Shown here: piece by piece, positions 1-64,000 of the stretch
Layout of the letters: every line of letters begins with the position of its first letter
How positions within the stretch are numbered: the first letter of the stretch is position 1
NCBI GenBank assembly: GCA_014084085.1
Contig: NPFB01000025.1
Coordinates: 85,093 to 149,092, forward strand
DNA length: 64,000 bases
Direction: 5' to 3'
Origin: Hondaea fermentalgiana
Lineage: Eukaryota > Sar > Bigyra > Thraustochytrida > Thraustochytriidae
The notes under the pieces: generated by a model
Seen by the model: the letters and a program-made list of their open reading frames with translations, nothing else
Told to the model about the DNA's origin: nothing
Database searches by the model: none
Position numbers and translations under genes: made by a program

Positions 1-883
1 CGCGGTCAAGAAGTGCGCCTCGCAAAAGGTTCGCGATGCGCGAGGTGTGAAAGGGCACGGCCGGACGTTGTGCCTCGAGCGCCTCGAGCACAGTGTTGAA
101 ATGCTGCAGCTCGAGTGGCTCGCGCGAGTCGGCAAAGACGAGCTGCAGACGCGCCTCGCCGCGTTTCACAGTAAGCACGCGATGACTAGGTCGCCCTGAT
201 CTATCAACTTGGCTCATGCGTTCAACTAGCTGAAGCGCTTCTTTTATGTCGCCAAGACGGACCTCGAGCACATTCAAGAGAGCGCCACCGCCATCCTCGA
301 TACGCGGTCGATCGTCTGCACTCGCGGAAGATGGCCGCTGCGAGTTTCGGCCAGCGCTCACGGCCTCCGCAAGTGCGTCGCGAATGCCAAAGGCGCCATT
401 AAGCTCGACCCAAGAGAGCGTCACGCCCTGATTTGGACTGCACGAGCCGTCGAAGTCGAGCTGAAGTGCTCGGACAAGCTCAATATTCTGAAAGAACCCT
501 TGACATGCGACAAGAACTGCTCTGGGATCCCAATGCAAAACGAGCACGCTTGCGTTTCCACCTTTAGTGAAGTGCTGCACAGCTGGGTCAAAGGTCTCGG
601 CAAAATTATTGCGTTTGAAATCCTCTGTCAAATTTTGCGGAATCACCTTGTCGGCAACGAACTCGAGATCGAAGCCAGGCGCAGCATTGTCGTCATTCCA
701 AGATGGAAACTCCTTATACTCGAGCTTGTTCTCGGACACGGCGCGAACGACCGCGTCGCGGCTTTGCGTGTGCGAGGAGTTCATCTTCATCATTCTCCGA
801 CCCCTAACGTTGTCGCTTTCGAAGTCATTCTCGCTTTCGTTCACAAGACGGATCGTGAAAGTGCTCGCAAGTTGTCTGTAGGC
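1..883 (-). CDS. Kinesin-like motor protein, degenerate, partial (cut by left window edge)
   Basis: A minus-strand frame is open from the window edge to beyond position 880. Its order of motifs follows a kinesin motor domain: a first-strand-like FTIRLVNE, then NFAETFDPAVQ where kinesins have the FDxVF element, then VTLSWVELNG where they have the VSxxEIYNE strand, and finally PAVPFHTSRIANLLRG matching the vPYRxSKLTrLL element near the end of the motor. The nucleotide-binding elements are not recognisable: the P-loop GxTGSGKT is replaced by unrelated residues after GGNASVLVLHW, and the switch II DLAGSE position reads VFADSRE. It may therefore be a non-catalytic kinesin, or a fast-evolving one. 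The true start is unclear. An in-frame ATG lies at 793, but the first-strand similarity begins upstream of it, so an upstream exon or start is likely. It is divergent to the cofactor C gene. Kinesin similarity is moderately sure; function is unknown. Confidence 0.5.
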
Positions 884-1840
884 TCGCGAAGACTCTCTAC
901 GCGGGCTGAAAAGCGCTCTTCGAGCTATCTCATTGGCGTCCGTTCTCTGCACATCTTGCGCGAGCTTCCCTCCACCATCACGCCTCCGCGTCGCGCCGCC
1001 TCGGAGTCCCGTTTCCCAGGCTCCGGCCTTGTACGAGTTCCTCGTAATCGGGCTGCTTCTGCGCGCCACGGGGCTCTGCATCTTGCTCCTCTGCCGCGCG
1101 CCCAGGCAGGGAGTGACACAAGGCGCGTCGAAGCCAAGCCAAGCGAGGCGGGCCCGACTCGCCCGGATCTCCGCGGCCTCCGCGGTCGGCGCGCGCTCTG
1201 GCTCGCGCTCGCGCTGCCGCTCTGCGTTCTGGCCCAAGTTTGCTCGGTGCTCGGCCAGCTTCAAGTTGTTTGTTTGTTTGCTGCACAGGACGGTTTCGCC
1301 GCGTTCCCACCCCGGAGTCGCCGCCGGCGCGCACCTTTGGGAACGCGCCCGAAGCGGCTGCCAGGCCCAGCTCACGCGCGCGAGCACGCCGAGCAAACCA
1401 AGCAAGCACACCAAGCTCGCAAGCAAACACCCGCCACAGAGCCTGCCAGCAGCGCGCCGGCGCGGGTCTGTCCACCGTGCTGGCCGCTCAAGGTCGGCGC
1501 TGTCCTCGGTCGCGGGCCCCGAGGCGGTCTCTCCTTGGCCTGGCTTATCGGCGCTTGCCGCTGCTTGGCGACCGTTGTGCGCGGTGTAGCAAGCGCGCGA
1601 CCACGCAGCCAGACCCGAAACGGAGACGAGGCCGTGGACGAGGTCGCTCGGCTCGCGTGCGCTCTCGCGAGGCCGCACGGAGGAGCGGGCGCGAGGACGC
1701 TCTGGAGGGAGCGAGGGAGGCGAGGCCCGGGCGGCCGGCCAGCCAGCCTTGAGGACGTCTTGACAGCAGGTTGCGCGACGAGGCGTCAGTCAAGTGACGG
1801 CGCTGGTGCTGGTGCTCTTGAACGCGCACGTCGTCACGAG
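884..1840. other. Intergenic / 5' leader region between divergent genes
   Basis: About 960 bases between the kinesin-like gene (reading left) and the cofactor C gene (reading right). It is GC-rich and low in complexity. Long frames cross it on both strands but have arginine/alanine/serine-rich compositions typical of spurious translation in GC-rich DNA. It presumably holds both promoters and 5' leaders, and possibly an upstream exon of the kinesin-like gene. I see no RNA gene. Confidence 0.4.
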
Positions 1841-3004
1841 ATGCGCGGCGATCAGGGAGACGCAGAAGGCGAGGCGTTGCGCCAGGAACACGAAGTCCGC
1901 AAGACGCAGGCTGATGTGGAAGAGGCTGAACGTAAACGAAACGCTCTCGACGAGCGATGGCGACGCAAGCTCGAAGGACGCAAGGAAGAGCAACAACGCA
2001 AGCTCGAGGAAAAGCAGGAAGCGCTCGACCCGACGCAGGATATCGATGCATTTGTGAAAAGGTTTGATGCCCTCCATGTTTGCATCAATGACGGCCTTGA
2101 AAAAGCCAAAGCTCTTGCCCAAGGGGAAAAGGGCATCTCTCGGCTTGATCTGAAACAAAAACTCGACGGCTTGGTAAAGACTGTAGGGGACATGCAAAAG
2201 GAGCTCGCGGGGGCCACGCTCTACCTTCCACCCTATGACATTCGCCAGGCCTCGGACAAGATTGCTTCTGCGACAGCCAAAATTGAGAATGCCAGAGTTG
2301 AGCTCGCACCGCGTCGTAAATTTGCCTTTGGTAACAAGTCGAAGCCAAGGTCCTCAAGCAGCCAGAACGCAACGACTTCCCAGTCGCAGCAGCAACCGCA
2401 GCAGCAGAAGCAAAGTCAAGCAGATGTGGCTCCACCGACAGCTCCGGAACCTGTGCGAGCCGCCGAGGCCTTGCTCGCTAAGTTTTCTGAAGAGAGTACC
2501 GAGCTGGTTGTCGAAAACAAAAAGGGAGAGACGATTAATATCGCGGAAATCCATGAGGTTAGCAGTGACCAGGATGTGCGGCTTCGTTCGCTGGAAGACT
2601 GCACCGTTCATCTTCTCAAACCCACCAGCGCGGTTCGCTTCCTTCACCTCAAGCGATGTCGCATTTTTGTCGGACCGGTGGCGGGTTCGTGTTTCTTTGA
2701 AGCCTGCGAAGACTGTGTGTTTATGATTGCTTCGCGGCAGATCCGTATTCATGATTCAACGCGGTGTGATTTCTATCTTCACGTGCTGTCTCGTCCTATT
2801 ATCGAGCACTGCAATGCTCTTCGTTTTGCGCCGTACGGACTTTCGTATAAGGGGCTCGACTCGCAAGTTCAAGCTGCAGGTCTCGCTGCTCCAAGGGCAG
2901 CTGATATGTGGAAAGATGTCGATGACTTTCGCTGGCTACGACAGCAGCAGAGTCCTAATTGGGCCATCTTAGATGAAGCCGACCGAGAAAAGGCCGCGTT
3001 ATAA
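1841..3004 (+). CDS. TBCC: Tubulin-binding cofactor C (TBCC)
   Basis: A 387-residue protein with the cofactor C layout: a charged N-terminal coiled coil (about 5-65), a helical spectrin-like segment (65-155), a Ser/Gln-rich linker (168-195) and a C-terminal C-CAP/TBCC beta-helix (about 210-345). The hallmark QIRIH (300-304) followed by SRPIIEHC and RFAPY is present. In this family the arginine of the Q-x-R-x-H motif acts as the GAP finger that triggers GTP hydrolysis by beta-tubulin in the cofactor C/D/E-tubulin complex, releasing assembly-competent dimers. Arg302 is kept here. I chose the ATG at 1841 because the same frame upstream is low-complexity and has no other methionine close by. It ends 212 bases before the convergent RCC1-type gene. 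Confidence 0.88.
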   Translation: MRGDQGDAEGEALRQEHEVRKTQADVEEAERKRNALDERWRRKLEGRKEEQQRKLEEKQEALDPTQDIDAFVKRFDALHVCINDGLEKAKALAQGEKGISRLDLKQKLDGLVKTVGDMQKELAGATLYLPPYDIRQASDKIASATAKIENARVELAPRRKFAFGNKSKPRSSSSQNATTSQSQQQPQQQKQSQADVAPPTAPEPVRAAEALLAKFSEESTELVVENKKGETINIAEIHEVSSDQDVRLRSLEDCTVHLLKPTSAVRFLHLKRCRIFVGPVAGSCFFEACEDCVFMIASRQIRIHDSTRCDFYLHVLSRPIIEHCNALRFAPYGLSYKGLDSQVQAAGLAAPRAADMWKDVDDFRWLRQQQSPNWAILDEADREKAAL

Positions 3005-3216
3005 TCATCGAGAAAAATGGGAAGGTAGGACAACGAAAAAGACGAAAGTATTTCATCTTTTGTGAATCACATGCGCAAATCTTTGGCGACAGGAGAAGGC
3101 ACACAAGCTTCGGCAATCGCTTCTTCTTGTTTGAAAAAAAAAAGCAGAAATAGATGGTGGATCGTTGCTGGAAGCCCACTTTTCTTTGCATCGGGTCCAA
3201 AAAAATTAACCTATTC

Positions 3217-6200
3217 CTAAGACATCATCATGATTCTACTTTGGGCAAACTCTTGTGCGGCTTTCTTGATCTCAGTGCAATCGATTTTGCTTTTGAGCAT
3301 TGTATTTACCTGAAGACGCTCCTCGATGACAGCATCAATAAGGCGAAAACAACGATCACACACCGAGAGAGCGTGCGCCGAAAGAAAGGGATGCAAAGGA
3401 GATGGCCGTCGAGACAAGGCACTCACAATACCAAGGGATTCGGGCGGTTCGTTTGTCTCTCGATCGAGCGTCACCCAAAGTGACATGCTCGAGCCACGGA
3501 CCTGTTGCACATCACGAAGCGTACCTCCAATGGAATTTTGACCAAAAATTCGCACAATGCCATTCGGGCGCGGGGAAATAAGCGCAATCCAGAAAAAGGC
3601 ACGACCGCCTTGCATTGAATGCGCAACCAGCGTCGAAGGCGTTTCAAAAGTGAACGTACGGACGGAATATGCAGCCTTTGCGCTGACGCGGTTCAACTGC
3701 ACGTGCTCTTTCGATACGAGCGTGCTCGGGCTTCCGTCACGATCTTCGTACAGGGTGACAAGGACATCCTGATACAACGACCGCTCAGAATTGGCACCGA
3801 AGCCATCCAAGGCGATCGAAATGGAACCCACCATGATTTCGTCGCCTGGCATAGCCGAAAACGACACACGTGACATCAGCATGAGCATTTGCCGAGCAGA
3901 GTTCGACCCTCCGGAACCTGCAGTTGCATTTTGTGGAGCGTAGAGAGTGAGAGACGCCTGGTCATTTGTCCAGCCACGAGGTAAGCCCGCATAGCCTGCC
4001 AAAACGCGGGGCGTTTCGAGACTTCTGTTCTGCTGCCGAAGACTATCGATTACCTCAATCGCTTTTTCGCGCGCTTTTGCCAACAGTGCGTCGCTCTCGG
4101 CGACTGCTTCTTCCACCAGTTGGTGCTGATCCAAAGGAGGTTCTTGGTTTCCGCGCGATGCACTTCTTTCTTGCAAAAGGGCGAATACATTTGCAGGAAC
4201 GATACACGTTTTCCACACGCAGTGCGTTTCAGCAATCGCCTTCTTCCATAATGCTTGAAGACTTGCGGTATAATTTTGCTGAAGTCGTTCTTGTCGCCGC
4301 AGCTGAATACGTTTATACATGCAAATTCGCGTCTCGATCTCGTGGATTTGAAGCTCTTTGGCAACTTGCTCGCTGGCCAGCGAATCAAGGGCTCGTCGCT
4401 GTTCGCCTGCGCTTTCTTCAAGAGCGATACGGGTCTTAATGCCCTCGAGCGTCTGATTCTCTAATTCATCGAGGTCTTGCGTGTCGCGAGAGATCGCAGC
4501 ATTCAAATTGGCGCTCCGATCTAGCTTCGCCTCAGTGCCCAGGCTTGACGGCAAAAGATCCTGCAACTTGGCAAGCTCCGAGATGCGTGCCTGCCGGCCT
4601 AATTTGATGCGGACAACTTGACCTCGCAGCTGAGCATTTTCCTTGTTCAAATCCTCGAGTTCCAACTCTGCATCCTTGAGACGAGCCACAATGGCCTCCC
4701 GATGCTTCTCCATACCCGTCATTTCCGCTATTTTGCGTGCGAGACCCGCTTCCGCGCGCTCGAGGCGATCTTCCACCGCTGCAAGACCAGAATCCTTGAC
4801 GACCTCAACATCTATTTTGGCTGCTGATGATACCGTGAAGTTCCTAAAATCATCAACAGACTTGAGCGTGTGCATTTCTTTTGAGGGCGATACACATACA
4901 AGTTCTGCGGCCTCTGTGCAGGCTCGCAATCGGTCATCGCCATGTTTACTACTCGCAAGGCTCTCTTCATTTTCGACATCAGCTCCATGTTGTGGACGCT
5001 GGCCTCGCCAGAGACGGAGGGCACGTTGATGGCGTAAACTGAGGTCAACAAGTTGCGCTTGCTTGCTTGCGTTGGCATGCTGAAGACGCACAAGCTCTTC
5101 ACGGCTCGTCTGAACCGCGGCATGCTCGTCACTAGATTTGCTTGTCCATGCAACAGCATGTTCGCCACGTGCGTTCATGCGTAGTGTACGAAACCCCCGG
5201 GAAGGATCGGCGTGCCTCTCTGCATCATGCTGGCGCTCCTCGCGGCATAGGTGAGGAATAAGTCGCGGCTCCAACACCATTTTGACATCAGTGTTGACGG
5301 CGTGTACCACAGGTGCAAGAAAGGGGTTGGAAGGTTCTCGAATCGACTCCTTCGCACGGACGCCCTCCCTTTCGCCCAGAACAAACTGCCTTGCTTTCGC
5401 GAAAGACCGCTCGCCCAGAGTCTCTCTTACTTTATCAAAAGGCTTCTTGCGCTGTCTGCCGATGCCTTCAAAAGGCAATGAAGGAATGGGTGAAGAAGTT
5501 GGACTAGAACGAGGAGGAAGAGAGGAAGAGGGAGAAAATGCTCCCCATGAGAACCCTGCATGCTTGCCTTTCATCTCACCAGGAGGAAGAGACGATGTGG
5601 GCGCTGTTTCTTGTGTTTGATTCGATGACAGAGAGCCGGACATTGTGCTTTGCGAATGTACGCGGTGTCCAAGTTGCCCCTTATTGTTGGCGCCCCAGCC
5701 GTACACATGGCCGATCTCGGTCTGACAAAGTGTAAACGCTTTACCACATGTTACATCTGTGACGCGTTCTTCGATACTGACGACAATACAAGGTGATGCA
5801 CGGGGTCGCGTGTCCTCGAGACCAAGTTGTCCCGAGCCATTCGCCCCCCACGTATAGAGATTCCTTCGTAACGACGAAGACCGCGCTGCAAAATGATCTT
5901 CGCCCGCTTCGATCTGTTCAATGACAACGCGTATCCTGAGGTCGCCGTCTTCGTGGCCTTGCCGGGACAATGCGCTTGGGAAAATCACTTCGGAAGGAAC
6001 TCGCGCTTTGTCGGTCCACGTGAACACCTGGCCAGTCTCCAGCAGCATGAGCATACCCGTTGTCGCGCATGCTAAGCCTTTGACCACGCTCGGTTTGATA
6101 ATGGCCAAGACCTTTTCCAGCCACTCTTCTCGTTGTCGAGATTCTTGGTCCACAGCCAGCTTATGATCGCGTGCTATCGCGGCACGAGGCTCTTCATTGT

Positions 6201-6309
6201 CCGCATTCTCGACGTTGAGTAGGTCGCGCTCCAGGTCAAGCTCGCCGTCCAAGTCTGCGTCGAGGAGGTCCCGCTGCTCGTCTTCGTCTTGCAGTACGGG
6301 CATCGGCAC
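3217..6309 (-). CDS. RCC1-repeat, coiled-coil protein with C-terminal beta-rich domain
   Basis: A 1030-residue protein. After an acidic N-terminus, residues about 70-215 hold RCC1-type propeller repeats, with LYTWGANGSGQLG (151-163) and VYGWGANNKGQLG (202-214) as the clearest copies. There are too few for a full seven-bladed propeller. A Ser/Pro-rich linker follows, then a long predicted coiled coil (about 510-770). From about 790 to 955 comes a beta-rich segment containing VLVTLYEDRDGSPSTLV, which resembles the spaced Ly-D-G-P pattern of bacterial 'choice-of-anchor' domains. The last 70 residues are helical. RCC1 repeats often mediate protein or chromatin binding, sometimes as exchange factors; no catalytic role can be assigned here. 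The start at 6309 is the first ATG of the frame and lies 282 bases from the divergent amidohydrolase-like gene, so the two probably share a promoter. Confidence 0.75.
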   Translation of the reverse strand: MPMPVLQDEDEQRDLLDADLDGELDLERDLLNVENADNEEPRAAIARDHKLAVDQESRQREEWLEKVLAIIKPSVVKGLACATTGMLMLLETGQVFTWTDKARVPSEVIFPSALSRQGHEDGDLRIRVVIEQIEAGEDHFAARSSSLRRNLYTWGANGSGQLGLEDTRPRASPCIVVSIEERVTDVTCGKAFTLCQTEIGHVYGWGANNKGQLGHRVHSQSTMSGSLSSNQTQETAPTSSLPPGEMKGKHAGFSWGAFSPSSSLPPRSSPTSSPIPSLPFEGIGRQRKKPFDKVRETLGERSFAKARQFVLGEREGVRAKESIREPSNPFLAPVVHAVNTDVKMVLEPRLIPHLCREERQHDAERHADPSRGFRTLRMNARGEHAVAWTSKSSDEHAAVQTSREELVRLQHANASKQAQLVDLSLRHQRALRLWRGQRPQHGADVENEESLASSKHGDDRLRACTEAAELVCVSPSKEMHTLKSVDDFRNFTVSSAAKIDVEVVKDSGLAAVEDRLERAEAGLARKIAEMTGMEKHREAIVARLKDAELELEDLNKENAQLRGQVVRIKLGRQARISELAKLQDLLPSSLGTEAKLDRSANLNAAISRDTQDLDELENQTLEGIKTRIALEESAGEQRRALDSLASEQVAKELQIHEIETRICMYKRIQLRRQERLQQNYTASLQALWKKAIAETHCVWKTCIVPANVFALLQERSASRGNQEPPLDQHQLVEEAVAESDALLAKAREKAIEVIDSLRQQNRSLETPRVLAGYAGLPRGWTNDQASLTLYAPQNATAGSGGSNSARQMLMLMSRVSFSAMPGDEIMVGSISIALDGFGANSERSLYQDVLVTLYEDRDGSPSTLVSKEHVQLNRVSAKAAYSVRTFTFETPSTLVAHSMQGGRAFFWIALISPRPNGIVRIFGQNSIGGTLRDVQQVRGSSMSLWVTLDRETNEPPESLGIVSALSRRPSPLHPFLSAHALSVCDRCFRLIDAVIEERLQVNTMLKSKIDCTEIKKAAQEFAQSRIMMMS

Positions 6310-6591
6310 GTCTCTCTCTGCACGTCTCTCCCTCGCTCCGCGCTAGCAGCAGGGGCGTGCGGGTCCGGCGCACGTCGAAAAAGCGCTCGTTTCCGGGTCC
6401 ACTATGCTTTCGGTCTTGCTTGCGCGCAGGAGTCGGCAGCTCGCAGCCCGCGGAGCCTGCAGCTCGCCAGTCGCCCAAGCCGAAGGAGAAGAAGAGATGG
6501 CCGAGTGCTCTCGTTTTGGTGTCGTCGTCTCGCCCCGGTTCGCCTCCGAGTCGATCCCGCACCAGACCAGCTTTATGGCGATACGCGCATC

Positions 6592-7980
6592 ATGACGAGG
6601 GCAGCGACATCGCGCGATGACCGTGCGCGGGCGCGGTCCTCGTCGCGGTCCTCGTCGCGGTCCTCGTCGCAACGCGGGACGAAATCCAAGGCCAAGGCGA
6701 AGGTGAAGGCCAAGACGAAGGTGAAGGCCTCATCGAGTTCACAGTCAGGCCTGAGCCAAGACCTCGCAGCGAGGACCTGCGCCGCGGTCGAGGCGGCGCG
6801 CGAGCGCATCGAGGATCTTCAGCCTGCGCAGAAGCGACGAGCGGCGGGAATTCTTGCGCTCGTGGTTCTGGCAATGGTCTCGCTGCTGGCAAATGCTGCG
6901 TGGACGTCGCCGACAACGCCACAGCCGCTAGAAACGGATCCAGCGGTGGCGGCGCGCTCGTCGCTTCGGGCCGGCCCCGTCCGAAAACGGCGTCGGAGGA
7001 AACATCTGCATGAAATTTGCCCGCATATTGTCAAGACGCTCGGAAAGCCATATGAAAATCGGTACACCAAAACGCTCGGGCAGCCAAGCGACACTTTACC
7101 ACGACTGACAACAGTGTCGCGGGGCAACATCCCCGTCGTTCTCGGCGTGCCCCACGGAGCAAGTCATAAAAGCTCCAAGTATACTTGGCAAGTGGACAAT
7201 CTTCTTCCTCGCGAAGGAGCGAGTCAAGAATTCAACGCGTCGAGCTTTCAGAGCCGCTTGTCACGTGTCAGTAGTGATACAAACACACAGACTATGGCCA
7301 AGAAAATTGCCGACATCTACAAAAAGCGATACAAACGGTACCCATACATTGTCCAAGCCGACTTTCATCGGCGCTTCGTTGACGCCAATCGCCGCGTCAA
7401 CCACTCGGAGGCTTGCTGCCCCGACATGTGGCCCAAATGCACAGCTGTTGCAGACTATTGGTTCGAAAAGGATGGCAGTCCCAACGCGGAAGCTGCTCGT
7501 CGAATCAATCGCGCGCGAGCCGTCTATGACGATTATCATGGATCCATTGTGCAAGCGCTCAATGAGATACACACCAAGCATCCTGGCAAACCCATCTACT
7601 TTATCGACGTTCACGCCCAGCGTGCTGTCACAGATGAGGAGCTTAGCATTACCGCCGAAGACATGGAGGAAACCATTATTGTTGGTACCCAAGATGGACG
7701 ACTGGTGCGCAGTCGAGAGGAACTGTACAGCCCGCGTGGCCTCGTTGGTCAAATTCTTGCACAAGGCGTAAAAGTGTATCCACCAAACAATGAAGTAGCA
7801 GACCACCGTCTCTATAATGGGGGCCATGGTGTCGCCGAGTATTGTGTAAACAATACGCTCGGGGGTGAAGTGAATGGAATTCAGATGGAGTTCGGATTTC
7901 GTCTCCGTATGCGTTCCAAAACCCTCGAAAAGACCGCCGCTGCTATTGTCGAAGCGCTCGAAGCTGTCTTGGCAATATGA
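6592..7980 (+). CDS. Membrane-anchored N-formylglutamate amidohydrolase-like protein
   Basis: A 462-residue protein. The N-terminus is very basic and Ser/Arg/Lys-rich, and one hydrophobic helix (about 84-103) makes it a likely type II signal-anchor protein with a lumenal or external catalytic domain. The rest carries the signature order of the FGase (N-formylglutamate amidohydrolase) superfamily: VLGVPHGA (183-190), ADFHRRFVDANR (256-267), IYFIDVHAQ (335-343), LYNGGHG (407-413) and IQMEFGFRLR (430-439). Family members are zinc-dependent amidases related to carboxypeptidases. The substrate cannot be told from sequence, and a role in histidine degradation is unlikely for a membrane-anchored form. 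The frame is open further upstream into the divergent RCC1 gene, but the ATG at 6592 is the first that avoids that overlap. The stop lies 192 bases from the convergent CFAP44 stop. Confidence 0.68.
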   Translation: MTRAATSRDDRARARSSSRSSSRSSSQRGTKSKAKAKVKAKTKVKASSSSQSGLSQDLAARTCAAVEAARERIEDLQPAQKRRAAGILALVVLAMVSLLANAAWTSPTTPQPLETDPAVAARSSLRAGPVRKRRRRKHLHEICPHIVKTLGKPYENRYTKTLGQPSDTLPRLTTVSRGNIPVVLGVPHGASHKSSKYTWQVDNLLPREGASQEFNASSFQSRLSRVSSDTNTQTMAKKIADIYKKRYKRYPYIVQADFHRRFVDANRRVNHSEACCPDMWPKCTAVADYWFEKDGSPNAEAARRINRARAVYDDYHGSIVQALNEIHTKHPGKPIYFIDVHAQRAVTDEELSITAEDMEETIIVGTQDGRLVRSREELYSPRGLVGQILAQGVKVYPPNNEVADHRLYNGGHGVAEYCVNNTLGGEVNGIQMEFGFRLRMRSKTLEKTAAAIVEALEAVLAI

Positions 7981-8172
7981 ATGACCACAAATGTCTAGGA
8001 ACGATAGTGAAGAGCGTGAACGCAGCGAAAAAAGTGAACCCTCCCTGCCAAGATCACATCTTATTTGCTCTCATTCTGTTTATCATGTGATATCGAGATG
8101 ACGAACAGCAATAAGAAGGATCAAACAACAGTTTGACAAACGGAGACGTTCCTTCTTTTTAATTTTTAAAAT

Positions 8173-11100
8173 TTAAGGGTCCATGATTTGATTACGGTTC
8201 GTGTACATGTTGCCGGTGTTGCCGCGTAGCATGTCGATTTCGGTCTTAAGCGCTTGAATCTCGTGGCTCTGCATCTTAACGAGCTGAGTGAGCTTGGCAG
8301 TCTCCTGCGCCTCACGATGAGAAACAAGCCCGTGCGCAGCATGCGACGCGCCGCCGTTGGCGCCATTGAGTTCCGCCTCGAGCAGTTGCTGTTTTTCTGT
8401 GAGACTGGCAATCTGCTGCAATAGGGCCGAATTACGTCTCGTTGCCTCGAGCAGACGCTCTTGCGCGAGACCGATCTTCTTTTGTGCGCTCGCATGCTCT
8501 GCGTGCTGCTTCTTTTCTTGTTGCTTGGCCTTGTTGGAGACCTCAGTGGATCCCGAGGAACCCATCTTCTCTATAGTGTCCAGGTCGATGACCTGACCAA
8601 ACTTGAGAAGCTGAAGATCCTTGCACTTGTCCTCGAGAGCCGCAATGTCCCGAAGCTTTTGCTTCTTCTCGCGCTTGAGCCTCTTTTGCATATGGTGCAG
8701 CTCCTTAAACTCGAGCTTCTTGTCGCAATTTTCGTCAAGAAGACGGCCAATGCCAGCGTGCAGGTCGTGAAGCTCGTGCTTGTCGAAAACGAGGGAACTT
8801 CCAATACTGATGGGAAGGACCAGACGCGCCTTATGGCGACGAGTACGCTCGGCAGAAATGCGAGCCCGTCGCACCTCCAGTTCGAGATCGCGAATGCGTC
8901 CCACCAGCTCGTCTTGACGTTCAATAAGAGCGTCGTCCTCGGCATTGGACATGGCAGCCTCGTCCAGGGCTGCAAGCTGATCTCGGGCCTGGATAAGCTG
9001 CAGCTTGAGATTGACAATCTCAACGTCTTCGCTGTCAAGTGGAACGTCCTCCTCAAAAATCGTGTCGTCTTGATCGTTGTCCACAGCAGCGAGTGCGGCA
9101 TCGAGGTCGGCGTCAGCATCCTCTTCGACACTGCCCTCAGGGACGACAAGGCACGCAAGTTGCGCGAGTCGCAGGACCACGAAAGTATCGACCTCATTCA
9201 GCTTTCGCTGCTTCTCGTTCTGAAAAGCCTGGATCTCGATGACTGTAGATTTCAGGTCCTTGTCGATCTGCTTCTCACGACCCTGATGGCGATCGTTCGC
9301 CTTGCGCAACTCATCAATGGCCTTGTTGAATCCGGAGAGAACCTCTTCCTGATCAAGGCGCTTCTCGCGCAGCTCAAGGACTTTTTCGTAAATGGCAGGG
9401 TCGCAGCCGTCCGGGCAACGTTCTTCTTCAGGCTCACCCTCCTCAAAGTCCTCCTCTTCGTCGTCGTAGTCCTCGTCATCCTCGGAATCAGACTCTTCAG
9501 AGTCAGAATCACCGTCCCCTTGCTGCTTGACGCGCTTGATCTTGCGCTTGAAGATCTTGAGCAGCTGCGCGCTCGCCGGATTGGCATCACCACCAACAAG
9601 GGTATGAAACTCCTCAAAGATGACGCGATCCTTTTCCTGCCAAATGGCGAGCTCGGCCTTTTTAGCCGCCAGATTCTCCTGGCACGAGGTGATTTCTGCA
9701 AGCACCTCACTCTTTTGCTGCCGGCACGAATCAAGCTTGCTGCTCAGCGCGTGGTCCTTCTTCTCAAACTCGTTGAGAAGCTGCTGCTCGCGAAAGAGGA
9801 GAATCTGGCGCAGCTCGGCGGCCACCAGATCTGCGTCGAGCTGCGCGCGCTCCTTGCGAAGCTCGTACACGGCCGAATCAAAGGCGCGCACGGATTCGAG
9901 GCTTCGTTCGAGGATTCTCGACTTTTCAAAGAGAAGTTGCTTGCGCTTGGTGTTCCACACCGCCTTCTCAAAGCTTGTCTTGGCGTCTGCGCAAACTTCA
10001 CGAAGTGCGGCTGCGCAGAATGCATTGGGCCCTTGCACTTCGATGCGGGATCGCTGCTCTGCCATCGTGTCCGAAGACGATGCGGATCCGCATAAAAACG
10101 TCTCCATGTCCTCGGGGGTTAGCTCGAGGCGCTTTTCTGGCCATTCGCCGCCGTCGAGACGAAGCGGGAGCCCAAGGCTGCCGGGATCCTCACCAAGTTC
10201 CTCGTCAATGGCCCGAATGCGCGTCTCGTCGACGCGCGCGCGCTCTACAATGCGGCGTTTCAGCTCACGAAGTGCAAGAAACTTCTCGTTGAATTTCATT
10301 CGCAGGGCTTGGACGCTCTCCGCGAGAAGAATGCTTTGGCGGTACTTCTTTGCGGCGTTCACCTGGAGATGAACGGGCACCTGATAGTTCTCTGCGGACT
10401 TCAGCTTGTAGTCACCCATATTGTTGAGGACCCACTCGATCGCGGCAACATCGACAGGGTCGTCGGCGTCCTCGTCTGGCTTGATCTCGAGAAGCTCGCT
10501 CATCTGCAGCTTGCGCTCGCGGCGGCCTGCTTTGCGGGCCTCCCAGCCTGTTGCTGCATCCGTCTTCTTTTTGCGCTTCCCAGCTGCGGGGCTGCCGGGC
10601 CCGCCCTCGGTTTCAGGTCGGGCGCTCTTGTTGCCGTTGTTGGCGCCGTTGCCTCCAGCATCTGCACTTCCGCCTGTACCATTCCCCGACGCACCAGCGC
10701 CGTTTCCATTGGCATCGTTGAGAACTTCGTGCAGGGTCGCTATGGCTTTGCGAAGAGACTCGGAAAATTTGGCTGTCCGGAACGAACGGACAATGTAGTC
10801 CTCGTTGAAAGCGGCAAGCGAGATGCTGTCGACCAGGATTTCGTTGAGAAAGAAACGCTTGAGTTTCTCCAGCTTGGCCTTGCTCATATTCACGTCCCAT
10901 TGCGTCTCCTTGATCACCTCTTCAAGCTGTGCTTTGCCTTCTTCCATGAGCGCTTCAATGAGATCATTGTCGATATCAAAGGCGTCGCGCGGAAGACGCG
11001 TTTCCGGCGCATCGCGTTCATTTTCTTCGACAAGAGCCTCAAAGTCTTTTCGAAGGTCGGCAATGACCTGGCGTACTTTGTCCTTTTCAACCTCGGCAAC

Positions 11101-13710
11101 TCGAAGCTTTGCATCTTCCTCCGTCTTGAGCTTGTCGTCTTGGATCGAGTACGCGTTCGCGTCAAGAATATCGGTCGCCTCGGGGCTCTCATTTGCGTCA
11201 GTAGCAGGGGCTTCGGGTGCAGGCTCTGGAGCAGGAAAGGCGCTCTGCAAGGCCTCGTCAGCCCCAATGTACACGGGTTCACCCGCTAGCATGGAGGCCT
11301 CAATGGGTGCTGCGTCCTTGTTCGGGGCCGCCGTCCAGAGTTTCTTTGCCTTAATTCTCGTACCTGGCTTGCCCTCGAGCTCCTTACAGCGCGTCTCGAG
11401 CTCGCTCACATTGAGTCTGTGCGAGTACAAACTACCGTCTGCGGCAGCAGTCAGGAGAAAGGCATCGTCGAAGCTTGTTTGCATACCGGTGACCTGGCCC
11501 GCACGGCCGTCGTGCACACGAAGTGATGCATATGCTCCGAGTGCTGCTCGCGAGCGAATGCGGATTTCACCGGTTGCAGAACCATTGATGAAGAGCTGTC
11601 CAGACCACGATTTACTGATGCGCGTGCACGGTGGGTATGCGCCCGTTCCGGGAAGGAACTTCACCAGAGGGTCCTTGTTAAGAAGGTCCGTGCCTTGCTC
11701 GTTATTTGCAGCCATACCGTCATCCGCGGCCAAATTTGGCAACGTACGCAAGGGGTACTCGGACCCAAATTCGCACACGTACAAAGGTCCGGCGTCGGCA
11801 CCATCGAGAGCGAGTGCAAATTGGAGGGTATCGGCAGAGTCCTCGAGGATGGCGAATGATAGTACCGCACCGACAGGTAGACTCTGCAGACGTTCGTATT
11901 CGATTTGTTGCGGGTCCTCTTCCTCCTCTTGCACGGCCTTGCTCGAGGTCGTGGTCGTCATCATCGCTGTGGGATCTCCTTCCCCGCCTTCGGCAGCCAC
12001 GGGCTGTGGCTTTTCGAGCGGCTTAGGAACGCGACGCTTAAAGGTAAAGGTACGCATGGGAAGGTCCTTTAGTTCAAAGGTGTGCGAGGTATCAGGCATG
12101 GGCACGGCATTGCTTGGATGCGGCAAGGTGACTTCTATGATCTGACCTGCGTCACATGCCATGAGGACGCGATCCCCCTGACGTGTCCACTCCAGAGCGC
12201 GAATTGTAGAGGGCGTGGGGACGAAACCAAGAGGCTTGAATGTCCCATCGCGGCGCACGTCGAAAACGAAAACTGTCCCATCACGACCCGCAGTGGCAAG
12301 TCGGGTAGCACTTTCGTCAAGGGCGATGGCCGTGAGAGCAGCATTATGCGGCTTGGTCGCCATGACAAGGCGAAAGCTTCGACTGGCCCTGTCTGCGCAA
12401 AGAAGACGCACCACGCCGTCCTCAAAGCCGACAAGTAGAGAGCGACCCGTCATGTCAAAGATGGCTGGCATCCACAACGTAGCAGTGGCGCTCGTGTTGA
12501 AATGCCGCTGAAAGAGGCAATCACCTGCAATATAGTCCCAGGCGCGCACGGAGCAGTCGTCACCAGCGGTGACGGCGAGATGGTCCACTGGCGAGCTGAT
12601 TACACCAGCAATGCGGCCCGAGTGGCCCGCGCGGAGCTCAATGCATTCGCACCCGGGCACAATGGGCTCTTCAAGACGGTAAATGCCTCCATTACGATCT
12701 TGGAGAATGAGGTAGTCTTCTCCGACGCAAATCGAGATCGGGACCTTGCCCTCAACGTGGAATTGCCGTGTCGGCGCGAGCTCAAAGAAGGGATTTTCGT
12801 CCGTGACGTCAGCACTGTCGATGGCAGCCATGGACCACCAGCGGAGCCAGCCGTCCTCGCCCGCGGTGAGAAACTGGCCCTTGGCTGGAGTTTCCGCTCC
12901 AATGAGCTCGCAGACGTGAACTTCGCCCTCGTGGGGCAAGAGATGACCGGGACGGCGGACCTCGAGCTTGATGAAGTTGCCGTCCCACAGCAGGAGTGAG
13001 CCCGACTCGGAGCCACTGAGGACCTTGCCATCGGGCATGACTGCGTACGCGGAGACATCGCTGAGCTCAACCTTGCCGAACTTGCCAATGTCACCCTGCA
13101 GCTTGAGGCCTGTGAAAGTGTCTGCCATTTTCCAGAAGCGAATGTGACCAAGACCACTGGTCGTGAGGAAGCCGTCCTTGCCAGGAGCAAAGGATACATT
13201 ATAGATTTCCTGCGCAAAGGCCTTGTTGCGCAAGATGATGCGCTCACTCTCCCAATCCCAGACAGTGAGCAAGAAATCGGGGCTAGCGCCAACAGTGGCA
13301 AGCTTATCGCCGCCAGAGCTAAACGCCATGCAGCTGTAGGCACGTTCCGTGCCTCCGCGCAGGGTCTTGAGTAGTTTCCGGCTCGGGAATTCGTGGATGT
13401 ACACATTCGGCTTGTTCCCTTGGCCACCAATGGCAAAGTACTTTCGGTTTGGGTGTACGCAGACGCAACCAATGCCTTGACTGTCAGGACAGAAAAGGAG
13501 CTCCGTGGACTTGGCCTGCGTGTCCAGGACCGCGGCGGCGGACCCCAGCGTAGTCAGCAGCACGCCCCGGTCGTTGAGCAGGTGCACATTATTCCTCTTT
13601 CGGCTTGCAAAGCCAAAGCCTTGCTGCACGGCCAAAACACCGCTTCGGTCGACCTCACATGGCTCGCGAAGGATGTTCGCCCAACCTCCTGCGCCGCTGC
13701 TCGTCGTCAT
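8173..13710 (-). CDS. CFAP44: Cilia- and flagella-associated protein 44 (CFAP44/WDR52) homologue
   Basis: A 1845-residue protein, close to the length of animal CFAP44. The first half (about 1-830) is made of WD40 repeats forming two propellers (for example WDWESERIILRN, VLSGSESGSLLLWDGNFIK, VRAWDYIAGD). The segment SGSESGSLLLWDGNFIK is characteristic of this family. The second half (about 880-1845) is long coiled coil broken by an acidic stretch (EESDSEDDEDYDDEEED). CFAP44 with CFAP43 forms the tether that links inner-arm dynein f (I1) heads to the axonemal doublet, so the organism probably builds motile flagella. The first ATG of the frame at 13710 fits the N-terminus of the propeller. It is head-to-head with the PDI gene (891 bases apart). 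CFAP43 is the main alternative; family membership is secure, paralogue choice slightly less so. Confidence 0.85.
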   Translation of the reverse strand: MTTSSGAGGWANILREPCEVDRSGVLAVQQGFGFASRKRNNVHLLNDRGVLLTTLGSAAAVLDTQAKSTELLFCPDSQGIGCVCVHPNRKYFAIGGQGNKPNVYIHEFPSRKLLKTLRGGTERAYSCMAFSSGGDKLATVGASPDFLLTVWDWESERIILRNKAFAQEIYNVSFAPGKDGFLTTSGLGHIRFWKMADTFTGLKLQGDIGKFGKVELSDVSAYAVMPDGKVLSGSESGSLLLWDGNFIKLEVRRPGHLLPHEGEVHVCELIGAETPAKGQFLTAGEDGWLRWWSMAAIDSADVTDENPFFELAPTRQFHVEGKVPISICVGEDYLILQDRNGGIYRLEEPIVPGCECIELRAGHSGRIAGVISSPVDHLAVTAGDDCSVRAWDYIAGDCLFQRHFNTSATATLWMPAIFDMTGRSLLVGFEDGVVRLLCADRASRSFRLVMATKPHNAALTAIALDESATRLATAGRDGTVFVFDVRRDGTFKPLGFVPTPSTIRALEWTRQGDRVLMACDAGQIIEVTLPHPSNAVPMPDTSHTFELKDLPMRTFTFKRRVPKPLEKPQPVAAEGGEGDPTAMMTTTTSSKAVQEEEEDPQQIEYERLQSLPVGAVLSFAILEDSADTLQFALALDGADAGPLYVCEFGSEYPLRTLPNLAADDGMAANNEQGTDLLNKDPLVKFLPGTGAYPPCTRISKSWSGQLFINGSATGEIRIRSRAALGAYASLRVHDGRAGQVTGMQTSFDDAFLLTAAADGSLYSHRLNVSELETRCKELEGKPGTRIKAKKLWTAAPNKDAAPIEASMLAGEPVYIGADEALQSAFPAPEPAPEAPATDANESPEATDILDANAYSIQDDKLKTEEDAKLRVAEVEKDKVRQVIADLRKDFEALVEENERDAPETRLPRDAFDIDNDLIEALMEEGKAQLEEVIKETQWDVNMSKAKLEKLKRFFLNEILVDSISLAAFNEDYIVRSFRTAKFSESLRKAIATLHEVLNDANGNGAGASGNGTGGSADAGGNGANNGNKSARPETEGGPGSPAAGKRKKKTDAATGWEARKAGRRERKLQMSELLEIKPDEDADDPVDVAAIEWVLNNMGDYKLKSAENYQVPVHLQVNAAKKYRQSILLAESVQALRMKFNEKFLALRELKRRIVERARVDETRIRAIDEELGEDPGSLGLPLRLDGGEWPEKRLELTPEDMETFLCGSASSSDTMAEQRSRIEVQGPNAFCAAALREVCADAKTSFEKAVWNTKRKQLLFEKSRILERSLESVRAFDSAVYELRKERAQLDADLVAAELRQILLFREQQLLNEFEKKDHALSSKLDSCRQQKSEVLAEITSCQENLAAKKAELAIWQEKDRVIFEEFHTLVGGDANPASAQLLKIFKRKIKRVKQQGDGDSDSEESDSEDDEDYDDEEEDFEEGEPEEERCPDGCDPAIYEKVLELREKRLDQEEVLSGFNKAIDELRKANDRHQGREKQIDKDLKSTVIEIQAFQNEKQRKLNEVDTFVVLRLAQLACLVVPEGSVEEDADADLDAALAAVDNDQDDTIFEEDVPLDSEDVEIVNLKLQLIQARDQLAALDEAAMSNAEDDALIERQDELVGRIRDLELEVRRARISAERTRRHKARLVLPISIGSSLVFDKHELHDLHAGIGRLLDENCDKKLEFKELHHMQKRLKREKKQKLRDIAALEDKCKDLQLLKFGQVIDLDTIEKMGSSGSTEVSNKAKQQEKKQHAEHASAQKKIGLAQERLLEATRRNSALLQQIASLTEKQQLLEAELNGANGGASHAAHGLVSHREAQETAKLTQLVKMQSHEIQALKTEIDMLRGNTGNMYTNRNQIMDP

Positions 13711-14601
13711 GATGCCCTCCTTGTATTTCTACGGACGATTTGTGACGCAAGACGTCTGCGTTGGCGCCGACCAACCTCAGCGTCGACGCCAATGAGTTTT
13801 CCCGTCACCACGCTCACGATAAAGTGAGAAAACCGAGTTCCCTTTGCTCTTGCCGGCCTCGCTGTCCTTGGAGAGCAACAACCAAAATCAACAATCAAAC
13901 AAGCAACCAAAATTATAACCTTGCAAACAAGCAAATAAGCACGACCTTGGTCCTTCGTGCTGACCGACGGACGTCCTCGTTCCTCTTCAGCTTTTCCGTG
14001 TCAATCGTCCCGCCCAAACTTAGCCAAGGCGCCAGACTTATAAAGGGTCTAACGGATCTCATCCTTCTCCTCGTTCCCTTTGTTCCCCCTCATTCTTTCT
14101 CTCTCCGCCACTCCTGGGAGGTACGCTGCAACACTTTACCAGTACATCTTCCTCTTCGGACGAACGTAACATGGTACTTAAAGGGGTCTAAGTGTGCAGA
14201 CTTGTAGGGGAACCCCTACACGCTGGAAGGCGTTCTCTTCGCGGCGCAAGTCGACCAAAGGGCGGCGCCAAGTCGGGTATCCGGCGCCGCGCAAGTGCGG
14301 TAAACGCGGAAAGGCCCTTGCGCGGCCGCGGACGTTATCACTCTCGCTCTCTCTTGTCTTCGCTTTCTTGCTGGGCGCGGTCCCTTCGCGGTCGCTCGAC
14401 CCCGAGGCGCGGAGACAGACCGGCTTCGTGCGAACGCGCCGTCCGCGGCCGCAGAGACCGCCGCTTCCGGGTTTCGTCCGCGCGCACGAGGCCTGTGCTC
14501 GGCTTTTGTTGGCTTCTCGTGGCTTTCCGTTGATTGCTTTGGTTCGAGCGTGGATACTCATCGACAGGGCTTGCACGCACGTCGAGAAAAAGGAGAAGAA
14601 G
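13711..14601. promoter_or_regulatory. Divergent intergenic region CFAP44 / PDI
   Basis: About 890 bases between two start codons on opposite strands. It holds a TATAAAG at 14039-14045 in the rightward orientation, and a near-perfect inverted repeat at 14203-14220 (TGTAGGGG / CCCCTACA around AA). The part after 14194 is an open frame joined to the PDI but reads as basic low-complexity sequence, so I treat it as leader. The TATA assignment is by motif only. Confidence 0.35.
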
Positions 14602-16581
14602 ATGGGCGTCTCTTGGAGGAGTGCCCTCGCGGCGACGGTGGCTGCGGCGATGGTGTTCGTCGGCAGGGCCGAGGAGGCGCCGGGGAACTACGAGATTTTC
14701 TTCGGTGACGACTTTGACATGAGGCTGTCTGAGAAACTCAACGGCGGCAAGAATGTGCTCATGTTGTTCATGGCGCCCTGGTGCAATAACTGCAAGGCTC
14801 TCGCCCCCGAGTTTCTCGAGGCCGCCAAAATTATCGAACAGCTGGGTGAAATCGGAGACCTGAGCCCTACGGTGTTCGCAGAGATTGATGCAGACAACTT
14901 TGCAGACATTGGCGCAAAGTACGAGATCGAGGCGTTCCCGACGCTCAAATGGTTCCCCGCCGGGTCCGACGGCGCGACAGCTGAGCCCTTTGTTGCGGCC
15001 ATGGATGCCGACGGCATGGTGAGCTTTATTAAAAAACAGTCAATGAAGCCACTGGAACCTATTAAGAGCAAGAGCGCTCTGGCAGACTTTCTCGCGCTGC
15101 GCGAGACCATCTCGTTCAAGGACGGTCTGACGGTTCTTGGCGCCAAGAGCCTCGATGCCGCCACGGAGGCGATTGCCGCGATTGACGCTGTACGCAAGTC
15201 GGATACAGAGGGAATGCGCTTCGCGCTCTACGAGAGCGCCACGCCGCTCGCGGACGTTGCCGAGATCTTGGGCGAGCCTGTTGGCAGCGATGATGAGGGT
15301 CTTGTGGTCATTCTCAGCCCTCGCCACGGCGTCAAGTCATTTCCCCTTGACAAGGTTGCCAGTGACGCGGCGGACATCATCATCGAGGCTACGTCGATTC
15401 CCAGCGACGTCGTTGAGCTTACCACGGCCAGTATTGCGGAAGCTTTGAACAAGTACGACTACGCCGTGATCAAGTTCTATGCGCCGTGGTGCGGGTACTG
15501 CCAACAGCTCGCGCCTGTGTACGAGTCTTTGGCTGGCGCCGCCAAGGCGGCGGGTCTCGACAATGTCCTGATTGCCAAGGTGGATGCGACCGCAGAGGAA
15601 GAGCTTGGCGTCGAGTATGGCATCGAAGGCTTTCCCACGCTCAAATGGATTCGCAAGGGTGTTGCCTACGATTTCAGCAATGAGCGCCATGATCATCACG
15701 CTATGCTTGAGTACATTGTCGACAAAATGGGCCCCACCTTTGACAAAGAGCTGACGAGCGCAACCAAGGATGACGTGGACGCTTTCTTTGAGGACCATAA
15801 GGGCAAGCGCGCAGCGTTTATGCTTCTCGCAGAAGAGTCTGCTTCTGACGCCATCGAAGCAGCGGCATACGGAGCCAACGCCGCTGTCGGTCTCTCGACG
15901 AAGACTTCGACGGAGACGATGCAGGCGCTCAACGTTGAGAAGTTGCCAGCAGCCATTGTCAGGAATGAGGCCGGTATGAGCACCACCATTACAGAAGGCG
16001 ACGTGAGCTTTTCAGATATGGATGAGTTGGGCTCGCAGCTTAACATTCTCTCGATGCCGACTATCTCTACCTTTTCGGACGAGTTTCTAGACGAGGCCAT
16101 CGACAGCGGCACGGGCAGCATTTACTTTATGATCTGCGACCCAGAGAGTCCGGCGCTCGATATCCTTGAAAAATTTGCGAGCTCTCGCTCGCGACGTGAA
16201 GAGCTTTTCGCGTTTGTTGATCCCCTCGACGAGGAGATGGACTATGCTCTTGAGTTCTTTGATGCGGCTTTTGAAAAGGGTTCGGACAAGGTTTTTCTTC
16301 GTGCAGTGAATGCTGCCGAAATTGAAATGGGCGGTGGAATCTTCCCCCTTCGCAATTCGAATGGCGAAGCCTTCGTCTCCGCAAGCGACTTGACTGTTGC
16401 AATGCTTGAGACCTTTGCGCAGGATGTCAAGGAGCAAAAGGTAGAACCCCTACCGGAGCCCGCAGAGGAATACCCCGCGGACCCCGATGGTCCTTACCGC
16501 GATGATTCGTACTATGCTGATGCATCCGCGGACGGCGACGCGTCTGTGGACATGGGCGATGCCCTGCACGATGAACTGTAA
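14602..16581 (+). CDS. Protein disulfide isomerase with HDEL tail and non-canonical CNNC / CGYC sites
   Basis: A 659-residue secretory-pathway oxidoreductase. Residues 1-23 form a signal peptide. The first thioredoxin domain (about 27-140) has the active site APWCNNCKA (CNNC at 61-64) and the second (about 265-375) has APWCGYCQQ (CGYC at 297-300). Between and after them lie redox-inactive, thioredoxin-like stretches typical of PDI b domains. An acidic tail ends in HDEL (656-659), the ER retrieval signal. The order a-b-a'-b' plus tail is PDI-like, but both CxxC sites differ from the usual CGHC, which should lower their oxidising potency. At 659 residues it is longer than the classic enzyme of about 500. 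I chose the ATG at 14602 because it begins the signal peptide. The stop is 508 bases from the convergent epsilon-tubulin stop. Confidence 0.9.
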   Translation: MGVSWRSALAATVAAAMVFVGRAEEAPGNYEIFFGDDFDMRLSEKLNGGKNVLMLFMAPWCNNCKALAPEFLEAAKIIEQLGEIGDLSPTVFAEIDADNFADIGAKYEIEAFPTLKWFPAGSDGATAEPFVAAMDADGMVSFIKKQSMKPLEPIKSKSALADFLALRETISFKDGLTVLGAKSLDAATEAIAAIDAVRKSDTEGMRFALYESATPLADVAEILGEPVGSDDEGLVVILSPRHGVKSFPLDKVASDAADIIIEATSIPSDVVELTTASIAEALNKYDYAVIKFYAPWCGYCQQLAPVYESLAGAAKAAGLDNVLIAKVDATAEEELGVEYGIEGFPTLKWIRKGVAYDFSNERHDHHAMLEYIVDKMGPTFDKELTSATKDDVDAFFEDHKGKRAAFMLLAEESASDAIEAAAYGANAAVGLSTKTSTETMQALNVEKLPAAIVRNEAGMSTTITEGDVSFSDMDELGSQLNILSMPTISTFSDEFLDEAIDSGTGSIYFMICDPESPALDILEKFASSRSRREELFAFVDPLDEEMDYALEFFDAAFEKGSDKVFLRAVNAAEIEMGGGIFPLRNSNGEAFVSASDLTVAMLETFAQDVKEQKVEPLPEPAEEYPADPDGPYRDDSYYADASADGDASVDMGDALHDEL

Positions 16582-17089
16582 CAGAGCTAGCTCTGCGAGG
16601 CATCGAGTGTCGGAGATGATGAGCCAGGGGAGCACGCAGCATACTACTCTTGCCTGTGAATCAAGTTGGCTCGCATCCCGCGCGCGCGCGCGCGCACGCA
16701 CACAGATAAAGAAACAACTAATTGAAAGTATATGGTTTACTGCTTGCTGCTTTCAAATTTTTCCGGGGGAGGGAAAACGGGAAACTCTTGACTTCCTCAT
16801 CGAAAGACTGGTCATCTTCCTTCATTGAGGCATGTAAATTCACGCATGACAGACTGAAAAATAGAACCAACGAACATGTAGCCGCAGCAAAAAATTAAAG
16901 CTTTCCGGTCCTGCTGGCTTCTGCTTCCTAATTCTCATATTAATCGTAAAGGTCGTGGTCAATAGAAGAAGTCCTGACGCGTTCATAGTATATACAAAAG
17001 TTGGCTGCGTCGTATCGCCTTGGGCCACCACTTCGATTTCATCATCAGTGCTCTTTTTTCAGGAAATCAATCATCCGTGGCCATCGCGC
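16582..17089. other. Convergent spacer PDI / epsilon-tubulin
   Basis: About 500 bases between two facing stop codons, expected to hold both 3' untranslated regions. It includes an alternating purine-pyrimidine (CG/CA) run at 16679-16704, a possible Z-DNA former. I see no gene in it. Confidence 0.4.
16679..16704. repeat. (CG)n/(CA)n dinucleotide run
   Basis: A CG-dinucleotide run that passes into CA repeats, in the 3' region after the PDI gene. Confidence 0.85.
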
Positions 17090-18666
17090 TCACAGAATAC
17101 ACGGAGGCCGCGCATCTGCAGCAATGCGCTCAGCCTCATCGAATTTGTCGCTGTAGTCGTGTTGCAACGAGGCGAGCGTCTCGAGAGCAACGTCAAAATG
17201 ACCCTCCTCCATAAAATTTGTGTAGTGATGGATGTAGGCTTTCCGACGCGGACCGTATAATGTGCGGAATCGCTCTTCCATTCCAGCAAAGACGCCACGC
17301 ACGCAGGAGTTATTCGCGAGAGAGATCATGGAATGATGCTGATCAGCAGGTCTCGCGGCACAGAGACCAATCTTGAATGCATCCTGATTCCAGCTAGGAA
17401 GCTCGATTTGCTGACCGAGACGCTCGACATTTCGATGAATGTCAGCGAGATTTACGTGGCCACGCACCAGCATGGCACAAGCAAGGAAGCGACCATTGAC
17501 CGGGTCCGTCTTCAAAAGCTGATTTGAGCGCGCCATGGCTCCGGCGAACATGCGATCGACCTGTTGCTTTTGCGCGACACGTGACGAGCGATCTGGGTCC
17601 CCAGCAAGCGGGCTGATAGCCGAGTTGAGAAACTGCATCCGGGGAAAGGGTACGAGGTTTGTTGTGAGCTCGCTGAGATCGAGATTCATCTTGCCAGGGA
17701 AGCGCGCGCAGCACGTGAGGTTGGAGATCATCTGGGCCGCCACTCCGTTCATTTCGTCAAAGGCCTCTCCCCCTTTACTTGATGCTGCTCCAGCACCAAG
17801 ACGGTTAGGCCGCTGGCCTTTTTGCACCTTGCGACTCTCAATCGTTGAAGCGGCTTTCGCTGCGTCCATAAGCGCCTCGTTACTCATGGGGAAGACACAG
17901 TCTGCGTGTTCACGCAGTTCGTGCAACGCAAAGGCTGCGTTGTATGGCGAAGTGATGACATCGTCATCCTCTGATCTGTGCGGGACATGTGAATGAGAAT
18001 GAAAGCATGAAATGAAAGAAAGGGAAAAAGAGTAAAGGCAGAAGCAGAAAGAGTCAGTGATAAACAAGGTTCAAAGTTGACGTCAAACAATTGCAGCCAC
18101 GCCGAAAAAGAAACAGGATTAATAACGTACGGAAGAACAGAGCCCGCGAACCTAAATTTGCCAGGAAAGTGGTCCGCGAGGATGGAAAGCGTGCGGGATC
18201 CAAGACCGGACCCAGTTCCACCGCCCGTTGAATGCAGCAAGAAGAACGCCTGCATCGACTCACATCTCTCCGCCTCGCGTCGGAGCGCCTCGGCAATTCG
18301 TTCGGCGTACTCGTTGCCGTAGCCGTGGAAGCCATGAGCAAAGTTGTTGCCTGCGCCAGACACGCCACGGATAAACTCGTGCTCATCAAAGAGCTCGCGA
18401 AGAGGGCCACTCAGCGTTTGTGCTAAAACACCTTCTTCCGTGTCGATGAGCACGGCGCGCGCGCGAAGGCTACTTATTGGCGCATTGACGTCATCAAGGG
18501 CGGCGCCAGTGCGAGCGTTGACGTTGCGAAAGTATGTGCTCATGGGCGCGTCAAAGCACCCGTCTTCGCTCGCTGCAGCGTGTTCTCGCAGCACGCGACC
18601 CCAAAAGCTCCTTCCCACCTGATTTCCGCATTGGCCCACCTGGACCGTCACCACCTCGCGCGGCAT
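17090..18666 (-). CDS. TUBE1: Epsilon-tubulin, two exons
   Basis: Two minus-strand exons, 18666-18131 and 17975-17090, join to a 473-residue tubulin, matching the usual length of about 475. The N-terminus reads REVVTVQVGQCGNQVG, and the nucleotide loop GGGTGSG is at 148-154. The join gives VLPSEDDDVITSPYN, which matches the epsilon-type pattern after the sheet-forming strand. Further epsilon-type marks are FRNVNAR, the long Lys/Ser insert followed by FDEMNGVAAQMISNLT, and CAMLVRGHVNLADIHRNVERL. Epsilon-tubulin acts in centriole/basal-body triplet formation and is kept mostly in organisms with centrioles, so it agrees with the CFAP44 gene nearby. The acceptor chosen restores the conserved residues without gaps; other splicing would break them. 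It is head-to-head with the LRR gene (649 bases). Confidence 0.93.
17976..18130 (-). other. Intron of the epsilon-tubulin gene
   Basis: A 155-base intron with donor GTACGT (bases 18130-18125) and acceptor CACAG ending at 17976. It interrupts a proline codon after its second base (phase 2). Exon lengths of 536 and 886 bases sum to 474 codons, keeping the frame. Confidence 0.85.
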
Positions 18667-19315
18667 TCTCTTCGCTCGCGCTGCACGCGCGTGCGCTCAG
18701 GATACGAGTCTCCTGGACGACAAACTCCGAGTCGCTGTAAAATCACAACCGTGAGAGTGCGTGAGGCATCATCGCCCAAGGTCGAGCTTGACCCTCGAGG
18801 AGCTGCGCTTCTTCTACTTCTTCATTGTCCGCAGACAACAGCTAGGCTGGTGGCTGACAGAGGCTGCCGACCTTGTTTCCGCCTCGTCGCTTCACATTTC
18901 GCGCAGCATAAAATAACTTGCCTCACTAGAGGCAGTTGTTGTCGATCAGAGGAGTAAAATAAAAAGCATTGACAGTGAGTTGCTTCTCGCCTTTTTAGAA
19001 GACGTCTCCGTTCCAGGAGTAGACGCACGCGAACTTGCACGAGCAGGTCGATGCGCGCGCGAGCAGCCTCACCTGTCGATGGGTGATAATGTGGATCGGC
19101 AATCAGGTATCCCATTCCTTTCTAGTTCTCTTGTGCAGGGCTCTGCAAGCTAAAGCTATAGCATCCTCCAGAGGCTCGGACTCGTAACGTACACATTTTA
19201 TGGGGCCTAAGAGCCTCGATTTGCAAAGTCGAAATGATAGAACGCGGCAGGAAGACTCGACGGAGCGGCGCCGTGAGAGCGACCGCTGTCGTGCAGCGGC
19301 CGCAGGGCAGTTCCG
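18667..19315. promoter_or_regulatory. Divergent intergenic region epsilon-tubulin / LRR gene
   Basis: About 650 bases between two divergent start codons, presumably with both promoters and leaders. I checked it by eye for tRNA-like T-arms and found none. No further gene is seen. Confidence 0.35.
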
Positions 19316-22300
19316 ATGGCCTCGGAGTTGTCACGGCGCAGTCGTAATCAGGAATTGCACGATGGTACAGCGAGCTTTGAGGGGGATTCCGCCCAGTTTC
19401 GTGGCGATCAAGATGACGAGCGCACAGAAACATATTCCGAGGCATACACAAGACTGGGGTCTCATGTTCGCGCACGAAAGGCGCTTGGCAAAAGCGTGGC
19501 AGCAGCCGCGGAACGACGCGCACAAACAGCGGACGGGTTTCGCCGCAGAGACTGGGAACGCTTGGAGCGACGCCAGTACGAGCGACGTGTGGCTACAGAT
19601 GGACCTTTTCGTGTGCAAAATGTCGTGGAAAAGATGCAACCAGATCCAAATGGAATCAGCAGACATAACTCGCTTGAAAGCATTTCTTTTAAAGACGAGC
19701 AGCATCGCAAATCAGGCGATCCTTCTGCCATCATTCGCGCAGCGATGCGCACGGCCCTTTCATCTAAAGTCGTCTCGCTGCAGTGGAAAGGTCTCGACGA
19801 AGTACCGCCCGAGCTGCAATCGACACTCACGATTCAATTGAATCATGTGCAGACGATCTTACTCATGGGCAACCGATTTCGCGAGCTGCCGACATGGAGT
19901 CGGTACAGCTTTCGAAATCTGCGCGAACTTAACGTTTCAAATAACCTTCTCGAGTCCCTCCCGGCAAATCTGGGCGAATTTTCGACCTTGGAAGTTATCG
20001 TATGCAAACAGAATGCACTAACTGCGCTGCCGAACAGCATCTGCAAACTCTCCCGCCTTCGCGTCATCGATGCACGCGGCAACCATCTTGCTGGTTTACC
20101 AAAGGGAATCGGGCGCCTGAAAAGACTCGAGACACTTTTACTTGGCGAAAATCACGTGGAACTGCTTCCGTGGTCCTTTCGCGAGCTCGCGAGCCTCTCA
20201 ACGCTCGAAATAGGTCGAAACGTATTGCAAGCGCTCGCCTTCATTGAGATTCTGCAACTACGCGATGACGACTTTGACGAGCAAGATTTTGAGAAAGTCT
20301 GGGAGCGTCGCGTTCTACCCAACGACGCCGTCGTCTTTTACAACAAGCTGACGCGCGAAATACTGCAACGGCCTCCAAAGCCGATTGAGCGCGGCGATCC
20401 GTGGACCGAATGGGTCCCGGGCGATCCTGATGACGCTGGTCTTCATGGCCCAGAGAGCGAAGAGCGCCGTGAAGGCCGTGAAGAGAACGACGGCGCACAC
20501 ATTCCTGCACTTCGTCTCGGAAGTCTTGGCATGAGCAAAGGCCGACGAAAACTCACCGGTGCGGCGCAGCAGATCTTGCTTCGGCGCAAGGCTGTCCTTG
20601 CAAGACAAGGGAAAGGAATTTGGGGCTGCGAGCTCGATCTTGACTCTGGGCATCAGGTGTACATGAACAACATACATCGTATCAGTCAAACATCGATGCC
20701 TGGCGACTTGGATCGCTTTGGGAGACTCAAAATGCTTGTCCGTCTCGTGTTGCGCCGGAACAAATTGAATGAGCTTCCCGAAAGCTTTGGAGATCTGACC
20801 CGGCTCAAGTATGTTGACGTGAGTACAAACAAGCTCACGGAGATTGCTCCGTGCGTTTTCAAGCTAAAGGATCTCGAGCATCTCGACATGAGCGACAATG
20901 CAATCAAGGTGCTTCCGAGCGAAATTTCTGATCTCAAGAACCTCTGCACTCTGCTTCTCCAGCGAAACGCCATCGAGGCCATCCCAGCTTCGCTCGGCCA
21001 GCTCACGCAGCTCGAAAAACTGTGGCTCATGGATAACGCCCTGGGACCTGGAAGTTTGCCGTCATCATTGCGGGCGCTTAATAACTTGCAAGATATCCAG
21101 CTTGGGGAGAACACTGTCCTGGACGATGAGCGAGCGCCGTCGTGGGAGCCCGAAGACCCAATTGCCACCGTCGCGCTCCGTAGTCTGTCTCAGCAGCGCG
21201 TTCATCGACGAGAAGTCCTTCCTCGACCTGTTTCGCAGGCAGGCGTGAAGCTTGTGGGTGGTTTTCCTGTCAAGGCACGTGCGGAGAAATTTCCGGCGCT
21301 CATGTGGCACTTTGAGGAGCAGCAGCGTCTCGAGTCACTTGGCGCGCCTCCGCAGCCGCACAAAGTCTCTTTTGGTATCGACCAAGAGCTTCAGGATTTT
21401 AGTTTTCGATTCAATAAGGAGGAGCGCGAGCAGATCCTTGCAGCGCGAGCAACGGGAAATCTTAGCATGCATTGGCGCGGACTCAAGGCGATTCCGCCGC
21501 TCGTTTTTCGCGTGAAAGCCTGTCTTTTAGAACTGCGGCTTGTTGGCAACGAATTGACTTCTCTTTGCGAGGAAATCGGCGAGCTCAAAAATTTACGCGT
21601 TCTCGACGTTCGTAGCAACCAAGTCTCGACGATCACGTCCCGAATCGGTGGATTGAAGAACTTGCAAGAGCTCGTTCTTGCAGACAACGCTCTGGAGGAG
21701 CTTCCGGAACCTCTTGGTGAACTGCAGGACCTCCGCAAGCTCGCCATTCAAGGCAACAAGATTCGCGAATTGCCGGAAACGCTTGGTGGCCTCGCATCTC
21801 TTCGTGTGCTAGAAGCCAACGTGAACCACATTTCCACTCTGCCGTCGAGCTTTGCAAAGTTGGAGGCCTTGCAGGTACTTATGCTCAACAACAATCGTCT
21901 TGAGGTTTTTCCTCCTCAAGTTCTCTCGCTTCGGTCGCTCAAGGTGCTGCACTTAAACCTCAACAAGATTGGCGCTTTGCCAAACGAACTAGCGCAGCTT
22001 GGCGCTCTAGAGACCTTACACCTTGCAAGCAATTGCATCAAATCCTTTCAAAATGCGCTTGCGCAAGGTCCGCTGACGCTAACACTATCCAGTCTCTGGC
22101 TCACCGCCAATCAGATTCCTGAGCTCTGCGATGACTTTCATCGTTTTGCAGCGCTCCAAGACCTACGACTAGACCTAAATCAAATGGTGTCTCCACCTGA
22201 AGACTTTAGTCTTCGTGAAGGTGTGGCCAGCGTCTTGCGCTACTGCAAAATCCGAGCCTCGAGGCTGGAAAAAGTCGTCACACAGTTGCGAGAGGCCAAT

Positions 22301-24376
22301 TTTGAGGTCGATGCCACGCGACTTCGCCCTCATGCCAAGGGGGTTCTTACAGGCAACACAGGCTTTCTCACGAGTGAAATGCTTGAGAATGTTGATGCAC
22401 AGCTCGACAAGTATTTGAATGGCCCAATCTTTGAGTACCCTGGTCTCTCGGGCCGCAAGATTGTCCAGGATGTTTACGACCTTCGCGCTCATCAGCGGCA
22501 TCTCTTCCTCGACACGGTCTTGCGGCAATTTCTCATTGTCATGGAGCTGCTCGAAGCAGACCCAACGATTTGCACGCGGCAATACTTTAATCCCAATGTC
22601 AGGCGGCGCTGGGGACGGAAAAATTCGGTGATCGACTGCTATGCGATGCGTCTCGAGGCCCTCTTTGATGATCAAGACTTTCCGGAACAGCGGGCCGTCG
22701 TCGACAAGCTCGAAGACCGTTTGCCAACGGACGACGGGGGTCACGTGCGCTTTCGTGAGATCGAGTTCCAGGGCGAGAAGTTTTTTCTGCAACGTCCGGT
22801 GCTTGAGGACGCGCTCAACAGCTTTGAGGATCCATACCATGGCCAAGTCACAACGTCAGCCGCACCGGTGAGGTTTAAACCGTACCGAGACTACTCGCAA
22901 GAGCCGAGCTCGGTGATGAAGACAATGTCGACGAGTTTTAAAGACGGCGGCAAGAGTCGCGACGAAACCACGAACGAAGGGATCAAGGACGACTTTCGCA
23001 CGGTCAAAAGACCGTGGATGGCGGCCGTCATCCCCAAGCTCATCTACACCAAGGAAGAGGCTGCGCGTTCGCAATATGAAAAGAGTCTCATCAAGCGTGA
23101 GCTTGAAGCAACGCGCGAATCGGTCGACATCTGGTTCGGCTCGGAAGACTACCAGTCGCGCATCAAAAAGGAGTTAAAGCGTCGCAAACAGAATCTAAAA
23201 CGCCGAATCGCACTAACCGAGGTCGATGTCTCGTATGCTGAGCAAAGCGTCAGTGAGGCGAAGCGAGAGCTCATTGATGCCAAGGGGCGCAAAAATCGCT
23301 TTGAAAAGGGAGAACCCTTCCATGAGCACGGATTCAACGATGCCGAGGAGGCTGAGGCCGGTCTCGCGGCAGCCCAGGAAGCGGTGAGCCAGGCGCAAAA
23401 GAGCCATGCGGACTTGAAAAAATTGGTCAAGGAGCTCAAGGCGCAACTCAAGGAGAAACCACGGCAGCAAGAGCAGCGTTGCCGCGATGATCTCAAACGA
23501 AAGGCTCTCCAGCGCTGCCGAAGGTACATTGTCTTCCAGGGGAGAATGCTTGCGCGAAAACGTGATTTACGGCGGCCCTGGGACGGTAAAAATGGTCAAA
23601 TGTTCGTGCAGTGGAAGCAATATTTGGAGGCCATCGAGCGTGATACAGCTGACATTGAAGAAGAAACTGCGACGAATAATAAGCGGTATCAACTTGATCC
23701 CGAGGCAGCAGCCATACAGGCAGAAACTTTGCGCGCGGCCATGGAAGGTGTTGAAGCACGGAAGGAACTCATTTATCAGATTCAGGAGATTCACGACCAC
23801 CCGTACGGATGGAGTTCGGATGACTCGGATGGAGCCTCCGACAACAATGACTTTGAGATGCCCGATGGCTCAGATTCTGGCAAAAAAGAGGATGGCGGCG
23901 AGAGCGAGGCTGGCAAGTCTTCATCAAAACGCTCTCTATCGTTCATGGCCTCGCTGAGCTCGGCGACCGGGGGTGGGGGTCAGGGTGACGCCGAAGACAT
24001 GGTCGAAGACTCCCCTCCAGGCACTCCCATGGCGAGTGCTGGTGCTGCTGCCTCTGAGGAAGATGTTATTACACGTCGGTCTTCGCAGCAAGCGAATCAG
24101 GTAGCGATGACGCCTCAGCGCCGGGCTTGGTTACGCCAGACCACCTTGCGAAATGGAGAGGATGATGGCGAGCTTGAGCTTTCTTCATTGAGTGAAGATG
24201 ACTCTGTGGGAGACAGTCTCTCCTCAATGAGCAAGTCGGGCAATGAAGATGACGACGACGACGACGATGACGATGACGAAGACATTTCAGATACAAAGAA
24301 CGTTGCCAGAAACCTTTTGGAACAAATTCAAAGTCAAAGTCAAAGTCAAAGTCAAAGTCAAGACGAAGAAGTATAA
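19316..24376 (+). CDS. Giant leucine-rich-repeat protein with WW-like insert and coiled-coil tail
   Basis: A 1686-residue protein. Three blocks of typical LxxLxLxxNxLxxLP repeats lie at about 170-320, 465-610 and 725-960, resembling plant PIRL/SHOC2-type intracellular LRRs. Between the first two blocks, residues about 326-356 (WERRVLPNDAVVFYNKLT) have the W-x(n)-VFYN-xxT pattern of a WW domain, but the second tryptophan is replaced. A basic/acidic coiled-coil region spans about 1230-1500. The tail is acidic and ends with a poly-Asp run and a Ser-Gln repeat encoded by a hexanucleotide array. No catalytic domain is visible; it is probably a scaffold. The ATG at 19316 is the first of the frame; ATGs at 19362 or later would only shorten a disordered N-terminus. 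No specific orthologue is recognised. Confidence 0.75.
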   Translation: MASELSRRSRNQELHDGTASFEGDSAQFRGDQDDERTETYSEAYTRLGSHVRARKALGKSVAAAAERRAQTADGFRRRDWERLERRQYERRVATDGPFRVQNVVEKMQPDPNGISRHNSLESISFKDEQHRKSGDPSAIIRAAMRTALSSKVVSLQWKGLDEVPPELQSTLTIQLNHVQTILLMGNRFRELPTWSRYSFRNLRELNVSNNLLESLPANLGEFSTLEVIVCKQNALTALPNSICKLSRLRVIDARGNHLAGLPKGIGRLKRLETLLLGENHVELLPWSFRELASLSTLEIGRNVLQALAFIEILQLRDDDFDEQDFEKVWERRVLPNDAVVFYNKLTREILQRPPKPIERGDPWTEWVPGDPDDAGLHGPESEERREGREENDGAHIPALRLGSLGMSKGRRKLTGAAQQILLRRKAVLARQGKGIWGCELDLDSGHQVYMNNIHRISQTSMPGDLDRFGRLKMLVRLVLRRNKLNELPESFGDLTRLKYVDVSTNKLTEIAPCVFKLKDLEHLDMSDNAIKVLPSEISDLKNLCTLLLQRNAIEAIPASLGQLTQLEKLWLMDNALGPGSLPSSLRALNNLQDIQLGENTVLDDERAPSWEPEDPIATVALRSLSQQRVHRREVLPRPVSQAGVKLVGGFPVKARAEKFPALMWHFEEQQRLESLGAPPQPHKVSFGIDQELQDFSFRFNKEEREQILAARATGNLSMHWRGLKAIPPLVFRVKACLLELRLVGNELTSLCEEIGELKNLRVLDVRSNQVSTITSRIGGLKNLQELVLADNALEELPEPLGELQDLRKLAIQGNKIRELPETLGGLASLRVLEANVNHISTLPSSFAKLEALQVLMLNNNRLEVFPPQVLSLRSLKVLHLNLNKIGALPNELAQLGALETLHLASNCIKSFQNALAQGPLTLTLSSLWLTANQIPELCDDFHRFAALQDLRLDLNQMVSPPEDFSLREGVASVLRYCKIRASRLEKVVTQLREANFEVDATRLRPHAKGVLTGNTGFLTSEMLENVDAQLDKYLNGPIFEYPGLSGRKIVQDVYDLRAHQRHLFLDTVLRQFLIVMELLEADPTICTRQYFNPNVRRRWGRKNSVIDCYAMRLEALFDDQDFPEQRAVVDKLEDRLPTDDGGHVRFREIEFQGEKFFLQRPVLEDALNSFEDPYHGQVTTSAAPVRFKPYRDYSQEPSSVMKTMSTSFKDGGKSRDETTNEGIKDDFRTVKRPWMAAVIPKLIYTKEEAARSQYEKSLIKRELEATRESVDIWFGSEDYQSRIKKELKRRKQNLKRRIALTEVDVSYAEQSVSEAKRELIDAKGRKNRFEKGEPFHEHGFNDAEEAEAGLAAAQEAVSQAQKSHADLKKLVKELKAQLKEKPRQQEQRCRDDLKRKALQRCRRYIVFQGRMLARKRDLRRPWDGKNGQMFVQWKQYLEAIERDTADIEEETATNNKRYQLDPEAAAIQAETLRAAMEGVEARKELIYQIQEIHDHPYGWSSDDSDGASDNNDFEMPDGSDSGKKEDGGESEAGKSSSKRSLSFMASLSSATGGGGQGDAEDMVEDSPPGTPMASAGAAASEEDVITRRSSQQANQVAMTPQRRAWLRQTTLRNGEDDGELELSSLSEDDSVGDSLSSMSKSGNEDDDDDDDDDDEDISDTKNVARNLLEQIQSQSQSQSQSQDEEV
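24249..24284 (+). repeat. GAY-codon run coding poly-aspartate
   Basis: A trinucleotide (GAC/GAT) array inside the LRR gene, encoding a run of aspartates before EDIS. Confidence 0.8.
24316..24360 (+). repeat. In-frame hexanucleotide array coding Ser-Gln repeats
   Basis: Tandem copies of AAAGTC near the 3' end of the LRR gene code for an SQSQSQ tail. Because the unit is six bases, copy-number change would keep the frame. Confidence 0.85.
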
Positions 24377-24834
24377 GACGTACACCAAGGTTCAATGACA
24401 TTAAAGTAAAGAAGTATAAAAAAGATGGATTCATGCCAAAACGCAAGATACGTCGAAGAAGCGTGAATGGTGTATGAAGCCAGTGGCTTACAAAGACTTT
24501 TTCATACGAAAAAAGAGTTTGTTGAAGTGCGCGCAAGTTGCAAACCACAGGACTCGAGAAGCTGCGCGATCTTTTGTAAAGGTGTTCGTAGCAAACGAAA
24601 AGAGAAAAGTATTGCCAATGTGAGACTATCGAAACATACTCAGAATCATGAGCCTTTTGGAGAAAGTGCAAAATGTTGTGACGCACTCTTTCTTTCTATT
24701 ATTTTTCGCTAAACGTTCCCGCATGTCATCTTGATAAATCGCGCTCTTTACGACACGTACGCACGTACGCACGCACGCACGCACGCACGCACGCACGTGC
24801 ACATGTAAAGATGACGACACTTGAGAAACGCAAG
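24377..24834. other. Convergent spacer LRR gene / 2OG oxygenase
   Basis: About 460 bases between facing stop codons, AT-richer than the genes and with an (ACGC)n microsatellite near its right end. I see no gene in it. Confidence 0.4.
24755..24797. repeat. (ACGC)n microsatellite
   Basis: A tetranucleotide array, slightly imperfect at its left end (two ACGT units), just outside the 3' end of the oxygenase gene. Confidence 0.9.
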
Positions 24835-25920
24835 TCAGGCAGAGTCCGCAGCAACTGCACCGGGATTGGCCTGCGTGATGCGTGCAAGCATGTGTTTGCC
24901 TGCATTCACAGGTGGCATGTACTTTTCTTTGTTTCCGACTTGCGGCGCGAGGGAAGCGTCAAAGTCGGGACCACGAAAAAATGCAATAGAGTAGCGATGA
25001 TCGCGAGGATGATTGAACGCGCGATGGACCGTGGAGCGAAAGGTGTCGCCACTCCAGCGTGCAAGCATGTCGCCAACGTTGACAACAAAGCAGCCCTCGC
25101 GAGGGGCAACGGGCATCCAAGCACCATCCTCGGGGCGAATGATTTCGAGACAAGGGTCATTGGTGCCACGCATGTTAAGAATCGTCAGACACTCAAAGTC
25201 GGTGTGCGCGCCAATGCCGATCTGGGAGCCGAGCTCCCCCGTCTCGAGCGGTGGGTAATGAAGACAATTCATGGACGTCATCGGTGTCTCGGACGCCTGA
25301 CGCACAAAAAACTCAGGTTCCAGCCCGAGCGCCAGCGCGCTCACGCGCAGCAGGCGATCGGAAAGCTGTCGAACCTCTTCATAATATACCGACATCGGTT
25401 CGCGAAAGACGCTCGGGTCGTTGTTGGGCCAGATATTGTCGCAGTAGAGAAGGTCGTTGTAGACGGCATGGTCGCGGGGGAGTTCAGTGCCAAAGTGAAA
25501 GAGCTCTTTGTAGTCCATTGCAGCCTTGGCCTCGGCTTCCTTGTCCGCACCCTGGGTCGTCTGGTCCTTGCGCAGGTCCGTGTCATCCATGCCATAGTCC
25601 CCCTGCTCAAATGGACCCACGTACCCACGAAAGCTGCCAGTCTTGCTTTGATGAATGGATCCTTTGACCTCTTCATTTGCAAAGAAGCTAGCCAACGCCG
25701 TAAAAGCGCCTTCCTCCACCTCGCGCGGCACGCCGTGATTGCTCACGTAGAAGAAGCCGAAGCGTCCCGCCGCCACGCGCAGCTCCTCGGCGGCCTCCTC
25801 ATCGCTGCGCGAGAGGTCCACGAGCGGGAGCGCCTCCGCGGCCTTCGCCGACGCAGAGAGCTGTCGCAGCGCGCCGTGTCTCGCGCGCCGCGCCGCCGTC
25901 CCCGCCGCCTTGGCCAACAT
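24835..25920 (-). CDS. 2-oxoglutarate/Fe(II)-dependent oxygenase, isopenicillin-N-synthase-like
   Basis: A 361-residue enzyme of the IPNS/flavonol-synthase type. The N-terminal DIOX_N module has LPLVDLSRSD (31-40) and FGFFYVSNHGVP (54-65). The C-terminal jelly roll has the iron ligands His239-x-Asp241 (GAHTDFECL) and His299 (STVHRAF), plus the 2-oxoglutarate clamp RYS (309-311). All catalytic residues are present. Residues 1-27 are rich in Ala/Arg/Ser and lack acids, as in mitochondrial presequences. The ATG at 25920 was preferred to the frame's first ATG 300 bases upstream because the extra 100 residues look like leader sequence and IPNS-type enzymes start near their LPxxD strand. The substrate is unknown. 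It is convergent with the LRR gene and divergent from the ARM-like gene. Confidence 0.88.
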   Translation of the reverse strand: MLAKAAGTAARRARHGALRQLSASAKAAEALPLVDLSRSDEEAAEELRVAAGRFGFFYVSNHGVPREVEEGAFTALASFFANEEVKGSIHQSKTGSFRGYVGPFEQGDYGMDDTDLRKDQTTQGADKEAEAKAAMDYKELFHFGTELPRDHAVYNDLLYCDNIWPNNDPSVFREPMSVYYEEVRQLSDRLLRVSALALGLEPEFFVRQASETPMTSMNCLHYPPLETGELGSQIGIGAHTDFECLTILNMRGTNDPCLEIIRPEDGAWMPVAPREGCFVVNVGDMLARWSGDTFRSTVHRAFNHPRDHRYSIAFFRGPDFDASLAPQVGNKEKYMPPVNAGKHMLARITQANPGAVAADSA

Positions 25921-26546
25921 CGCTCCTGCGCACCTCCTGTCTCTGAATTGATGAAATACGAATTGCGTCTCTCTCGATGATGATCTGATCCGAGTTCGAG
26001 TGATCGCAGGCCATGAGAGTTTCGACTCGACCGTCATTGCTATCGTCGGCGTTGGCATTTTCATCATCGTGCTGCCGCTTCTGCGACGCCCAGCTGCTCG
26101 CAAGATGGTTTGGAGCAGCAAAAGAGTGGTGTGGACTAACCTGCGCGACGCGGCTTGCATGGGCTTTCCGAGGCTTGATGGGGGCACAAGAAGACGGAAG
26201 GGTTCACTTTGGAGCAGCACTTTCGCGTAATTTCACTCATGTGACTCTCTCTCGCGAGAGCACAACTGGCAAGAAGCAAAGCAATCAATTGTAGTGCTCA
26301 GTTAGCGGCTTGTTTCAGTCAATGAGGACGGCCTGGTTGATGAAGCAAGTTATGGGCCGGCTGACGTCAGAAAGAAAGAAGGACGATCAATTTTTATGCT
26401 GCGGACTGTGGGGCTTTGATTTTGGTCATCCGCGACGATGTGTCCACTTTGTCCATTTCAGTTTTTGGACAAGTCGCAGCAACAGCAGCAAGAATCGAAG
26501 CTTGAAACAAACCTCGAATCAGAGGCTGTCCGCCAACACTGCCAGG
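25921..26546. promoter_or_regulatory. Divergent intergenic region oxygenase / ARM-like gene
   Basis: About 625 bases between the two start codons. Both neighbouring frames extend into it on opposite strands and overlap, so at least one extension must be false; I treat the region as leaders and promoters. Confidence 0.35.
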
Positions 26547-27581
26547 ATGGAGTTCCTAGCCATGCAAAGCATGTCCGAGGACGCCGCGAGGGAGGCCGGA
26601 AATGCGCTCCGAGCGACCATGCGCGCCCATCGTGTGGATGCGCGAGCGCAAGAGCGAGCATGCCAAAGGCTGCAAGAGCTGTCGACGACGCTTCGGAATG
26701 AAGAAATACTGGGCGCAGAGCTCGGCATGGGAAACGATATCAAAGCAGCCATGCAAATTCACGCGTTTGATGGAGGGGTGCAAGAGCAGGCATGCTGGGC
26801 ACTCGCCAGTCTCGCTGAAAATGAGGGGAATCAAGTAACTTTCGTCCAGGACCTTGCAATCGGAAGTGAGATCAAGTCGGCCATGTGCAATCATATGGCG
26901 CACGCCGGAGTGCTGGCAAGCGCATGCGGTGCTCTGCAACACCTTGCTTTGAATCGACACAATCGAGTCATATTGTGCCAAGAACTTGAAATTGGCAAGA
27001 CGATCAAAGCCGCAATGCAAGCGCATGCCGCAGCGTTAGCTTTGCAGCAGCAAGCTTGCGAAGCGCTCTGGGGTCTTGCATTGGATGATGAGAACAAGCC
27101 GATTCTTTGTCAAGAGCTCAAACTCGGCAAAGAGATTAAGACAGCCATGAAAATGCACGAGGCGAATGCTGCTCTTCAGCAACAAGCTTGTGTGCTTCTT
27201 TGGACGCTTGCTAGCACGCATGAATGCAATCGGTTGCATCTCGTCCAAGAGGATGAAATTCACAATGAGATTGCGTCGGCGATGCGCGCACATTCTGAGA
27301 GTGCTGGCGTGCAAGAGTGGGCATGCAGGGCAATGAAGGCACTTGCTATGCCCATGGATGCTCAAATCAGAACGGATCTAACGAAAGCTCTTCGATCGCA
27401 TCCGTCGCACGATGGTGTGCAAGACGCAGCGCGCGAGGCTCTCGATGTCCTGGAAAGCCAAGACCAGCCCAGTTCCAAATTGCAGGTCAACCACGCAGCC
27501 CATTCGACCGATAACGACCATTGTGTCAAGGATGCAATCGTCTTATCACTCAACGAGCAGTCGGAGTCGAAAGTTATTTGA
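26547..27581 (+). CDS. Armadillo/HEAT-like repeat protein
   Basis: A 344-residue all-helical protein built from about six units of 42-44 residues, each with the pattern IKxAMxxHxxxxxxQxxACxxLxxLAxxxxNRxxxxQELxIGxE (for example QEQACWALASLAENEGN and QQQACEALWGLALDDEN). The unit period and the paired helices are those of an ARM-type superhelix, normally a protein-binding scaffold. The units are very alike, which suggests recent tandem duplication. I chose the ATG at 26547 (MEFLAMQSM) because the upstream part of the frame is unlike the repeats. The C-terminal 45 residues are disordered. No named orthologue is recognised. It lies 515 bases upstream of MRE11 on the same strand. Confidence 0.7.
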   Translation: MEFLAMQSMSEDAAREAGNALRATMRAHRVDARAQERACQRLQELSTTLRNEEILGAELGMGNDIKAAMQIHAFDGGVQEQACWALASLAENEGNQVTFVQDLAIGSEIKSAMCNHMAHAGVLASACGALQHLALNRHNRVILCQELEIGKTIKAAMQAHAAALALQQQACEALWGLALDDENKPILCQELKLGKEIKTAMKMHEANAALQQQACVLLWTLASTHECNRLHLVQEDEIHNEIASAMRAHSESAGVQEWACRAMKALAMPMDAQIRTDLTKALRSHPSHDGVQDAAREALDVLESQDQPSSKLQVNHAAHSTDNDHCVKDAIVLSLNEQSESKVI

Positions 27582-28096
27582 AGAACAATTCTCGAAGTTC
27601 ATCACCGGTGAAGAAGAAGCAGAAGAAGAAAAGATGTCATGGCGTGATAAATGGCTCGCTCGCTCTTTCGCTCGTCAGCCTTGGCCAGTCCACGACACTT
27701 TACCAGCAAATTAAAACAAAGAAAACCTCGTCAATGTTTCTCTGCTATGCGCAGCGACGCATCTTTCTCCAGCCGACGATGGGCCCAGTGTCACGAGGAG
27801 TTGGGCTCCTTCCTCTGAGGCTTGCGCGACGCGCCAACGCAACGCAGTCTGCTCTCGACTCGACTCGACTCGACTCGACCCAACTCGAACTTAACCATCC
27901 AGAACCCAAGCGGCGCTTCGCCCAGGTCCGCGACGCGCGGCGCGGAGCGGGAGTTGCGGGACGAGAGGCGCGGAGTGCGTCGCAGCCAGTGGCAAACGTC
28001 GGCGGCGCGAGGTCGCAGGGCGGCGTGCACGGGCAGGACGAGCTTTCGCTCGTTCCACTCGCTCGTCCATCGGCCATCCGTCCAACATCCATCATC
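27582..28096. other. Intergenic region ARM-like gene / MRE11
   Basis: About 515 bases between the stop of the ARM-like gene and the MRE11 ATG, with a (CGACT)n pentanucleotide array at 27854-27880. It should contain the 3' end of one gene and the promoter of the next. Confidence 0.35.
27854..27880. repeat. (CGACT)n pentanucleotide array
   Basis: Tandem CGACT units upstream of MRE11. Confidence 0.85.
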
Positions 28097-30702
28097 ATGT
28101 GCGCTGCGCGGGACGACCTCGAGGAGGAGGCGGCTCGCGCCGTGGCGCGGCTGGAGCAGGAGGCGCCGGGGCCCAACGTGCTGCGCGTGCTGGTGGCGAC
28201 GGACAACCATCTTGGCTACAAGGAGAATGACCCCGTGCGAGGCGAGGTAGGTTCAGGCAGCGCAGCGAGCAAGAGGCCGTCAAGGGATAAAGAAGGCTAA
28301 CTTTGCGAGCTCGCTCGCTCGCTCACTCACTTCGCTGGCTCGCTCGCTCACGCGCGCAGGACTCGTTTCGGACAATGGAAGAGATCTTTGAAATTGGCAG
28401 ACGATGCCACGTGGACATGGCAGTGCTCGGCGGCGACCTCTTTCACATTAACAAGCCAACGAGGAGCACCATGGTCCGCACAATGGAAATCTTCCGCAAA
28501 CACACGCGCGGCGGTCGCGATCTCGACCTCATTGTGCGTGGCAAATTCGGTCGCACTACCGAGGAGGGCGTCAACTTCGAAGACGAGAATCAAGCCGTTG
28601 ATCTTCCCGTCTTTATCATCCATGGCAACCACGATGACCCGACCCGCGATGGTGGACAGTTCCAGGCCTTGTCGGCCTTGGACTTGCTCCAGTCCAACGG
28701 TCTCGTCAACTACTTTGGTCGTGTGCAGAAAATGGACGACGCCGTCTTGGAACCCGTGCTTATTGAAAAAGGCTCTGCTAAACTTCGACTCTATGGTATG
28801 GGCTGGATTCGCGATGAACGCATGCACCGCATGTTTTCCAAAGGCCAAGTATCCTTCAAGCGTCACCTCCCGGGAAATCTGGAGGAAGATGAAAGCGAGG
28901 GTGGCAACAACGGCAACGAAGAGGATGAGGACAATAGCATGTCAGGTGAGGGCGCGAGCGCCCGTGATCGGGACTGGCTCAACGTCTTTATGGTACACCA
29001 GAACCGCGACTTTAAGGGTCGTGGCGCCAAGAATTGCTTCAATGATGAGATGATTCCTGCGTTTATCAATCTTGTGTTCTTTGGACATGAGCATGAGAGC
29101 ATGATCGAACCGCAGGAAAGCATCAAGAATCCCGAGACCTTTTTGTCCCAGCCAGGATCCTCTGTGGCGACGAGTCTCATCGCTGCCGAGGCCGAGCCCA
29201 AGCACGTGGGCATCATGGAAATTCAGATCGATTCAGAGAATGGAGTGGCAAAATTTGATCTTACCCCCGTGCGTCTGCGGACTGTGCGGCCATTCATCAT
29301 GGATGAGATTATCCTCGAAGACATTGATGCACTCGACAAGGACGCCAGCGAAGCCGACAAGGTCGATGCAGTCCAACGCGTCATCGCCATCAAGGTAAGC
29401 GAGATGATCGAGCAAGCGCGAGAGTCCTTTCGCGAGCTCAATCCCACTGCATCTGCCTCCGAGGTGAAAAAGATGTTACCTCTTATTCGGCTTCGTGTGG
29501 AGCATACCTCGTTTCCGGTGCTCAATCTGCAGCGCTTTGGCGACAAATTTATCGGCAAGGTGGCCAATCCCAAGGATTTGGTCTTCTTCTTCAGACGTCG
29601 CAAGCTGCGCGAGCGCGGCGCCAAGAGCGAGGGCGGTCTCGATGACGAGGTCGATGTAGCCGCCGACGAAATCTCTGCAGGGACGCGCATTAACGGACTC
29701 ATTGAAGACATTCTCAGCGGCGACAACAAGCTCACATTTATTCCTGATCGAGAGCTTCACTTTAATATTCAGGAATACGTCGAAAAGGGGGAAGCTCGTC
29801 TCCTCGAGACGTATCTTGACGACTACATCAAGACCAGTCAAGCCTTGATCTTGCGTCAACATGGCGCGTCCAAGGACGACGACAACGAAAATGGCGATGA
29901 TGATACTTTTCCCGAAGACGACGAGAAAATCTTTCAAGAGGACAGTATTCTTGAGCAGGTCCGCAAGGTTGCTGACAAGCGTAACCGCAATGCCTCGCTT
30001 CGGCTTTCCAAGGCTCTCGATCCAAAGGATAACGAGGCAGCGCCCAAGGATACCAGGACCCAGCCGTCGATCAAGTCTGCTCGTGGAAAGAAAAAAGCAT
30101 CAACTTCCTCTTCCTCTTCCTCTTCATCTGCGCTTCGGCAGACGACGTTGTCAAGCTTTAGTCGGCAGCAGAATGATTCTGACGATTCTGAAGCCGACGA
30201 CTTTGCGGCGGTTCAATACGACGATGTCAGCGACAGTGAGCAAGGTGACAGTGGAGGAAAAGTCGCCAAGAGCAAAGCCCCTCGCAAAGGCCGTCAGACC
30301 AAGTCTGCCACGTCAGCCAAGTCTTCTGCAGCTTCCAAGAGCAAGAGCACGGCCACGAGCACGAGCACGGCGAGAAGAAAAAGGCCCGTTGCTGACATCG
30401 TGCTCGATTCGAGCGACGACGACGACGACGACGGTGCTGTCTATGTGGGAAATGACAAGGATGACGACGACGATGACGAGGATTCTGACGAGGAAGAGTT
30501 TGGGGCTCGCGCTCGCGCTCGTGCAAAGTCGAAGCGTTTGCCACCGTCGCGTCAGCAAAGCGCGGCGCAGCCCAAGGGAAAAGCCACGCGAGGGCGTAGA
30601 GCTGCCCGGAAATCTGTCTCGTACGCGGAAAGCGCTGATGAGATTGAAGACAGTGCCGACGAATCCGTTCCAAGCCCGAAAAGTAAGCGTCGGCGACGCT
30701 AA
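28097..30702 (+). CDS. MRE11: Double-strand-break repair nuclease MRE11, two exons
   Basis: Exons 28097-28246 and 28360-30702 join to 830 residues. All phosphoesterase motifs of the nuclease core are present: DNHLGY (36-41), GGDLFH (74-79), GNHDD (139-143), VHQNR (262-266) and GHEHE (292-296). These bind the two Mn ions used for 3'-5' exonuclease and endonuclease activity in the MRE11-RAD50-NBS1 complex. The capping and RAD50-binding region follows to about 600. The C-terminal 200 residues are long, Ser/Lys/Asp-rich and disordered, with DNA-binding-type basic clusters and a QTTLSSF element resembling a PCNA-interacting peptide without its second aromatic. A loop rich in Glu/Gly/Asn (about 224-252) is inserted before VHQNR. 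The protein is longer than the human one (708), due to the tail. Confidence 0.95.
28247..28359 (+). other. Intron of MRE11
   Basis: A 113-base phase-0 intron with donor GTAGGT after codon 50 and acceptor CGCGCAG. Its body is rich in GCTC/CTCA repeats. Splicing joins VRGE to DSFRTMEEI, the expected MRE11 sequence after the first phosphoesterase motif. Without splicing, an in-frame stop near 28298 ends the first frame. Confidence 0.9.
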
Positions 30703-30728
30703 ATTTTTTCTTCTTGCTTTATCCTATT

Positions 30729-30812
30729 CCCCCCCCCCCCCATCATCTACAATCAAACAAACAATGTCATGGACCATTTCATCAATCAATCGATCAATCA
30801 ATCAATCAATCG
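30729..30812. repeat. Poly-C tract and (ATCA)n array
   Basis: A run of about 13 C at 30729-30741, and ATCA tandem units at about 30779-30812, in the 175-base spacer between the MRE11 stop and the convergent EF-hand gene stop. Confidence 0.85.
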
Positions 30813-30877
30813 AACAAGCAGAAAAATGAGCAAAGCTCTTACTAAAATCATTGAGCATAAAACAACGTGTGATCGTC

Positions 30878-33800
30878 TTACTTCTTCGCACTTTTGCGGC
30901 CAGCGCGAGAGAAAATGCGATCCTCAGCAATGGGGTCATAAGAGTCTCGGCGACGTCGATTTTCTCTTGGTGACGGACTGCGACTTCTGCTTCGGCTACG
31001 GTTCCGATGATGACGTGACTGCTGTCGAGCTGGCGAGCGGCGTTTTGCCGCGCGCCTCCTTCGCACAACGACCTCGCTGTTTTCACTTTCCGAATCGCTG
31101 CTGGGAGCGTCTCTCTTAGTGTCCACAGTGCGCCATCGACGATCTCGGCTTGCTGAGCTGGAGGAGGACGCCGAGCTAGATGCACGAGAAGACTCACTTT
31201 TGTCACCATCATCCGACTCAGAACTCTGACTACGATCCCGATGATGCCGGCGTCTATGGTTGCTTCGTCGGTGTGTTTTCGACGGTTTGGTCTTTTTCGA
31301 CTTTTTCGCAGCTTTCCGCTTGGGCGACTTGCGTCTTCCGCGACTTCCCCGGTGCCTCGAATCGTTGTCGTCGCTATCCTCGTCATCGTCACTCCTTGTG
31401 AATGCTTCGGCGATGATGGCTCGAAGGGCCTCCTCGCCTTCGCTCCGCAAGCTCGTTTGCATTCTTCTCCCAGACTCCCAGTCATCATCAGGAGCGTACA
31501 GAGCAGCTGACGATGACGCATACATAGGATTGCTCTCACGAGCGTGCGGTATGTATCTGTCTGTATGAGATCGTAGAGTGGCCGCAAAGCGAGCCTTTGC
31601 ACGTTGTCGTGTTTTGGCACTTGCCGCATGATCCACAACGCGGTGCGCGGTGGACCCTGCGTGATCATAAAAGACTTCCGGGTCTTGTTGAGTAAGAACG
31701 GCACGCCAAGCTTGCTGCGAGACGCCGTCTGCTAGCCGATCGTCATCTGCACCTTCACAGATGCCAAGATACTCGGCGCTTTGTCGAGGCGTCGCGCTGC
31801 CTCGCAGCCATGCTTTGACCTTGGTGTCACCAGCGCGAGCCTCTGTATCAGAGATTGCTAAAGCTTTCGGTGTGAGCATATGTGCAATCGAGTGGTGCCG
31901 AAGCGGCCCTCTGAAGCCATCGTACCCGCTTCCGTCAACAATGGTTCGCGCTTCCTCTCGATCGTTGTCTTCTTCCTCGGAACGATGATTTCTTCGTCGG
32001 CTTGGAGAACGACGACGTCGAAGCCTTCGTTGTCTGTCCTGGGCAATGACGATATCTGCAGCCTCGCGCGAAGCGGCGCGATCTTGGCGAGAGACAATCC
32101 ATCGCAAGAGGTCTTTGTAATGCACAAGGTCGGCATTATCGAATTGCGCAAAACGCCTCGCAAGCATGGCCACCTCGACCTCTGTCACAGGAAGAGCAAG
32201 TACGCGCGCAGCCTCGCGGAACTCTCTCCTCGACACACGTCCATCATCCGCGAGGTCATAGACCCGGAATACATCCATATAGTCGGTTCCATCGGCCTGA
32301 ACTTCGCGCAATCTCCGTAGCACGCGCGCGGCAAGCTGGTCCAGTTCCAAGTCAGAGAACCCGGCAAAATGTACAAAGCCGGCGTAATCAACTTCGTCAC
32401 GTGCTCGAGGGTCGAATCTTGCGAGGAGAGACCTCCGTTCGCTTGCGCTAAATTGGAGCCCGAGTTTGCTAAGGCCGGCGAAAAATTCTGCTTGCGTGCA
32501 GTGCGAGCGTCCCGAGGAGTCAAAGTTAGCAAAGATGGCTTGCAAGTCTAGATCCGCACCTGCTTCGTGCAAAAGAGCAGCTGTGCGAATAGAATTGCGA
32601 ATGCTCGCTTCTAGGCCGGACAGGTCATGATCTTGAATCGCGCCTGCCTCGCCGTGAGGCGCCACAAAGTCGAGAAAGGCAACGTAATCGATGCGACCAG
32701 CCTGCTGCCGTTGCTCGCTTTTGCGTCGTTGGAAACGCGACATGAGGCGTCGCAGCTCCGACTCGCGCAGACGTAGCCCCAGCGTGCGCAGGCAGGTTTG
32801 TCGAAAATCAACGCGGGATATCTCGCCCTCATCTCTTTTGTCGAGGGCGCGGAAGGCAGCCCAGGCGCTCACGCCGCGCGCGGCCGCCACCCGCAATTGG
32901 GCCTGAATTGCGCGAGCCAAGGCCTCTTCAGCATGCATGAGGGCCTCAAACTTGCCATAGTCCACGCGCGGTCCGAGAGTCTCCTGACGCGGGCCCTCGA
33001 GGTCTCCATTTCGCGGAGCGCACAGGCTCGCCACGGCACGAAGATCCTCCATGGGCACCACGAGGCCCAGCTTGCGAACAGCGGAAATGTACTGCGGGAA
33101 GGACACCGTGCCGTCGCCCGCGCGGTCAATCTCCGCAAAAGGTTTACGTACATCAGCGGCCTCGCGTCGTGTCTCGGTGAGCTCGAGTAATTGCTGCCGG
33201 ACTCGCTCAAGTGCGTCAGATGCGTCGGTCGCAGGGTTCCGGGTACCCGCGGCGCGAGCTGCTCGACCATTGATTCCAGCGCCGCTGCGTGCGAGACGCA
33301 AGAGCTCGACATAGTCAATTTGTCCCGCTGGCGTGTTGGGAGCGAGGATGCGGGTTCTTCGCTCCAGGAGAGATACCTCGGCGTCTGTCAGCGTGCATCC
33401 GAGAAGCGCGCACGCTTTTGCTACGCTCTTGAGCGAGACGAGAGTTGAGTCCTTTGTGGCAAAAAGCTCAAAGGCGTCGACAGGGCGCATATTACGTCCT
33501 CGAGCTCGCCGAAGCGCCTTTTCAAGGCGAAGCAAGACCTCGTCTGCGCTGTCAAAGATACCCGACTGAGCTACAGAGCTTTCCGTGTATCCTTGACCAC
33601 GCTCCAAGAGATCGATGAGGCGCTTCCAATCTGCGGACCCAGTGCCCTTGGGGTCAAGTACGGCACAGAGCTCGTCAAAGTGATGGCGTGGAAGCGGTCG
33701 GATCTGGGCTGCGCGAAAGGCGTCCTGGAGAGACGCGAGCGAAATGCGGCCGGGGCGTGTAGGGATGTCTGCAAAGTCCTCGAGAAGGGCGGGAAAGCTA

Positions 33801-35194
33801 AAGACAGCGCCACCATGTTTGGCTGCCGCAGCTTTGGCACGTCGGATGCCACGTCGAAGCACAGCAAGAGCCTCTTGCAGCGCAGGCGTCCAGTCGGCTT
33901 CCGCAAGACTTGGGGAAGAATCGAGACTCTCTGTCTCGTCAAAGTTTGGAAGGTGGCGTGGCAGCGAGTGCTCGACCAGACGCGCTCGCACACGAGAAAG
34001 AGGAACTCGCCGCTCGTAACTTCCGTCTTCGAATTTGATCTCGAGTGTCTTGCCGTCGCGATTGAGACGCTCCACCACCGCAGGAAGCCAGGCATTGCCT
34101 CCCAGGAACTGTGCTTCAACGTCTTGGCCCGGATGAAATCGCGTGCGCAAAGGGGAACGTGACCTCCTGGGCGAGCCGGCAAACGGGACGATGGCGGCGT
34201 TTTCGGATTCTACATGGTCCAAAAAGGACTTGATTCTGCGAAAAGGGATTTTATTGTCATTGCCGGGGTCGAAGTGTCGCGTAATCCGGGACCACTCGCG
34301 TCTTGAGCACGAGGCTCCAAGGTCAGTGAGGATGCGAATGACTTGCTTTCGCGAGAATGTGAGATGTCGCTCGCTCTGGCCGTCGAGAGGCGCAGTGAGG
34401 AGAGAGGCCCAGCCGTCCTGGGCACACTTGCTTCTGATTTGAGCTTCCACACTTTCCATAAGGGTCTGTACGGAGTTCGTATCCGGGGAAAGCGAGCGCG
34501 CTGAGACGTGATCGCTACGCTCACTACTTGCTGAGCTAGCCACACTGCTTGTTGTACTTTGCGTATCCAGTTCAGATTCATCGTCCGGGTCTGCGCCAAA
34601 GCCTTGGAACCGGGGTAAGGAATTATGGTCTTCGACGTAGGTTTCGAGATCGCGAAGCGAGTCTGCGAGTAAGGCGCCAAGACCGACCTTTGCACGGGCC
34701 TCGCATCGCTCGCCTGAAAGCACGTGGATCGCAGCACTAAGGCTCGTGCGCACGTTGCACAGGGGAAGCTGAGCGGTTGCACGATACTCGTAGCGATCGA
34801 ATTCGGTTCGTGCATAGATTGAGATTGTAATATGACTTGATCGGCTCCACTGATCAAAGGCCGCGCACCATTCTTTCCAATCAACTTTGAGTGAGATGCG
34901 TCGCGTAATTTGCCTTGCGGCCTGGGTAGATGGGGATCGAGCTCGAAAAAGTGAAAGTCTGCCGGGTGACTTGGCGTTTTGAGAGGCAGCCTTGGTCTTA
35001 ATCACGTGGGATCGTTTGGTCTCTCCGCAGCACGATACTTCGGCAAAGACTGCCCACGTGGACTTGTTGTCTTCTCTGTTCGCGTTGCGGGTCCGTGAGC
35101 GCCCACGACGTCTCGGAGATCGCTCATGGTGTTGCTCGTGCACCGCAACTGAAAGTGTCGCGGTGCGGAGCTGGACCGCGAGTCTGCGTGTCAT
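30878..35194 (-). CDS. C2-like / Tudor-like / multi-EF-hand protein with SR-rich tail
   Basis: About 1438 residues from the ATG at 35194; the frame's first ATG at 35314 would add 40 basic residues. The N-terminal 170 residues are beta-rich and C2-like, starting at RRLAVQLRTATLSVAV. Residues about 352-405 (GQDVEAQFLGGNAWLPAVV, then KFEDGSYERRVPLSRVRA) look like a Tudor-type barrel. From about 430 to 1130 a series of EF-hand pairs follows, with loops such as DRAGDGTVSFPQ, DKRDEGEISRVD and DLADDGRVSRRE next to several degenerate ones. The tail has Ser/Arg, Lys and acidic runs like splicing or chromatin proteins. Length and repeated EF-hand pairs recall EFCAB6-type proteins, but I would not name an orthologue. 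It is convergent with MRE11. Confidence 0.68.
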   Translation of the reverse strand: MTRRLAVQLRTATLSVAVHEQHHERSPRRRGRSRTRNANREDNKSTWAVFAEVSCCGETKRSHVIKTKAASQNAKSPGRLSLFRARSPSTQAARQITRRISLKVDWKEWCAAFDQWSRSSHITISIYARTEFDRYEYRATAQLPLCNVRTSLSAAIHVLSGERCEARAKVGLGALLADSLRDLETYVEDHNSLPRFQGFGADPDDESELDTQSTTSSVASSASSERSDHVSARSLSPDTNSVQTLMESVEAQIRSKCAQDGWASLLTAPLDGQSERHLTFSRKQVIRILTDLGASCSRREWSRITRHFDPGNDNKIPFRRIKSFLDHVESENAAIVPFAGSPRRSRSPLRTRFHPGQDVEAQFLGGNAWLPAVVERLNRDGKTLEIKFEDGSYERRVPLSRVRARLVEHSLPRHLPNFDETESLDSSPSLAEADWTPALQEALAVLRRGIRRAKAAAAKHGGAVFSFPALLEDFADIPTRPGRISLASLQDAFRAAQIRPLPRHHFDELCAVLDPKGTGSADWKRLIDLLERGQGYTESSVAQSGIFDSADEVLLRLEKALRRARGRNMRPVDAFELFATKDSTLVSLKSVAKACALLGCTLTDAEVSLLERRTRILAPNTPAGQIDYVELLRLARSGAGINGRAARAAGTRNPATDASDALERVRQQLLELTETRREAADVRKPFAEIDRAGDGTVSFPQYISAVRKLGLVVPMEDLRAVASLCAPRNGDLEGPRQETLGPRVDYGKFEALMHAEEALARAIQAQLRVAAARGVSAWAAFRALDKRDEGEISRVDFRQTCLRTLGLRLRESELRRLMSRFQRRKSEQRQQAGRIDYVAFLDFVAPHGEAGAIQDHDLSGLEASIRNSIRTAALLHEAGADLDLQAIFANFDSSGRSHCTQAEFFAGLSKLGLQFSASERRSLLARFDPRARDEVDYAGFVHFAGFSDLELDQLAARVLRRLREVQADGTDYMDVFRVYDLADDGRVSRREFREAARVLALPVTEVEVAMLARRFAQFDNADLVHYKDLLRWIVSRQDRAASREAADIVIAQDRQRRLRRRRSPSRRRNHRSEEEDNDREEARTIVDGSGYDGFRGPLRHHSIAHMLTPKALAISDTEARAGDTKVKAWLRGSATPRQSAEYLGICEGADDDRLADGVSQQAWRAVLTQQDPEVFYDHAGSTAHRVVDHAASAKTRQRAKARFAATLRSHTDRYIPHARESNPMYASSSAALYAPDDDWESGRRMQTSLRSEGEEALRAIIAEAFTRSDDDEDSDDNDSRHRGSRGRRKSPKRKAAKKSKKTKPSKTHRRSNHRRRHHRDRSQSSESDDGDKSESSRASSSASSSSSASRDRRWRTVDTKRDAPSSDSESENSEVVVRRRRAAKRRSPARQQSRHHRNRSRSRSRSPSPRENRRRRDSYDPIAEDRIFSRAGRKSAKK

Positions 35195-35630
35195 GGTATC
35201 TATCCACGCACCGCGCCTCCCTCTTTTGCGAAAGCGTAGCACTTTTGCGATGGCACGTCTTGCGTGCTCGTGCTTGTTGGTGCTTGTGCTAAGGCTCGCG
35301 CATCCGAACAACACGATTGGGAGGGCGGGGGAAAAAATAGCCGTTGGGCCAGATTTCTAATATATTCTAGTAGTCACTGTGGCACTCACTGGCAGTCACA
35401 CATGGCATGGCTGTATATGTTGTAGGCCTATACTGTGGCACAATGGAATTGGCACGGTGACTGTGGGCTCGCTTGCTTGAGGCTTGCTTTCTGACGTCAT
35501 AAACCACAGAGTCATGAGCCGGGTGGCTTATTGCAAATGCATGACAATCTTCCTTTCCTTCTTTTTTTTTTTTCTTCTTTTTTGGTCTTGATGGAAACAG
35601 AGTTGTAAAATACGTGAGTGAAACATTAGC
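35195..35630. other. Spacer between EF-hand gene and HIT-like gene
   Basis: About 436 bases holding the promoter side of the EF-hand gene and the 3' end of the HIT-like gene. Short direct repeats around CACTGTGGCAC and a poly-T/CTTT tract at about 35558-35585 are visible; no gene is seen. Confidence 0.35.
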
Positions 35631-36737
35631 CTAGCGCACAAGCCCCAGGGATGGGTTTTTGAGAAGATCGGCGCAGGCATGACCCTGCTCGAGAATGCAA
35701 AGGACTCGGTCGAGCGTAAGCCAGCCTTCAAGGTAGCGGGGGGAATAACCGAACTCCGTAAGGGGACCCACGAGAAGATGACAGTGAAGATAGCCAATCG
35801 TAGGCGAAGCATGAAAGCCGAACTGGAGATTCTCGGGACGAAGCCAGTACAGAATATCATGACCTTTGAGCGTTTTGCCTGCCCACTTTTCCTGAAAATA
35901 GGACTTGTTGGCGCACACAAAGGTCTCGCCACGTTCACGCAAGTCGCGCAAGAGGGGAATGTCCTCTGGCAAGAGATCAAAGACCCAACGTCGCACACCA
36001 GAGCCAGGAAACATCTTATGCTCGATGTCGCCACATGAGCGGCATGTGGCCTGCATGGCCTGCGCAGTGGGGATGAGTAACATGTGCCAGATCAGAGAGA
36101 GGTCAAGACCAGAGATGCCACGAAAGGCGAGAACCTTTGCGTCTTCAACGTAAAAGCCATTTCTGCCTCCTCGTTCCGCGCCTGCAGGGAGGATTTCGCC
36201 CGAGGCAATTTGGACAAAGATATTTCCCAGGTCCTTGGCACGCTGAGAGAGCTGGGCATTGTACACAAAGTCTGCCATTGGCGTTGGATACTTGCCAGAC
36301 CCTTGCGGCGAGGCGATCTGCGCGAGTGCCGAAGCTTCCTTTTCCTCGTGATCCATACTCAGTTTGTGAAAGAAACGCATGCCCTCTTTGCGGAAGCCCT
36401 GGCGATTTGCGATTTCGAGCACGTCGGCGTCTGTGCTGAGGTTTTCCGAGGGTTGAACTTTTTTTTCGCAAGTCTCCTCGGGGCCCTCGGGTTCGTCGCA
36501 CGAAGAATGATCCAAGCGCAAGAACTTGCGTACGCGTCCAGATCGCGCGGGCGAGCACGCTTTTTTGTCACTCCAGCTCGAGGTTTGGCTTTCCAGGTCA
36601 TCCTCTGCTGCGCAGGAACCGACGATTGCTGCCTTTCTCGTCGCAGCGTCTTGGATCCCGTCTTCTTTAGGATCCAATGCCACGTTGCAGAGTTCCATGT
36701 CATCGGTGAGTCTGCGTCCCACGTCGGCTGCAGACAT
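35631..36737 (-). CDS. HIT-superfamily-like protein with incomplete histidine triad
   Basis: A 368-residue protein. The N-terminal 110 residues look disordered. From about 113 on it has the order of a histidine-triad fold: KEGMRFFHKL, YVEDAKVLAFRGISGLDLS (197-215, the strand that in HIT proteins carries the ED..vaF.Di pattern), WHMLLIPTA (217-225), and near the end FHASPTIGYLHCHLLVG (308-324). The last element resembles the HxHxHxx catalytic triad, but only two of the three histidines (318, 320) are at triad spacing, so activity as a nucleotide hydrolase is doubtful. Insertions make it larger than typical HINT/FHIT proteins, and DcpS-like or aprataxin-like relatives are possible. The ATG at 36737 was chosen because the upstream frame translates a Pro/Ser/Ala/Arg repeat region that looks non-coding. 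Confidence 0.6.
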   Translation of the reverse strand: MSAADVGRRLTDDMELCNVALDPKEDGIQDAATRKAAIVGSCAAEDDLESQTSSWSDKKACSPARSGRVRKFLRLDHSSCDEPEGPEETCEKKVQPSENLSTDADVLEIANRQGFRKEGMRFFHKLSMDHEEKEASALAQIASPQGSGKYPTPMADFVYNAQLSQRAKDLGNIFVQIASGEILPAGAERGGRNGFYVEDAKVLAFRGISGLDLSLIWHMLLIPTAQAMQATCRSCGDIEHKMFPGSGVRRWVFDLLPEDIPLLRDLRERGETFVCANKSYFQEKWAGKTLKGHDILYWLRPENLQFGFHASPTIGYLHCHLLVGPLTEFGYSPRYLEGWLTLDRVLCILEQGHACADLLKNPSLGLVR

Positions 36738-36889
36738 TTTCAGAAACTCTCCTCGACGCGCAGCCGTGCAGCCGTGCAGCCTTGCAGGTAGGAAAAGGCG
36801 GACGCTTCTGGCGTCTTCGCTGCCTTCGGCGTCTCGCGAGTGCTCGCTATCCTCAAATCGAGAAGAGCTTTTCGTTCTCCTGGCAACTA

Positions 36890-37030
36890 TTCTCCGCTCT
36901 GCTCTGCTCTGCGCTGCTCTGCGCTGCGCTGCGCTGCTCTGCGCTGCGCTGCGTTGCTCCGCCTCGTCTGTCGCCCTGCCTGCTTGCTTCCTCGCGCGCC
37001 GCTCCGCTCTGCTCTGCTCTGCTCCGCTCT
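36890..37030. repeat. CTCTG/CGCTG imperfect tandem repeats
   Basis: Interleaved pentamers of the CTCTG and CGCTG type in two clusters upstream of the HIT-like gene. Similar motifs recur near 48190-48215 and 54655-54705 in other intergenic regions of the window. Confidence 0.75.
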
Positions 37031-37565
37031 GCCTCGGCGCGTTTTCGCGTTCGTTCGCGTTTTGCTTGGCCCCGCGGGCCTCGGCTTCTCCTGCTGCTGC
37101 TCCTCCTGCGCGCCTTCCTCGCGCGCGCTTTCCTCCTCGCCCTCCTCGCGCGAGCTTTGTGCGCACGAAGACGCCGCCGATCTCCTCTTTTCGCCTCTTT
37201 CTTCGCCTCGCCTCTCCTCTCCTGTCCTCCTCCCCGCGACGCCGACCGGACCCAGGTCTGCTCCGCGGCCGCCGGGCAGCTGCGCTCGGCAGGCAGGCGG
37301 GCGGGCTCAGGGCGAGGCCGCTTTGTCTCGCCTGCGGCGCGCGGACGCGAGAATGGATGAAGACGCCGGCCGGCCTCAGGGCGATTCGACGTCTGCCACA
37401 GTGTCTAGTGCGGCGCCGCGGCGTGCCCGCCCGCACGTGCCGCGCGGCTGCGCTACGCTTTCTCGCGCCTGCGCTGGGCGCGCGAGGGCCCGCGCTGGGC
37501 GCGCTGGAAGGGGGGAGGCAGGCCTGGCGGCTGGGCGAGGAGGTTGGCGGGACGATACGCTGGCG

Positions 37566-37599
37566 GCTTGGCTTGGCTTGGCTTGGCTTGGCTTGGCTG
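37566..37599. repeat. (GGCTT)n array
   Basis: Six to seven tandem GGCTT units in the low-complexity intergenic region. Confidence 0.85.
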
Positions 37600-38524
37600 G
37601 GCTGGGGAGTGAGTGGCGGATGAGTGGATGACTGAAGGGCGCAGCGCGTGCACGCGACACGACCAGCAGCAGCAGCAGCAACGCTGGGCAAGCTAAGCTA
37701 AGCTGGCCGCGGCGGTCACGCGGTGCACCGCGAGGGGCCACGCTGCTGCTTCTGTGACAGAAGGCAGGCCAGGCTGCAGCCAGCAGCAGGTGGATCGGAT
37801 TGTCTGGCTCTCCGATCTCGAACCCTGGCTCGGCCTCGGACGGGACGGGTCCCCCGCTCGGCACAAGGACTAGCGTCACGGTGGCACGGGGCTCGCTCGC
37901 TCATGCAGCCAGAGCGAGGATCCGGGCGCGGCAGAGAAGTTGGCGTGCGTGCCCCTCCATTGCGTTCCGCAGGTCGCTGTGGCTGTACGTATTATCACAG
38001 CCTCCAGCATCGCAGCGCAGCCTGCCTTGCTGACTGACAGTGAAGGGGGTCGTTGCGAGGTAACCTTGTCATTGAGGAGAGGAGAATGGAGAAGCGGTCG
38101 AGTTCAGAATCAGCGGCTGCGGCGGGCCGGCTGTGGACCAGCGAGCGAGGGAAAGAAAGCAAATCTCGACACGCGAGCCACACGAGCGGACGAACGAAGA
38201 ACTTGCCGCCACGGCGTACGCACTTGTAGTACGCGATGAGGACGTTGATGACGACGACCGGGCAGCGTAGGTCTGCTGCGTCCCAGCGCGGGTAGGTGGG
38301 AGGGGTGGAATGGGTATGAATGAATGTGCAAAAGGCGGAAATGATTCCTCGCGTCAGCGTTGAAATAGGTTGGAAGAACGGACCGTCACGTGAATGCTTT
38401 CTTATTCAATGCCTTGAGAGAAGGAGTACGAATTGTTGCCATTGGTGCCGTGAGTCGTGGAGTGCACAAAGAAGTGCGCGCAAGGACGCTTCAAGCGATG
38501 CGAATGTCGCTTGTTTGAGCACTC

Positions 38525-38525
38525 G

Positions 38526-38561
<36 letters not shown>
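38525..38561. repeat. (GTGC)n microsatellite
   Basis: Tetranucleotide tandem array about 200 bases from the TAF8 stop. It is the reverse-complement type of the ACGC array at 24755. Confidence 0.9.
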
Positions 38562-38760
38562 TACGTGCTGCCCTTGCTGCCAAGATGTCAAGGGAAGAAA
38601 AAACGGGAGACTGTTGCAGAATCAAATGCATTCATGTTTTTTTATTGTCGGGTAATGTAATGAGCTTCTCTTCTCCTCTCTCTTCTCCTCTCCTTTTGCC
38701 CCTTTTCCATTTGCAGCGCACGTGCACAGATCCTTGACCTGACAGTGAAGAACATGATTG

Positions 38761-40077
38761 TTATGAAAAGGCACTCGGAAGCGAAGGCAGCGTATCTGCT
38801 GCGCGTTCAGAGGCTACATCCGGACCGCGCGTGCCAGAAGCTGCCGCGCTACTGCCAGCAGACTGCGATGAAGCTGTCGCACTAGATTTCCCTTCTGCAG
38901 CAGAAGACTGAGCCGCGCCAGCATTGGCTGCTCCACCACGTTTGCGATCGTCAGCAGGCTCACCAAAGGCACCGTCATGTTTGGTTGCAGTTCCCGAGCC
39001 CTGTGAAATGCGCACCAAGGCTTCTTGAACACGGCGTTTGTCCTCCAAGCTGCGCTCGAGAATCGCTTTGGGATCCGTCTCGCGCTTGGTCGCATCCACA
39101 TAAGTATAAGAGTATGTATACCTTTCAGGAAAGGAGGGAAAGTGGCTTGGGACAAAGAGAGGATGCTCCAGCGTGTCTTCTTGCCTCGATTTTGCCCTCG
39201 ACTTGCTTGCCTTGCTACTTTTATCGTTCTTGCTTTTCTTCTTGTCCTTTGCTTCCGCGCCGCCCTTGGTTTCAGAGTCCACCTCCATCTTGTCGCTGTT
39301 CTTATTGTTGTCATTGGTCTTGTTGTTTTTGTCATTGCTGCTCGTGCCACTGCTACCCTTGTCATTATTGGCCGTGCCGTCCGCTGCCCCGGCGGCAGCG
39401 GAGGCAGCAGAGCTATCCTTTGCTTTGCCACTCTCATCTGCTGTGCTTCCTCCTCCTGCTACTGCTGCTGAAGATGTGGAGGATGAGGACGAGGAGACTC
39501 CGTTTGCCGCGGCGCCCTCGCCGCTTGTCAAAGAGGATTTGTTCGCCTCGCCATTGGCTGTCGCAGCAGAGGCCCCTTGCAATGAGGCACCTGCAGCATC
39601 AGCATGCTCTGTGCCGCCGTTTGCCTGTTCGCCGTCCGTCTTTTGCCGCTTGGCACTCGCAAGCAGGTCGGCCGCCGTGCTCGATGGTAGCGCAGACTTG
39701 CGTTTCTCGCCGTATTGCTGCGCGCGGCGTGGCCGTTTGTCAACAGGAAAGTTGGGAATGCCCGTGGTGTACGGAACCTGCCATGGGACCTCGCGGCACA
39801 TGCGCTCGAGATCACGCCAATCTACGCGATTGGGCTCCAGACGATCGAACGCTTGCAAGAGATCGAGGAGATTGCTCTCCGTCCTGCCATCGTGCTCCGC
39901 GTATGTGCGGCACAGGCGTCCAATCTTCTCGATATACTTGCCGATCACGTCGACAAAGGTATCAAAGGCGTGACCTTCGGCGGCGGCATCGAAATCGCCA
40001 AACTCTTTTGACCTGCAGATCTGTGCCACGGCAATGCGAAGCACCTGATGCGCAAACTGGTCGCTCATCGTCGGCAT
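38761..40077 (-). CDS. TAF8: TFIID subunit TAF8
   Basis: A 438-residue protein. Residues about 5-85 form a bromodomain-associated histone fold (HQVLRIAVAQIC, FVDVIGKYIEKIGRLCRTYAEHDGRTE), followed by a short TAF8-type linker ending PWQVPY. A long low-complexity Ser/Asn/Ala/Gly stretch (about 140-300) leads to HPLFVPSHFPSFPERYTYSY (305-324), the proline-rich TAF8 C-terminal motif, which contributes to TFIID assembly. In TFIID, TAF8 pairs its histone fold with TAF10. The two motifs in this order distinguish it from TAF3, which ends in a PHD finger that is absent here. ATGs at 40077 and 40068 are both possible starts. Confidence 0.85.
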   Translation of the reverse strand: MPTMSDQFAHQVLRIAVAQICRSKEFGDFDAAAEGHAFDTFVDVIGKYIEKIGRLCRTYAEHDGRTESNLLDLLQAFDRLEPNRVDWRDLERMCREVPWQVPYTTGIPNFPVDKRPRRAQQYGEKRKSALPSSTAADLLASAKRQKTDGEQANGGTEHADAAGASLQGASAATANGEANKSSLTSGEGAAANGVSSSSSSTSSAAVAGGGSTADESGKAKDSSAASAAAGAADGTANNDKGSSGTSSNDKNNKTNDNNKNSDKMEVDSETKGGAEAKDKKKSKNDKSSKASKSRAKSRQEDTLEHPLFVPSHFPSFPERYTYSYTYVDATKRETDPKAILERSLEDKRRVQEALVRISQGSGTATKHDGAFGEPADDRKRGGAANAGAAQSSAAEGKSSATASSQSAGSSAAASGTRGPDVASERAADTLPSLPSAFS

Positions 40078-40876
40078 ATACCGCGCCCCTCGCGGGCGCG
40101 CGCGCGCGTTACGACGCCCGCTTCACCCGTGCTGCTCTCGTTGCTGCGCACGAGATCGCTCCTGCGCGATCACGCGAACGATCCGCCGCTTTCTGGCGCT
40201 CCCTTCTGCGGCAGCCGCTCCCTTCGCGTGGCCTCTGCACGCGCTTTCCGGCCTCTTCGCCGCGCGCCCCTCGAGTCTCTCTCGGTGCGCCCGCGACCCG
40301 CCGCGCGCGCGAGAGCCCCAAGCAACTTTTTTTTCCTGTTTGTCGCGACGGCCGCACGTTGTAGAGTAGACTAATGATTATGCTATACCATGATCTTTTC
40401 CCGAGTCTTTTCTGGGTGGGCTTGATCATGATCCTGATGACGATGGAGGGCCGGGAATACGCGTCTCTTCTAGGCGATTGCAAATTGGGAACGCCTCCGC
40501 AAACGATGCAGACGCAGTAGTGCATTAAATTTTATTCTGGAGATCAAGGATCGATTCCTCGCGGTGGCTTACTTTCTTTGTTGTCAGAAACAACGGCATC
40601 GATCTTTAAAGACTTTCTGTTCACCAGACTTGCTTGCAGGACTTGAAATTTGATATTCCGAATCGAGCTGATGCAGCTTCGGCTCGCGCTCAATGTGCTC
40701 ACCAAGTGCAAGACCCGAAAATTAAGCAATATTTTAAAGGTAAAAACACATTTGTACGACAACGTCTTCACGCAATCAAAGATACAATTCGCAGACAGAC
40801 AGACTGATCGACTAAATGACTGAATGACTGACCGCTGGCCATGGATATCCACACTGAGAGACAAGCACGTCTCATC
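40078..40876. other. Intergenic region upstream of TAF8
   Basis: About 800 bases. The left part is GC-rich and probably the TAF8 promoter/leader; the right part (from about 40370) is AT-richer and should include the 3' end of the membrane-protein gene. No gene or RNA gene is evident. Confidence 0.35.
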
Positions 40877-41917
40877 TTATGTCCGCTTGGCAGCAGACGA
40901 AAAGGAGGAGGAGGAGGAGGTAGCAGTCGCCGGATGTGAGGACCCCGACGACGAAGCGCGCCGCGCACCAGGTCTTCGGCGTCTTCGAGGTTTGGTGTCG
41001 CCGGCATACAGCTTAAACAGCGACTGCAGTCCCTCTTGGGGCCGGAGAAGCATCTGTACAATGAGATCGTCGAGCGTCGCGAAAATTTGCACGGCGACGA
41101 GATCCGTAATGACGCTCATGGCCGAAGATCCCGAGTCATCCATGAGAATAAAGTAAGACAGTGGAAAGAGGGACCACGTGAGAAGGGCATCCGGAAGCAG
41201 TCCAAAAAGGCGATAAAACGCAGACCACCACTTTGCAGCTTCGTCATCTTCATCATCGTCTTGCCTTCTACACAATTGGCGAGGGAGCCCAAAGACGATG
41301 AGGATGAACAAGAGCGGCAAACTGAGCGCCACGGCGAAAAAGGCAAGCACAAGGCCACGCGCAGCGTACTGAATGAGATTGTAGTCGGCAATCTTCTTGA
41401 TAAGCGTCTGCGTAGGTTCTTCTGCTTCGCCAATAAGGATCATCCAGGTAAATCCCATTTCGAAAAGACTCGGCAGGAGCAGCAGCACAGAGAGCACATA
41501 ACCGACTTGTTGATACACGTGCAAGATCGCGCTCGTGTCGTTCTGCATGCCATTCTCCGCACTCTCGTCCTCCCACGAGACGATCATGCCACTCCATACA
41601 AAGACAAGGAGCGTCCAGCACACGAGGCCCTTCACAAACATGCGCTCGTTCGAGTAGAGGAACTTTAGGTCTTCCAATGTCTCGGCGAGCTCTTCGTCTT
41701 CCTGTTCACCATTTTTGCTTGGGTCTTCGAGGTCAGGAATGTCTTTATCTCCATTCGCTTTGGCTGCAGCTGCTCTTTTTACCATGTTCGTCAAGCTCGC
41801 CATGGACGATAACGGTGCCTTGGACTGGCTCAAACTATCACGCTTCGACGTCTTGAGACCACCTTTACCGCCGCGGTCGGCCGCCTCCGCGTCGCCTTTG
41901 GCTGCGCCGCCCTCCAT
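40877..41917 (-). CDS. Multipass membrane protein of unknown function
   Basis: A 346-residue protein with four clear hydrophobic helices (about 96-115, 137-162, 183-212 and 235-258) and perhaps a fifth weaker one (266-290). The N-terminal 90 residues are hydrophilic and acidic before the first helix. The loop after helix three is acidic (DDDEDDE), and the C-terminus is Arg/Ser-rich. I recognise no catalytic or transport motif. The first ATG at 41917 is taken as start. It is head-to-head (502 bases) with the glyoxalase-EF-hand gene. It could be a lineage-specific protein; membrane topology is inferred from hydrophobicity only. Confidence 0.65.
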   Translation of the reverse strand: MEGGAAKGDAEAADRGGKGGLKTSKRDSLSQSKAPLSSMASLTNMVKRAAAAKANGDKDIPDLEDPSKNGEQEDEELAETLEDLKFLYSNERMFVKGLVCWTLLVFVWSGMIVSWEDESAENGMQNDTSAILHVYQQVGYVLSVLLLLPSLFEMGFTWMILIGEAEEPTQTLIKKIADYNLIQYAARGLVLAFFAVALSLPLLFILIVFGLPRQLCRRQDDDEDDEAAKWWSAFYRLFGLLPDALLTWSLFPLSYFILMDDSGSSAMSVITDLVAVQIFATLDDLIVQMLLRPQEGLQSLFKLYAGDTKPRRRRRPGARRASSSGSSHPATATSSSSSFSSAAKRT

Positions 41918-42419
41918 CTTGACGTTTCACTTCTTCGTCGTCAGCTAGTCGTCGCCGTCCTCGTCCTCGGCGCAAACCTGGGCCAGGGATCGGCCCGCGT
42001 GTACCAGGCACGCAAACAAGACTGGCGCGGCCGCGCGCGCGAAAGAAGGGACGTTTGCCTGAGGTAGAGTTAAGTTGCTCGCTCGCTCGCCAGCCAAGTA
42101 CTACTACGAGTCGCCACGTTTGTGCGCGTGCGCGCGCGCTGTCCATCCGGACTTCCGGGCTCCCTTTCCGTATATCCGAGTCATGACAAGCCGTTACGAT
42201 GTCTCCTCACTACTTGGCCCAGCCTGCTACTCGACGCCGACAGGGGCGGCCGGCCCGGGCCGGCGTGCGTGGCACAGTCAGGTCAAGCTGAAAAGTGGGG
42301 TTTGCTGCAGACAGCCAGCCAGCAAGACCGTTGCGGCGCTTCTTGTGGTTGGAAAAACAATCAAGTGCGGACCTGACAGAGACTATTTTTGTTGCTTGCA
42401 GAAAGACAAGGCTGTGACA
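41918..42419. promoter_or_regulatory. Divergent intergenic region membrane protein / VOC-EF-hand gene
   Basis: About 500 bases between two divergent start codons. A pyrimidine tract followed by TTGCAG at about 42395-42400, just before the right-hand ATG, looks like a 3' splice site, so the right-hand gene may have a spliced 5' leader. Confidence 0.35.
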
Positions 42420-43706
42420 ATGAGCGGCGCGACAAGTAGTAAAGAGAGCAGCGGCGACGGGCATCATGTGGTGACCGTGGCTACCGGGACGACTGCAAGC
42501 GCAGAGGCACCGACCAAGTCTGCGCAAGAGCTCGTTGTCGAGCTACGGCGTGCAAATGATGAACTCAAGAGGGAAAACGAGCTCCTCCAGGCCAATGTAG
42601 AACGACTCGGCGACGAGCTCGCCGCGTATCAGCAGAAACATGATCTCGAGACCAAGGGTCTCAATGAGTTTTTGCGCAAGGTGAATCACTACAGTCGCGT
42701 CGTTGCCAATGCAGATATTAGCAAGCAATTTTACGTCGACGTGCTTGGTTGCACAGTCTTAAATCGACCCAATTTCCCCGTCCCAGGCTACTGGCTCTGG
42801 ATGGGCAACATTCAACTGCACCTCATCGAGGGCAAGCATGTAGACCTTCGCATGGACGGTGTGGCTGTAGGCAACGTGAACCACATCTCCTTTGAAGCTC
42901 ACGATATTGGCCGCGTGCAGACACGTCTCGAGGAACTCGAGATCCCATACGAGAAGAAGCTCATTCCTGAAGCTGGCTACTTGCTCGTGCAGCTCTTCTT
43001 TGCGGACCCTGACGGCTATTACATCGAGGTCTGCACATGTGATCAGATGAATGACTTTATCTTTGCAAGTGACCCTGCAAGTGTGCGCGACGGACAAGCC
43101 GCGAACGCCCTGGCAGGCTACACGGAGGGCGTCGAGCCTGTAGGCCCAACGCTGGCACTCATGGCAGGTCTCAGTCTTGCTTCACTTGGGGACAGCGACC
43201 CTTTCTGCTCTACAGAGGCTCTTTTCCAGAGCATGCTTGCCAAACTGCAAAAGGTTTTTGTCACCGTCGCCCCTGGGGCCGAAGAAATTGCTCCTGAAAA
43301 TGTCCTCGAGCTACTTCATAAGCTTGGTCATCCGAATGTAAATGCCGATCAGCTCACGTCTTTGCTCATGTCTGCGGATCTCGATGCTTCAAAGTCGCTC
43401 AGTTTTGTGGAGCTCCTCAAGCTCTTCGTGGAGCTCATCAAGGGCACGCGTGACAATATCAAGCAAGCGCTCGGTTCCGCTTTTCAAGCAGCCGACGCTG
43501 ACGGTAGTGGCGCATTGTCTCGTAGTGAAGTCTTGCAGCTTGTATGGTGTCTCGGAATCCCACTGTCCGAAGACGCCGCCGACCAAGTGTTTGCCAAGGT
43601 CGACCGTAATGCAGATGGAAAAATTGTCATTGCCGAGCTTTCCGACATGGTCCTCGAATTTTCCGCGCAGCTCGCCGAGGGTCTTCGTCAAACCACTGCA
43701 TCATGA
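42420..43706 (+). CDS. Glyoxalase/VOC domain fused to EF-hands
   Basis: A 428-residue protein. A short coiled coil (about 35-75) precedes a VOC (glyoxalase I-like) domain at 87-208, with the expected beta-alpha-beta-beta-beta pattern: VNHYSRVVANADISKQFYVD, LGCTVLNRP, NHISFEAHDI and PDGYYIEVC. Candidate metal ligands are His90, His134, His155 and Glu203. The C-terminal half carries calmodulin-like EF-hands; three have intact 12-residue loops, beginning at Asp320, Asp359 (DADGSGALSRSE) and Asp395 (DRNADGKIVIAE), and one near 285 is degenerate. The frame extends upstream, but that part does not resemble protein. A calcium-regulated VOC enzyme or sensor is inferred; the substrate cannot be assigned. 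Confidence 0.82.
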   Translation: MSGATSSKESSGDGHHVVTVATGTTASAEAPTKSAQELVVELRRANDELKRENELLQANVERLGDELAAYQQKHDLETKGLNEFLRKVNHYSRVVANADISKQFYVDVLGCTVLNRPNFPVPGYWLWMGNIQLHLIEGKHVDLRMDGVAVGNVNHISFEAHDIGRVQTRLEELEIPYEKKLIPEAGYLLVQLFFADPDGYYIEVCTCDQMNDFIFASDPASVRDGQAANALAGYTEGVEPVGPTLALMAGLSLASLGDSDPFCSTEALFQSMLAKLQKVFVTVAPGAEEIAPENVLELLHKLGHPNVNADQLTSLLMSADLDASKSLSFVELLKLFVELIKGTRDNIKQALGSAFQAADADGSGALSRSEVLQLVWCLGIPLSEDAADQVFAKVDRNADGKIVIAELSDMVLEFSAQLAEGLRQTTAS

Positions 43707-44298
43707 TGCGAAGGTTAGCTCGCTTTTGGGCTTGATTGAACCGTCCACGATCACGAGACTAGATCAAGGCTCGGCCAGCCAAAATCTATTCTACCTTTCT
43801 ATGTGGCGGCGGTTCGTCGTTTGTATAATCGGTTCTCAAAAATCATCTCATCGACAATATCGAAGAATTTATCTGCACCTCTTGCAAAATCGTCTGCATC
43901 GCTGTCGTCGCCACCACCCAAAGTCATGTCCGACGTAGTCTTGCTTTTTTCTTGCACGTGCTTCTCTTCCCTTACCCGGCATCTCATCTCGGGAGAAGGC
44001 GATACACAGTACTACAGCTTGCTGTCGATCGCGCCGCGTTCAGTTCAGATGCGCCTTCGTCCGCTCTCGACCATACACAGCGCGCGCACGAGGGGCTCGC
44101 AGCGCCTAGCCAGACGTCGCCTCGGTCCGGTCCGGCCGCCTTATGTGCTTGCGTAGATAGAGCACACTCTTCGTCCTGCTCTTCCGGCTTGACATGCGCG
44201 GACAGACAGCCAGACAGACAAACCCCGCGGAAAGCTCGCGCTCGCTTGCACGCGGCGGAGAGAGCGGCCACGGCACCATCTGACCACACGCGGACGCG
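43707..44298. other. Intergenic region VOC-EF-hand gene / pantothenate kinase
   Basis: About 590 bases between two genes on the same strand. A 62-codon minus-strand frame at 43799-43987 is acidic at its C-terminal half but unsupported by homology, so I do not call it. The right part should hold the kinase promoter. Confidence 0.35.
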
Positions 44299-45492
44299 AT
44301 GGCGGTGCGCGAAAACGGCCAGGTGAGCAGCGGCCTGGACGTCGGCGGAACCCTGGCCAAGGCTGTCATCTTCGTGCCCGAGGGCCATCCCCAGAGCGCG
44401 GCCCTGCACGAGACGCTTGCAGACATTGCGTGGGTGGAGGATGACATGCGCATGCCGGCCATTGGCGGTCACCTCATTTTCCTCAAGTACCTATCGTCGC
44501 ATGCGAACCAAGCGTGGCGCAATGTGCGAAAGCATGACCTATTGCCGCGAGGAAGCCGCGTCGACGCGACGGGCGGCGGGGCCTTCAAAATCCTCGACGA
44601 GAGCATGCAACGTCTCGGTCTCAAACTGCATCGCCATGACGAAATGGAAAGCCTGATGCGAGGCCTCTTGCTCATGGCGCTCGTGCCAGGAGAGGCGTTT
44701 TCCCTGCGCAACATTCTCTTCAAGGGCGCACGCGGACCAGCCCGTGAGCGCATCGAAACGCAACCCGTGCAGCTTGACGCAAGCGCTGGCACGGGCTTCC
44801 TTGTCGTCAACATTGGTAGCGGCGTTTCTTTTGTGCACTGCACCAAAGACTCGTTTGAGCGTGTCGGGGGCTCGAGTCTTGGTGGCAGCACATTTCTCGG
44901 CCTCACGGCGCTACTCACGGGCGAGGACAGTTTTGACCGGGCGATCGACCTCGCCGCCAACGGCGATTCGGCACGAGTCGACATGCTTGTCAGAGACATT
45001 TACGGAGCTGGAAAAGAGGTCTATGGTCTCAAAGGCACGACGCTGGCCTCTTCATTCGGCAAGATGATCTCGCGCAAGAATCGAGCCGCTGCGCGACCAG
45101 AAGACATTGCTTTGTCCACGCTCATCATGTGCAGCATGAACGTAGCTGCTCTTGCTCACTTGCACGCCAAGACGCGAGGCACGCGCCACATTGTCTTTAC
45201 AGGCTCCTTCCTGGCGCGCTCTGGGCGGACCTTTAAGCGACAGGACGAGGCATGGCAGCATTCCACGAGCGAGTTGCACCTTCACAAGCGCAACTCCATC
45301 GCCATGCGGACCCTTGCCTACGCCGTATCCTTTTGGTCCAAGGGAGAGCGCTCGGCCGTGTTTTTCAGGCACGAAGGCTTTCTTGGTGCCCTCGGTGCCC
45401 TCACGCACGCAGGAGTCACTGTTGAACATGCGGGAATGCCCGTCGAGCAGCCGCACGTCTCTGAGGCCTCTGCGCTCCTCTCCAAAGTGTAG
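44299..45492 (+). CDS. PANK: Pantothenate kinase, eukaryotic type II
   Basis: A 397-residue kinase of the acetate/sugar-kinase (ASKHA) fold. Motifs: GLDVGGTLAKAV (12-23, phosphate loop 1), DATGGGAFK (the ATGGGA loop), HDEMESLMRGLL with the catalytic-type glutamate, VVNIGSGVSFV (phosphate 2), RVGGSSLGGSTFLGL and LASSFGKM. These match eukaryotic PanK enzymes, which make 4'-phosphopantothenate from pantothenate and ATP, the first and controlling step of coenzyme A synthesis. The C-terminal part keeps the VFTGSFLARSG adenosine-binding element. The ATG at 44299 gives a compact protein starting just before the phosphate loop, without a targeting extension, so it is probably cytosolic. Confidence 0.93.
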   Translation: MAVRENGQVSSGLDVGGTLAKAVIFVPEGHPQSAALHETLADIAWVEDDMRMPAIGGHLIFLKYLSSHANQAWRNVRKHDLLPRGSRVDATGGGAFKILDESMQRLGLKLHRHDEMESLMRGLLLMALVPGEAFSLRNILFKGARGPARERIETQPVQLDASAGTGFLVVNIGSGVSFVHCTKDSFERVGGSSLGGSTFLGLTALLTGEDSFDRAIDLAANGDSARVDMLVRDIYGAGKEVYGLKGTTLASSFGKMISRKNRAAARPEDIALSTLIMCSMNVAALAHLHAKTRGTRHIVFTGSFLARSGRTFKRQDEAWQHSTSELHLHKRNSIAMRTLAYAVSFWSKGERSAVFFRHEGFLGALGALTHAGVTVEHAGMPVEQPHVSEASALLSKV

Positions 45493-45970
45493 CTGACATA
45501 TTATTATTCCATTTCTTTGCTCATTCCATCATCGTTGCTATGCGCTTTACTAGTTACAGTTTTCTCATCTTCGTTCATAAGATTTGGTCTGTGCCGCGGG
45601 ATTTGAAGTCCTTTTCTTGGTCATTCGGGTGCTCGCAATGGTGCTGCATCGATGAACAGCTGATGGTGCATTCCCCAAGAATCATGTTGCCAGCGTCAAT
45701 GGATTGGAACGAAAAGGCTGCCCGACCTCGACCCTGATCTATCTTAGCCAAGCCAAGCCAAGCTCGCCAAAGCTGCTATACGCCCAGGCCTAATCGCCAA
45801 AGGACAAAAATCAAAACGAAAATAAAAATAAATAACGCAAAAATAATAAGGGAGGAAGGTTGCCGCCGCCGGGCAAACGAGGATTGGCCAAGGGAGGCTG
45901 CGCGAGAGCCTCGGGTGCGCGAGAGAGCGCTGCGCGGGCGGAGAAGCGCGGGTCGGCGCGCGGCGGGAAG
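45493..45970. other. Intergenic region pantothenate kinase / iron transporter
   Basis: About 480 bases with the kinase 3' end and the transporter promoter/leader. It has an AT-rich (AAAATAA-type) patch at about 45805-45850; no gene is seen. Confidence 0.35.
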
Positions 45971-46852
45971 ATGGCGTCCGAGTCGACGCCGCTCGTGGCG
46001 AACGGCGGCAGCGGTCCAGGGCGCGACCTGAGCCTTGCGCGCAATGCGTGGGAGAAGGGCGACGCCGAGCTTTCGCGCCAAGCACACCAAGCGGAGAAGA
46101 GCCCCGAGGAGGGCCACCAGACGGAGGGAGACTTTATCAAGAGCATCGTGTTCGGCGGCCTCGACGGCATCCTCACGACCTTCGCCATTGTCAGCGGCGC
46201 CACTGGTGGCTCGCTTGGCGTTGAGGCTATCCTGATTCTTGGCTGGAGCTCGAAGCTCGCCGATGCGCTCTCCATGGGTCTCGGCGACGCGCTCTCCTCT
46301 CGCGCAGAGCACGAATTCGTCATGAAAGAGCGCGAGCGCGAGTACTGGGAGTTTGACAATTTCCCTGAGGGCGAAAAGGAGGAAATGATGGAGCTCTACA
46401 AGATGCGCGGCATGACCGACAGCGATGCCAAGTTGGTGATCGATCTCATGTCTGAGCATCGCGACTTTTTCGTTGATGTCATGATGGTAGAGGAGCTTGG
46501 ACTTCAGGTGCCCACGGGCGACGAGAACCCCTGGCTCGAGGGCTTTGTGACCTTTTGCTCTTTCATTTTCTTTGGCTTTTTCCCGCTCTTGGGCTACTGC
46601 ATCTTCCCCTTTGCCTTCCCGCACATCTCTGACGAGGCTCTTTTCGTCATCGCCTGCGTCTTTTCTGGGCTTACGCTCTTTGTGCTTGGCGCGGTCAAGT
46701 CCATGTTCTCCACCAAATCCTGGTACAGATCCGGCTTTGAGATGCTCCTCATTGGCTCGGGCGTCTGCGTCGTGGCCTACTCAATTGGCGCGATTACTAG
46801 CGCCGTGGTTGGTGTTGACCCGGACTCGATCGAGATTGGCCACGTCAGCTAG
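45971..46852 (+). CDS. VIT1/CCC1-family vacuolar iron transporter
   Basis: A 293-residue membrane protein. The first helices contain GGLDGILTTFAIVSG and KLADALSMGLGDALSSRAE, the DG..T.FA and SMG.G.....SE patterns that define VIT1/CCC1 Fe2+/Mn2+ antiporters. The segment after helix two is the Glu-rich cytosolic metal-binding domain (HEFVMKEREREYWEF and EKEEMMELYKMRGM), then three C-terminal helices (about 195-216, 222-245, 258-283). Family members store iron or manganese in vacuoles using the proton gradient. The ATG at 45971 precedes a soluble N-terminus of about 55 residues. It is convergent with the second 2OG oxygenase (231 bases). Confidence 0.9.
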   Translation: MASESTPLVANGGSGPGRDLSLARNAWEKGDAELSRQAHQAEKSPEEGHQTEGDFIKSIVFGGLDGILTTFAIVSGATGGSLGVEAILILGWSSKLADALSMGLGDALSSRAEHEFVMKEREREYWEFDNFPEGEKEEMMELYKMRGMTDSDAKLVIDLMSEHRDFFVDVMMVEELGLQVPTGDENPWLEGFVTFCSFIFFGFFPLLGYCIFPFAFPHISDEALFVIACVFSGLTLFVLGAVKSMFSTKSWYRSGFEMLLIGSGVCVVAYSIGAITSAVVGVDPDSIEIGHVS

Positions 46853-47083
46853 ACGACTAGCCTTACAATATCTCTTCCCCTCGCACAAAACGCGGCAAGG
46901 CGTTGCCGACTTTAACGATAATTATGCTGCTCCTCTTTTTTTTTTTTGATCTCCTTTCATTTATCAATGCGGCCTAGACTAGGCCCAAGGCTCAACGAGA
47001 GGAACGTTTGTGTGCTGTGATGAAAATAAAAATGACTTTGCAAACGAAAGTGTCTGCGGAAAATTTATGAAACGTGATTGCCT

Positions 47084-48097
47084 CTACAGTCTACCAGCAA
47101 TTTGATAGTCACTGATTTGCACGTCGGCCTTGCCGGTGTCCTCGAGGTCGCCTTCAAAGCGTCGCCTTCGGAACTCACCCCAGGTAAAAGGCCGGTACCG
47201 AGGCGGCACATCATCAAGCGTGCGCTTCTGCATCACTGCCTCGTAACTAGGATTCAGAAAGAATGGAGCGGAATAACGCTCTTGCTCTGGATTCGCCAGC
47301 ACACGGTGGACCGGCGACTGGAAGCGGTCGTTCGACCAGACCTGGCACACATCACCGATGTTGATGATGAAGGCGCCCTTTGCCGGGTGCACGCGCGTCC
47401 AGCGCTGCGCGACCCGGTCAAAAACTTGCAATGAGCAAGGGTCGCCTTCTCGTTGACGCAAGACAGTCAGCATGCCGGAATCGGTGTGACGATTCACCGA
47501 AAAAACGCCATCCTTGTCAGGTTTGGGCTCCTCTTCAGAATTCCAATCTTCCGGGGCAGCTCGCGTTGTACAAACGGGATAGTAGTTGATTCGCAAAAAT
47601 GACGTGTTGGGTCGGAGTTCGGGGTCAAAGCTTTGCGTCTCCAGCGAGAGCGCTTGAGCCAAATATCCAGCGAGTCGCAATGCAAGCGTCTCAAGCTCGC
47701 AAAAGTAGCGCTTCACGTCCGTGCGAAAGCGAGTGGGTTCATCTGGCCACTGGTTGGTACCGTCGATTGCGAAATCGCCCTCCTCGCCGACATCGAAGAC
47801 TTCCTTAAAGTCCGGAGTCTGCTTGGTGAGCTCATCATCGAACCATCCTCGAGAGTTGTCGGCGTGGCGCTTCACTTTGCGTTTGAGATCTGAGGGCTGC
47901 GCAAAGAACGCCTCCACGGACTCATCAAAAAGTCGAATTGTCTCGGGGTTCACATCGTGGTTTACCACCTGGAAGAACCCCCATCGCTCGCACGCGTCTG
48001 CGATCTCGTGTACAATGGGACCTTCGGCGCCACCGAGGTTGATCACAGGCGGTTCGCGCCCAGCGCGAAATTCTTTCGGTCTCTCCGGGGTCGTCAT
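47084..48097 (-). CDS. Second 2-oxoglutarate/Fe(II) oxygenase, IPNS-like
   Basis: A 337-residue enzyme of the same superfamily as the gene at 24835-25920. It has PPVINLGGAEG (16-26), WGFFQVVNHDV (39-49), iron ligands His204-x-Asp206 (NRHTDSGML) and His264 (SPVHRVL), and the 2-oxoglutarate clamp RYS (274-276). All catalytic residues are present. It lacks the mitochondrial-like presequence of the other copy and the two are strongly diverged, so they are not a recent duplication. Substrates of such protist enzymes are unknown. The start at 48097 is the first ATG and fits the family N-terminus. Confidence 0.88.
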   Translation of the reverse strand: MTTPERPKEFRAGREPPVINLGGAEGPIVHEIADACERWGFFQVVNHDVNPETIRLFDESVEAFFAQPSDLKRKVKRHADNSRGWFDDELTKQTPDFKEVFDVGEEGDFAIDGTNQWPDEPTRFRTDVKRYFCELETLALRLAGYLAQALSLETQSFDPELRPNTSFLRINYYPVCTTRAAPEDWNSEEEPKPDKDGVFSVNRHTDSGMLTVLRQREGDPCSLQVFDRVAQRWTRVHPAKGAFIINIGDVCQVWSNDRFQSPVHRVLANPEQERYSAPFFLNPSYEAVMQKRTLDDVPPRYRPFTWGEFRRRRFEGDLEDTGKADVQISDYQIAGRL

Positions 48098-48944
48098 GGT
48101 GTTTCTTGCTCGGCACCTGCCTGCAAGCTACCGCACCAAGTAGAACCTACGCGCCACGCGTGAACCCGGCTTCGATCTACGCGACCCAGAACGCTGCTCT
48201 GCTCTGCTCTGCTCTACTTTCTGTTTTGCTTTGCCCTGTGCGCTTTCGGTGTGCTTTTTGTGGCTTGCTTGCTTTTCGAGACGCTTGTCGGTCCAGTGAC
48301 CGCGGCCTCGAAAGCTTCCTCAGTCTCCGTCTCGCGTCTGCCCCGCTTCTCGGCGCGAGTCTCTCCCGCGTGCGCGCCTCCCTCCGCGTTCCGCGTCTGC
48401 ATCCTCTGCTGCCGCGACTCCGCGTCCTCGCCGCCCACGCAGCGCAAGCGTCCGCGCGCGGCCCAATCGCAATCACCGAAGCAACATCTCAAAGCAAGCA
48501 GAGTTTATATGAAAAAAAAACCGCCGTTTCGGGCTTCCCGCCGTTGAAGCAGTTTCGTAACGACTCATACGAGTACTACGCGGGCGAGGACGGACAGGCG
48601 CGAAACGGCTCCTGCGAGGGCGGTTGGGCATAACCGTCGCAACGAACGAAGTCTTCCACGCTGGCTGCCGCGAAAGAAGAAGAAAGAGGAGGAGAAGAGG
48701 GAGAAAGAAGGAGAAGACACGGCGGGAGACGGAGACGGAGACGGCGTCGGTCTGCGCGGGGCCGCGCCGCTGGCCGCGCCAGACCTCGAAACCCCGAGGC
48801 TATTTAATTGACCCTTTGCGCAGCGGCCAGGGCAGAGGACGGCCGACGTCTCTCCCGCGGCGGACGCGAAGGCAAGCGTTGAGGCGGACGCAGAGACGTG
48901 GAAACGTAGACGCAGACGCGCGGGAGAGAGCCCTCGAGAGCAAG
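48098..48944. promoter_or_regulatory. Divergent intergenic region 2OG oxygenase / Sec66-like gene
   Basis: About 850 bases between divergent starts. It contains GCTCT repeats near 48190-48215, an A-run at about 48513 and a purine-rich GAAGAA tract at 48675-48735. No gene is called. Confidence 0.35.
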
Positions 48945-49640
48945 ATGGCTTCCGAAGGCGGCCCAACCGGCGAGGAGGAGTCACAGGTGCCGCCCGTGGA
49001 AGAGGTCCTGACTGCGCAGCAGGCCCTCGTGTTGGTGGTCGTGCTGCTGCTCACGGCGCTATTCTACGCGTACAGATGGTACCGACGGGGCGCCAACGAT
49101 CGCGCCGCTAACGCCTTCATGGACTATGACTTTGAACTCCCCAAGGAAAAGCACATGTTCATGGAGATTTACAAGCAAAAGCCAGAAAACAAGCGCGAGA
49201 ACGCAGCCAAACTTCAGGAATGGAGAAAGGCTCTCATGCAGGTCCACTTTAAGCGAGTCTTGGGCGTGATTTCTCTTCACGAGAAGGTCATGGCCGATTA
49301 CAGGACGCAAACCGCCCTGTACAAGCGCGGAGTCGCCGTGTCCATGCTGCCTCAGGTCGAAGCCGCAAAGAAACTGGTGGAACGCGAGGTGCAGGAATGC
49401 GGCGGTATCGCCAACAATCTCCAAGAAGGCTGGGGGCGAACAATCTTTCAGGAGGCATACCAGATGAAGGAGAAGCTAGATGCCAACGAAGCAGCAAAGC
49501 GTGCCAAGGAGGACCAAGACGCTCGCGAGAAACGTGAAGCTGAGCTCTTGAGGCAAGCCAAGGAACTCCAGGAAAAGGAAGAGGAGATGCTGCGCAAGCG
49601 GGCCGAGGAGGATCTTCTTGGTTCGAAAGAGGCAAATTGA
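48945..49640 (+). CDS. SEC66: Sec66/Sec71-like subunit of the ER post-translational translocon
   Basis: A 231-residue protein with one N-terminal membrane helix (about 24-43) and a soluble helical domain. The segment VHFKRVLGVISLHEKVMADY, then ALYKRGVAVSMLPQVEAAKKL, then IANNLQEGWGRTIFQEAYQM follows the Sec66 pattern, in which a LLkRG...W....aE element leads to GWg..IFQ.A. Sec66 (yeast Sec71) joins Sec62/63/72 at the Sec61 channel for post-translational import and is absent from animals. A Lys/Glu-rich coiled coil ends the protein. The ATG at 48945 places the helix at the expected distance. It is convergent with the polyQ/Tudor gene. Confidence 0.75.
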   Translation: MASEGGPTGEEESQVPPVEEVLTAQQALVLVVVLLLTALFYAYRWYRRGANDRAANAFMDYDFELPKEKHMFMEIYKQKPENKRENAAKLQEWRKALMQVHFKRVLGVISLHEKVMADYRTQTALYKRGVAVSMLPQVEAAKKLVEREVQECGGIANNLQEGWGRTIFQEAYQMKEKLDANEAAKRAKEDQDAREKREAELLRQAKELQEKEEEMLRKRAEEDLLGSKEAN

Positions 49641-50178
49641 TGGTACGGTATTCATTCATTCTTTCTTTCCTTTATTTCTTCTTTTTCTTTGTTTGTTGAC
49701 CGGAACTTGTGGAGGTTCTTTTTTCCCAAGTGAAACCAACCAACAAACAAACCAACAAACAAGCAAACAAACAATTGGCGAGTCAAAAAAGTACAGAAAG
49801 AGAAAACCACGACGTTTTTCGTTAGAAGAGCAAAGTCGGCAGGTATCAGAAATCAGCAAAAGGCCGACCTATTGCGATCGGGGATGAAAGGAAACAAGCC
49901 GATTTACTCGAAATGTTAAAAGTGCAACATCAATTCTTACACAATATAATTTTTTACCTTCCTACGCGTAGTTTGATTCTCCTTGTGCAAACGCCCAGCC
50001 AGACTAGTCTCTATATGGACGAACCTCAAAAACCCGAGCATGATGTCTGCTTCTTTTCAACAATACACAGTCACATACACAGATTCTTTAGAAACAAAAG
50101 AAAAACATACACGTGTCAGCAAATGATTTTCAGCAGGTTTCCGTTTCTTTCAGACAAAGCCACCACTGTATCGCCGTC
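49641..50178. other. Convergent spacer Sec66-like / polyQ-Tudor gene
   Basis: About 540 bases, AT-richer than average, with a (CAAA)n/(CCAA) array at 49735-49775. It should hold both 3' ends; no gene is seen. Confidence 0.4.
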
Positions 50179-53100
50179 TCAGCGCGTTTTCCGCTTCTTG
50201 GTGGTGCCTCCTTTCTTTGCAGATCCGGCGCCACGGGCGCGCGCACCCTTTCCTTCAACCCAAATTATCTTTTCCTTTTCGAAAGCGAGCCATTCAACAT
50301 CGCCATCGTCATAGCTCACTCGATATTCATTGAGAGAACCATTGTACTCCTTGACGGTGCCAATAAAATATTCCTTCTCGAGAGGCCAAAGCACCTTGAG
50401 ACGACGCCCGATGGCCGCTTTGCCAAATGGGATTTTGGCTTTTGTCGCGGCCTTTTGCGCCTCCTCGGCAAACTCAGCTTCCTCTTGGCACGATCGCTTT
50501 GACCTGCGCATCGCGATAGACCTCTGTTTAGCCTGTGTGCGCGTCTCGCGAGATTCGGAACCCACGCTTCGCGCCGAGGCCGCCGATGATGGCCGCCGCG
50601 CGCTTCGCGACGGGGTAGCAACAGTGCCTTTCGACTTTTGTTGATGCAGGGACCTGGACGAGGGCGTTCGAATTGGCGGCGGAGGCGAGACCACGCGCTG
50701 GCCACGCCGTGGGGTACGCGCAGCAGAGGGGGCGGCGGGTGTCGCTGGCGCGACCTCGCGCTTCGACGCTGCTGTCTTTCGACCCGCCTCGCTCTCTGAT
50801 TTTACGCCCTTGGTTGCAGAAACGCTCCTCGCTCGTGTTGCACCAGCAGCATCAGCAACTGCAGACTTGGCCTGGATTGAAGATGCCGAAGAGTCCATCG
50901 ATTCTTTGCGTGGGATTCGCGGATGGGCTTTAAAGGGATCGACGTCGCCGCCCATGAGTTTCTCAAGCTCCGTCTTGCGGCGACGCTTCGATGCGCTTCC
51001 CCGAGTCCCCGCGACGGAAGTTCCTGTGGATTCGAAATCCGCATCAGCCGCGCTCACAGACGCTGCGTCCTGATTCGGGGTCTCCTCGACAGATTCTGAG
51101 TGAGAGCGTTTGTCTTGACCAACACGGCCTTCGCGCGAAGACACGGCGGACGTCGCCTTGGTACCCTTGCCATTTGCCAAACTTGTGCCGTTCTCCGAAC
51201 TATCTTGCGTCCCATCGGTGGGGCTTGGCTCTCGCTCGTCTTTGGGCTCGGTGCCTGATGAGGAGGCCTCGCGACCAACTTCTGGCAAAGCCTTTGGCGA
51301 CGCCACCTCGTTCCCGTCTGCCTCTGCCTCTGCATCGTTCTCGTCCTGCGCTTTGACTGCCTTGGGGCCTGCGCGGCCTCGGCGTCCCTTTGCTTTGTGA
51401 ACCTTAATCTCTTTGTCCTCCTCTTTGACGGCCTTCTTCATTTTGTCTTCGTCAACCAGAGATGATTCCTCGTTTTCTTCGTTGGTGCTTTCATCGGCAT
51501 GTTCTTCCTCGTCATCCTCTGCAGAAGCAGACGAGGATGCATTGGCACGAGCGACTCGCGCAGCTGCTAAAGCAGCTTCCTTTTCCGCTCGAGCTTGGCG
51601 TTTTGCTCGAGCGCGCAAGCGTGCTTTTTCACGTCTGCTTTCGGCGACCACCTCGGGAATGAGATAGTTGCAAAGAATGTCTGCGACAGCGTCTTCCTCC
51701 TCGTCGAGCAGCCGCCAATGAAAAGAGTCTTCTTCGTCGGGAGAGAGCGCGGTTCCGTTTTCTCTAAACTTCATTTCCTCCGATACGCCAGTGTTCTCGT
51801 AGCGAACGACAGAAAGCTCGAGTCGAGCCTTGAAACTGGTGCACTTAGCAGGATACCATTGGCCTTCCCATTGAACGCGAACGCGCTTGCCCACAATGCG
51901 ACGTGGTGTCCATTCTCCAACGTCTTCGGTGGTGTTGTCGCTCGCGGCGTCTTGCGCCACGGTCGTCTTGGGTTTCTTGGGCTTGAGAGCAGGCGATCGC
52001 GTCGCGGCGGCGCGGGGTCGCCTTCTCGAAGTTTGCTCATCCTCGCTGGTTTCCTGCGCCTTTGCAATTTCGTCTTCGTCGCTTTCGCGTTGTTTCCGTT
52101 CGTCTTCTCTTCGAGCCAGGACTTCGTCGACCTGGCAAGCGCGAAAGCCCAAAATGGAGGAAACTCTTTTGACGGGAGGTGGGTCCGATGACGCTGGCGA
52201 CGGGCTATCGCTGGCTTGCGAGCCGGCAGGTTCGGTCTCGCTGAGGTCAGCCATGCCGACGTCAAAGAGGAGGCCGAGACCACAAGGAGACAAGGGTCCC
52301 AATGGGTTCTTTTCGCCCTTGACAACTGCCGTTTTGCGCGGGCGCTTGCTGGCCGTTGCACGCTCGCGTTCGCGTTCGCGTTCGAGCTCGAGGGCGATAC
52401 GAACGGCTTCTTCTTCGCGCTGAAGTCGCTCTTGATCTTGCTTCTCGGCGGCGATGCGTTGCTGGCGAATTTGCTCCTCGAGATAAAGCCTATACTTGCG
52501 TTGCTGTATTTCCTGTTCCTGTTCTTTGAGCAGCTGCTGCTGGCGTTCGAGTTGCTGTTGGCGCTCTCGGAGTTGTGCCTGTAGGCCTTGGTCAGCGCGC
52601 AGCTTTTGCAGGTGCTCCGCGATGGCCGCAACCGGGTCTGAGGCGTTGTTGGCGACGGCACGGAGGCCTGGCGCCTGCTCGAACATGACGTCGAGATTCT
52701 GTTTGGTAAGCATCTGAGTCTGTTGTTGGCGCTGCTGCATCTCCTGGAGACGTTGCATTTGTTGGAGCTGTTCTGAGGAAAGCCCGATGCCCAAGGAAGA
52801 GAGGATGCTTTGACTAACCATTTGCTGTTTGAGCGAAGCCACCATGGAGCGGAGCTGTGTCGCCATGACGCCAACGAGCTCTTCGGTGACGAGAGCTCGC
52901 GTGCGCGAGAACTGTGCGTCGAAGATGCTTCGTCCGTATGCCTCCGCTTCGAGCGCGGAGTGTCCGTTTGATTGCCAGAGCTGCGCGGCCTGCGTGGAGA
53001 GCATGAGGGCCCCGATGCGGAGGTTTTTCTGGGCGTTAAAGAAGAGAACCGCCTGTTCGCGCGAGAGCAGTTTGAAGGCGTACTGGGTGACGGCGTCGCC

Positions 53101-53287
53101 GGATCGTTGCAGGGCTGTGGCCAGGTCTGCGTCTTGCGCCTCGGCGAAGAGCGACAGGAGTCGGGCGGCCAGCTCTCTGGCCACCTTTTCGCAGTCTTCG
53201 TCTGTCATGGAGGCGTCCAGGAGGCCGTCGGACATTTGTGTCTGCTGCATGCGGAGCATCTGCTGCTGCTGCTGCTGCAAGAGTGCC

Positions 53288-53326
<39 letters not shown>

Positions 53327-53484
53327 GTCTGCGCCTGCTGCGTCTGCGCCAGGGACGAGAGTGGCGGCGGCGGCTGCTGCCGCTGCTGCTCTGGCTCGCC
53401 GACCCGCTTCTTCCGTTTCTTGGCCGGCGACCGCTTCCGCTTCGCGCCCCCCTGCTGCTGTTGCTGCTGCTGCTGTTGTTGTTT

Positions 53485-53517
<33 letters not shown>

Positions 53518-53628
53518 CTGCTGCTGTCGCGCGCCCTGCTCGCGCTCCTTACCGCCTTCCGCGCGCGCCCTCGCGTCGTCGCCGTCGCCCTTGTTCTTGT
53601 TGTGCACGGCGGGCGCCAGGCCCGCCAT
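50179..53628 (-). CDS. PolyQ, coiled-coil nuclear protein with two Tudor-like domains
   Basis: About 1149 residues from the ATG at 53628, which directly abuts an assembly gap, so the N-terminus is uncertain. The first 130 residues are low complexity with long glutamine runs and a basic cluster (RKRSPAKKRKKR), a likely nuclear signal. Helical and Gln-rich coiled coil follows to about 440. Two beta-barrel-like segments resemble Tudor/PWWP/Agenet folds: about 565-635 (GKRVRVQWEGQWYPAKC) and 1063-1125 (IGRRLKVLWPLEKEYFIGTV then YRVSYDDGDVEWL). The region between is acidic and Ser-rich. Such barrels usually bind methylated histone or DNA-repair partners. No catalytic domain is visible; the protein is probably a chromatin reader. 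No orthologue is named. Confidence 0.65.
53262..53525 (-). repeat. CTG/CAG arrays coding polyglutamine
   Basis: Two runs of CTG (CAG on the coding strand) near 53263-53330 and 53451-53525 encode glutamine stretches at the N-terminus of the polyQ/Tudor protein. Confidence 0.9.
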
Positions 53629-53630
53629 GT

Positions 53631-53730
53631 NNNNNNNNNNNNNNNNNNNNNNNNNNNNNNNNNNNNNNNNNNNNNNNNNNNNNNNNNNNNNNNNNNNNNN
53701 NNNNNNNNNNNNNNNNNNNNNNNNNNNNNN
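53631..53730. other. Assembly gap of 100 N
   Basis: Exactly 100 N, the usual placeholder for a gap of unknown length, placed between the start of the polyQ/Tudor gene and a CTTT array. Reading frames that cross it are not meaningful. Confidence 0.98.
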
Positions 53731-53732
53731 TT

Positions 53733-53780
<48 letters not shown>
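53731..53780. repeat. (CTTT)n array at the gap edge
   Basis: A tetranucleotide array begins at the gap border and decays into CCTT units. It is the probable cause of the assembly break. Confidence 0.9.
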
Positions 53781-53782
<2 letters not shown>

Positions 53783-54780
53783 TCCCTCCTTCCTTCTTCC
53801 CTCCCTTCTTTCTTCGCGCGATTCGCGCCCGCCCCGACTTCGCCCCGCGTCCGCGGCAGCCCGGGCCCGCCCGCGCGCCTTTGCCTCTTCCCTCCCTGCC
53901 CGCCGAAGAGACGCACTCGAGCCCGCGCGCACCTGGCTTGTGTTTTCTTGGCCGCGCGCGCGCGCAAGGCCGGCCGCCCGGACGGACGCCGCTGCCGCGC
54001 GGAGCAGAGCAGGGGCGGGAGAGGTACGCGCGGCGAGCTTGCTTGACTGCGCGTGGCAGTCGGGCGCGAGTCGATCGCCGCGCTCGCTGGGGCAATCAAA
54101 ATCAGCGCGTCCGCAGGAGAAGGGGTGCGAGGAGGCGCGCTCGCTCCAGCCCGAAGACTGCAGCTCGCCCGCGAGCTCGCTCGCAGGACGGCTGGCGCGA
54201 GGTCAGCACGCTGCAGCGCTCGCGGCGCCGCCGTCCGCGCCTCGCCCCCGTCTCGAGCCGTGGCAGCTGCCTCACGCAGTCTTGACCTCTCGCCCGAGGT
54301 CAGATCTTGCGGCGCCGGTTCGTCGAGTGCAGTGAAAGACCTTCACTCGAGTCCCGGCTTTCCACGATCGACAGTGACAGACAGACAGACAGCCAGACGG
54401 CCAGACAGACAGGGCTGCCAGCTCCTCCAGCGCCCGCGCCTGCCCTGCCTTCGCGCGGCTCCCGCGGCTCCCCGCGCCTCCCTTCGCGCGTCTCTTGCGC
54501 CCCTCGCGCCTCTCGCGCGTGCGTCAGTCAATCGTCCCGCTGCAGCGGCGGCTTGCTCTTCTTGATTGTTGTGTGTATAACACTGGCAAGCACACGTGCC
54601 GCGCGATCTCGCTGCTCTCGCCGCGCCGCGCCTCGCGTCGCCGCACGCTGCGCTCAGCTCTGCTGCGCTCAGCTCTGCTGCGCTCTGCTCTGCTGCACGG
54701 CGGAGAGCTGCTCTGTCGCGGCGGCTGGCCTCGCGTCGCGCGCCTTGACAGCCGTCGTAGGCCCGGCACGTGACGTCTCG

Positions 54781-54784
54781 CTTT

Positions 54785-54820
<36 letters not shown>

Positions 54821-54822
54821 TC
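54781..54822. repeat. (CTTT)n array, second copy
   Basis: A tetranucleotide run of the same unit as the gap-edge array, one kilobase to its right. Confidence 0.9.
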
Positions 54823-54838
54823 GACTTGCGCTCTGACA

Positions 54839-54882
54839 CGCAAGTGCGGAATGCGCCCCGCGCAAGTGCGGAATGCGCCCCG
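54839..54882. repeat. Two perfect 22-base direct repeats
   Basis: The 22-base unit beginning CGCAAGTGCGGAATG occurs twice in tandem at 54839-54860 and 54861-54882 without a mismatch. Confidence 0.85.
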
Positions 54883-55423
54883 CCGGCCCCCGGCGAGCTG
54901 AGCCTCCCCGCCCCAGTACGGTACGGGTACGATACCGCCACCACAGCTGGCGCCGCCGAAGAGTGCGCGAGCGGGGGAAGGCGACGACGACGGACGAATT
55001 TGCAGCGCGACTCGGAGACGCGAGGACCCGGGCCGCGGGCTGAGATGCCGGGAGAGGGCGGGGAGTGGGGGAGCTGAGGGCGAAAGGTGAAAACGTGGAC
55101 AAAGCGAAGGGACAGCGAGCGCGGAGAGACGACCGGGCCGAATGGCTGGCTGGCTGGGTGCCTCGGGGACCCTTCCGGGGACTTCTTGGCGGGCTTTGGG
55201 GACATACATTCATGCGTTTTCACAACGGCACGAGTGTCTGACGACACAGCAAGTCCTGGGGACTCGTGAAAAGAAGCAGACGAGAGTGCCTGCTTAAAAG
55301 CAATACAGTTAGGGTGAACTTTGTTGATATTTATATTTTGAGAAAAGGGTCAGAAAGTAATCAGCATTCCTATTTTCCTTCTCGATTGTAACTTTCACTC
55401 ATTGGGGAGTGATTGATGTTCCA

Positions 55424-57454
55424 TCATCCTTTGCGGAGCAAAGGCTTGAATAAATCCCCTCTATTGCTATTTTCAGGCACGTTCGTGATGGGCACCTTTT
55501 GCTGCAGCCTCGCGCTCACACGCCTCCGAGAACATGCACAAGAAAACCAAGACGCCCAAAGCGACTGTGGACCCGGCCCAAGGCGCGCGAGAATGGCACG
55601 CTGCTGGACCCCTGCGCCAATTCCCAGTTGCTCGAGCATTTCCTCATCGATATGTAAGCACGCGCACTTAGAAACCAGACCGGCGTTAAAGATAATCACG
55701 ATTGCCGAACGCGAGACCTGGTCCTTTTGCAGCAAGACTTTCGACACGCGTGAACCAGAGAGAAATTTTAGAAAATCCACCGCGGCCCTAAATTGGGACT
55801 GGCGCGCCACATCTAGAGCAGTACAGCCTCGCTGGTCCGCGGTCTGCACATCTGCGCCCGCAGACCAACAAGCCTGCACACACTGCAAACGTTGAACCAA
55901 TATTTCCGGAGACGAAGAGCTCTTTCGTTCGCAAGCAAGCCGAAGCGCCGCGTCAAGCTTAAGCTTCTCCTTCTTCTTCTTCTCTGCGCAACCATGCGAA
56001 AGCAAGGCATTCACGATCTCATATCCACCGTGGCTACAAGCATGCATGAGGGCGGTAAAGCCTGTCTGCGACATAATCTCGGGATCTGCACCTCGCTCGA
56101 GCAGGAGATTAACAGTCGCACTGAATTTCAACTGGCACGCGAACATTAGCGCTGTTGAGCCATCCCGCGTTCGAAGGTTAATTTCTGCCCCATGCTTGAG
56201 CAAAGCGTCAACGAGGTCGCAGTCTGCGCTTGCGCTGGCAAGCATCAAGGCGGTCACTCCTTCGTGGTCCTGTACGTTCGGGTTTGCGCCATGTCTTAGC
56301 AAAAGCTTTGCGATGCTGGGGTTTCCGCAGGAGCATGCCAGCATGAGCGCCGTGGCCCCGCTATTTGCACGGACTTGGAGGTCAGCACCAGCCGCAATGA
56401 GCGCCTCGACAAGATTGATTGAGCTTGCTCGGCAGCTCGACAGCATGAGCGGGGTTCTGCCAGTATCGTTCACTGCGCACGGATGCGCGCCCTGCGCCAG
56501 CAACAAATGCGCGATTTCATTTTGCTTCGCCTGGCAGGCTTGCACGAGTGCCATGTCCAGTTGCTGCGCAGAGAGACCGAGCTTGAGGATACGCATGGCA
56601 ATGTCTGTGTGCCCAGAACGAATCACATGTTCCATCGACAACGACGTGCATACGAGATTTCTGTTGTGATTAACGACGAATCGAGCCACGTTTAGGAGAT
56701 TGAATTTAAGCGCGAGCTGGAAAGCATCGAGTCCATCAGCCCGCTTGGCCGTGTAGTCTGCGCCGTATTTGAGCATCAAGTTACAGAGTTGTGGTTTTCG
56801 ATAGCGAATAGCGAGCAAGAGTGCAGTGCTTCCGTCGCGAAACCGCTTTTCCATATCCGCGCCTCGTGCAATGAGCGCAGCTGCGGCTGCTGGATGATTG
56901 TACTGAATTGCAAGCAATAGTGCCGTGTCGCCATTGTTGGCGCGCGATTCGATGCGAATATCGTGCTCGATCATTGTCAGAGCAGCATCTTCGTGCCCGT
57001 TGCGAAGAGCAAACATCAATGGAGTGTATCCCGCCTCGTTTTCGAGGTCAGCAATGCCGCCAAGCGCCATCATACAGTCGATTGCCTGCGGTAGACCTTG
57101 CCACGAACATGCCATGTGTAAGGGGGTGTCCCCGCGTTTGTTGCGCACATTGATCTGCGCCCCGGCCCCAACAAGTGCATTTGCAGTCGCGATGTTGCCA
57201 CGCATACACGCGAGGTGCAGCGCGGTATCGCCAGCTGCATTTCTGGCGCCAACCCTCGCGCCTGAAAGAAGAGCTTTCTCGACCTGTTCCGCCGTGCCCG
57301 CCCTCAAGAGCTCATCCTCGACGCGCTGCGTCATTTCCCACATCTTTCGTGCTGCTCGCAATCTCCGTGCCGCGAGGTCTCCCGCCCAGGCCAGCCAAGC
57401 TTGGCTCCTCTCGCGATCTTCTCCCCAATTCCGCTTTGCTCGCTCGCCGTCCAC
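55424..57454 (-). CDS. Ankyrin-repeat protein
   Basis: A 676-residue protein. After a helical N-terminus of about 55 residues, some 15 ankyrin repeats run to about residue 570, many with the GxTALxxAxxxG consensus (AAGDTALHLACMRGN, RSGHTDIAMRILKLG, SGATALMLACSCGN, DGSTALMFACQLK). A few repeats are degenerate. Residues from about 570 lack repeats and include a cysteine-rich end (FSCACSRRR). No catalytic domain is attached, so it is probably a protein-interaction adaptor. The first ATG at 57454 is used; Met38 is another possible start. It is head-to-head (680 bases) with the VOC gene. Confidence 0.8.
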   Translation of the reverse strand: MDGERAKRNWGEDRERSQAWLAWAGDLAARRLRAARKMWEMTQRVEDELLRAGTAEQVEKALLSGARVGARNAAGDTALHLACMRGNIATANALVGAGAQINVRNKRGDTPLHMACSWQGLPQAIDCMMALGGIADLENEAGYTPLMFALRNGHEDAALTMIEHDIRIESRANNGDTALLLAIQYNHPAAAAALIARGADMEKRFRDGSTALLLAIRYRKPQLCNLMLKYGADYTAKRADGLDAFQLALKFNLLNVARFVVNHNRNLVCTSLSMEHVIRSGHTDIAMRILKLGLSAQQLDMALVQACQAKQNEIAHLLLAQGAHPCAVNDTGRTPLMLSSCRASSINLVEALIAAGADLQVRANSGATALMLACSCGNPSIAKLLLRHGANPNVQDHEGVTALMLASASADCDLVDALLKHGAEINLRTRDGSTALMFACQLKFSATVNLLLERGADPEIMSQTGFTALMHACSHGGYEIVNALLSHGCAEKKKKEKLKLDAALRLACERKSSSSPEILVQRLQCVQACWSAGADVQTADQRGCTALDVARQSQFRAAVDFLKFLSGSRVSKVLLQKDQVSRSAIVIIFNAGLVSKCACLHIDEEMLEQLGIGAGVQQRAILARLGPGPQSLWASWFSCACSRRRVSARLQQKVPITNVPENSNRGDLFKPLLRKG

Positions 57455-58134
57455 CTGGCCAAAAGTCCGTCAAGCGTGAGGCTCCTTCCCTTTCTGTGAC
57501 GAGGAATGCCTGGTGGCTGCCGGTTCTCCGAGTCCGTATCCGGGGACCCCTCCTCAACCCTCGCGTGGTGTACCTTCTCGCGTGCTGGACGGAGAACTCT
57601 GGACGGAGAACCCGAGGTGTGCTCTCTCCTGCTCGCTCGATCGCAGCCGCCTCCAGCTGCGCTTGAGCGAGCACGCCACGAACAACTTGAGCCACTCCAA
57701 AAAGAGGCCTGGCAGAAGACGAACGAAGACGAAGACGAAGATGAAGCCGAAGGAGACAACGTGAGACGTCAATGGCGACAATGATGTTGACGTTGGAGCC
57801 CCCTCGAGCTGGACAAGGAGACGCAGGAGGGCGCCAAGGTCGGGACGACGGAGACGGAGAGGGGGAGGAGCGACTCGGTCCGCCCGACCGCGGCGGAGAC
57901 CAGGGCGATCCAGACGTTGGAGCTGCACGCGCTCGAGGCGCTCCTCCTTTTTACGCAGCAGTATAGTATAGTTCTCAATGGCAAGATGTCGCCTCGAGCG
58001 GCCTGTCCGACGACGACGACAATGACGACGACGAACAGAACCCAAAGCCTGACTTGGCCGGCGAGCAGCAGCTGCAGGCTGCAGAGAGGATCAGGCAAGC
58101 AGACGGGAAAAGGGAGACCTCGATTCTCGCGGCG
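57455..58134. promoter_or_regulatory. Divergent intergenic region ankyrin / VOC gene
   Basis: About 680 bases between the starts of two divergent genes. An AGACGAACGAAGACGAAG-type tract lies at about 57716-57740. A possible alternative VOC start at 58054 falls inside. No separate gene is called. Confidence 0.35.
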
Positions 58135-58950
58135 ATGGCGAATCTAGTGGCACTCGTGAGCGGAGACGCTCCCGCGGCATGGCAGCGCGCGGGCTTCGCG
58201 CTCAGCCGAGCGCCCGTGCCGAGCTTCCTCGCCAAGTACGGGTGCTCGGCCTGGCTCAACTTGCCGACGCAGAATAGACGGCTTGCGGTAGGTCTTGGCG
58301 CGGAAAGCACGGAACACATTAAATCCGGCATCTCCGCGTGGGTATGGGCAGGGCTCAAGGACAAGAGCCCTCAGGCTGTAGGCGACTTTGCTTCTCTCGC
58401 CATCTCGGATGCCGAAGCCGAGGCAGCCTTCGAGAGCGATGTCAATGCTGGCTCGCGCGATGATGAACACCCGAACGGCATTGTCAATATCGATCAAGTC
58501 GTCTTGAGGACGCTCGACATGGACAGCTCGCTCGAGTCCTTCGAGGCGGCCGGCCTCAAGCTCTTGCGCAAGCGCGACGACTTGTATCCCGGCACGACGC
58601 AGGCGTTCATCAGGCCTTGCGACGATGTTATTCTCGAGATTGTATCGGTATCTCCTGAATTGCGCAAGAAGCAGGCCAAGATGACCAATCAAATGGTTGC
58701 CTTTAACGAAACCGAGAATAGCATTTGGGGCCTTACCTACGTTGTCAAGGACATTGAGGCCGCCGCAGAGATGTTCAGCCCTAACATTAGCAAGGTCAAC
58801 AACGCAAAACAGCCTGGACGCAAAATCGCGACCTTGCGCACCGAGCAGCTCGGCCTGCGCGCGGCCATTGCGATCATGTCTGCTCACGTCAAGTTGCCTC
58901 CTGGACAGGACGCTGCTGTGCCCTCTTCGCCGCCTTCGGCCAAGCTCTAA
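58135..58950 (+). CDS. Glyoxalase/VOC-superfamily-like protein
   Basis: A 271-residue protein with three weak VOC-type half-modules: NLVALVSGDAPAAWQRAGFAL at the start, DQVVLRTLDMDSSLESFEAAG in the middle followed by IRPCDDVILEIVSV, and WGLTYVVKDIEAAAEMFS near the end. The strand-helix spacing and the closing DxILEI element are typical of glyoxalase-like proteins. Several expected metal ligands are not obvious, so an inactive or divergent member is possible. The ATG at 58054 would add 27 residues with no family match; 58135 places the first strand at the N-terminus. It is convergent with the channel gene (163 bases). Confidence 0.65.
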   Translation: MANLVALVSGDAPAAWQRAGFALSRAPVPSFLAKYGCSAWLNLPTQNRRLAVGLGAESTEHIKSGISAWVWAGLKDKSPQAVGDFASLAISDAEAEAAFESDVNAGSRDDEHPNGIVNIDQVVLRTLDMDSSLESFEAAGLKLLRKRDDLYPGTTQAFIRPCDDVILEIVSVSPELRKKQAKMTNQMVAFNETENSIWGLTYVVKDIEAAAEMFSPNISKVNNAKQPGRKIATLRTEQLGLRAAIAIMSAHVKLPPGQDAAVPSSPPSAKL

Positions 58951-59113
58951 GAACCTAATAATTCTTCCACATGAAACAAATTTTGGCCCCTCGACAAGGA
59001 GGATTGCTTTACGCGAAAGCGTGAACACTTCCAAATTCTGAAACAAAGTTGTCGTGGCGTCTTTCACAAAGCTCATGAAACACAATTTACTTCTTTTCTT
59101 TGTCCGCATGAAA

Positions 59114-62100
59114 TCAGATGCAAAAGAGCAGGTCTTCGATATCGCCTGTCGAGGTACTTCCACCGCTACTGCTCTGGCTTTCAGACGTCAGCGAAGACAC
59201 CGATTGGCCTTCCCAACGAAGCGCCGAAGGCTTGCGGCTCTCCTGCTTTGAGACACTTTTGCGCCGCACCTTTTTCTTGTGAGCTGTCACGAGCTCCACC
59301 GCGGCAAATTCCAAATGCTCGCGCTCTTCACGCGCAAGCTTGAGAAAGGGAAATCGGTCCGATAGACGATCCGCAAAGTGAATACGCAAAAGCTCCTTGA
59401 ACGCCGGTGAGAAAAGCTCACGGAAACGCACATCTTCCACAATAATCTTGACAAAGTTGCGCACATGAGGAAAACCGCGATCCAGCAAAGAAACCTGATG
59501 CACACATTGCACTCCCATTTCGATGAAAAACAGGTGCGAAAACACTAGGATATCCGCGAGACCCATTTCTTCTCCACAAAGATACTCGCCCAAGCTACTG
59601 GCCTCAAGCTCGGCCAAAAGGTCATCCAAAACCTTCAAAATTGACTCCATCTGAGCGAGATGAAGCATGTTTTGACCTTCGCGATGCGCCAGGCTACCAA
59701 ACTCTTGCAGACGAAGCTTGGCCACTGCGTCTCTCTCATTCTGCCTCACCAAGGCTGTCACCTGAAGAGGACTGTGCTCCACGTCTTGCGCATCACCATG
59801 AAACTTGGCCGTAAATAAAATTAAAAACGGTTCCGCAAACTCAGGCATGGATCTCTTAAAGGATTCTCGACGCGAAAATTGATCCACCCAGGCATTCACA
59901 CGAGGGAAACCCTCCGCCGTCAGCTCAAACCCGTGAAACCAGGCACAACACACTTTCACAATGCGCCAAATCGAAGTGACCAGGGCCACGTCAGCCACTG
60001 CGCACGTTGGACCCAACAGAAAGGGCCCGCCCGAGTCCGCAAGCTGAGTCTCCATCGCGCCCAAGAGCTCACACATTTCGCGTCGTTTAGCCGCACGCGT
60101 CGGGTCGTTCGTCTTCGCCTTGAGGTATGCTTCGCAAATGGCATCGCACGCGTTAAAGAGTGCCATCTCCGCGCAGCCGTCCACGCGAGAGACCCCCTCG
60201 AGCCGCAAGGGCTTGTCCAGTGTCGCGTACCTCTGCGTGAAAAGTCGCTGCATTGTATTGAGCACAATTTGGGACTCGTTCGTCCATACACCATTCCAAT
60301 AAATACTGGGGCATTTTCCAGTGCTCGAAGCTTCCGTGAACCACGCCGGCTTGTCGAGCAAGTCGATCTTAACAGTATGATGCGGAACGCCCGCTTCAAT
60401 CGCGACCATCTCCACTACGCGTGAAAAGGGACACACTTTGGTCAAGAACTCATCGCGATGCACGCATCCAATTGCCAAGTATACCTTGTTCATCTCAAAT
60501 GAGGGGCCTGCCATGCCTCCCTTCACGCTGACGGATCCGTCTGCCGCCACGCAAATTGTGTCCTTGCCATAACTCGACATGAGCGTTGTCACCATGTCCT
60601 CTTCTGCGGCCTTGCGAGCCACTGTGCTGCGGCACCGCAGCGGCTGCCACGCAGGGAACTTGCGCTCGTAGTGAGCTGCGGCATTCAAGACATAAAATGG
60701 CGTCGCGCCTTCAGTCTCGGAGGTTTCACGCATCAACGCTGTCCGCGCCATCGCAGTCACATACCGCTGCAGTCGCGATAGACCATGTCGCTCCGCGCAA
60801 AAACCAGCCATGGGCCGCAAGACACGCTCGAGGCAATAATGTAAGTGCGGAGCAAGAATGAGGTCATCCAGACCCACTTCCCTTGCACCAGACAGAAAAG
60901 GATACCATGTCAGCGTGACAGTCTGCGCTTTCGTGTCTTCGCGGGTATTGTCGGTCGCTTCATTTTCTGCAAGAATCGTTTCGAGCGGTTGCAAAACGTT
61001 GAGCAAAGTCGCTAGACATTTAGCATCAACCTCGTTGCGCTGTGGCTCGACGCCAGAGCCGTCTGGTCTCATCATATAAGCATCCGTTGCCGCCTCAAGC
61101 TCCTCGCAAATGCGAAAGACATCCGCATAGCTGGTGCGCCGAGGCAGTCGGTCAAAGTCTGCGCGGTACAGCTCGTGCAAGACGTCGAGAATGGCTTTGT
61201 CCCCCACGGTGACCCTTTCGTCGGGACCAGGACCCAATAGCATAGGCACTTGATCCGGACCAACCCAAGTTGGCGGGTCGGCAGCATCAACCAGCACCGT
61301 GCTATGCGGGATGCCCAAAGCGCGCATGACCATTTCCACCTTTTGCGAAGAGGGGCAGTTGCGCACGAGACGATCCCCGCGGTGACCCACGCCAATGCAA
61401 AGAAAAGCTCTAGACCCATTTGCAGGTGGGCGCTCCTTTACTTTGCGCTGCTGGCGCAAACGTTTCAGTCGGCTCTGATCTGACCCGAGCACCTCGTCCA
61501 TATTACCAGCCCCGGCTGCCTTGATGTTGAGTACAATCTTGCCTCGAGCTTCTTCGGGGTTCATGGCCAACATTTCTCGCATTTTCTCGGGACTCGAGAA
61601 AATTACAAGGTGAACATGGCGTTCAAGCACGTCGAAAAAGGACCAGGTCGCGACCGGGAGATCGTGCGTGCGATTTGCGCGCTTGGCCTGCGCCGGAAAC
61701 TTGCGGTGCAAGTAGCGCATGATATCTCTCGAATTGTGCGTCCACTTCCCTTCATAGTAGATTGTGGGCGTGCGTCCGGTCGGCACAGCCTCCGTAAACC
61801 ACGAGGGCTTGGCGTTCCAGTCAATGTCAATAACTTGATGAGGTATACCGGCGACAATGAGGAACATGTATACCATTCGAGAGTACGGGCACATGCGCGC
61901 AAGATAATTTTTGATGCGGATGCAACCATAGCAAAGGTACACTGTGCCTACCAATGGATCATCTGGCAGCGTTGTCACGACTGCAGCGTGCGTCGCATCG
62001 TTCCGTAAAGTCGTGTCTCGCCCTTGGATCCGGCCAACTCTTGTGCTGCGGCCTTGGCTCCGCAAGCCAGATGCGAGCCGGCGCGCCTGGCTCTTGCTCG

Positions 62101-63853
62101 CCCGGCGCGCCTGGAGCTGATGCAAGTCTTCGACTTCGTCATCGTCGCTGTCTTCGAGAGCATGCAGCGCTTCCATAAGTCTCTCGTGCGTGACGCCAAC
62201 GGCCGCTTCAACGCCATCAAACTTGTCGAAATTAGCCCGAATACCCTTGCCTCCAGGGCGTCGCTCCATCATGTTGCCAAAGAGAATGCCGCCAAGCTCG
62301 AGATCCGTGCCTCTGTACTGAGTTGTGCATACCAGCAAGTCGTTGTAAACAGAGTCATGCCCCGAAAAGCTCACGCTGAGAACGATGTTTGCCATTTCCT
62401 CCGGGTCGAGCAGGAATCGTCGGAGAGGCGATTGTTCGTCGATCTTGTGTATAATCGTTGCGACTGCAGTGACAATGGGCGGGAACGAGGTCTCGAGCGT
62501 GTCATACCCGACAAAGTTCTCGCCTTCCGTCGTTTCGTGAAATCGCAAAAGATTAACGGATACGCGGGTTTCGTAGACGAGATTGACGCGTCGATTCCCC
62601 ACGCGAATGAGCAAGGTCGGCTCGCCATCTCGAGTTGTCACCAATGCCTTTTTGCTAAAGACAATGTCTGGCTTGGGAATCTGAAACTTGGAAACAACCA
62701 CGGAGAGGACAATCACATTGAGCATGATGCCGGCAAATTGCTGCACGCATGAGAGCACATACAGGCCGTATGATCCAGGTAGACAGGGGCCGTATCCGAG
62801 AGTCAAGATGTTGCTCGTCGCAAAAACAAAGGCGCTGCCAAACGTTCCTGGAATGAAAATATCCTCGCCCGACTCGCACTCGATCTCATCCGAGAGAATC
62901 CACGACACGAGCGACCACAAGAGACACATGAGCAAATAGCTCAATGCTGAGAGGAAAAAGACAAACGCCCAGCTCCAATCAAGAAGCACATAATACCAAT
63001 TCTTCGCCTCGTACCATTTGGAGGCGCCGGTGCCATGCAGTGCTGATCTCTTCTTCCGCTTGCCGGACTCAATGTGGTCCGGGAGGTATTTCCGTTGCTT
63101 GTAGGAGTGTTTGTGTTTCTTGCGCAGTCGCTCGACGCGGAAGCGCCTCCAATCTGCGAGGGACATCCCGATTGCATGCGTATGATTGCGTCGTGGTTGG
63201 TCTCGTTGAATTCCTTCGAGGGTGCCGAAATTGACCTCGCTTGCGGATCGCGGGCAATTTTCTACCGATTCTTCACGGTAAATTTCGTCCTTTTTCTTTT
63301 TCCGTCTCCTCATGCTTGTGGTCCGCAAAGGGAGTTCCCCGCCGTCTTCGACAAGAGCATTATCTTCTTTGTTCTCCTCTTCGCCTTTGTTGTCGCCATC
63401 ACCTTCTTCTTCTTCGTCTTCTTCTTCTTCTCGTTCTTCTGTTTCTCCGTTTCCATCGTCGTCGACGTCGTCGTCATTGCCGTTGTTGTCGTTGTTGCGT
63501 GTTCTCTTGTGTTGGTCATGACGATGATGATGACTTTTATGATGATGAGAAGGAGAAGGGGGATTGCTGTCTTCAAGATTTACGTCTTCTGGAGACAAGA
63601 TGCACGTTTGCATAGCCACCATGGCGTCGCGGCTGTCGTGGCGTGTTGACCTCCGCTCTCCGCGCTCCACGTCCTCTTCGCCCGGGTCATGGACCAGAGT
63701 GCTTTCGCTGCCGAGCAAGTGGTCTCGACCACTACCGGCACGGCCGGTACGGGCGAAGGATGCACCATGCTCGGCGTCACTGCCGCCATCGTAGACGCCC
63801 TTCCGGCTGCGCGCGGCCTCCTCGTCGCGCGCGCTCGAGCTGCTTGCTCCCAT
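59114..63853 (-). CDS. Inward-rectifier (Kir) K+ channel fused to tandem CLIC/DHAR/GST-like modules
   Basis: A 1579-residue single-exon protein. Residues 1-225 are disordered, with His-rich, acidic and basic runs. A Kir channel follows: slide helix and first membrane helix (about 280-320), pore with filter TLGYGP (351-356), second helix (361-388), and the Kir cytosolic domain (about 392-560: IVFSKKALVTTRDG, LLIRVGNRRVNLVYETRV). After a basic linker come three thioredoxin-fold/GST modules, each opened by a (V/F)(Y/C)Lx(Y/I)GC/V element and a CPxS motif: CPYS at 655-658, CPSS at 833-836, CPFS at 1141-1144. Modules one and three have the DHAR/CLIC run KPxWFTEAxxTGxxPxIY. GST C-terminal helices follow the third (GPTCAVADVALV), and a fourth, headless one (GEEMGLADILVFSH) lies at about 1395-1490. 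K+ conduction tuned by thiol redox or glutathione is inferred. The ATG at 63853 is the first of the frame. Confidence 0.88.
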   Translation of the reverse strand: MGASSSSARDEEAARSRKGVYDGGSDAEHGASFARTGRAGSGRDHLLGSESTLVHDPGEEDVERGERRSTRHDSRDAMVAMQTCILSPEDVNLEDSNPPSPSHHHKSHHHRHDQHKRTRNNDNNGNDDDVDDDGNGETEEREEEEDEEEEGDGDNKGEEENKEDNALVEDGGELPLRTTSMRRRKKKKDEIYREESVENCPRSASEVNFGTLEGIQRDQPRRNHTHAIGMSLADWRRFRVERLRKKHKHSYKQRKYLPDHIESGKRKKRSALHGTGASKWYEAKNWYYVLLDWSWAFVFFLSALSYLLMCLLWSLVSWILSDEIECESGEDIFIPGTFGSAFVFATSNILTLGYGPCLPGSYGLYVLSCVQQFAGIMLNVIVLSVVVSKFQIPKPDIVFSKKALVTTRDGEPTLLIRVGNRRVNLVYETRVSVNLLRFHETTEGENFVGYDTLETSFPPIVTAVATIIHKIDEQSPLRRFLLDPEEMANIVLSVSFSGHDSVYNDLLVCTTQYRGTDLELGGILFGNMMERRPGGKGIRANFDKFDGVEAAVGVTHERLMEALHALEDSDDDEVEDLHQLQARRASKSQARRLASGLRSQGRSTRVGRIQGRDTTLRNDATHAAVVTTLPDDPLVGTVYLCYGCIRIKNYLARMCPYSRMVYMFLIVAGIPHQVIDIDWNAKPSWFTEAVPTGRTPTIYYEGKWTHNSRDIMRYLHRKFPAQAKRANRTHDLPVATWSFFDVLERHVHLVIFSSPEKMREMLAMNPEEARGKIVLNIKAAGAGNMDEVLGSDQSRLKRLRQQRKVKERPPANGSRAFLCIGVGHRGDRLVRNCPSSQKVEMVMRALGIPHSTVLVDAADPPTWVGPDQVPMLLGPGPDERVTVGDKAILDVLHELYRADFDRLPRRTSYADVFRICEELEAATDAYMMRPDGSGVEPQRNEVDAKCLATLLNVLQPLETILAENEATDNTREDTKAQTVTLTWYPFLSGAREVGLDDLILAPHLHYCLERVLRPMAGFCAERHGLSRLQRYVTAMARTALMRETSETEGATPFYVLNAAAHYERKFPAWQPLRCRSTVARKAAEEDMVTTLMSSYGKDTICVAADGSVSVKGGMAGPSFEMNKVYLAIGCVHRDEFLTKVCPFSRVVEMVAIEAGVPHHTVKIDLLDKPAWFTEASSTGKCPSIYWNGVWTNESQIVLNTMQRLFTQRYATLDKPLRLEGVSRVDGCAEMALFNACDAICEAYLKAKTNDPTRAAKRREMCELLGAMETQLADSGGPFLLGPTCAVADVALVTSIWRIVKVCCAWFHGFELTAEGFPRVNAWVDQFSRRESFKRSMPEFAEPFLILFTAKFHGDAQDVEHSPLQVTALVRQNERDAVAKLRLQEFGSLAHREGQNMLHLAQMESILKVLDDLLAELEASSLGEYLCGEEMGLADILVFSHLFFIEMGVQCVHQVSLLDRGFPHVRNFVKIIVEDVRFRELFSPAFKELLRIHFADRLSDRFPFLKLAREEREHLEFAAVELVTAHKKKVRRKSVSKQESRKPSALRWEGQSVSSLTSESQSSSGGSTSTGDIEDLLFCI
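62786..62803 (-). other. Kir selectivity-filter coding site (TLGYGP)
   Basis: The codons for TLGYGP lie in the pore loop after AFVFATSNI. The GYG signature indicates K+ selectivity. The second filter residue is Leu where most Kir channels have Ile, a conservative change. Confidence 0.85.
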
Positions 63854-64000
63854 GGTGGCAGCCAGTCTCGGCGTCGAGCGAGTGCTGGCTGTTGGGTCTT
63901 TGTTTGGGACTCCGCGACCAAACGAATTCTACCCGAATCGTAAAGGTAGTACTATACTAGGCCTTGGCTTTGGCTGCGCAAGATGGACTCACTGTCAACT
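63854..64000. other. Upstream region of the channel gene (window end)
   Basis: Only 147 bases before the window ends; presumably leader and promoter of the Kir fusion gene. Nothing else is visible. Confidence 0.3.

Follow-up and report, generated by a model that had tools for sequence, protein, structure and literature searches.

A Kir-type channel protein carrying a chain of cysteine-GST modules in Hondaea fermentalgiana and an apparently undescribed family of relatives

In the thraustochytrid stramenopile Hondaea fermentalgiana, we found a single open frame in which a Kir-type channel region is followed by three GST modules and one further helical domain of GST type. The frame extends from ATG to stop on the minus strand of the 64,000-nt stretch of genomic DNA analyzed here (the window; frame at positions 59114..63853) and contains 1,579 codons without interruption. 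Judged from the sequences of its relatives, the Kir-GST join in Hondaea is genuine, and the fused proteins look like a real, apparently undescribed channel family. As to function, we lean, by a modest margin over doubt, towards a Kir-type channel subunit with a covalent chain of cysteine-GST modules that is controlled through those thiol/glutathione modules. Its assembly as a tetramer, K+ conduction, glutathione binding, and coupling of the modules to the gate are all putative.

The open frame and the Kir-GST join

The join was assessed by comparison with relatives found in a homologue search. P0002 (1,462 aa) was 47% identical to the window protein over 98% of query residues 275 to 1560, and P0004 (1,379 aa) was 41% identical with 98% covered. 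Both have the domain order of the window protein, which argues that the join is not an artefact; since the frames of these relatives are open across it, a frameshift at this point, which the original prediction had named as a danger, is also unlikely. The linker between the Kir part and the modules (residues 551 to 633; 61955..62203, minus strand) is less conserved than the domains beside it, with 31 of 77 residues identical to P0002 (against 113/157 in the Kir cytosolic domain and 53/92 in module 1) and 21 of 69 to P0004, and a block of the form L-ND-T...P at residues 616 to 630 is common to the window protein and its relatives. A third relative, P0003, is partial and lacks its start, with modules and tail present. 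The source name of P0003 begins with "Auranti" (Aurantiochytrium-labelled), yet its taxid is that of the fungus Rhizopogon burlinghamii; the fungal taxid is probably a slip.

The same Hondaea gene is present in the database as P0001, a protein of 1,524 aa with 100% identity across the query region, where it goes simply by the name "Inward rectifier potassium channel 2". It differs from the open frame by 55 residues, all at residues 62 to 116 and thus distant from the Kir-GST join. The corresponding 165 nt (63506..63670, minus strand) are bounded by GT...AG and were presumably omitted from P0001 as an intron. This stretch lies within a variable acidic/basic N-terminal region (residues 1 to 223; 63185..63853, minus strand) of poor conservation, where 44 of 149 aligned residues are identical to P0002.

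The Hondaea genome (36.0 Mb in 238 contigs) contains at least three other Kir-like frames (L013, L014, and L015), and the family module model detected no GST module in any of these three. Matches to their Kir cytosolic domain fall into two stretches set apart by long insertions. Elsewhere in the window, we observed a plus-strand frame of 659 aa with two thioredoxin domain stretches (14602-16581), a plus-strand frame of 507 aa in which a glyoxalase-type domain is joined to an EF-hand pair (42183-43706), and a minus-strand frame of 639 aa (from ATG) or 676 aa (from GTG) that is ankyrin-repeat-like by eye (55424-57454).

The Kir region and the GST modules

The original prediction had read a TLGYG Kir pore and a cytosolic Kir domain in the first part of the frame, and both were recovered. 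Among solved structures, KirBac3.1 aligned to residues 284 to 536 across the filter and the cytosolic domain (E = 6.3e-20), and Pfam IRK_C matched residues 397 to 549 (E = 1.5e-14; 54.5 bits against a cut-off of 22.5). The transmembrane and pore region (residues 284 to 392; 62678..63004, minus strand) was delimited by this alignment, by motifs, and by Pfam, with Ion_trans_2 at residues 309 to 390; the IRK transmembrane model PF01007 reached 16.0 bits, under its cut-off of 22.7. Within this Kir-related pore region, TLGYG (residues 351 to 355; 62789..62803, minus strand) conforms to the T-x-G-Y/F-G filter pattern, and the filter is flanked by Cys326 and Cys357. Both of these cysteines are kept in P0002 and P0004. 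Together with Cys509 of the Kir cytosolic domain (residues 393 to 550; 62204..62677, minus strand) and the three module cysteines, they are conserved wherever P0002, P0003, and P0004 cover the region. By eye, the Hondaea protein has no cysteine at the presumed position of Kir6.1 Cys176.

The C-terminal part yielded Pfam matches to GST_N_2 in three stretches, to GST_C_2 in three stretches, and to CLIC-like_N at residues 654 to 717. Module 1 begins with a thioredoxin/GST_N domain of the omega/DHAR/CLIC-like type with a CPYS motif (Cys655; 61679..61954, minus strand), assigned by profile and structure-sequence matches; its closest solved structures were pyrimidodiazepine synthase (E = 3e-9), DHAR2 (9.2e-8), and GST omega-1 (about 5e-7), and it scored 36.3 bits against CLIC-like_N (cut-off 23.5). 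It is followed by a short region (residues 726 to 811; 61421..61678) that is helical in the AlphaFold model. Module 3 comprises a DHAR-like thioredoxin/GST_N domain with a CPFS motif (Cys1141; 60218..60490), which matched the dehydroascorbate reductase 5d9t at E = 8.5e-13, and a helical GST_C domain (59819..60217) supported by profile and structure-sequence matches. The CLIC/DHAR/GST-like character proposed for the modules was supported. Membership in the O-ClC subfamily is a different matter, as TIGR00862 gave 26.6 bits for module 1 and 21.5 for module 3 against the NCBIfam cut-off of 358.95.

Module 2 is degenerate. Its thioredoxin/GST_N domain with a CPSS motif (Cys833; 61139..61420, minus strand) was assigned from the alignment and the model; taken alone it gave 23.1 bits to GST_N_2, just below the cut-off of 25, and its best match among solved structures was DHAR2 at E = 0.0042. 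The helical GST_C-like domain that follows (60554..61138) gave 17.6 bits to GST_C_2, under the cut-off of 24.9, and is helical in the AlphaFold model. Hence, of the predicted array of three modules in one frame, the frame and the CPYS, CPSS, and CPFS motifs held up, while the second module is weak when considered by itself. GST-type helices had been predicted as well and are present, but the prediction had missed an additional GST_C helical domain at about residues 1346 to 1530 (59264..59818, minus strand; PF00043, E = 2.6e-6), which lacks an accompanying thioredoxin domain. When we read the alignment for the presumed glutathione-site residues, the cis-Pro was found in all three modules, and the Glu/Asp-Ser pair appeared as ES in module 3 and NS in module 1 and was absent from module 2. 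The protein ends in a conserved tail, DIEDLLFCI, with the penultimate Cys1578 (59117..59143, minus strand), identical at 8/9 positions in P0002 and at 9/9 in both P0004 and P0003.

Structure prediction agreed with these assignments, giving GST folds for the window modules and both Kir and DHAR folds for a relative. In the AlphaFold model of part of the window protein, pLDDT over ten-residue blocks was 80 to 88 in the first thioredoxin domain, 53 to 81 in the second, and 63 to 81 in the third. The Kir cytosolic domain, modeled from a four-row alignment with the transmembrane part excluded, remained below 50 throughout, and the pTM of 0.36 makes this model uninformative on the placement of the modules against the Kir domain. 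Foldseek matched the modeled modules best to Leishmania TDR1 (4ags), with target TM scores of 0.79 to 0.87 for DHAR structures and up to 0.80 for CLIC1. The model of P0024, a single-module relative with the filter TMSGG, combined a KirBac-like and a DHAR-like fold in a single chain.

Filter loss and cysteine conservation in the wider family

Searching with a profile built on the first relatives returned 32 proteins, 31 of them new, and the last search returned 16, 10 of them new; each search scored the best ∼7,990 word-sharing candidates. The working set comprised 46 rows including the window protein, P0001 being left out as the same gene. Among the matches listed, a Kir core is combined with a GST module in 43 of the 46 rows, a proportion that overstates the frequency of the fusion in the Kir clade, since the rows were collected with Kir-GST queries under length limits and from capped candidate lists. 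The exceptions are P0003, without a Kir part, and P0036 and P0046, without a GST module; the Kir part is N-terminal to the GST part in 41 of the 43. Named members include Chloropicon primus (P0035 and P0037) and Pyramimonas (P0032), and the more distant proteins carry one, two, or five modules and belong to the same Kir clade. P0007 to P0011, near-copies of each other of about 2,400 aa, each join a Kir part to five GST modules in tandem. In P0022, P0030, and P0037, the duplicated modules are identical or near-identical, and these may be assembly or model artefacts. When prokaryotes and viruses were scanned with patterns from alignment A5, hits arose in 64 viral and 33 genome stretches, but tblastn confirmed no relative among them.

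Where the window Kir core matched the Kir part of a non-thraustochytrid row, it scored 83 to 135 bits, compared with 32 and 19 bits for two of Hondaea's other Kirs and no match to the third. In the Kir tree, which gave long-branch warnings and had only two other Hondaea Kirs as the outgroup, the 30 family Kirs were separated from these two (100/100), and the window protein grouped with P0002 and P0004 (97/98). In a GST tree of 50 rows, 11 thraustochytrid modules formed one clade (96/90), within which modules 1, 2, and 3 each clustered by position, and 23 other fused modules formed a second (99/99). With clades following lineage and position, the module arrays seem to have expanded inside each lineage. 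The branch that splits both fused sets from the 16 remaining GST frames of Hondaea reached only 59/56, a value compatible with one fusion event or with two, and we did not adopt a single origin of the fusion.

The K+ filter is frequently altered in this family. GYG or GFG is kept in 14 of 43 rows and lost in 29, the window protein and near-copies included; the losses concern P0002, P0005 to P0020, P0022 to P0029, P0031, P0033, P0034, and P0046. The filter is replaced by, e.g., TLSSS (P0002), TMSGG, TGGPG, TGSSA, or MMSFG, while the pore helix and, where present, the modules persist. Thinning to 30 rows, with 16 of the 46 omitted (14 near-copies or partial proteins and two without a Kir match), leaves nine that have GYG/GFG and 21 that do not. 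These states correspond to four changes on the tree (3 to 4 in bootstraps), two of which are forced by well-supported branches. This loss suggests that the pores of many relatives either do not select for K+ or do not conduct.

The modules, in turn, are well kept. The active-site cysteine is found in 69 of the 71 module rows with a residue at this position (82 matches in 44 proteins, with 11 gaps and near-copies included, thraustochytrid module 2 not being among them), and in the other two, the first modules of P0018 and P0019, it is replaced by Asp. It is also present in 17/17 rows of alignment A5 and, by alignment reading, in 4/4 thraustochytrid second modules. The module Trp is conserved in 73 of 73 rows and the cis-Pro in 71 of 72. 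Such conservation of the cysteine points to a chemical role over binding alone. The penultimate C-terminal cysteine is found in 37 of the 46 rows, preceded by I, L, or F and followed by I, L, T, or V, with hydrophobic residues on both sides in 34 of the 37. Some of the nine rows without it are partial and some are unlike close siblings at the ends only, so several of them look like model errors.

Frequent change of the filter next to a nearly invariant module cysteine is what would be expected of a membrane-anchored thiol transferase, in which the Kir part serves mainly as a tetrameric scaffold, or as a pore with a different selectivity, and the conserved function is redox chemistry carried out by the modules close to the membrane. 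P0024, which still models as a Kir fold despite its TMSGG filter, is in line with such a role. We nevertheless consider it unlikely, because TLGYG and both flanking cysteines are kept in the window protein and P0004, and because pore-helix residues are alike even where the filter has changed, favouring a kept pore over decay. About equally improbable in our judgment is that the GST modules are non-enzymatic interaction or dimerisation units that cluster channels or recruit partners without redox sensing. The varying number of modules (1, 2, 3, or 5), the degenerate module 2, the GST_C domain without a thioredoxin partner, and the Asp in P0018 and P0019 would fit that role, but the near-invariance of Cys, Trp, and cis-Pro is difficult to account for if the modules carry out no thiol or ligand chemistry. 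That two adjacent genes were assembled or modeled as one can practically be dismissed: although the N-terminal discrepancy with the database model and the duplicated or rearranged look of P0022, P0030, and P0037 show that gene models are uncertain, the frame is open in the DNA itself, its order and partly conserved linker recur in P0002 and P0004, and the Pyramimonas protein P0032, which bears a transcriptome (MMETSP) name, contains a Kir core together with a stretch resembling GST (family module model, E = 4.3e-14; no GST match in Pfam).

Proposed function and relation to known systems

We thus return to a Kir-type channel controlled through its own modules. Among the established regulators of animal Kir channels are lipids, G proteins, and ATP, and in DHAR, omega GST, and CLIC proteins the first cysteine of CPxS/C works with glutathione. 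According to PMC11631806, some animal Kirs are glutathionylated under stress, and S-glutathionylation of Kir5.1 Cys158 and Kir6.1 Cys176 leads to channel inhibition. From these two kinds of chemistry, we infer that the modules of the window protein may act as sensors or transferases of glutathione or thiols, thereby moving the Kir cytosolic domain. Four subunits would form a K+ pore and a Kir cytosolic ring, with three modules per subunit under the membrane that bind glutathione or react with thiols via their CPxS cysteines. The redox or ligand state of the modules would pass through the linker to the Kir cytosolic domain, so that channel opening would track the glutathione, dehydroascorbate, or peroxide state. 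The modules might also add glutathione to, or remove it from, cysteines of the channel or of a partner. Against a redox-controlled K+ channel speak the filter losses, which extend to the close thraustochytrid P0002, module 2, which is below the Pfam cut-off when taken alone and has no apparent Glu/Asp-Ser pair, and the lack, by eye, of a counterpart to Kir6.1 Cys176.

A more elaborate and rather doubtful version, to which we give slightly less weight than to either functional alternative above, describes a redox-operated Kir-like family in which the glutathione module is the conserved core, selectivity has repeatedly changed, and a mixed disulfide between the tail cysteine and a CPxS motif acts as a latch that holds or frees the gate. 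The tail might serve as a ligand for a scaffold or as a tethered thiol. It is unstructured in both AlphaFold models (pLDDT of about 20 to 28 for the window protein and 32 to 34 for P0024), which speaks neither for nor against its docking in a GST site. In the NorpA-InaD pair, a PDZ domain is covalently locked through a disulfide with a penultimate cysteine, as described in PMC2891790. The Hondaea genome contains 14 PDZ matches; the PDZ locus L035 is not in a PDZ-like frame. A lock of the NorpA-InaD kind found no support, as in the 12 of 14 Hondaea loci read there was no cysteine directly after those carboxylate-binding loops that were visible.

To our knowledge, no Kir with GST modules is known. 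The original prediction knew of no channel family with this architecture either, and our literature search, covering titles and the beginnings of abstracts of the papers listed and leaving most subscription papers outside, likewise returned no description of a Kir-GST fusion; term look-ups in PMC12221091, PMC6731263, PMC12301720, and PMC7576140 gave no mention of one. We therefore regard the fusion as an apparently new class of Kir channel, set apart by a domain for which we saw no report in this literature. If our reading is true, a Kir with its own glutathione-type modules would be a direct wire from the redox state of the cell to membrane voltage, and the varying module number combined with loss of the K+ filter would offer a natural experiment on pores that change or abandon selectivity.

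Compared with known systems, the window protein resembles KirBac3.1 and animal Kir2.x, Kir5.1, and Kir6.x in its pore region, GYG filter, and cytosolic domain, and the P0024 model superposes on KirBac. It differs from these Kirs in a wholly different C-terminal half, and many of its relatives lack GYG/GFG. Module 3 is like DHAR over its whole length, including the CPFS active site, although here it is tethered to a membrane channel within a tandem array. Among the CLIC, omega, and lambda Cys-GSTs, likeness is seen in the matches of module 1 to CLIC-like_N and GST omega-1 and of the model to CLIC1, but those proteins are not fused to a Kir, and the O-ClC score is far under its cut-off. Leishmania TDR1 (4ags) shares the arrangement of tandem GST modules in one chain but lacks the channel domain.
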